A stretch of DNA of 34,382 bases from Burkholderiales bacterium. GTDB lineage: Bacteria; Pseudomonadota; Gammaproteobacteria; Burkholderiales; SG8-41. This document shows positions 1-34,382 of this stretch, piece after piece. The notes beneath the pieces were generated by a model. The model made no database searches. It saw nothing but the letters and a program-made list of their open reading frames with translations, and was not told where the DNA came from. The stretch covers positions 1 through 34,382 of the forward strand of contig JAURHM010000036.1 of NCBI GenBank assembly GCA_030833315.1, written 5' to 3'. The translations under genes and the position numbers were made by a program. Numbering within the stretch: the first letter of the stretch is position 1; the number at the start of each line of letters is the position of its first letter.

Positions 1-206
1 AGGATGTCCGGTGACATCACCTTGACCACCACCGGCGCCTGCAAACCGTTCATCACGGCATCGACATCGGCAACGCCTTGCGCCACCCGCGACTGCGGTA
101 CCTTGATGCCATGTGCCGCCAGCAATTGTTTGCCGGCGCTTTCGTCCAGCGCATTTCGACCCGCATGTTTGGCTGCCGCGACCGGGTTGTCCTTTTTTGT
201 ATTCAT
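1..206 (-). CDS. ATP-grasp acyl-CoA synthetase (ADP-forming type) subunit, 5' part only
   Basis: Reading the minus strand from an ATG at 206 gives 68 open codons that run off the left edge. The start lies 6 bases after the stop of the biotin carboxylase gene, so it is the next gene of the same operon. The visible residues include ALDESAGKQLLAAHGIKVP and, near the edge, APVVVKVMSPDI. This matches the N-terminal ATP-grasp domain of the beta subunit or beta domain of NDP-forming acyl-CoA/acetyl-CoA synthetases, where GKxLLxxxGIPVP and PVVLKxxSPDIxHKS are usual. Those enzymes interconvert an acyl-CoA plus ADP and phosphate with the free acid, CoA and ATP. In this operon it could make or use the acyl-CoA handled by the carboxylase; that is inference. 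Whether the alpha (CoA-binding) part is fused cannot be seen. Confidence 0.75.
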   Translation of the reverse strand, partial: MNTKKDNPVAAAKHAGRNALDESAGKQLLAAHGIKVPQSRVAQGVADVDAVMNGLQAPVVVKVMSPDI

Positions 207-212
207 GCCCGT

Positions 213-1562
213 TTAAACTTTCTTGCCCGTAACTTCACCGATGATGCCGGTGTGAACGCGGCCCGAACGGAATTGTTCGGAGCGCAGGATATTGATGACG
301 GCCGGAATATTGTGTTTGAGGCCCTGGATATCGAAACCGCCCAGCGCTTCGACCAGTTTGTCTATCGCCGCCTCACGGGTGGCTGCGCGCACGATCACCT
401 TGGCAATCATCGGATCGTAATGCGGCGTGACGTCGCGGCCTTCGGCATAACCGGTATCAACACGGATGCCCTCGCCTTCCGGCGGACGGAACACCGTCAG
501 CTTGCCGGGTGACGGAAAGAAGTTTTTCGGATCTTCGGCATACACCCGCGCCTGGATCGCATGGCCCTTGATCTCGGCCTTGCCCGGCAGGATGTTGCCG
601 AGTTTTTCACCGGCTGCTGAACGGATCTGCGCGCGCACCAGATCAACACCGGTGACTTCTTCAGTTACGCCGTGCTCCACCTGCAGCCGCGTGTTCATTT
701 CAAGGAAGTTGAAGGAGCCGTCGGCGCCGAGCAGCATTTCCACGGTGCCGATATTGTCGTAACCCATGGTGCGCATGATGCCGGCAATCTGGTCGGCAAC
801 AGCCACAGCCTTGTCACGCGGGATCAGCGGACCCGGCGCTTCTTCAATCACTTTCTGGTTACGGCGCTGGGTCGAGCAGTCGCGTTCAAACAGGTGCATC
901 GCGTCGCCATGCCGGTCACCGAGTATCTGGAACTCGACATGGCGTGGCCGTTCGATCAGTTTCTCGAGATAAACCTCGGTGGTGCCGAATCCGCGGCTGG
1001 CCATCGATCGTGATCGTTCAACGGCAGTCAACAGTTCTACTTCGTCCTTCGCCGGCAGCATGCCGATGCCACCGCCGCCACCGGCGGGTTTCACCAATAC
1101 CGGAAAACCGATCTTGCGCGCAGCAGCGATGATCACGTCATTGTCATCAGGCAGCACTTCCGAACCCTGCGACATCGGCATGCCGTACTGGGCCGCGAGA
1201 TCACGGGCGCGGGTCTTATGACCCATCGCATCGATCCATTTCGGCGACGGGCCGATGAATTGCGCACCGGCGTCGATCACTTTCTGCGCGAACCCGGCGT
1301 TCTCCGACAGGAAGCCGTAGCCCGGATGCAGGCCGTCGGCGCCGGATTTTTTCAGCACCTCGATGATGGTGTCCTGATTGAGATAACTTTCGCGCGCTGG
1401 TGCAGGGCCGATAGCGAAAGTCTGGCTGGCCATTTCGAGATAAGGCGCATGGTGATCGGCTTCCGAATAAACCGCCACCGACGGAATATTCATCGCATTC
1501 AGCGCACGGAGCACGCGGGCGGCAACTGCGCCGCGGTTTACCACCAGTACTTTATTGAACAT
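213..1562 (-). CDS. Biotin carboxylase subunit of an acyl-CoA carboxylase (divergent)
   Basis: 449 residues, the length of a biotin-carboxylase-only subunit. It uses ATP and bicarbonate to carboxylate biotin on the carrier protein. The fold is complete: N-terminal domain from residue 3, ATP-grasp region at about 115-330, and C-terminal domain to 449. Catalytic residues by E. coli AccC numbering are present: K116, K158, E275, E288, N290, R292. It departs from the usual sequence at several motifs: NRGAVAAR (9-16) instead of NRGEIAVR, GGGGGIGM (161-168) where the Arg of GGGGRGM is usual, RRNQK with N235 where His is usual, and VEHGVTE instead of VEHPVTE. There is no fused biotinyl domain; the carrier is the separate 73-residue gene. 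The start is chosen because MFNKVLVVNRG matches the family N-terminus; the Shine-Dalgarno is weak. The substrate of the complex is unknown. Confidence 0.93.
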   Translation of the reverse strand: MFNKVLVVNRGAVAARVLRALNAMNIPSVAVYSEADHHAPYLEMASQTFAIGPAPARESYLNQDTIIEVLKKSGADGLHPGYGFLSENAGFAQKVIDAGAQFIGPSPKWIDAMGHKTRARDLAAQYGMPMSQGSEVLPDDNDVIIAAARKIGFPVLVKPAGGGGGIGMLPAKDEVELLTAVERSRSMASRGFGTTEVYLEKLIERPRHVEFQILGDRHGDAMHLFERDCSTQRRNQKVIEEAPGPLIPRDKAVAVADQIAGIMRTMGYDNIGTVEMLLGADGSFNFLEMNTRLQVEHGVTEEVTGVDLVRAQIRSAAGEKLGNILPGKAEIKGHAIQARVYAEDPKNFFPSPGKLTVFRPPEGEGIRVDTGYAEGRDVTPHYDPMIAKVIVRAATREAAIDKLVEALGGFDIQGLKHNIPAVINILRSEQFRSGRVHTGIIGEVTGKKV

Positions 1563-1584
1563 CAGATACGGATTCCCGGAACAG

Positions 1585-1630
1585 AATAAAAAAAGAAACG
1601 GGAAGCGCAGCCAATGGGTGTTGGGCGCGC
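1585..1630 (-). terminator. Weak terminator- or attenuator-like hairpin before the biotin carboxylase gene
   Basis: In the 89-bp gap between the second carboxyltransferase gene and the biotin carboxylase gene, the minus strand can form a bulged hairpin (plus positions 1605-1630; GCGC/GCGC plus GCC/GGC and AA/TT segments). After a 6-base spacer comes a T-rich run (plus 1585-1598). The stem is imperfect and the spacer long, so partial attenuation is more likely than full termination. Confidence 0.25.
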
Positions 1631-1651
1631 ACTCCGCGTTTTACGAAGTCA

Positions 1652-3187
1652 TCAGTAGCTGGTCGGCCAGCTGCGCATCAGGTGCTGCCCGACGCCCTTG
1701 GTCATGCGCAGCTTGTAGACATCGAGCATGCGGATCAGGTAATCGCGGGTGTCCTGCGGCTTGATCACCGACTGTGCGGCATACACGGCAGCGAGACCCC
1801 AGACATCGGCGCCCTTGCGGATATCGGCCAGCGCTTCCTCAAAACCGGGTTCACCGTGCCCGACGCCATGAACAATCTTGGTGGCAAAGTCCGGACTCAT
1901 GAAACTGACTTCCGCCGACGGCCAGGCCCCGACTTCGTCGGAATGGCGGCCGCCACCCATGCAGACATAGGCCCGGCCGTAGCTCTTGCGCACGATCACC
2001 GAAATATGCGGCACGGTGACCAGCGTCATCGCGTTCATGAAGTTCATGATCTTGCCAGGTGCGCCGGCGCGTTCGGCTTCGGTGCCGATCTGGAACCCCG
2101 GGGTGTCGACCAGCATCACGAAGGGGATGTTGAACGAATCGCACATGACGATGAAATCAACAATCTTGCGGCAGGCGTCGGCGTCCAGCGCGCCGCCGCG
2201 ATGCAGCGGATTGTTGGCGATGATGCCCACCGATTTGCCGCCGAGGCGCGCCAGCGCCGTTACCGCGCTTTTGCCGAAACGCGGTTTCATTTCGAGCAAC
2301 GAATCCTTGTCGACGATGCACTTGATCACCTTCTTCATGTCGTACACCTGCGTGCGGCTCTCGGGCAGGATATCGAACACTTTCGCCATGTCGGCGCCTG
2401 AACCCGCCGGCACCGGCGCATCCGGCGGTGCTTCGCGGTGATGGCTGGGCATATACGAGAGAAATTTCTTGATCTGGTCGAATACCTCTTCTTCGGTGTC
2501 GGCAAACTGGTCGATCAGGCCAGTGGTTTCCGCATGCAGGCGCCAGCCGCCCAGATCTTCAGCGGCGACTTTTTCGCCCAGCGCCATCGATACCAGGCCG
2601 GGACTTGACACCGCCATGATCGCGCTCTTGTGCATGATCGCGAAATCGGACTGGCACATCAGCCAGGTCGATGAACCGAAGGACGGTCCGAAAGCGGCAG
2701 CAGCCATTGGCACTTCGCGCATGCGGCGGAACTGAGTGTTGTCATTACCGAGCAGCAAGCCCATGCCGCGCGAACCCATCGCATCCGGCAAGCGCGCACC
2801 GGTGGACTCACCGATCAGCACCAGCGGCATGCCGCGCTCGGTGGCGGTGCGCTTCATGTGGCCGATTTTTTTGCTGTTGGTCGCCGAGGTCGATGCCCCC
2901 TTCACCGTGAAGTCGTTGACCACCAGACAGACATCGCGGCCATCGATGCGGCCGAAGCCGGCGAGTTTGCCGTCGGTCTGCGTTTCATCTTCCTGTTCGG
3001 CATAAACACCCGAAGAACCGAAAAGACCTGATTCAATAAACGAACCCTTATCCATCAGGTAGTCGATGCGCTGACGCGCGTTCCAGATGCCCTTGGCGCT
3101 GCGCTTCGCATATTTCTCTTCACCGCCACCGGCCAGCGCCTTGGCGCGGCGGGCTTCATATTCCTGCAGCAATGCTTCGAATGCCAT
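1652..3187 (-). CDS. Acyl-CoA carboxylase carboxyltransferase subunit (PccB-like), copy 2
   Basis: 511 residues, the usual length of a single-chain carboxyltransferase with N and C crotonase-like lobes. It transfers CO2 from carboxybiotin to an acyl-CoA. The N lobe shows VNDFTVKGASTSATNSKKI and the acyl-CoA oxyanion segment ESTGARLPDAMGSRGMG. The C lobe shows NNPLHRGGALDADACRK, LVDTPGFQIG and the biotin-side oxyanion segment GRAYVCMGGG. Unusually, a second full-length carboxyltransferase gene lies just upstream (gap 33 bp). The two proteins align over their whole length but differ clearly, so this is not a recent duplication. They may form a mixed hexamer or serve two substrates. Known family members use propionyl-, acetyl-, methylcrotonyl- or geranyl-CoA; which applies here cannot be read from sequence. 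Confidence 0.9.
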   Translation of the reverse strand: MAFEALLQEYEARRAKALAGGGEEKYAKRSAKGIWNARQRIDYLMDKGSFIESGLFGSSGVYAEQEDETQTDGKLAGFGRIDGRDVCLVVNDFTVKGASTSATNSKKIGHMKRTATERGMPLVLIGESTGARLPDAMGSRGMGLLLGNDNTQFRRMREVPMAAAAFGPSFGSSTWLMCQSDFAIMHKSAIMAVSSPGLVSMALGEKVAAEDLGGWRLHAETTGLIDQFADTEEEVFDQIKKFLSYMPSHHREAPPDAPVPAGSGADMAKVFDILPESRTQVYDMKKVIKCIVDKDSLLEMKPRFGKSAVTALARLGGKSVGIIANNPLHRGGALDADACRKIVDFIVMCDSFNIPFVMLVDTPGFQIGTEAERAGAPGKIMNFMNAMTLVTVPHISVIVRKSYGRAYVCMGGGRHSDEVGAWPSAEVSFMSPDFATKIVHGVGHGEPGFEEALADIRKGADVWGLAAVYAAQSVIKPQDTRDYLIRMLDVYKLRMTKGVGQHLMRSWPTSY

Positions 3188-3220
3188 GTTAAATATCCAA
3201 TAAAAACAATTAGTTATAAA

Positions 3221-4789
3221 TCAAGGCCGTACGCCGGCGCGATACTTGGGTCCGAGCTGGCTGGCCAGACGCCCCTGCATCGCATCGATAAACTGGCAAA
3301 GGTAAGGACGGGTCTCGCGCGGATCAATCAGGTCTTCAATGGCAAAGGCTTCAGCGGTTCGGAAGGGTGAGGCCAGCTGTTTCAATTCAGCTTCGATTTC
3401 CCGTTCGCGTGCGGCAGGATCCGGCGCGCTTTCGATTTCACGACGGTAGGCCGCTTTGACGCCGCCCTCTACCGGCAAGGAGCCCCACTCGCCCGACGGC
3501 CAGGCAATCTTGAAATTCAGTCCGGCGCGATCAATGAAGCCGCCGCCGGCGACGCCGTAACATTTGCGTACGATTACCGTGAACATCGGCACTTTGACCT
3601 GTCCGAGAATATAGCGCGTGCGCACGCCTTCTCGCAGGATGGCATCGGCTTCGGATTCGCGACCTACCATCAGGCCCGGAATATCGGCGAAGAGGATGAT
3701 CGGGATATTGAACATGTCGCAAAGCTCGGCAAAGTGGCCTTGCTTGCGCGCCGCCTTGACGTCCATGATGCCGCCGACCATCGGATTGCTGGCGATGATG
3801 CCGACGACCTTGCCGTTCATCCGCGCCAGCGCGGTGATCACGGCCTTGCCGAAAGTCGGCTGGATTTCAAAAAAAGAATCGCGGTCGACGATCATGCCGA
3901 CCAGTTTTTTCATGTTGTAGGCCTGGCGGTTGGAGCGCGGCACGATGCTGGCCAGCGCATCTTCGCAGCGGTCCACCGGATCACCGATGTTTTCAACCGG
4001 CGGCAGTTCCCACACGTTTTGCGGCATGTATGACAGGAAGCGGCGGATCTGTTCAAAACAGTCCTGTTCGTTTTCCGCAACGTTATCGATGGTGCCGGCA
4101 GTATCGACTGCGATCTTGGTGCCGCCCAGTTCGTCCTTGTGCAGCTTTTCGCCGAAGGCCCGTTCGACCACCGGCGGCCCTGCTGCAAAAATCTGGCCGG
4201 TGCCTTTGACCATGATCGACCAGTGGGCGAGGATTGCGCGCATCGAGGGTCCGCCGGCGGTCGTACCCATCACCGCCGACACCACCGGCACCTGGCCCAG
4301 CAATTCGACCGAGCGTTCGATGCCGTCCTGGCCGTAACCGGGAACGACGGTGTAACCCTTGCGCTTGGCGGTGTTGACGGTGCCGCCGGTACCGTCGATC
4401 AGGTTGATCAGCGGGATCCTGTACTCAAAAGCGAGGTCCTCGATGAAGCCACCCTGCCCACCTTTTCGGCGATCGCTGCCGAAACCGGTACCGGCACGAA
4501 TGGTGTAATCCTCGCCACCGATGGCGACCGGGCGCCCGTTGATGCAGCCTAGGCCCATCACATAAGGCGCCGGTTCGAAGCTTTTCAGTTGTCCGTCGGC
4601 GTCATAAGTCGCCTTACCGGCCAGTTTGCCGACCTCGCGAAACGACCCCGGATCGGCCAGTGCAGCCACGCGCTCCCGGACCGTCAGCTTGCCCTGGGCG
4701 TGGTGTTTGGCCACGGCTTCCGCGCCACCGCAGGCCTCCGCCAGCAGGCGTCGCCGTTGAAGCTCGTCGATTTCAGGCTGCCAGCTCAT
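3221..4789 (-). CDS. Acyl-CoA carboxylase carboxyltransferase subunit (PccB-like), copy 1
   Basis: 522 residues with the two-lobe carboxyltransferase fold. The N lobe carries GGEDYTIRAGTGFGSDRRKGGQ, LIDGTGGTVNT and MGTTAGGPSMRA; the C lobe carries ASNPMVGGIMDVKAARKQGHF, FADIPGLMVG and RKCYGVAGGGF. The C lobe resembles other decarboxylase/carboxyltransferase families as much as PccB. It comes second in the operon, 92 bp after the biotinyl carrier gene and 33 bp before the second carboxyltransferase gene. The ATG at 4789 opens MSWQPEIDELQRRR, a typical family N-terminus, although no Shine-Dalgarno is visible in front of it. Role by family: carboxybiotin to acyl-CoA transfer in the cytoplasm. 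Substrate not determined. Confidence 0.9.
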   Translation of the reverse strand: MSWQPEIDELQRRRLLAEACGGAEAVAKHHAQGKLTVRERVAALADPGSFREVGKLAGKATYDADGQLKSFEPAPYVMGLGCINGRPVAIGGEDYTIRAGTGFGSDRRKGGQGGFIEDLAFEYRIPLINLIDGTGGTVNTAKRKGYTVVPGYGQDGIERSVELLGQVPVVSAVMGTTAGGPSMRAILAHWSIMVKGTGQIFAAGPPVVERAFGEKLHKDELGGTKIAVDTAGTIDNVAENEQDCFEQIRRFLSYMPQNVWELPPVENIGDPVDRCEDALASIVPRSNRQAYNMKKLVGMIVDRDSFFEIQPTFGKAVITALARMNGKVVGIIASNPMVGGIMDVKAARKQGHFAELCDMFNIPIILFADIPGLMVGRESEADAILREGVRTRYILGQVKVPMFTVIVRKCYGVAGGGFIDRAGLNFKIAWPSGEWGSLPVEGGVKAAYRREIESAPDPAAREREIEAELKQLASPFRTAEAFAIEDLIDPRETRPYLCQFIDAMQGRLASQLGPKYRAGVRP

Positions 4790-4832
4790 GCTGGTGAATT
4801 CATATTACTTGTTTAAATACAGTTAGTTATTT

Positions 4833-4873
4833 GTAAGCGTGCACTTGCACTCGATCATTGAGTGTTCGCTTAC
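4833..4873 (-). other. Hairpin between biotinyl carrier and carboxyltransferase genes
   Basis: GTAAGCG (4833-4839) pairs with CGCTTAC (4867-4873), and inside it CACTC (4848-4852) pairs with GAGTG (4860-4864). The hairpin sits in the 92-bp spacer after the carrier gene stop. There is no U-run directly after it on the minus strand, so it looks like an RNA-processing or stability element rather than a terminator. It may allow more carrier than carboxyltransferase to be made; that is inference. Confidence 0.35.
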
Positions 4874-4881
4874 TACAAGAC

Positions 4882-5103
4882 TCACTCTTCGATGATCGCG
4901 ACAACCTGACCTTCGGAGACCGGATCTTTTTCCCTGACCAGAATTTCCTTTACCGTGCCGCCGTCTTCGGTGATGACGGGGATTTCCATTTTCATCGACT
5001 CGATGACGATCAGCACATCGCCGCCTTCGACCTTGTCACCGGGCTTGGCTTTGAGCTGCCAGACGGTGCCGGTGATTTCGGATTTGACTTCAATACGGGC
5101 CAT
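4882..5103 (-). CDS. Stand-alone biotinyl carrier protein (73 aa)
   Basis: 73 residues, consisting only of a biotinyl/lipoyl-attachment domain. The biotinylation motif is IESMKMEIPV with the acceptor at K38, preceded by GTVWQLKAKPGDKVEGGDVL. It lacks the N-terminal extension and Pro/Ala linker of AccB (about 150 residues), so it is the small carrier used by acyl-CoA carboxylases rather than the housekeeping carrier of fatty acid synthesis. It would be biotinylated by BirA and shuttle carboxybiotin between the biotin carboxylase and the carboxyltransferases encoded downstream. The start ATG at 5103 has a strong Shine-Dalgarno, GAGGAG, 7-8 bases upstream. It is the first gene of the minus-strand operon and faces the GntR gene. 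Confidence 0.92.
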   Translation of the reverse strand: MARIEVKSEITGTVWQLKAKPGDKVEGGDVLIVIESMKMEIPVITEDGGTVKEILVREKDPVSEGQVVAIIEE

Positions 5104-5139
5104 GGTCGTGCTCCTCAGGTTCGGTCTGTTTAATAGGGG

Positions 5140-5168
5140 ATCCTAGTCTTGGCTCATTTTGTTGTCAA
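5140..5168 (-). promoter_or_regulatory. Sigma70-type promoter for the carboxylase operon
   Basis: On the minus strand, TTGACA (5168-5163) and TAGGAT (5145-5140) are separated by exactly 17 bases. The -35 is perfect and the -10 matches 4 of 6. The predicted start near 5133 leaves a leader of about 30 bases carrying the GAGGAG ribosome site of the biotinyl carrier gene. Confidence 0.6.
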
Positions 5169-5186
5169 GAAGATTGTTGACAATCT
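5162..5186. promoter_or_regulatory. Dyad operator, likely site of the adjacent GntR/FadR-type regulator
   Basis: Two overlapping inverted repeats are visible. TTGTCAA (5162-5168) and TTGACAA (5177-5183) are mirror arms 8 bases apart. AGATTGT-TG-ACAATCT (5171-5186) is a perfect 7-bp-arm palindrome. The core TTGTTGACAA fits the half-site pattern known for the FadR subfamily of GntR regulators (T-n-GT...AC-n-A). The arms overlap the -35 boxes of both divergent promoters, so binding should block both and give repression with autoregulation. The regulator-site pairing is inferred from position. Confidence 0.6.
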
Positions 5187-5205
5187 TACAAAGTGATCGT
5201 ATCTT
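5177..5205 (+). promoter_or_regulatory. Sigma70-type promoter for the GntR regulator gene
   Basis: TTGACA (5177-5182) is perfect and is followed after 17 bases by TATCTT (5200-5205; 4 of 6). The predicted start near 5212 is only a few bases before the ATG at 5216, so the mRNA may be nearly leaderless, which fits the lack of a clear Shine-Dalgarno. Confidence 0.5.
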
Positions 5206-5215
5206 GGAATCCATC

Positions 5216-5938
5216 ATGACCACCCCAGGCCATCCCGCAACCAACGATTTGGTGATGCAGCTACGGATCGACGCGCCCCTGACGCAATCGCTACCCGAGC
5301 AGATTGCGAATCAGCTGTCTGCGCGCATCGTGTCCGGCGCCTATGCGCCCGGGCAGCGCATCATGGAACAGGCGGTGGCAGCGGAATTCGAAGTCAGCCG
5401 CGGACCGGTGCGCGAAGCGCTGCGGCTGCTGGAAAAAGAAGGGCTGGTCATCATCCTCGCCCGGCGCGGCGCCCAGGTCACCAATCCGACCATTGAAGAG
5501 GTCAACGAAATCTTCGATATCCGCGCCATGCTCAACGGCCTGCGCGACCGGCTGATCGCCGAAAGCCCGCAACGCGATGCCCTGCTGCCGCTGATCGAAG
5601 AGGACATCCGGCGCCTGGTCCAGGCTGCCGAGCTGCCCGGCAACGGCGATGAATACATTGAAACCGTCACCCGGCTGAACCGTCTGCTGACGCAAGCCGC
5701 CGGTAACCGCCGGCTTCAAACAATCCTCGGCTCACTCGCCGTGCAGACCGTGCGCTACACCCGGCTGGGACTGTCATCGGCAGACCGCCGCAGACAATCG
5801 GTCCGTCACTGGCAGGGTTTGCTGCAGGCCATCCACGACGGCGACGGTGATGCGGCAGAGCGTATTGCCCGACAACGCGTGATCGATTCGCGCGATGCCG
5901 CCGTGGATTTGCTGCGCGCACAACAAGCTGCCGCCTGA
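5216..5938 (+). CDS. GntR-family transcriptional regulator, FadR/FCD subfamily
   Basis: 240 residues from the ATG at 5216. An in-frame TTG at 5159 would add 19 residues but lies inside the operator, so it is rejected. The N-terminal winged helix-turn-helix spans about residues 18-80 (SLPEQIANQLSARIVSGAYAPGQ, then VSRGPVREALRLLEKEGLV, then a RRGAQV wing). A helical C-terminal FCD-type effector domain follows, starting EEVNEIFDIRAMLNGL. FCD regulators usually bind an acyl-CoA or organic acid and leave DNA on binding. Divergent position and the shared dyad suggest it represses the carboxylase operon and itself, with an acyl-CoA or acid of that pathway as the ligand; this is inference. Confidence 0.88.
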   Translation: MTTPGHPATNDLVMQLRIDAPLTQSLPEQIANQLSARIVSGAYAPGQRIMEQAVAAEFEVSRGPVREALRLLEKEGLVIILARRGAQVTNPTIEEVNEIFDIRAMLNGLRDRLIAESPQRDALLPLIEEDIRRLVQAAELPGNGDEYIETVTRLNRLLTQAAGNRRLQTILGSLAVQTVRYTRLGLSSADRRRQSVRHWQGLLQAIHDGDGDAAERIARQRVIDSRDAAVDLLRAQQAAA

Positions 5939-5946
5939 GTTCGTGG

Positions 5947-5975
5947 TTGTGCGGCCCATGGCCGCCGCTTAAGAT
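5947..5975 (+). promoter_or_regulatory. Possible promoter for the SH3-domain protein gene
   Basis: TTGTGC (5947-5952) and TAAGAT (5970-5975) are 17 bases apart, a moderate sigma70 match. The spacer contains an inverted repeat, GCGGCC-CAT-GGCCGC (5951-5965), just after the GntR stop codon, which has no T-run and is a poor terminator. Confidence 0.35.
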
Positions 5976-5987
5976 ACGGCTCCATTC

Positions 5988-6003
5988 TTCCGGGACCCCG
6001 GAA
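5988..6003. repeat. Perfect 16-bp dyad upstream of the SH3-domain gene
   Basis: TTCCGGG-AC-CCCGGAA is a perfect 7-bp-arm inverted repeat 20 bases before the ATG at 6024. It is either an operator just downstream of the candidate promoter or a small mRNA hairpin in the leader. No cognate factor can be named. Confidence 0.35.
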
Positions 6004-6023
6004 CCCCAGAGTCTCACAATTCG

Positions 6024-6728
6024 ATGCCTGCGTCGTTAATCAAAAACCTGTTGATCCACACCGGCTGTGCCGCGCTGCTCGCACTGGGCCTGAATGCGGG
6101 TGCAGCAACACCCGAGGCCGATCCCGTCTTCGTGCCGCGCGATGAAGCTGTCAGCGATTTGTCATGGATCCGCTTCCGCGACCGATTGCTGACAGCCATC
6201 CAGCAGCGCGACCGCAAATTTGTGCTCGGCATTGTTGACCGCAATGTGCGCAACGGATTGGAACGACCGCGCGGCATGGAAGAATTCATCCGGCAGTGGG
6301 AACCCGATGCCGAAAACAGTCCTTTGTGGCGTGAACTGCCGCGGGCGCTGCAGCTCGCCGCCGCCTGGTACCGCCACGAGCATATGCCGCGCAGCCTGTG
6401 CGCGCCTTATGTCTTGCCGCAATGGCCCAAGGATCTTGATCCACATGGATACGGGGCAATCACTGCAAAACAAACCGAGGTACGCAGCGGACCGTCAGGC
6501 AGCGCTGCCGTGCAGGGCACGCTGGGCCATGTCATCGTACGGGTTGCGGATTGGGAAGTCGATGACAGGGACCCCGACAGCAAGCAGAAATGGGTGCGCA
6601 TCCGGACGCAGGACCGTGACGGTTATATCCCTGAAGAACATATCCGCAGCCCGATCGAACATCTGGCCTGTTTCCGCAAAAGCGAAAACGGCTGGCGCCT
6701 GACTTCCTTCCTCGCCGCCGGCGAGTAA
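6024..6728 (+). CDS. Exported SH3-domain protein of unknown role
   Basis: 234 residues. The N-terminus (MPASLIKNLLIHTGCAALLALGLNAGAATPEA) is a signal peptide with likely cleavage near residues 27-28, so the protein should be periplasmic or cell-envelope bound. Residues about 46-135 form an uncharacterised helical part (WIRFRDRLLTAIQQRDRKFVLGIVD). Residues about 147-215 are a bacterial SH3-type domain, with AKQTEVRSGPSGSAAVQGTLG and KWVRIRTQDRDGYIPEEHI typical of its strands. Such domains often bind peptidoglycan or peptides. The glycerophosphodiesterase gene follows closely, so the two may be cotranscribed. The Shine-Dalgarno before the ATG is weak. The molecular role is unknown. Confidence 0.75.
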   Translation: MPASLIKNLLIHTGCAALLALGLNAGAATPEADPVFVPRDEAVSDLSWIRFRDRLLTAIQQRDRKFVLGIVDRNVRNGLERPRGMEEFIRQWEPDAENSPLWRELPRALQLAAAWYRHEHMPRSLCAPYVLPQWPKDLDPHGYGAITAKQTEVRSGPSGSAAVQGTLGHVIVRVADWEVDDRDPDSKQKWVRIRTQDRDGYIPEEHIRSPIEHLACFRKSENGWRLTSFLAAGE

Positions 6729-6769
6729 CATGTGAGCCGCATGCGCCGCCTTTTCATCACGGCCGCCTG

Positions 6770-7717
6770 ATGATGAATACCGGTGCGGCCTTGGCGCTCG
6801 ATCTGCAAGGCCATCGCGGCGCGCGCGGACTGCTGCCGGAAAACACGCTGCCGGCCTTCGCGCACGCGCTGACGCTCGGCGTCACTACGCTGGAACTCGA
6901 TGTCGCCGTCACAAAAGATGGCGTGGTGGTGGTCAGCCACGATGCGGCACTGAATCCCGATATCACCCGCGGTCCGGACGGACAATGGCTGGAACGCAAC
7001 GATCTAGCGATCCATGCGCTAACATTCAACGAGCTGCAGCGTTATGACGTTGGCCGCATCCGTCCCGGCGCAGACTACGCTCAGCGTTTTGCACAGCAGC
7101 AGGCGGTGGACAGCACACCCATGCCGCGCCTGGTGGACGTATTTGCGCTGGCCCGGCGCGCCGGTAATGACCGGGTGCGCTTCAATATCGAAACCAAGAT
7201 TTCCCCGGCGCATCCGCAACACACGCTGCCGCCGGCGGAATTCGCGGGCAAGCTGATTGCGCTGATACGCGCTGAAAAACTCGAATCCCGGGTCACCATC
7301 CAGTCCTTCGACTGGCGCACGCTGCAGTTGGTGCAGCAGGAAGCGCCGCGGATCGCGACCGCCTGTCTTTCCGCGCAGCAAGCCTGGCAGGACAATATTC
7401 ACGCAAATGCTTCAACGTCGCCATGGACTGCAGGAAAACATGTCAGCCAGTTCGGTGGATCACTGCCGAAGCTGGTGCAGAGTGCCGGCGGCGCGATCTG
7501 GTCGCCTTATTTTGGCGATGTGTCTGCAGCAGCTATGGACGAAGCCCGGCAACTCGGCCTGAAAGTGGTGGTGTGGACCGTTAATGAAGAAACGGACATG
7601 TTGCGGATGATCGATCTCGGGGTCGACGGCATCATTTCGGATTATCCCGACCGGCTGCGCCGTGCCGCTGCGGCGCGGGGATTGCCACTGCCCGCGCCAA
7701 CCCCGGTCAGTCCCTGA
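6770..7717 (+). CDS. Glycerophosphodiester phosphodiesterase (signal peptide apparently frameshifted)
   Basis: 315 residues from the ATG at 6770. It hydrolyses glycerophosphodiesters to glycerol 3-phosphate and an alcohol. The GDPD barrel is complete: HRGARGLLPENT at residues 15-26 with catalytic H15, then TLELDVAVTKDGVVVVSHD, IETKI, TIQSFDW, VWTVNEETDM and a closing GVDGIISDYPDRL. The N-terminus is odd. This frame starts with MMNTGAALALDLQGHRG, which is only the second half of a signal peptide. The missing half, MRRLFITAA, is encoded directly upstream in another frame (ATG 6741) and ends at a TGA (6768-6770) that overlaps the ATG. One extra C in GCCGCC (about 6767) would join them into one normal signal peptide. 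As written, export would be doubtful. A sequencing error or a true inactivating deletion are both possible. Confidence 0.85.
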   Translation: MMNTGAALALDLQGHRGARGLLPENTLPAFAHALTLGVTTLELDVAVTKDGVVVVSHDAALNPDITRGPDGQWLERNDLAIHALTFNELQRYDVGRIRPGADYAQRFAQQQAVDSTPMPRLVDVFALARRAGNDRVRFNIETKISPAHPQHTLPPAEFAGKLIALIRAEKLESRVTIQSFDWRTLQLVQQEAPRIATACLSAQQAWQDNIHANASTSPWTAGKHVSQFGGSLPKLVQSAGGAIWSPYFGDVSAAAMDEARQLGLKVVVWTVNEETDMLRMIDLGVDGIISDYPDRLRRAAAARGLPLPAPTPVSP

Positions 7718-7729
7718 ACATTCCGGCGC

Positions 7730-8875
7730 CTACAAGGTTCCGTAGGAGTGCAGTCCGGACAGGAACATATTGACGCCGATGAAAGCAAAGGTCGTCACCA
7801 GCAAACCGATCACCGACCACCACGCCAGCACAGGGCCGCGCAGGCCCTTGATCAAACGCATGTGCAACCACGCGGCGTAGTTCAGCCAGACGATCAGCGC
7901 CCAGGTTTCCTTGGGATCCCATGACCAGTAACCGCCCCAGGCTTCGGCCGCCCACATTGCGCCGAGGATGGTGGCGATCGTGAAAAACGTGAAGCCGATG
8001 GCGATCGCCTTGTACATCACGTCATCCATCACATCTGCCGGCGGCAGCAGGCGGGTCAACATGCCTTTGGACGACAGCAGATAAGCCACGCCGATCATTG
8101 CCGCAATTGAAAAGGCGCCGTAACCGACAAAGTTGGCAGGCACATGGATTTTCATCCACCAGGATTGCAGCGCCGGCACCAGCGGCTGGATTTCATGTGC
8201 GCCGCGCTCAAAGGTGTACCAGAGGATGAAGGCCACCGCGGCAAGAATGATCATCAGCACGAAGGCGCCCAGCTTGCGCGTGGCATAACGGCCTTCGTAA
8301 TACAGATAGAGCATCGCGGTGATGATGCAGAACAGCACGAACACCTCGTAAAGATTACTGATCGGAATATGGCCGACATCGCTGCCGACCAGATAGGACT
8401 CATACCAACGCACCAGCAGACCGATCAGACCCATTGCGGTAGCGCTCCAGGTCAATCCGGTGGCGGCCTGCGTTACACCATCGGCACGCGCCAGCAGTCC
8501 GGCCCAGTAGGCAACACCGGCCATCGCAAACAGAAAACACATCCACATGATCGCGGTCTGGCTGGAGATCAGGTACTTGAGCAGGAAGGCCTGATCGGCG
8601 CGGGCAAGATCTCCCTGATACAGCGAGATACTCCATAGACTGACGCCGATGATGACAGCCATCAGCATCCGCACGGCCTTCCAGTGCCAACCCAGTCCGG
8701 CCATCGACAATGCCGTGCCGGCAAGAATGGCTTTTTCATAAACATCCATGTAACCGCCATACAGCCTGAGCGCATAGACCCCCCCGGCGGCGAGGGCGAC
8801 GGCATACAGCCAGTCCAGCGGGGAAAGCCGGCACAGCAAGGATTGTAATTGCGGAAGATTCCGGGTCAGTTCCAT
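7730..8875 (-). CDS. ccsA: Cytochrome c biogenesis protein CcsA/ResC (database family name CcsB)
   Basis: 381 residues, an integral membrane protein with many hydrophobic segments. Its key motif is the tryptophan-rich WWD haem-handling segment WAAEAWGGYWSWDPKE at 308-323, followed by a conserved His (WLHMR). With ResB it forms the System II complex that carries haem across the inner membrane and attaches it to CxxCH motifs. Naming is confusing: this WWD protein is CcsA or ResC in the literature but is often labelled CcsB in databases. It follows resB with a 3-base gap, so the two form an operon. The GDPD gene converges on it with only 12 bp between stops. Confidence 0.93.
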   Translation of the reverse strand: MELTRNLPQLQSLLCRLSPLDWLYAVALAAGGVYALRLYGGYMDVYEKAILAGTALSMAGLGWHWKAVRMLMAVIIGVSLWSISLYQGDLARADQAFLLKYLISSQTAIMWMCFLFAMAGVAYWAGLLARADGVTQAATGLTWSATAMGLIGLLVRWYESYLVGSDVGHIPISNLYEVFVLFCIITAMLYLYYEGRYATRKLGAFVLMIILAAVAFILWYTFERGAHEIQPLVPALQSWWMKIHVPANFVGYGAFSIAAMIGVAYLLSSKGMLTRLLPPADVMDDVMYKAIAIGFTFFTIATILGAMWAAEAWGGYWSWDPKETWALIVWLNYAAWLHMRLIKGLRGPVLAWWSVIGLLVTTFAFIGVNMFLSGLHSYGTL

Positions 8876-8878
8876 GAT

Positions 8879-10930
8879 TCAGCCTTTCACGGCGTCCGCG
8901 AAGGCCGCCTGGTGACGTTCAAATTCCCGTTCGTTTTCGAGGGTCTGCCGGTTGGTGGCCATTGCCAGCAGCACGCGACCCTGCGCCGGTTTGACCAGCA
9001 CCCACAGGCGGCGTTCTCGGATATACAGCATCGCGAACACGCCCAGCACCAGCAGCAGAGAGCCGCCATAAACAATATTCTTGCCGGGGGAGCGGGTCAG
9101 TTGCAGTCCGGACGCCTTGACCTCTTCGTATTGCAAGAGCTGCAGATAAACCGGCGCGCCGTAGAAATAACTGTCGCTGATTGAAATCAGACTGTCGCGC
9201 ACCAGCCGCAGGGTCTGCTCGTCAAACGGCGCCGGCGGCAGCTTCGCACGCTCGCGCGACAACTGCAGCGCTTCCAGCGCCACCCCTTCCAGTACTTTGA
9301 TATAGGCATCTGCCGCTTTTTCGCGATCCGCCACCGGAATGGCTTTTTCCAGAAATTGCACCACCGAATCCAGACCGCGCACCGCAAACAGTTGCAGTAC
9401 CCGTTCCGCGCTTTCGGTCAGGCGCCCGCGCAGCTGTGCGGAGACCGCGGATCCGGCAACCGCGTTGCGCGCGAATCGGCGGGCGATTTCAGGCCACACC
9501 CGCTCATCCAGCAGCAGCGCGCGCAAGCGCATATGACTGTCGACGCTGCCATCGGCGTCCAGCGGCAAGCGCATGTAGCGGAAGCTCTCATTGGGCGTGG
9601 CGCGCACGCCCGTCAGCAGATACCAGGCCCCGTCCAGCAGCAGCGGCAGCATGTAATTGCTGAATTCACGGGCCTGGCCCTGTGCATCGCGCAACCGGTA
9701 CTGGAAACTCGGTCCGACATTGCGCAGATCTTTTTTCGACTGATCCGCCGCGGCGGAGCCCAGCTGACCCATGACCTTTTTGGAAACGCTGGCAGTCTCC
9801 ACTCGTGAACCGTCATCGTTCGCCGCCAGATCTTCAATATTGAAGGCGCGGAAGTCGGACAGCTCAAGTCGGATTTCGCTGTCGCCGCTTTTGATGCTGG
9901 TGGTTTTGTTGACCGCGCCGGCAATATCGAAGGGAACTGCCCGCGGCGACAGCAGCGGCCACCCTTTCAGCTGCATGCGCGTGCCGCCGTCGGTAAAACT
10001 GGCCTGGTAGATCGCAACGCCCTTGTGGATGAAGGGATAGTTGACGCGCACCGTGCGCTCGAAGCGTTCGCCGGTTTCTCGATCGATGACCACGATGTCG
10101 CTGGCGAAATCCTTGGGCTGTCCGGTCGAATAATGTTCGATGTGGAACTTGTCCAGCGCAATCGTGAACGGCAGGTCCTGCACGAAATATCCGTCGGCCA
10201 TGTTCATGAAAATCACGCTGGCGCTGCTGCCTTCCGGAATATTGACGTTGCCGCGGAATGACAGGTTGGACGGCGACAGCCGGCTTTCCGGCGGCACCTT
10301 GCTTTGTGGAATGTCGCGGGTTTCGACCACTTTTTGCCCGCTGAGCTGCAGAAGCTTCAAGGGAATATTGCCGTCCAGCAGCCCGCCGATGCAGATCATC
10401 ACAATGCCGCTGTGTGCGAGCAGATAACCCGCGCGGTGGTAACTGCCGGCTTTGGCGGCGATCAGCGTATCAGCAACGGATTCGCCGCGCGCGACCGTCC
10501 GGAAGCGGAAACCCTGTGAATGCAGATATTGCGTTACGCGCTCGATGACGGTTGCAGGCGCCGCGGTGAAATCATATTCCGCGCGATGATGGATGTGCTG
10601 CAAGGAACGTTCGGTCGCCTGTTCGCGGAAATTGCGCATTTCGCGAAGCATCGCCGGACCGTTGCGGAAAATGCACAGGCTGGTCGACAGCACCAGAAAA
10701 CCCAGAATCGCCAGAAACCAGGCCGCGTGATAGACGTCGTAAAGACCCAGTGCCTCGAATACCGGGAACCAGAACGGCCCGAACTGGGAAATGTAATTGG
10801 CGTAAGGCTCCGCCTGTTTGAGCACGGTGCCGACGACGGAAGCAATGGCCAGTATGGTCAGTAGGCTGACGGCAAAGCGCATTGACGACAACAGGTCGTA
10901 AATGGCGCGGGCGGTGGAGTGCCGGGTCAT
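8879..10930 (-). CDS. resB: Cytochrome c biogenesis protein ResB (CcsB-type)
   Basis: 683 residues, the partner of the WWD protein in System II cytochrome c maturation. Three transmembrane segments are visible in the first 200 residues (starting FAVSLLTILAIASVVGTVLKQ, then AWFLAILGFLVLSTSLCIF, then YLLAHSGIVMICIGGLLDG). A large periplasmic domain follows, and a final membrane segment (NIVYGGSLLLVLGVFAMLYIRE) lies near residue 620. The N-terminal LSSMRFAVSLL with VGTVLKQ is typical of the family. It is first in a resB-ccsA operon downstream of the cytochrome c4 gene, one substrate of the complex, and is separated from c4 by a terminator, so it probably has its own promoter or relies on read-through. 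Confidence 0.93.
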   Translation of the reverse strand: MTRHSTARAIYDLLSSMRFAVSLLTILAIASVVGTVLKQAEPYANYISQFGPFWFPVFEALGLYDVYHAAWFLAILGFLVLSTSLCIFRNGPAMLREMRNFREQATERSLQHIHHRAEYDFTAAPATVIERVTQYLHSQGFRFRTVARGESVADTLIAAKAGSYHRAGYLLAHSGIVMICIGGLLDGNIPLKLLQLSGQKVVETRDIPQSKVPPESRLSPSNLSFRGNVNIPEGSSASVIFMNMADGYFVQDLPFTIALDKFHIEHYSTGQPKDFASDIVVIDRETGERFERTVRVNYPFIHKGVAIYQASFTDGGTRMQLKGWPLLSPRAVPFDIAGAVNKTTSIKSGDSEIRLELSDFRAFNIEDLAANDDGSRVETASVSKKVMGQLGSAAADQSKKDLRNVGPSFQYRLRDAQGQAREFSNYMLPLLLDGAWYLLTGVRATPNESFRYMRLPLDADGSVDSHMRLRALLLDERVWPEIARRFARNAVAGSAVSAQLRGRLTESAERVLQLFAVRGLDSVVQFLEKAIPVADREKAADAYIKVLEGVALEALQLSRERAKLPPAPFDEQTLRLVRDSLISISDSYFYGAPVYLQLLQYEEVKASGLQLTRSPGKNIVYGGSLLLVLGVFAMLYIRERRLWVLVKPAQGRVLLAMATNRQTLENEREFERHQAAFADAVKG

Positions 10931-10941
10931 GAATTACCGAT

Positions 10942-10970
10942 AAAAAAGGGAGACTGGGTCAGCCTCCCTT
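10942..10970 (-). terminator. Intrinsic terminator after cytochrome c4
   Basis: On the minus strand, a stem formed by plus positions 10946-10952 with 10964-10970 (7 bp), one mismatch, then CTG/CAG with a 3-base loop, is followed at once by six T (plus 10942-10947). It lies in the 65-bp gap between the cytochrome c4 stop and resB. Confidence 0.8.
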
Positions 10971-10995
10971 GGTCAGCGCAAAGCGGGCTGAAGTT

Positions 10996-11658
10996 TCAGC
11001 GCAAGCCGGCGATATATTCGGAAACAGCCTTGATTTCCTGATCGCTCATTTTGGCCGCGATCATGCGCATCATCTGCGCCGGGTCATTGGCGCGCTGGCC
11101 GGCGCGGAATGCCGTCAACTGGGCCGAGGTGTATTCGGCGTGCTGGCCGGCGACGCGGGGAAACTGGGCCGGCATGCCGGCGCCGTTCGGCGCGTGGCAG
11201 GAGGCGCAAGCGGCAACACCCTTGGCCTGGATGCCGCCGCGGTATATGGCTTCACCCTGTTTGGCGAGGGCGGCATCACGCGCTGCGCGCGATTTTGATT
11301 TCTGCGACGCGAAGTAGGCGGCGAGATTTTTCATGTCGTCATCGGACAGGTTGGCCACCATGCCGGCCATGACGCCGTTGTTGCGCTCAGCGGGCTTGCC
11401 GCCCTGCGATTTGAAGTTGCGCAGCTGCTTGTAGGTATATTCCGGGTGCTGTCCGGCCAGAACAGGATTGGCCGGGATCGCGCTGTTGCCGTCCGCGGCA
11501 TGACAGGCCACGCAGGCCTGGGTCACGATGGTCTGGGCTTTGGCCGGATCACCCTTGATGACGCCCTGTGCCAGAGCGGCCGGCGCGACGAGCGCCACTG
11601 CCACTGCGGTCCAGATCCGCATGGTTTTCAGTTGGCGATTGATGCGGCGGTGAACCAT
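10996..11658 (-). CDS. Dihaem cytochrome c4
   Basis: 220 residues from the ATG at 11658, chosen because TAAGGAG lies 6-7 bases upstream; the reading frame is open for 300 bases further but that part overlaps engB. A signal peptide ends at AALA (residue 30). Two class I haem domains follow, each with a CxxCH: CVACH at 49-53 and CASCH at 151-155. Met97 or Met100 (GVMAGMVANLSDDDM) and the Met cluster near the end (QMMRMIAAKMSDQEI) supply axial ligands. Length and two-domain layout fit cytochrome c4, a periplasmic electron carrier that often feeds cbb3-type or other terminal oxidases. Its neighbours resB and ccsA are the machinery that attaches its haems. A -10-like TATAGAAT (plus 11699-11706) lies about 40 bases upstream, without a clear -35. 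Confidence 0.92.
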   Translation of the reverse strand: MVHRRINRQLKTMRIWTAVAVALVAPAALAQGVIKGDPAKAQTIVTQACVACHAADGNSAIPANPVLAGQHPEYTYKQLRNFKSQGGKPAERNNGVMAGMVANLSDDDMKNLAAYFASQKSKSRAARDAALAKQGEAIYRGGIQAKGVAACASCHAPNGAGMPAQFPRVAGQHAEYTSAQLTAFRAGQRANDPAQMMRMIAAKMSDQEIKAVSEYIAGLR

Positions 11659-11749
11659 TGCGTACTCCTTAATCCCACGGTCGGAAGAAAAGGCTTGTAT
11701 TCTATAGCATTTTGCCCGGCCGACTCCCCAAGGCCATGAGGAAAACCGC

Positions 11750-12343
11750 TTGTCCTTGTTCTCACAACTCGAGTTTCGATACGCTGTACACCAGATCACT
11801 GACATGCCGCCGGATGTCGGTGCGGAAGTTGCCTTTGCCGGTCGCTCCAACGCCGGTAAATCCACGGCCATCAATGCGCTGGCGAATCGACGCAAACTGG
11901 CCTTTGTCAGCAAAACACCGGGCCGCACCCAGGCCATCAATTTTTTCGACATGGGCAATCATTGCTCGCTGGTCGATCTGCCGGGCTATGGTTATGCCAA
12001 AGTGCCGAAGCCGGAGCAGGAGCGTTGGGATGCGTTAATAAGCACTTACATTACAAATCGCAATTCATTGATTTTATTGGTTATTGTTGTTGATGCTCGC
12101 CACGGCCTCAAACCACTGGACTGGCAGATGCTCGATTGGCTGGCGCCGACCGGCAAGGCCGTGCACATCCTCCTGACCAAATCGGACAAACTCACACGCC
12201 AGGAATCCACGGTCGTTTTACAGCGGACCGAAGAAGAGCTTAAGCAGTATCCCGGCGAAGCCACCGCGCAGATTTTTTCGGGCGCCAACAAGACCGGCGT
12301 CAAGCAGGCCCAAGCCGTGGTTGCGCGCTGGCTGAAGAAATAA
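11750..12343 (+). CDS. engB: Ribosome biogenesis GTPase EngB/YihA (YsxC)
   Basis: 197 residues. GTPase motifs are in order: G1 GRSNAGKS, G2 TPGRTQ, G3 DLPGYG, G4 TKSDK, and a G5-like SGANKTG. The protein is the small, single-domain TrmE-Era type needed for assembly of the large ribosomal subunit. The start is a TTG at 11750: the encoded SLFSQLEFRYAVHQITDMP matches family N-termini, GAGGA lies 8 bases upstream, and no in-frame ATG exists before it. The gene is divergent from cytochrome c4 (91 bp apart). Its stop codon overlaps the T-run of the minus-strand RNA terminator described at 12338-12450. Confidence 0.93.
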   Translation: MSLFSQLEFRYAVHQITDMPPDVGAEVAFAGRSNAGKSTAINALANRRKLAFVSKTPGRTQAINFFDMGNHCSLVDLPGYGYAKVPKPEQERWDALISTYITNRNSLILLVIVVDARHGLKPLDWQMLDWLAPTGKAVHILLTKSDKLTRQESTVVLQRTEEELKQYPGEATAQIFSGANKTGVKQAQAVVARWLKK

Positions 12344-12450
12344 AAAGCCCCCGGTAAAGGGGAGTAAACCGGGGGCGAAGAGCCTTAACTAGAATTAAGG
12401 CGCCCGCTCAGGGAGGAGAAACGGGCGACAGCCGAAGCCATCTTTTGTAT
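12338..12450 (-). ncRNA. Candidate small RNA with anti-Shine-Dalgarno loop and intrinsic terminator
   Basis: Read on the minus strand, the engB-hemB gap forms three adjacent hairpins. First, CGCCCG/CGGGCG (plus 12422-12427 with 12401-12406) with the loop TTTCTCCTCCCTGAG. Second, GCCTTAA/TTAAGGC (12401-12382) with loop TTCTAG. Third, a 9-bp stem GCCCCCGGT/ACCGGGGGC (12376-12347) with loop TTACTCCCCTTT, followed by TTTTTATTT. The last is a strong intrinsic terminator in this direction only; the plus strand has A, not T, after it. Two loops are C-rich and complementary to ribosome-binding sites (CTCCTCCC against GGGAGGAG). A TATAGT -10 candidate lies at plus 12462-12457, giving an RNA of about 110 nucleotides; its -35 is poor. 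No ORF explains the region. Strand and structure are seen; expression and function are inference. Confidence 0.6.
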
Positions 12451-12458
12451 CAGACGAC

Positions 12459-12464
12459 TATAAT
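12459..12464 (+). promoter_or_regulatory. -10 box for hemB
   Basis: A perfect TATAAT lies 63 bases before the hemB ATG, but no good -35 is found 16-18 bases upstream. It overlaps, on the other strand, the TATAGT proposed for the small RNA, so the two transcripts would start almost back to back. Confidence 0.45.
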
Positions 12465-12473
12465 CATGAATAG

Positions 12474-14134
<1,661 letters not shown>

Positions 14135-14263
14135 ACCGTGCTCCTTGCCGCACCGCGTCGCGTCGCGACAGACCCGTCCTGCCGTGCACTGCGATGATGA
14201 TAAGAGCTTCGGGAAATCCGCGGCGATCGTCAAGCCGCCTGATGGTGGGCTGCCGTGTCCCGT

Positions 14264-16576
14264 CTAAAACAGCTGGTTTCTCGCGTCATCCGGCAGTTTT
14301 TCACCGCCGGCAGCGGCGCCATCGGTCGAAGGCGCCGGGAATTCCTGGTAGAAATATTCGCTGATGCCGGAACCTTCCGGTGCGCGCAGACCCGTTTCGG
14401 CATTGACCGACATGACAATCACACCCGGCGGCGGGGTGAAGGCTTCTTCCGGAACGTTTTTCAGTGCAACACTCATGTAATCGATCCAGATCGGCAGTGC
14501 GGCACTGCCGCCGGTTTCGTTGCGTCCGAGCGTTTTCGGCTGGTCGAACCCCATCCACGCAATGGCCACCAGCGTCGGCTGGAATCCGGCAAACCAGGCA
14601 TCGACAAATTCATTGGTGGTACCGGTCTTACCGGCGAGATCGTTGCGTTTGAGGCGCATCGCCTTGGTCGCAGTACCCATGCGCACCACATCACGCATCA
14701 GACTCGACATGACGAAGGCGTTGCGCGCATCAATAACGCGTTCGGCGGATTCGCCTGCAACAACCGGCTGATTGGCCAGCAGCACCTTGCCCTTGTCGTC
14801 CTCGATCCGGTCAATGTAGTAGGGCGCAATTTTGTAACCGCCATTGGCGAAGGCCGAGTAAGCGCCCAGCATCTGCATCGGCGTCACGTTACCCGCCCCC
14901 AGCGCCATGGTCAGATAGGGCGGGTGGAGTTTGGGATCAAAACCGAAGCGCGAGATGTAGTCCTGCGCATACTGCGGCGTGATGGCCTGCAGAAGGCGCA
15001 CGGAAACCAGGTTTTTGGATTTGGCTAGTGCCGCACGCAAACGCATCGGACCTTCGAATTTGCCGTCGTAGTTCTTCGGCTCCCAGGGTTCCGAGCCGGT
15101 CTGCGCCGCGGTAAAAGTCAGCGGCGCATCATTGATCACTGTCGCCGCGGTGAAGCCTTTCTCCAGCGCCGCTGAATAAATGAAGGGCTTGAAACTCGAG
15201 CCGGGCTGGCGCAAAGCCTGGGTCACGTGGTTGTACTGGTTGCGGTTGAAATCAAATCCGCCGATCAGCGCGCGGATGGCGCCGGTGCGCGGATCCGCCG
15301 ATACCAGCGCGGATTCAACCTGGGGCAGCTGCACAATCTGCCAGCGACCTTTTTCATCCTTGGCAATACGGATGATCGCGCCGCGACGGATGCGCTGGGT
15401 CGCCGGGACATTGTCGCCAAGCAGTCGCGCCGCAAACTTCAGCCCGTCCTCGGCGATGGCAATACGCTCGCCGCCGGAACGGTAAACCTTGACCAGCCTG
15501 GGCCCGGCCTCCAGCACCAGCGCCGGATACATGTCGTCGCTGTCGGGCGCATCCTGCAACGCGTCTTCCAGTTTTTCGTTGGTCAGTTCACCGGCAAGTT
15601 CGACATAAGCTTCGGGGCCGCGATAACCGTGACGGCGGTCGTAATCCAGCACGCCCTTGCGCAAGGCCTCATATGCCGCTCGCTGATGCTCTGACAACAG
15701 GGTCGTGTACACCTTGAAACCGTGGGTATAGGTGTCTTCGCCATAGCGCTCAAACATCTGCGCCCGCACCATTTCGGCGAAATATTCGGCATGGGCCTGA
15801 AATTCATTCGCCGCCTGCCGTATTACCACAGGCTCCTTGTCGGCATTGGCCAACTGCTCGGGAGTGATCATTCCGAGCTCACGCATCCGGCGCAATACAT
15901 ACTGCTGGCGCAATTTGGCGCGCGAAGGATTCGCGATCGGATTAAACCGCGAGGGCGCCTTGGGCAGGCCGGCGAGCATGGCCTGCTGGGCAATCGACAG
16001 TTCGGCCAGCGGCCGGCCGTAATAAGTCTGTGCGGCTGACGCAAAACCGTAAGCGCGTTGCCCCAGATAAATCTGGTTGATATAGAGCTCGATGATCTGC
16101 TGTTTGCTCAGATTGGATTCAATCTTGAACGCCAGCAGCATTTCATTGAATTTTCGGGTCAGCGTTTTTTCCTTGGACAGGAAAAAATTGCGTGCGACCT
16201 GCATGGTGATCGTCGACGCGCCCTGTTTGGCACCACCGGAAGTGAAATTGGACAGCGCAGCCCGTGCTACGCCCAGGTAATCCACGCCGCCGTGCTGGTA
16301 AAAACGCTCGTCTTCAGCAGCGACGATGGCGTTGACCAGCGTTTTCGGCACCTGTTCCAATTTGACCACGGCGCGACGCTCTTCGCCGAACTCGCCGATC
16401 AGTTTGCCGTCCGCGCTGAAGACCCGGAGCGGGATTTTCGGCCGATAATCGGTCAAGACCTCGAGCGTCGGCAGCGTCGGATAGACCAGCGCAGCCGCAA
16501 ATCCGACGACCAAAATGCCTGCTGAAGCAAGCAAAAACACCAGTAATAGTGGGAAAGCCCACCAACGGACTGACAT
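14264..16576 (-). CDS. mrcA: Penicillin-binding protein 1A (bifunctional class A)
   Basis: 770 residues. It polymerises glycan strands from lipid II and cross-links peptides in the periplasm. Layout: cytoplasmic tip and membrane anchor at 5-32, GT51 transglycosylase at about 50-230 with EDERFYQHGGVD (catalytic E88) and GASTITMQVARN, an OB-like linker at about 290-420, and a transpeptidase at about 420-710. Active-site motifs are SSFK (nucleophile S460, K463), SKN (520-522) and KTG (650-652). The C-terminal tail after 715 is low-complexity. The gene is divergent from pilM, a common arrangement in Beta- and Gammaproteobacteria. The ATG at 16576 has no strong Shine-Dalgarno. Confidence 0.96.
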   Translation of the reverse strand: MSVRWWAFPLLLVFLLASAGILVVGFAAALVYPTLPTLEVLTDYRPKIPLRVFSADGKLIGEFGEERRAVVKLEQVPKTLVNAIVAAEDERFYQHGGVDYLGVARAALSNFTSGGAKQGASTITMQVARNFFLSKEKTLTRKFNEMLLAFKIESNLSKQQIIELYINQIYLGQRAYGFASAAQTYYGRPLAELSIAQQAMLAGLPKAPSRFNPIANPSRAKLRQQYVLRRMRELGMITPEQLANADKEPVVIRQAANEFQAHAEYFAEMVRAQMFERYGEDTYTHGFKVYTTLLSEHQRAAYEALRKGVLDYDRRHGYRGPEAYVELAGELTNEKLEDALQDAPDSDDMYPALVLEAGPRLVKVYRSGGERIAIAEDGLKFAARLLGDNVPATQRIRRGAIIRIAKDEKGRWQIVQLPQVESALVSADPRTGAIRALIGGFDFNRNQYNHVTQALRQPGSSFKPFIYSAALEKGFTAATVINDAPLTFTAAQTGSEPWEPKNYDGKFEGPMRLRAALAKSKNLVSVRLLQAITPQYAQDYISRFGFDPKLHPPYLTMALGAGNVTPMQMLGAYSAFANGGYKIAPYYIDRIEDDKGKVLLANQPVVAGESAERVIDARNAFVMSSLMRDVVRMGTATKAMRLKRNDLAGKTGTTNEFVDAWFAGFQPTLVAIAWMGFDQPKTLGRNETGGSAALPIWIDYMSVALKNVPEEAFTPPPGVIVMSVNAETGLRAPEGSGISEYFYQEFPAPSTDGAAAGGEKLPDDARNQLF

Positions 16577-16804
16577 CTAGTGGAAAATCAGAAATGTGAA
16601 AAAAGTCAAATTAATCTGTGGGTTACGCACCACACCTAATGCAAAATCTTATTGCTTGTACTGCAAATATACTGCACAGTAACGTTAAAGTGGCTGCATT
16701 ATAGGCGGAACAAAGTGCAAAAGAAATGCGGCCAAAATGCATTATTGAATAAATGGTTGCCGTTATTACTTAAAGTAAATTCTGGGAGTTGCCCCTAATA
16801 CCCT
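16577..16804. promoter_or_regulatory. mrcA-pilM divergent intergenic region
   Basis: These 228 bp are much more AT-rich than the neighbouring genes and must hold the promoters of both mrcA and pilM. I found no sigma70 or sigma54 pair that I trust. Visible elements are two direct TACTGCA copies 11 bp apart (16659-16665 and 16670-16676). The second forms an inverted repeat TACTG-CA-CAGTA (16670-16681). A palindrome TTACTT-A-AAGTAA lies at 16766-16778, 26 bases before pilM. These look like protein-binding sites; the factors are unknown. Confidence 0.4.
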
Positions 16805-17911
16805 ATGGCCAAAGGAAAATTCAGCCTTAACTTCGACGCCATTGAGGCTTTGTTCAAGCCCAAGATGCCGCCGTTGATTGGCGCAGACATCAGTTCATCG
16901 GCCGTCAAGATGGTCGAGATCATCGATGCAGGCAAAGGTGCCTACCGTCTCGAACGGTACGCCATTGAACCGCTGCCCACGGAATCGGTGGTCGAGGGCA
17001 ATATCAATAACCTGGATGCCGTGATCGAAGCCGTCAAGCGCTGTCACAAGCGCCTGGGCAGTAACCTCAAGAACCTCGCGCTGGCGCTGCCCAATGCGGC
17101 GGTCATCAGCAAGAAAATTCTCGTTCCCGCCGGACAGTCCGATGACGATCTCGGTCTGCAGGTGGAAACCGAAGCCAATCAGTACATCCCCTTTTCGCTG
17201 GACGAGGTTAACCTCGACTACCAGGTGGTCGGCCCCGCACCGAACAGCCCTGAAGACGTCGAAGTACTGATCGCCGCCTCCCGTAAAGACAAGATTGATG
17301 ACCGTATCGCCGTCGCTGAAGGTGCCGGACTGAAAGCCATGGTCATGGATGTGGACCTGTTTGCGGCACAGTCGGCGTTTGAGCTGATTGAAGCAACGAT
17401 GCCGGAGCGCGGTCGCGACCTGAATATTGCAATCGTCGATATCGGCGCCTCGACAATGACCGTCAATGTTCTGCGCAACGACCAGTCGGTCTACATGCGC
17501 GAACAGCCGTTCGGCGGCGGACAGCTGACCCAGGAAATCCAGAACAAATTCGGGCTTTCTTCCGAGGAAGCCGAAGCGGCGAAGCGGGCCGGCGGATTGC
17601 CTGAGAACTACGGATCCGAAGTACTGCTGCCTTTCCTCGATACCCTCGGTCTCGAAATTGCCCGCGGCATTCAGTTTTTCTTCTCGTCGACGCAATACAA
17701 CAAGGTTGACCACATCGTCCTTTGCGGCGGCTGCGCGGCAATTCCCGGCATTGCAGAAGCCGTAGCCAAACGCGCGCAGGTAGAAACCACAGTGGCCAAT
17801 CCGTTCGCGAACATGGGCATGTCGGCTCACATACGGCGCAAAAACCTGGAACATGACGCCCCTTCGCTGATGGTGGCCTGCGGCCTCGCGATGAGGAGAT
17901 TCGACAAATGA
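16805..17911 (+). CDS. pilM: Type IV pilus assembly ATPase-like protein PilM
   Basis: 368 residues, an actin/FtsA-like cytoplasmic protein that binds ATP and the N-terminal tail of PilN, linking the pilus platform to the cytoplasm. Visible motifs are the phosphate-1 loop LIGADISSSAVKMVEI (about residue 24 on), the phosphate-2 loop IAIVDIGASTMTVNVL, and the adenosine region IVLCGGCAAIPGIAEAVAKR. It is first of a pilMNOPQ operon; its stop overlaps the pilN start as ATGA. The ATG at 16805 gives MAKGKFSLNFDAIEALFKPKMPP, slightly longer than many homologues. The nearest GGGAG is about 17 bases upstream, too far for a normal Shine-Dalgarno. Confidence 0.95.
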   Translation: MAKGKFSLNFDAIEALFKPKMPPLIGADISSSAVKMVEIIDAGKGAYRLERYAIEPLPTESVVEGNINNLDAVIEAVKRCHKRLGSNLKNLALALPNAAVISKKILVPAGQSDDDLGLQVETEANQYIPFSLDEVNLDYQVVGPAPNSPEDVEVLIAASRKDKIDDRIAVAEGAGLKAMVMDVDLFAAQSAFELIEATMPERGRDLNIAIVDIGASTMTVNVLRNDQSVYMREQPFGGGQLTQEIQNKFGLSSEEAEAAKRAGGLPENYGSEVLLPFLDTLGLEIARGIQFFFSSTQYNKVDHIVLCGGCAAIPGIAEAVAKRAQVETTVANPFANMGMSAHIRRKNLEHDAPSLMVACGLAMRRFDK

Positions 17912-18489
17912 CCGCCCGCATCAATCTGCTGCCGCATCGCGAGATGCGGCGCACGCAGCAGCAACAGCATTTTTTTGTCATGCTGGGTGTGGTCGTGGCC
18001 ATCGGCGCCACGATCTGGTTCGGCGGACACACCTATCTGGAAAGCGCGCTTTCCAATCAGCAGGCGCGGAACAAATATCTTGAAGGCGAGATCGTCAAGA
18101 TCGACAAGGAAATCGCCGAGATCAAAAAGCTCAAGGAACAGATTGCCGCCCTGCTGAAACGCAAACAGGTGGTCGAAACGCTGCAGAGCAACCGGGCTGA
18201 AGTCGTTCACCTGCTGGATCAGCTGGTTCGTCAGCTGCCCGATGGCATGTATCTGAAAACCATCAAGCAGCAGGGCGCAAAAGTCACGATTTCCGGTTAC
18301 ACCCAGTCTCAAGCCCGCGTATCAACACTGATGCGCAACCTCGAAGGCTCCCAGTACTTGCAGAAAGCCAATCTGGTGGAAATCAAATCGGTAGCGACCG
18401 GCGGCCAGCGTCTCAACGAGTTCACGATGAACATCGAAATCACGCGCAACACCGAGCCCACCGACAAGAAAGCCGGGAAGAGGGGCTAA
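17908..18489 (+). CDS. pilN: Type IV pilus inner-membrane protein PilN
   Basis: 193 residues. The cytoplasmic tail carries the conserved PilM-docking motif INLLPHR (residues 5-11). A single membrane segment covers about 22-40, then a coiled coil (residues about 45-90, rich in Lys/Glu), then a periplasmic ferredoxin-like domain. PilN pairs with PilO through the coiled coil and fold and connects PilM to the PilP/PilQ complex. The start overlaps the pilM stop by four bases. Confidence 0.95.
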   Translation: MTARINLLPHREMRRTQQQQHFFVMLGVVVAIGATIWFGGHTYLESALSNQQARNKYLEGEIVKIDKEIAEIKKLKEQIAALLKRKQVVETLQSNRAEVVHLLDQLVRQLPDGMYLKTIKQQGAKVTISGYTQSQARVSTLMRNLEGSQYLQKANLVEIKSVATGGQRLNEFTMNIEITRNTEPTDKKAGKRG

Positions 18490-18492
18490 ATC

Positions 18493-19125
18493 ATGACTCT
18501 CGACGAACTCAAAAAGCTGGACCCCAACAAGATCGGCAGCTGGCCGATCCTGCCCAAACTCGGCGTTCTTCTGCTGTTGCTGATCGCACTGGTTGGTGCC
18601 AGCTACTGGTTTGACTGGCAGGACCAGCTGACGCGCATTGACGGCGAAAAAGCCAAGGAAGAACAGCTCCGCACGACGTTTCTCGATAAAAAGAAACAGG
18701 CCATTGACCTGCCGGCCTACCGCAAACAACTGGTGGACATCGAGTCGCAGTTCGGCGCACTGCTGAAACAGTTGCCGGGCAAATCCGAAATGGATGCGCT
18801 GCTGACCGATATCAACCAGGCAGGTCTCGGCCGCGGACTGCAGTTCGAACTGTTTCGCCCGGCCGCAAACGAAATCACCGGCGACTTTTATGCCGAGCTG
18901 CCAATCACCGTGCGGGTAACTGGTAATTATCACGACCTGGGTGCCTTTGCCAGTGACATCGGCAGGCTCTCGCGCATTGTTACGCTGAACGATATTTCGC
19001 TGGCCTCCGGCAAGGATGGGCTGACGCTGGATGCCGTTGCGAAAACCTTCCGCTACCTGGACGACGGCGAAGTGGCAGCGGCACGCAAAGCCGCGACCAA
19101 ACCGGCAGCGGGAGCGAAAAAATGA
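18493..19125 (+). CDS. pilO: Type IV pilus inner-membrane protein PilO
   Basis: 210 residues. A short cytoplasmic start (MTLDELKKLDPNKIGSWP) is followed by one membrane segment at about 20-40, a coiled coil (about 42-90) and a periplasmic domain with LLKQLPGKSEMDALLTDINQAGLGRGL, typical of PilO. It forms heterodimers with PilN and contacts PilP. The tail after about 195 is Ala/Lys-rich (AARKAATKPAAGAKK). It starts 3 bases after pilN and its stop overlaps the pilP start. Confidence 0.95.
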   Translation: MTLDELKKLDPNKIGSWPILPKLGVLLLLLIALVGASYWFDWQDQLTRIDGEKAKEEQLRTTFLDKKKQAIDLPAYRKQLVDIESQFGALLKQLPGKSEMDALLTDINQAGLGRGLQFELFRPAANEITGDFYAELPITVRVTGNYHDLGAFASDIGRLSRIVTLNDISLASGKDGLTLDAVAKTFRYLDDGEVAAARKAATKPAAGAKK

Positions 19126-19652
19126 ACCTTAAAATCCTGATTGCAGTTCTGGGCTGTGCCGCTTTGCTTGCCGGCTGCAGTAATGAGGAGCATTCGGATC
19201 TGCGTCAATTCGTCAAGGAATCGGACAAATTGCCGGGCGGCCGGATTCAGCCGCTGCCTGAAGTCAAACCGTATGAGCCTTTTGCCTACAACGCCTACGA
19301 TCTGACGGATCCGTTCAAGCCGAGAAAAATCGAACCACCGAAATCGACGTCCAAAGGTGGACTGCAGCCGGACTTCAACCGTCCGCGCGAGGCTCTGGAA
19401 GCCTTCCCGCTGGAAAACCTGAAAATGGTCGGCACGCTGCAGCAGAAAGATAAGATATTTGCGCTGGTTAAGGCACCGGACAGCGCTCTTTACCGTGTGC
19501 GCCCGGGTAATTATCTGGGCCAGAACTTCGGGCGCATCGTCGGTATCTCGGAAACAGATATCAAACTGAAAGAAATTGTTCAGGACAGCGGCGGCAACTG
19601 GGAAGAAAAGGAACAGGCGCTGTTGCTGCAAGAACAGGGAGGCTCCAAATGA
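19122..19652 (+). CDS. pilP: Type IV pilus lipoprotein PilP
   Basis: 176 residues. A lipoprotein signal peptide ends with the lipobox LAGC, giving lipidation at Cys19. A flexible stretch (about 20-75) contains the PilN/PilO-binding region, and the C-terminal beta-sandwich (about 95-165; LENLKMVGTLQQKDKIFALVKAPDSALYRVRPGNYLGQNFG) is the part that contacts the secretin PilQ. Starts and ends with four-base overlaps with pilO and pilQ, so stoichiometry may depend on translational coupling. Confidence 0.95.
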   Translation: MNLKILIAVLGCAALLAGCSNEEHSDLRQFVKESDKLPGGRIQPLPEVKPYEPFAYNAYDLTDPFKPRKIEPPKSTSKGGLQPDFNRPREALEAFPLENLKMVGTLQQKDKIFALVKAPDSALYRVRPGNYLGQNFGRIVGISETDIKLKEIVQDSGGNWEEKEQALLLQEQGGSK

Positions 19653-21760
19653 TTCAGCTTTTCAAATTCATTGCTCGGGTTTCGAAACTGACTGTAGCGG
19701 CAGGGTTTGCCTTCGCCGCTGCCTCGGCTTATGCCCAGAACAGCATCGAAACCGTCAACGTTTCAGCGCAACAGGGCGGCTCGACGCTCGTGAAAATCAC
19801 GCTGAAAAGCGCCCCCGCCAGCACTCCGCCCAGCTTCGTGGTGAACAACCCGCCGCGAATCGCTTTCGATTTCCCGGGAACCACCAACGGCTCGGGTAAA
19901 ACCACCCATGAAATCGGCCAAGGCGACGTCCGCCGGATCAATATTGTCCAGGCCGGTGACCGTTCACGTCTGGTTCTTGAAACTTCAAAGCAGCTGGGCT
20001 ACGACGCCAGGATCGAGGGCAACACCGTTCTGGTGACCTTGGGCGGATCCTCGGCTGCGGGCACAACGCCAGCACCGGCCTCGCAGACTTTTGCACAGGT
20101 CAAACCGAGCGACGGCAAACACAGCCTTCGCGACGTTGATTTCCGCCGCGGCAGCACCGGTGAAGGTCGCGTCTTGGTTGATCTGTCCGACAACCAGGTC
20201 GGCATCGACCTGCGCACGCAAGGCCGTTCCCTGATCATCGACTTCCTTAACACCGCCGTTCCGAAAAATCTCACCCGCCGCCTGGATGTTGTTGATTTCG
20301 GCACTCCGGTTGAAAGCATCGAAACCTACGCACAGGGCAACGGCACGCGAATGGTCATCACGCCGCGCGGCGCCTGGGAGCACTCGGCTTACCAGACGGA
20401 CAACCGCTTCATCATCGAAGTCAAAAAAGTCGTTGATGACGGCAACCGGCTGGTTCAGCCCGGCTTCACCGGCGAAAAACTGTCGCTCAATTTCCAGAAC
20501 GTCGAGGTTCGTGCCGTGCTGCAGGTCATCGCCGACTTTACCGGCCTCAATGTCATCACCAGCGACACTGTCGGCGGCAGCCTGACCCTGCGTCTCAAAG
20601 ACGTACCCTGGGATCAGGCCCTGGACATCATCCTCCAGAGCAAAGGCCTCGACATGCGCAAGACCGGCAACGTGGTGTGGATCGCACCGCGCGACGAGTT
20701 GGCCACGCGTGAAAAGCTCGCATTGGAAGCGCGTTCGCAGATCGCCGATCTGGAACCCCTGCGCACCGAAAGCATTCAGGTCAACTATCAGAAAGCGGCC
20801 GAATTCCAGACGCTGCTATCGGATCCCAAGCAGCGGATCCTGTCGAAGCGCGGCAGTGCCGTGGTCGACGTGCGCTCCAATACGGTGTTCGTGCAGGACA
20901 CGCCATCGCGACTAGAGGAAGTCCGGAAGCTTCTGAAACAGATCGACGTCCCGGTCCGTCAAGTGATGATCGAATCGCGCATCGTTGAAGCAAACGATAC
21001 CTTCAGCCGCAATATCGGCGCCCGTCTGGGCTTTAATGACACCACCGGCCAGGGTTTCCGCCTGGGTAACGGCGGCGGCACCAATGCCTTGATCGGCGGC
21101 AGCACCAACGCCACCGCCTCTACCTCAGGTCAGTCCACGACCGCGAGAACTTTCAACGACGCGCTGTTCGTCAACCTGCCGGCGCAGGGCCTTTCGGGCG
21201 CCAATCCCGGCGTGTTCTCCTTCCTGCTGTTCAACGACAAGAGCACCAGGTTCCTGAACCTGGAACTGTCCGCGCTGCAGGCAGACGGTAAAGGCAAGAT
21301 CATCTCGAGTCCGCGCGTGATCACGGCCGACAAGGTTGAAGCCACGATCGAACAGGGCACGGAGATTCCTTACCAGCAGGCTACGTCCAGCGGTGCCACC
21401 AGCGTTGCCTTTCGCAAGGCCACGCTGTCGCTGAAAGTGAAGCCGCAGATCACGCCGGATGACAACGTGATCATGAACCTGAAAGTGAACAAGGATAGCG
21501 TCGGCACCAATACGCTGTCGGGCCCGTCCATCGACACCAAACAGGTGGCGACCGAAGTCCTGGTTGAAAACGGAGGCACGGTCGTCATCGGCGGCATCTA
21601 CACCCAGGACGAACGTTCGACGACCAACAAGGTGCCGGTTCTCGGCGACCTGCCCTTTGTCGGCTTCCTGTTCAAAAACAACCAGCGTGTGGATGACCGT
21701 CGCGAGCTGCTGATATTCATCTCACCAAAAGTCCTGAAAGACGCCGCGACACTGCGTTAA
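19649..21760 (+). CDS. pilQ: Type IV pilus outer-membrane secretin PilQ
   Basis: 703 residues. It forms the outer-membrane channel through which the pilus fibre passes, also used in DNA uptake. A signal peptide is cleaved after AYA (residue 29). Two AMIN domains bind peptidoglycan (about 32-110 and 150-245). An STN/N0 domain (KLSLNFQNVEVRAVLQVIADFTGLNVI, about 275-330) and an N1 domain precede the secretin core (about 420-700), with VIGGIYTQ and VPVLGDLPFVGFLFK near the end. A Gly/Asn/Thr-rich insertion at about 470-500 (GNGGGTNALIGGSTNATASTSGQ) is likely a flexible loop. It is last in the operon and is followed by a strong terminator. Confidence 0.96.
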   Translation: MIQLFKFIARVSKLTVAAGFAFAAASAYAQNSIETVNVSAQQGGSTLVKITLKSAPASTPPSFVVNNPPRIAFDFPGTTNGSGKTTHEIGQGDVRRINIVQAGDRSRLVLETSKQLGYDARIEGNTVLVTLGGSSAAGTTPAPASQTFAQVKPSDGKHSLRDVDFRRGSTGEGRVLVDLSDNQVGIDLRTQGRSLIIDFLNTAVPKNLTRRLDVVDFGTPVESIETYAQGNGTRMVITPRGAWEHSAYQTDNRFIIEVKKVVDDGNRLVQPGFTGEKLSLNFQNVEVRAVLQVIADFTGLNVITSDTVGGSLTLRLKDVPWDQALDIILQSKGLDMRKTGNVVWIAPRDELATREKLALEARSQIADLEPLRTESIQVNYQKAAEFQTLLSDPKQRILSKRGSAVVDVRSNTVFVQDTPSRLEEVRKLLKQIDVPVRQVMIESRIVEANDTFSRNIGARLGFNDTTGQGFRLGNGGGTNALIGGSTNATASTSGQSTTARTFNDALFVNLPAQGLSGANPGVFSFLLFNDKSTRFLNLELSALQADGKGKIISSPRVITADKVEATIEQGTEIPYQQATSSGATSVAFRKATLSLKVKPQITPDDNVIMNLKVNKDSVGTNTLSGPSIDTKQVATEVLVENGGTVVIGGIYTQDERSTTNKVPVLGDLPFVGFLFKNNQRVDDRRELLIFISPKVLKDAATLR

Positions 21761-21782
21761 TCCGTTTTCCGGATGATTCAAG

Positions 21783-21808
21783 GGGCGGCGCAACGCGCCG
21801 CCCTTTTT
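21783..21808 (+). terminator. Intrinsic terminator after pilQ
   Basis: A perfect 9-bp GC-rich stem (GGGCGGCGC at 21783-21791 with GCGCCGCCC at 21795-21803), a 3-base loop and five T. It closes the pilMNOPQ operon and separates it from aroK. Confidence 0.9.
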
Positions 21809-21860
21809 ATTGGCATTTGCAATACGGGCATTGCACCGCTTCGGCTAAAATCAGCTCATT

Positions 21861-22451
21861 ATGTCCAGCAACCAAAATCCGGTCGAAAACGCAACGGGCC
21901 CCGGCAATATTTTCCTGGTCGGCCTGATGGGCGCAGGCAAAACATCGGTCGGCCGCATGCTGGCCCGCCGCCTGAACATGGAATTTTTTGACGCCGATGC
22001 CGAGATCGAACGGATGACCGGCGTAAAAATCCCGGTGATTTTCGAGATCGAGGGCGAAGCTGGATTCCGCGTCCGCGAAGGAAAAATGATCGAGCAGCTG
22101 AGCGCGATGAACGGCATCGTACTGGCAACAGGCGGCGGCGCCGTAATTGCAGAAGCCAATCGCCGTTTTCTCAAAAGCCGCGGCCGGGTCATTTACCTGC
22201 GCGCGGCGCCTGAAGATCTGTGGCGGCGCACCCGCAGGGATCGCAACCGCCCGCTGCTGCAGACGGCGGACCCGCTGGGCAAACTGCGGACGCTGCACGA
22301 GCAACGTGATCCGCTGTACCGGGAAGTGGCTGATCTGATTGTCGATACCGGATCACAAAGCGTGGCGCACCTGACCTCAAAGATTCAGCAACTGTTGACG
22401 GATGGCAATACCAACGGCCCGCAACAGACAGCGGAGCAAACCCCGTCATGA
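21861..22451 (+). CDS. aroK: Shikimate kinase
   Basis: 196 residues. It phosphorylates shikimate with ATP in the pathway to chorismate and aromatic amino acids. The P-loop GLMGAGKTS spans 21-29, the shikimate-binding D44 and D46 lie in FFDADAEIE, Arg is in GFRVRE, ATGGGAV follows, and the lid region has [10 protein letters not shown]. The protein is somewhat longer than the core family because of an N-terminal extension of about 15 residues and a polar tail. A TAAAAT -10 candidate ends only 9 bases before the ATG at 21861, which would give a leaderless mRNA; no -35 was found and there is no Shine-Dalgarno. The stop overlaps the aroB start as ATGA. Confidence 0.95.
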
Positions 22452-23548
22452 ACAAACACAGCACACTGCACGTTGATCTTGCCGATCGCGGTTATCCGAT
22501 ACATATCGGTCCCGGGCTTCTCGATCAAGCCAATTTGGTAGCGGCCCATCTGCCGCAGCGTAAAGCCGTGATCATCACCAACACCGTGGTCGGTCCGCTG
22601 TATCTGGAAAAGCTCAAATCAGCGATTGCCGGACAACAGATTGCCGTGGATACCATATTGCTGCCGGACGGTGAGGAACACAAAAACTGGCAGACCCTGA
22701 ATCTGGTGTTTGATGCACTGCTGAAGAATCATGCCGAGCGTAAAACGACATTGATCGCGCTGGGTGGCGGCGTGATCGGTGATCTCGTCGGCTTCGCCGC
22801 GGCGACCTTTCAGCGCGGCGCTCCCTTCATACAGATTCCGACCACATTGCTGGCCCAGGTGGATTCTTCGGTCGGCGGAAAAACCGCGATCAATCACCCG
22901 CTGGGCAAAAACATGATCGGCGCTTTTTATCAGCCGCGTGCGGTGATTGCCGACACCGATACCCTCAAGACGCTGCCGCAACGGGAACTGGCCGCAGGTC
23001 TGGCGGAAATCATCAAATACGGATTAATCGGTGATGCCGTGTTTTTTGAATGGCTGGAATCCCATATGGATCAGCTGCTGGCGCGTGAACCCGCGGCACT
23101 GGCTCATGCCATCCACGTGTCCTGCCGCAACAAGGCAACAGTTGTGGCGGCGGATGAACGCGAAGAGGGTGTCCGCGCATTGCTCAACTTCGGACACACC
23201 TTCGGACATGCCATCGAATCCGGTCTGGGCTACGGCCAGTGGCTGCACGGCGAAGCTGTTGCCGCAGGCATGGTGATCGCCGCACGGGTCTCGCAGCGGA
23301 TGGGGCTGGTCGATGAAAGCTGTGTTTCGCGCACAGTGAAACTGCTGCAACGTGCCGGATTGCCGGTACGCGGACCTCGTCTGGGTGTTGAGCGTTACCT
23401 GGAACTGATGGGGCACGACAAAAAAGTCGAAGGCGGAAAAATCCGTTTCGTGTTGCTGAAAAAAATCGGTGGGGCGTTTGTCAGCGCTGCCGTTCCCGCT
23501 GAAACGCTGGCCATCGTCCTCGGCGGGGAGGGGGTTGATGATGTCTGA
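22448..23548 (+). CDS. aroB: 3-dehydroquinate synthase
   Basis: 366 residues, full length. It converts DAHP to 3-dehydroquinate with NAD and a metal ion. The NAD-binding part has LPDGEEHKN and [21 protein letters not shown]; the metal ligands are in [19 protein letters not shown] and [10 protein letters not shown]. The substrate site includes [17 protein letters not shown]. It acts in the shikimate pathway, two steps before the shikimate kinase reaction encoded by the gene overlapping its start. The 3' end overlaps the dgt start region by 11 bases and supplies its ribosome-binding sequence. Confidence 0.97.
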
Positions 23549-24662
23549 ACTCGCGCCATACGCCGCTCACACCGAATCTTCACGCGGACGCCGATTCCGG
23601 GAAGCGCCGCCACGCGGACGCAGCGAATACCAGCGCGACCGCGACCGCATCATTCATTCCACCGGATTCCGCCGTCTTGAATACAAGACCCAGGTTTTCG
23701 TGAATCATGAAGGCGATCTGTTCCGCACCCGACTCACGCACAGCCTCGAAGTGGCGCAGATCGGCCGCTCGGTTGCGCGCCATCTGTCGCTGAGTGAAGA
23801 CCTCACCGAGGCCATCACGCTGGCACATGACCTCGGCCACACACCCTTCGGCCACAGCGGCCAGGATGCGCTCAACGATTGCATGAAGCCTTATGGCGGA
23901 TTCGAACACAACCTGCAGTCGCTGCGGGTTGTTGATGTACTGGAGCAGCGTTACGGCGCTTTCGACGGATTGAATCTCACGTTTGAAACCCGCGAAGGCA
24001 TCCTCAAGCACTGCTCGCTGAAAAATGCGCGGCTGCTGGGCGATGTCGGTGAACGTTTCATCCGCCGGCAACGGCCGGGACTTGAAGCCCAGATCGCCAA
24101 TCTCGCCGATGAAATCGCCTATAACAACCATGATGTCGATGACGGCCTGCGCTCGGGCCTGCTGGAGATGGAGCAGTTGGCGACAGTTGGGATTTTCCGC
24201 CGCCATATGCGTGCGGCGCTGAAAGCCTACCCGAAAATCGAAGGCCGCCGGCTGGTCCACGAGACGGTGCGCCGGATGATCGACACCTTGGTGACCGACC
24301 TGATCCGACAAAGCGCCGCAAGCATCCGCGCACACGCCCCCGCTTCCGTGGATGATGTGCGCAAGGCGCCGCCGATGATCCGCTTTTCACAGCGGATCCA
24401 GCAGGAACAGATTGAATTAAAACAGTTTCTTCGCAGCAACCTGTACCGGCATTACCGGGTATCGCGGATGAGCAGCAAGGCCCGCCGCATCATTACCGAC
24501 CTGTTCCAGGCCTTTCTGGCCGAACCCGGCCTGCTGCCGCCGGAATTCCAGACCCGCGCCGAGACCGACACCCCGCGCGCCATTGCCGACTACATCGCCG
24601 GCATGACGGACCGCTACGCCATCGTCGAACATCGACGCCTGTTTTCCATCGACGTCAGCTGA
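23538..24662 (+). CDS. dgt: Deoxyguanosinetriphosphate triphosphohydrolase-like protein
   Basis: 374 residues from the ATG at 23538. A second ATG follows at 23541, and the reading frame extends 69 bases upstream inside aroB, but GGGGAGGGGG sits 5-7 bases before this ATG. It is an HD-domain phosphohydrolase: H68 in [11 protein letters not shown]97-D98 in [13 protein letters not shown] and the later Asp in [10 protein letters not shown]. Enzymes of this family cleave dNTPs to nucleosides and triphosphate. At 374 residues it matches the short 'Dgt-like' type rather than E. coli Dgt (about 505). It is the third gene of aroK-aroB-dgt. Confidence 0.93.
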
Positions 24663-24693
24663 GATTTTCTCGCGGGCTGATTGCCGCTACCGG

Positions 24694-24722
24694 TTGAGCT
24701 AACCCCTTGATAACGGTAGACT
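24694..24722 (+). promoter_or_regulatory. Possible promoter for gltBD
   Basis: TTGAGC (24694-24699) and TAGACT (24717-24722) are 17 bases apart; each matches 4 of 6. This would give a leader of about 100 bases before the gltB ATG. A perfect TTGACA at 24751-24756 has no usable -10. The leader also contains the inverted repeat CAACAA/TTGTTG (24776-24781 and 24795-24800). Confidence 0.35.
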
Positions 24723-24830
24723 CACAGGGTTTCACTCCGTTTTTCGCGTTTTGACAATCCCGGCTTGTGGCGACGCAACAAGAATCGTTGCAAGTTGTTG
24801 ATTTTCAAAGTGTTTTTGACGAGGCTCACG

Positions 24831-27800
24831 ATGTCACACCCGAATTTGCCGGAACCCCAAGGTCTTTACGATGGCGCGCACGAGCACGATGCGTGCGGCG
24901 TCGGTTTTATTGCCAACATCAAAGGCAAGAAAAGCCACGACATCATCGAGCAAGGATTAACCATCCTCTGCAACCTGACGCACCGCGGTGCGGTCGGCGC
25001 GGATCCTAAAGCATCGGACGGTGCCGGCATCCTGATCCAGATTCCCGACGCGTTTTTCCGCGAGGAAATGGACAAGCAGGGCGTCAAACTGCCGCCCCCC
25101 GGCGAGTACGGTATCGGCATGATCTTCCTGCCGCGTGAACCGGCATCACGCCTCGCCTGCGAATATGAAATTGAACGCGCCATCAAGGATGAAGGTCAGG
25201 TGGTGCTCGGCTGGCGCGATGTTCCGGTGGACAGCGAAGATCTCGGCGAGTCGGTCAAAAAAGTGGAGCCGGTCATCCGACAGGTCTTCATCGGACGCAG
25301 CTCCGCGATCCGCGTCACCGATGCGCTCGAGCGCAAACTCTATGTCATCCGCAAAAGCGCGGGACATGCGATTCGCGCCCTGAAGCTCGCGCACAGCACG
25401 GAATTTTTCGTGCCGTCGATGTCGGCGCGTACCATCGTCTACAAAGGGATGCTGCTGCCTTCACAGGTCGGCACCTACTACCGCGATCTGCAGGATCCGC
25501 GTGTGGTCTCGGCGCTGGCGCTGGTGCACCAGCGTTTCTCGACCAACACTTTCCCGACCTGGGATCTGGCACACCCCTTCCGCATGATCGCCCACAACGG
25601 CGAAATCAACACCGTACGCGGCAACGTCAACTGGGTGCGTGCGCGCCAAGGCGCGATTTCCAGCCCGATTCTCGGCAAGGATCTCGACAAGCTGTGGCCG
25701 CTGATTTATCCGGGCCAGTCCGACTCGGCATCTTTCGACAATTCACTTGAACTGCTGGTGATGGGCGGCTATTCGATTGCGCACGCTGTGATGATGATGA
25801 TCCCCGAGGCGTGGGAAGGCCACACGCTGATGGATGCGAGCCGTCGCGCTTTCTACGAATACCACGCCGCGATGATGGAGCCGTGGGACGGTCCCGCAGC
25901 AATTGCATTCAGCGACGGCCGCCAGATCGGCGCCACCCTGGACCGCAACGGTCTGCGTCCGGCGCGTTACATCGTCACCGATGATGATCTGGTCATCATG
26001 GGTTCGGAATCCGGCTGCCTGCCGATTCCCGAAGAAAAAATCGTCAAGAAATGGCGCCTGCAGCCGGGCAAGATGTTCTTGGTCGACCTCGAAAAAGGCC
26101 GCATCATCGACGACAAGGAGCTCAAGGAATCGCTGGCTTCCGCAAAACCCTATGTCGAATGGATCGAGCGCATCCGCGTCAAACTGGATGACGTCGAAAG
26201 CCAGAAGGCGCAATCCGAGCGCAGCACAGTACCGCTGCTGGATCGCCAGCAGGCCTTCGGTTACACCCAGGAAGACATCAAGTTCATTCTCGCGCCGATG
26301 GCCGGCAACGGTGAAGAACCCATCGGCTCCATGGGCAACGATTCGCCGCTTGCAGTGCTTTCGACCAAGAACAAGAATCTGTATCAGTATTTTAAACAGC
26401 TGTTTGCTCAGGTGACCAATCCACCGATCGATCCGATCCGCGAAGAACTGGTCACCTCGCTGGTGTCGTTTATCGGCCCGAAACCCAATCTGCTCGGCAT
26501 CGATGAAACCAATCCACCAATCCGCCTCGAAGTCAGCCAGCCGGTGCTGGATTTCTTCGAGATGGAAAAAATCCGCAACATCGAGAGTTACACCGATGGC
26601 AAGTTCAAATCCTGCGAACTGAACATCACCTATCCCGTAGCCTGGGGCAAGGAAGCCATCGAGGCGCGGCTCGCCAGTCTAGCCGCCCAGGCCGAAGACG
26701 CAGTGCGCTCCGGCTATTCGATCATCATCATTTCCGACCGGCACATCGATCGCGACCATGTTGCGATTCCTGCACTACTCGCGCTGTCGACCATTCACCA
26801 CCACCTGGTCGACAAAGGCCTGCGCACCAGTGCCGGCCTCGTCGTCGAAACCGGATCGGCGCGTGAAGTGCATCACTTCGCATTGCTGGGTAGTTATGGC
26901 GCGGAAGCCGTGCACCCCTACCTGGCATTGGAAACCATGCTGCATCTCGCCGACAGCGGCCAGATCAACGGCGTGGACGGTTACAAGGCGATCAAGAATT
27001 TCGTCAAGGCCGTGGGCAAGGGCCTGCGCAAGGTGATGTCGAAAATGGGCATCTCCACCTACATGTCCTATACAGGCGCGCAGATATTTGAAGCCATCGG
27101 GCTGTCGAAGCCCTTGATCGAGAAATACTTCACCGGCACTTCGTCCAACGTCGGCGGTATCGGCATATTCGAAGTCGCCGATGAATCGATCCGTACCCAT
27201 CGCAGCGCTTTCGGCAAAGATCCGGTTCTGGCCGGCTCGCTCGACGCCGGCGGTGAATACGCCTGGCGTGCACGCGGCGAAGAACATATGTGGACGCCAG
27301 ATGCAATCGCCAAGCTGCAGCACGCAACCCGCGCCAACAGCGCATCGACCTATCGCGAATACGCCGACATCATCAACGATCAATCGAAGCGGCACATGAC
27401 GTTCCGTGGCCTGTTCGAATTCCGCTATGACCAGTGCAAACCGGTCGCCATCGAAGAAGTCGAACCGGCTGCGGAAATCGTCAAACGCTTCTCCACCGGC
27501 GCGATGTCGCTGGGATCGATTTCCACTGAAGCACACGCCACGCTGGCCTTGGCGATGAACCGTATCGGTGGCAAGTCGAACACCGGCGAGGGTGGTGAAG
27601 ACCGTCGGCGCTTTGCCCCGATCAAGGCTGGCGAAACCATGGCGTCGCGCCTGGGTAAAGACCGCTTTATCAGTGACATCGAAATCAAGGCCGGTGATTC
27701 GCTGAAATCCAAGATCAAGCAGGTTGCCTCGGGCCGTTTCGGCGTCACCGCCGAGTATCTGGCCAGCGCCGAACAGATCCAGATCAAGATGGCGCAGGGC

Positions 27801-29486
27801 GCCAAGCCGGGCGAGGGCGGACAGCTGCCGGGCAAGAAGGTCTCGGAATACATCGCCGAACTGCGCTACTCGACGCCAGGCGTTGAACTGATTTCACCGC
27901 CGCCGCATCACGACATCTATTCGATCGAAGATCTGGCGCAGCTGATCCATGACCTGAAGAACAGCAACACCAAAGCTTCCATCAGCGTGAAGCTGGTCTC
28001 GGAAGTCGGCGTCGGCACGGTGGCGGCGGGTGTGGCCAAAGCCAAGGCCGATCACGTCACCATATCCGGGCATGACGGCGGCACCGGTGCGAGCCCGTGG
28101 TCTTCGATCAAACATGCCGGCACGCCGTGGGAACTCGGTCTCGCCGAAACCCAGCAGACGCTGGTGCTGAACCGCCTGCGCAGCCGCATTGCGGTACAGG
28201 TCGACGGCCAGCTTAAAACCGGCCGCGACGTCGTCATCGGCGCGCTGCTGGGCGCGGACGAATTCGGCTTTGCCACCGCACCGCTGGTGGTTCAGGGCTG
28301 CATCATGATGCGCAAATGCCATCTCAACACCTGCCCGGTTGGCGTCGCCACCCAGGACCCGGTGCTGCGCAAGAAATTCACCGGCAAGCCGGAACATGTC
28401 ATCAATTACTTCTTCTTTGTTGCCGAAGAAATCCGTCAGCTGATGGCACAGCTCGGTATCCGCAAGTTTGATGATCTGATTGGCCGCACCGACCTGCTCG
28501 ACACCCGCAAGAGCATTGAGCACTGGAAAGCCCGCGGTCTCGATTTCAGCCGAGTCTTCCATCAGCCGAAAATGGGCCCCGAAGTCTCGCGATTCCATAC
28601 CGAGTCGCAGGACCACGGCCTCGACAAGGCGCTGGATCACCGCCTGATCGAACTGGCGAAGCCGGCGCTGGAGCGCGGTGAAAAAGTCAGCATCGACATG
28701 CCGATCCGCAACATCAACCGCACCGTGGGCACCATGCTTTCGGGCGAGGTTGCGCAACTTTATGGCCATGACGGTCTGCCGGACGACACCATTCGCGTGA
28801 AATTCGCCGGATCCGCCGGCCAGAGCCTGGGTGCCTTCCTGTCACACGGTATAACGCTGAGCTTGATCGGCGACACCAATGACTACTGCGGTAAAGGCCT
28901 GTCGGGCGGTCGCATCATCGTCCAGCCGTCGCCGAAATTCCGCGGCGAAGCCGGCGTGAACATCATCACCGGCAATGCGGTGCTTTACGGCGCGATTGCC
29001 GGTGAGGCCTATTTCCGCGGGGTTGCCGGCGAACGTTTTGCCGTACGCAATTCCGGTGCACATACCGTTGTTGAAGGCACCGGCGACCACGGCTGCGAAT
29101 ACATGACCGGCGGCACCGTCGCCGTGCTCGGCCCCACGGGGCGCAATTTTGCAGCAGGCATGTCCGGCGGCATTGCTTATGTATACGACGAGGACGGCAG
29201 TTTTGCTTCCTACTGCAACACGGCCATGGTCAAGCTGGAACCGCTGCTGACCGAAGCCGAACAGGATGCGAAAGTGCCGCGCGATGTATGGCATATGGGC
29301 GAAACCGATGAAGCGATTGCCAAACGCCTTATCGAGAATCATGCGCGACTGACTGGCAGCACCAAAGCGCAAGGCATCATAGCCAACTGGGCAACAGCCC
29401 GCGGCAAATTCGTCAAGGTGTTCCCGAACGAATACCGCCGCGCGCTTGGCGAGCTGGCAGCCAAGGGCAAAAAAATCGCTGCCTGA
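24831..29486 (+). CDS. gltB: Glutamate synthase (NADPH) large subunit
   Basis: 1551 residues from the ATG at 24831, chosen for GAGG 6 bases upstream; an in-frame TTG at 24765 is rejected. With GltD it makes two glutamates from glutamine and 2-oxoglutarate. The order is: a 21-residue propeptide removed to expose Cys22 (HDACGVGF), the amidotransferase domain to about 430 ([44 protein letters not shown]), a central domain, the FMN-binding synthase domain (about 850-1250; [26 protein letters not shown]), the 3Fe-4S ligands in [12 protein letters not shown] near 1157-1168, and the C-terminal beta-helix with repeated G-x-x-G motifs. All parts are intact. Confidence 0.97.
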
Positions 29487-29490
29487 AGTC

Positions 29491-29523
29491 CGGGCAAATG
29501 AACCGAAGAACCTAGTTTGCCCG
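29491..29523 (+). other. Hairpin in the gltB-gltD spacer
   Basis: CGGGCAAA (29491-29498) and TTTGCCCG (29516-29523) form an 8-bp stem with a 17-base loop, directly after the gltB stop. No T-run follows, so it is more likely an RNA processing or stability element that sets the GltB:GltD ratio than a terminator. Confidence 0.4.
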
Positions 29524-29555
29524 TCATGGGCATGTTGATTCAGGGATAGACTGCA

Positions 29556-30976
<1,421 letters not shown>

Positions 30977-30977
<1 letters not shown>

Positions 30978-32053
30978 TGGCGGTGCTGAAGAACGATACC
31001 TTTATCCGCGCGCTGCTGCGGCAGCCGACGGATTACACACCCGTCTGGATCATGCGCCAGGCGGGTCGCTATTTGCCGGAATACAACGCGACGCGCAAAC
31101 GCGCCGGCAGTTTCCTCGGGCTCGCCAAGAATCCGGATTACGCCACTGAAGTCACCCTGCAGCCGCTGGAGCGCTTCCCGCTGGACGCGGCCATTCTGTT
31201 CTCCGACATCCTGACCGTGCCCGATGCCATGGGACTTGGTCTTTATTTCGCTGAAGGTGAGGGCCCGAAATTCGAGCGCACCGTGCGCGATGAGGCTGCT
31301 GTCAAAGCCTTGAAAGTGCCCGAGCCCCGCGAAACCTTGGCTTATGTTCTCGACGCAGTGAAACAGATTCGCGGTGCGCTCGACGGCAAAGTGCCGTTGA
31401 TCGGTTTCTCGGGCAGCCCTTACACGCTGGCCTGTTATATGGTCGAAGGGGGAGGCAGCGACGACTTCCGCACCATCAAAACCATGCTCTACGCGCGTCC
31501 GGATTTGTTGCACCATATCCTCGACATCAATGCGCGCGCGGTGATTGCCTATCTCAATGCGCAGATCGAAGCCGGTGCGCAGGCAGTAATGGTGTTCGAC
31601 ACCTGGGGCGGCGCGCTATCCGATGCGGCGTATCACGATTTCTCGCTGGAATATCTGCGCCGGGTTGTTGCCGGTTTGTATCGCAGCTGGGACGGGCAGA
31701 CCATTCCCAGCATCGTCTTCACCAAGGGCGGTGGACTGTGGCTGGAAGACATCGCCGCCATCGGTAGCAACGCGGTGGGGCTCGACTGGACCATCGATAT
31801 CGGCAAAGCGCGGCAACGGGTCGGCGACAAAGTCGCGTTGCAGGGCAATCTCGATCCGAACGTCCTGTTCAGCCCGCCGGCCACCATCGTGGCTCAGGTC
31901 GAGCGCGTGTTGAGCCAGTTCGGTCATGGCTCGGGACATGTGTTCAACCTGGGTCACGGCATCTCCCAATTCACGCCGCCGGATCATGTCGGTGCACTGG
32001 TTGAAGCGGTGCATGCGGTTAGCCGCGCCTATCATCAGCCCCCGCGCAGTTGA
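30977..32053 (+). CDS. hemE: Uroporphyrinogen decarboxylase
   Basis: 358 residues. It removes four carboxyl groups from uroporphyrinogen III to give coproporphyrinogen III in haem synthesis. The signature [19 protein letters not shown] is at about residues 22-40, the catalytic Asp lies in [14 protein letters not shown], and [19 protein letters not shown] and [16 protein letters not shown] match the family. The ATG at 30977 shares its A with the gltD stop (TGATG), so hemE is probably translationally coupled to gltBD. The region after its stop holds DnaA boxes; in alphaproteobacteria such as Caulobacter the chromosomal origin lies beside hemE. Confidence 0.96.
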
Positions 32054-32059
32054 AAAAGC

Positions 32060-32068
32060 TTATACACA
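32060..32068 (+). promoter_or_regulatory. DnaA box TTATACACA
   Basis: A perfect match to the consensus TTATNCACA, 7 bases after the hemE stop codon. Confidence 0.6.
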
Positions 32069-32130
32069 GCAAGGGGTTACGGCATTACTGTTACCCCGGC
32101 ACAGCATCACTCCCGCAGTAAATTCGTAAG

Positions 32131-32160
32131 TATCTGTTTTTATTAATATTTTTATGTATG
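32131..32160. other. AT-rich block, DNA-unwinding-element candidate
   Basis: Only 4 of 30 bases are G or C, against a GC-rich surrounding. TATCTGTTTTTAT (32131-32143) matches the E. coli oriC 13-mer consensus GATCTNTTNTTTT at 11 of 13 positions. It lies between the first and second DnaA boxes. Confidence 0.45.
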
Positions 32161-32234
32161 TCCCGAATCCGCTAAGGTACCGGGATCGTCTTGCTTGCTG
32201 CCTGCGTCGCCAGCCGTACAAATGATCAACAGTA

Positions 32235-32243
32235 TTATCCACA
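32235..32243 (+). promoter_or_regulatory. DnaA box TTATCCACA
   Basis: A perfect high-affinity DnaA box (identical to E. coli R1/R4), 75 bases right of the AT-rich block. Confidence 0.65.
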
Positions 32244-32265
32244 GGTTTGGGACGGCAAAAACCCT

Positions 32266-32274
32266 TGTGGGTAA
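32266..32274 (-). promoter_or_regulatory. Near-match DnaA box TTACCCACA
   Basis: Eight of nine bases of TTATCCACA on the minus strand, 22 bases after the perfect box and in the opposite orientation. Confidence 0.4.
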
Positions 32275-32334
32275 ACGATTTGCCCTTTATTCCAAGAATT
32301 GCTGCGAACTTCGCGCGCTAATTTTACTGATCCC

Positions 32335-34382
32335 GTGAACCGTCTGATCCGAGTCGCACTCGATGTGCCGGTGCCCCGTCTGTTTGATTACCGCTGCGAT
32401 GATGCGGAAGCGGTGATCGGCGCGCGGGTGCTGGTGCCCTTCGGACGGCAGCGGCTGATCGGATTGATCGTTGCGCAGCCCGAAACCAGCGATGTGCCGG
32501 AAAACAAGCTGCGCCACGCCCTGTCGGTACTCGACCGTGAAGCGTTGCTGCAACCAGTCGATCTCAAACTGCTTGAGTTCGCCGCGGATTACTACGTGCA
32601 TCCGCCGGGCGCCGTGGTCATGGCGACGCTGCCGGCCGCACTGCGCCGCCTCAGCACGCGCAGCAAATCTCCCGGTGCATGGACATTGACCGAAGCAGGC
32701 AAGGCGCTCAGCGAAGGTGCGCTGCCACCGCGTGCCCGCGCGCAACGCAAGCTGCTGGGCCTGTTGCGCGAACAGATGGTGCTGCCGCACACGGCGATTA
32801 CCGCAGCCGGCGTCGCGACACGCCAGGCGCTGAAAGTCTTCATCACCGAAGGCTGGGTAGAGGCTAGCAACGCGCCGCCGGGCGCCGTTGTTGTCGCTCC
32901 GCCGCCCGGCATCGCACCGCAGCTGACGCCGGATCAGACCAGTGCCGTTGAGGCGATTACTGCAGCGCTGGGTCGTTACCAGGCCCTGCTGCTGCTGGGC
33001 ATCACCGGCAGCGGCAAAACCGAAGTCTATTTGCATGCGATGGCCATCGCTCTCGCGCGCAGGCAGCAGGTCCTGCTGCTGGTGCCGGAAATCGCATTGA
33101 CCCCGCAGCTGGAATCGCTGGTCATCGCGCGCTTTCCGGAAGTGATGGTGTCCACCCTGCACAGCGGTCTCGCTGACGGCGAACGCGCCGAACGCTGGCA
33201 GGCGGCGCGCAGCGGCCAGGCGCGCATCGTGCTAGGCACTCGGCTTTCGGTATTCACGCCGCTGCCCGATCTGGGACTGATCATCGTTGATGAAGAACAC
33301 GACAGTTCCTTCAAGCAGGGGGAAGGTTTCCGTTATTCGGCGCGCGACCTCGCCGTGGTGCGTGCCAGCCAGGCCAATGTGCCGATCGTGCTCGGTTCGG
33401 CCACGCCGGCGCTGGAAACCTACCGCAATGCACTCGACGGCCGTTATCAGCTGCTGCCGCTGAAAAACCGCATCCAGGCAGCATTGCCCGCAATCCACTG
33501 CGTCGACCTGAGACAGCAGAAAGCCGAAGACGGCCTGTCGCCGGCACTAATCGGCGCCATCAGGGAACGCATCGCCCGCCATGAACAGAGCATGGTGTTC
33601 ATCAACCGCCGCGGTTATGCGCCGGTGCTGATGTGCGGCAGCTGCGGCTGGATGTCGGATTGCGAACGCTGTTCGGCCAAGCTGGTACTGCATCTGCGTG
33701 ACCGCCGCCTGCGTTGCCACCATTGCGGTCATGACAGCGCCGTACCGTTGGCCTGCCCGGAATGCGGTGACGCCGATCTCGCCCCGGTGGGTCAGGGCAC
33801 GCAGCGTGTGGAGGCGGCGCTGATCGGCCATTTCCCGCAGGCGCGCATCCTGCGCATCGACCGTGACACCACGCGGCCCAAGGATGCCTGGCCGGCGATG
33901 CGCGAGCGCATCCGCGACCGTGATGTCGACATCCTGATCGGTACGCAGATCCTCGCCAAGGGTCATGATTTTCCGCACCTGAATCTGGTCGGCGTGATCA
34001 ATGCCGACAGCATGCTCTACAGCAATGACTTCCGTGCCTCTGAACGCCTTTACGCGCTGCTGACCCAGGTCGCGGGCCGCGCCGGCCGCGGCAGCCTGCC
34101 GGGCATGGTGCTGGTGCAGACCCAGTTTCCCGACCATCCTCTTTACGCCGCGCTGCGCGACCAGGATTTCGACGCCTTCGGCCGCAGCCAGCTGGTTGAA
34201 CGACAGCAGGCCGGATTTCCTCCCTATGTGCACCAGGCCCTGCTGCGCGCAGAAGCCCGCGATCTCAGAACCGCCTTGAGTTTTTTGGAACAGGCCGCCC
34301 GTTTGGCGGAAGGCCTGAACAGCGGCGTCACCGTCTTTGATCCGGTACCGGCCAATATGATGCGCCGCGCCGGCCGCGAACG
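32335..34382 (+). CDS. priA: Primosomal protein N' (PriA helicase), 3' end beyond window
   Basis: 682 open codons from a GTG at 32335 to the window edge. PriA recognises stalled replication forks and loads the replisome away from the origin. The N-terminal 3' DNA-binding domain begins NRLIRVALDVPVPRLFDYR. The helicase has Walker A GITGSGKTE (222-230), VDEEHD (DEEH 319-322), VLGSATPALETY, and the later GTQILAKGHDFPHLNLV and QVAGRAGRG. Two zinc sites are shown by the cysteine pairs CGSCGWMSDCERC and CHHCGH...CPECG at about 430-480. The GTG is chosen because the next residues match family N-termini; no good Shine-Dalgarno or upstream ATG exists. The last few tens of residues are missing at the edge. 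Confidence 0.96.
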   Translation, partial: MNRLIRVALDVPVPRLFDYRCDDAEAVIGARVLVPFGRQRLIGLIVAQPETSDVPENKLRHALSVLDREALLQPVDLKLLEFAADYYVHPPGAVVMATLPAALRRLSTRSKSPGAWTLTEAGKALSEGALPPRARAQRKLLGLLREQMVLPHTAITAAGVATRQALKVFITEGWVEASNAPPGAVVVAPPPGIAPQLTPDQTSAVEAITAALGRYQALLLLGITGSGKTEVYLHAMAIALARRQQVLLLVPEIALTPQLESLVIARFPEVMVSTLHSGLADGERAERWQAARSGQARIVLGTRLSVFTPLPDLGLIIVDEEHDSSFKQGEGFRYSARDLAVVRASQANVPIVLGSATPALETYRNALDGRYQLLPLKNRIQAALPAIHCVDLRQQKAEDGLSPALIGAIRERIARHEQSMVFINRRGYAPVLMCGSCGWMSDCERCSAKLVLHLRDRRLRCHHCGHDSAVPLACPECGDADLAPVGQGTQRVEAALIGHFPQARILRIDRDTTRPKDAWPAMRERIRDRDVDILIGTQILAKGHDFPHLNLVGVINADSMLYSNDFRASERLYALLTQVAGRAGRGSLPGMVLVQTQFPDHPLYAALRDQDFDAFGRSQLVERQQAGFPPYVHQALLRAEARDLRTALSFLEQAARLAEGLNSGVTVFDPVPANMMRRAGRE

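Follow-up and report, generated by a model that had tools for sequence, protein, structure and literature searches.

Related small RNAs in Proteobacteria

The enterobacterial sigma-E-dependent small RNAs MicA, RybB and MicL have a GGAACTT-type promoter and target outer-membrane proteins. Closer to the locus studied here is ncS04 of Burkholderia cenocepacia, the homologue of the anti-hemB RNA. ncS04 is reported as a 105-nt RNA with a 3′ end determined by RACE and a transcript detected by Northern blot, and it binds Hfq (PMC5688073; PMC4603805); the former study found it not significantly altered across the seven conditions of its Table 2 (PMC5688073). An anti-hemB prediction is also listed for B. 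pseudomallei in a further study (PMC3521395). Another set of relevant systems is formed by the double-hairpin RNAs of the Rfam family RF02278, which include ncS27/bdhR1 of Burkholderia and S17 of Bordetella pertussis and which carry CU-rich unpaired stretches able to cover ribosome-binding sites (PMC5688073; PMC11722255). S17 needs Hfq, has a sigma-A promoter and demonstrably represses a target, with which it pairs close to the ribosome-binding site (PMC11722255).

The RNA described here lies in a stretch of 34,382 nucleotides that was analysed as a whole (the window). It resembles RF02837/ncS04 of B. cenocepacia by covariance model, in its length of about 105 nt, in its anti-Shine-Dalgarno (anti-SD) loop and terminator, and in its place beside hemB (Burkholderia loci L016 and L017), but differs upstream, where the window's lineage has a sigma-E-type promoter sequence and the Burkholderia rows a sigma-70-like one. 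The CU-rich unpaired stretches are shared with the RF02278 RNAs, which nevertheless have two hairpins, measure about 60–70 nt in their short forms and belong to another family. C-rich loops in consecutive hairpins, as found here, are also a feature of sX13 (RF02232, Xanthomonas) and ar14 (RF02344, Alphaproteobacteria), although the matches of both models at the locus fall below their cut-offs (28.6 bits against 50, and 26.9 against 58.8, respectively). With MicA, RybB and MicL the window's RNA would have its control logic in common; their families are absent from the 14 matches listed at the locus for E up to 10, and the porin comparison described below does not support their target class here.

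An anti-hemB RNA with four hairpins between engB and hemB

On the plus strand, engB (11750–12343), which encodes a GTPase (PF01926 MMR_HSR1, 72.9 bits), is followed by hemB (12528–13538), which encodes porphobilinogen synthase (PF00490 ALAD, 454.8 bits). The minus strand of the gap matches RF02837, the anti-hemB family, at 12340–12428 with 72.4 bits (gathering cut-off 49.5) over model positions 1–81 of 81, the sole above-threshold Rfam match in the whole window. The first-pass annotation had placed a structured small RNA on this strand, likened it to families known in Betaproteobacteria and proposed a covariance-model scan of the locus; the scan was positive and names such a family. On this match, membership in RF02837 is virtually certain, and homology makes a real transcript at the locus very likely. 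A second RF02837 match in the same genome (G000:C77:30100, 32.2 bits, sub-threshold), downstream of a TerC-like gene, was set aside as it looks like a chance match to a terminator.

We aligned 31 rows from genomes of the window's family, beginning at the predicted start (alignment A1), and built a covariance model, R1, from them. R1 matches the window at 12339–12444 with 103.6 bits, the window row being among those used to build it. Together with the RF02837 match, this delimits a predicted small RNA of about 107 nt (12338–12444, minus strand, start predicted). Its hairpins do lie end to end as first described, but there are four rather than three. The one that had been missed, at 12442–12427, is a 5′-terminal hairpin (GAUGGC-UUCG-GCUGUC, with a UUCG tetraloop in the window) supported by the fold and by compensatory changes, and it lies outside the RF02837 model; the RNA as predicted is therefore larger than the Rfam model, with this hairpin ahead of RF02837. 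It is followed by the anti-SD hairpin H1 (12402–12426), whose loop UUCUCCUCCCUGA, read from sequence and fold, contains CTCCTCCC at 12418–12411, and by a middle hairpin, GCCUUAAU...GUUAAGGC (12382–12401), drawn from fold and alignments. An intrinsic terminator (12337–12376), indicated by sequence, fold and changes in its stem pairs, closes the RNA with an ACUCCCC loop (CTCCCC at 12364–12359), a 9-bp GC-rich stem and the U-tract in CTTTTTATTT. The anti-SD first loop, the CTCCCC of the last loop, the 9-bp stem and the tail had all been correctly read from the minus strand. The piece from 12443 to 12334 folds at −48.3 kcal/mol (z = −5.7), a stability equalled by none of 200 shuffles, and a longer piece of the same RNA reaches z = −6.4; sequence and fold thus uphold the proposal of a structured minus-strand RNA with two C-rich anti-SD loops.

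The complement of the small RNA's U-tract (12341–12347) contains the stop codon of engB (12341–12343), so that engB and the small RNA have their 3′ ends in common. The RNA had been described as antisense to the 3′ end of engB; the overlap exists, but it is trivial, with the U-tract covering the stop and last codons only.

Distribution and conservation

RF02837 was found over its cut-off in 66 of 74 genomes of the window's family. In the window's order, presumably Burkholderiales in the wide GTDB sense, it was over the cut-off in at least 252 of 399 sampled genomes of completeness ≥ 90 and had a match at E ≤ 0.001 in at least 305, these counts being lower bounds since strict filters were applied. 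Some genomes (G105, G148, G006) have two copies over the cut-off on different contigs, either paralogues or assembly duplicates. For comparison at the level of loci, the 30 best matches of each RF02837 survey were taken as family and order loci, so the order rows lean to high scores; R1 matches all 28 of the order loci. It also matches 53 of 80 named hemB loci. In the window the RF02837 segment (12340–12428, minus) adjoins hemB, which starts at 12528 on the plus strand, divergently, and the same arrangement holds for 53/53 named matches, on the strand opposite hemB and 52–312 bp upstream of it, among loci that were fetched via hemB and so cover hemB neighbourhoods. The 27 named loci that lack an R1 match include the gammaproteobacteria Xanthomonas, Methylobacter and Leucothrix, and among Betaproteobacteria Rugamonas, Janthinobacterium, Methylophilus, Polynucleobacter, Acidovorax, Delftia and Sutterella. 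Orthology with Xanthomonas sX13 by position beside hemB was considered and rejected, as 18 hemB loci gave no match to the family; the Xanthomonas hemB loci L056 and L070 had no Rfam match above threshold.

The named R1 matches together with the window gave a second alignment, A3, of 53 distinct rows. Changes on both sides are seen in 26 of its 28 stem pairs, and 96.6% of cells are paired, a figure reached by 0 of 500 shuffles in an alignment that was fitted to the model, which favours structure; no shuffled or slid control of A3 came near the observed pairing. The terminator stem has changes on both sides in all nine pairs of A3, while some of the terminator changes in A1 stem from one misaligned row (L112). 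The 5′ hairpin has compensatory changes in 5 of 7 pairs in A1 and 7 of 7 in A3. The core of the H1 loop, CCTCCCTGAG, is present in 31/31 and 14/20 family rows, 45/53 named rows and 24/24 order rows, or 114 of 128. Four of the 28 order loci (L119, L132, L134, L136) were missed by the loop pattern and stand outside the main promoter and loop counts; since all four match R1 and show, by eye, both CCTCCCTGAG and GGAACT-N17/18-TC, they are not contrary to this reading, and adding them brings the count to 118 of 132 rows. The CCUCCCUGAG loop is thus nearly fixed, whereas 26 of 28 stem pairs covary, the pattern that the first-pass annotation had proposed to look for in related genomes. Part of the window's genus (L327 of G014, L314, L316, L317 and L324) has a changed anti-SD loop, CUUCCCUCCCUGAG, and these rows are natural loop mutants usable for target tests.

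A sigma-E-type promoter sequence upstream of the RNA

Upstream of the RNA, the minus strand carries GGAACT (12477–12472), a spacer of 17 nt and TCTGA (12454–12450), an exact pattern match that we predict to be a promoter of sigma-E (ECF02) type (12450–12477) and that the first-pass annotation had overlooked; GGAACT-N17-TCTGA equals the sigma-E (ECF02) consensus. Across the family rows, these elements form the clearest conserved upstream block, besides a TATA sequence inside it. On a nine-position score, for which the consensus was fixed after the family rows had been inspected, every family row reached at least 8 (31/31 and 20/20, or 51/51) and 47 of the 51 reached 9/9 (28/31 and 19/20), compared with 2.6–3.3% and at most 0.06% of Markov-resampled sequence. 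GGAACT stands 33–34 nt from the first hairpin in 30 of 31 family rows measured. In the order loci, 22 of 24 scored at least 8 and 15 of 24 scored 9; in the named loci, 28 of 53 scored at least 8 and 12 of 53 scored 9/9 (null 0.9% and 0.06%). All 12 perfect named rows, comprising two Propionivibrio, Gallionella, Gallionellales, Sideroxydans, Nitrosomonadaceae, Nitrosomonadales and five other MAGs, have GGAACT at −32 to −34 from the first base of the model. On the opposite strand of the scored regions, a control in which the anchors are off for a few named rows, 1 of 128 reached 8 and none reached 9. The conserved extra hairpin and this promoter sequence are, as far as the literature searched goes, new for the anti-hemB family.

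The upstream sequence differs between lineages. Eight named rows from Paraburkholderia and Pandoraea that score 8 read GAAACTT...TATCATA, and these are ambiguous because this sequence fits a sigma-70 promoter too. The Variovorax and Ramlibacter rows instead have TTGAAA...TAAAT, which is sigma-70-like (one Variovorax row has TTGATC). The two Burkholderia rows beside hemB (L016 and L017) reach scores of 7 and 6; they lack a site where one would be expected and show sigma-70-like sequences.

The two elements of the minus-strand promoter sequence flank a perfect TATAAT on the plus strand (12459–12464), possibly the −10 element of hemB, and hemB and the small RNA may therefore compete for polymerase. 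The corresponding ATTATA is present in 43 of 51 family rows.

The window's genome encodes RpoE (322.6 bits, cut-off 236.15), followed by an RseA-type anti-sigma factor (RseA_N, 61.9 bits). GGAACTN16–18TCTNA occurs at 6 sites in this genome against 16 for the reversed control, which gives no independent sigma-E regulon, and the stretch ahead of rpoE yielded no GGAAC-based site. One candidate sigma-E site, close to a BepA-like protease (L217), was discarded, being just a few bases ahead of the likely start codon. Taking conservation, placement and the presence of RpoE together, we consider control of the RNA by sigma-E in this lineage quite likely.

Alternative readings of the locus

Several other readings of the locus were weighed against a trans-acting RNA under sigma-E control. 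The suggestion in the first-pass annotation that the RNA belongs to the "Betaproteobacteria toxic small RNA" family, RF02278, draws on the CU-rich unpaired stretches of both families, and the anti-hemB locus of one genome (G120:C1:4219090-4219180) does give a weak RF02278 cross-match (25.8 bits, cut-off 50). At the window's locus, however, the 14 matches listed for 12250–12600 at E up to 10 do not include RF02278, and the RF02278-like RNA of this genome sits separately, on another contig (G000:C19:6842-6907, L003; 31.1 bits, below the cut-off of 50). We give this assignment practically no chance; the sub-threshold cross-match in G120 might mean that RF02278 and RF02837 are distantly related. 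From its name, anti-hemB might be expected to act in cis on a neighbour, engB or hemB, through antisense pairing or by interfering with transcription. The geometry invites this: the RNA runs towards engB and away from hemB, the engB stop is overlapped by its U-tract, and in 34 of the 53 named matches engB is found within about 300 bp on the side away from hemB. Yet there is no overlap with hemB, the RNA is present in the other 19 named loci, where no engB was detected in flanks of at most 2 kb, conservation falls in the loops and not the flanks, and ncS04 binds Hfq (PMC5688073). Action in cis on either neighbor is accordingly very improbable.

More serious is the possibility that the small RNA is constitutive, under sigma-70, here too, with GGAACT/TCTGA forming part of the hemB control region or another binding site. 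The ATTATA/TATAAT between both elements in most family rows would fit, as would the good sigma-70 matches of the Variovorax-type rows (TTGAAA...TAAAT, e.g. 9 of 12 positions). The reported lack of a stress response of ncS04 (PMC5688073) points the same way and counts against sigma-E control, though the two Burkholderia rows are without the sigma-E motif. A hemB element or other binding site does not readily account for the fact that the elements keep the sigma-E spacing, orientation and near-constant position relative to the RNA, that they do so also in rows without the TATA sequence (L106 and L113; Gallionella, Nitrosomonadaceae and Propionivibrio), and that the opposite strand is almost devoid of them. 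Constitutive expression in this lineage thus appears rather unlikely, and sigma-E control is the reading that we carry forward.

Candidate targets

Since the CUCCUCCC loop is complementary to them, the obvious idea is that it blocks GGGAGGAG Shine-Dalgarno sequences (SDs). The window's own genome (G000) encodes at least 150 TctC/Bug solute-binding proteins (PF03401) in 3.1 Mb, and repression of these proteins, whose SDs are GAGGAG-rich in that genome, is at first sight an attractive reading. GGGAGGAG-N3–9-ATG occurs there at 7 sites (reversed control, 2), five of which start Bug genes. A comparison was made over the window and 40 further stretches, selected mainly for their Bug genes, with gene starts from a simple caller biased to strong SDs in both classes. 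GAGGAG preceded 39 of 119 Bug starts and 23 of 500 others; at matched ribosome affinity, pairing with the loop was stronger at Bug starts, at −12.4 kcal/mol as opposed to −9.5 at the others (p = 2e-7), a difference equalled by only 2 of 300 shuffled loops. Other genomes contradict what is strong in this one. GAGGAG is kept in 24 of 54 Bug genes of G014 despite its CUUCCCUCCCUGAG anti-hemB loop; G049 shares the CUCCUCCC loop yet shows no preference for GAGGAG (6/90 Bug starts against 5/169); the Bug SDs of G120 are mostly AGGAGACA-like, the complement of UUGUCUCC in its RF02278-type RNAs; and three genomes (G330, G347, G271) carry the RNA with no Bug match. Bug targeting by anti-hemB was rejected on the evidence of G014, G049 and G120, and we regard it as quite improbable.

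Porins and other outer-membrane proteins are the classic targets of sigma-E small RNAs. Among the outer-membrane proteins, Porin_4 genes were scored: in the 10 with a plausible start the loop paired at energies between −7.7 and −13.5, all short of the 10th percentile of the own-genome background (−14.7), and an eleventh (L344) starts too near the end of its locus to score. Porin targeting is not supported by these Porin_4 genes, which show no unusual complementarity. The best single candidate encodes a membrane protein (L155, with a DUF2189 match below the Pfam cut-off), whose SD, GGGGAGGAGG, ranks first among 500 sampled non-Bug starts. Three of its 12 usable congeneric orthologues (54–69% identity) pair at −19.9 kcal/mol or better, compared with 2 of the 500 background starts including the L155 gene itself; more distant orthologues mostly pair worse (best −17.1). 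The SDs of this DUF2189-like gene pair unusually well with the loop in L360, L363 and L365 (from G014, G015 and G028) as well as in L155. We treat the gene, shared only within part of the genus, as a lead. For anti-hemB, what was examined (Bug genes, porins and the top-ranking individual gene) supports no target class.

The Bug genes brought a separate observation. Their SDs (GAGGAG, GAGGAGA or AGGAGACA) correspond to the unpaired region of the RF02278-like double-hairpin RNA found in the same genome, as compared in the window's own genome, G014 (L331), G094 (L330), G120 (L329 and L332) and G049. In G049 there is no RF02278 match at E up to 0.1; it is the only genome of the five without one, and there the bias is absent. 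Because G014, G049 and G120 contradict a role of anti-hemB, the Bug SDs seem to follow RF02278 instead, in a sample of five genomes that includes three from a single family and just 14 sampled Bug genes from G094 and 11 from G120. These data suggest that a small RNA has co-evolved with a very large gene family. In line with this pattern, loss of Bordetella S17, a relative of the RF02278 RNAs, is reported to raise many transporter genes (PMC11722255).

A proposed role for anti-hemB

As the best overall explanation, we favour a trans-acting, Hfq-assisted anti-SD small RNA of the anti-hemB family under sigma-E control, an account that we consider fairly probable as a whole. The RNA would be transcribed independently and act in trans, probably assisted by Hfq. 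In this lineage the RpoE holoenzyme would most likely transcribe it once envelope stress leads the anti-sigma factor RseA to free RpoE. The 5′ hairpin and the terminator would protect the RNA, while the CCUCCC(UGA) loop, aided by the ACUCCCC loop of the terminator, would pair with GGGAGG-type Shine-Dalgarno sequences and so block translation of a set of mRNAs. Action by covering SDs is reasonably probable, and repression of many mRNAs is plausible. The analysis itself establishes family membership, structure, loop conservation, the conserved promoter-like sequence and the presence of RpoE and an RseA-type protein, while expression and Hfq binding have been demonstrated for the B. cenocepacia homologue; the use of the promoter by sigma-E, the repression and its targets are inferred.

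We also lean, more cautiously, towards a broader reading, in which anti-hemB may serve Betaproteobacteria as their RpoE-controlled anti-SD small RNA, corresponding to MicA and RybB but differing from them in sequence and origin. The RNA would have changed little while its control was rewired from lineage to lineage: the window's family, Gallionella, Nitrosomonadaceae and Propionivibrio would use sigma-E, Variovorax-type bacteria and Burkholderia would rely on sigma-70, and Paraburkholderia and Pandoraea carry the hybrid-looking GAAACTT...TATCAT. The promoter difference could explain why the Burkholderia homologue appeared unresponsive.

RF02837 is widespread, yet neither a function nor a sigma factor for anti-hemB was found in the open-access literature; the sigma-E-type promoter offers a testable hint of when the RNA is made. 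The locus would also illustrate how a promoter can be replaced while the small RNA behind it stays all but frozen. If the reading is true, anti-hemB would be a stress-controlled blocker of protein synthesis in this lineage, acting via the envelope-stress (sigma-E) switch.
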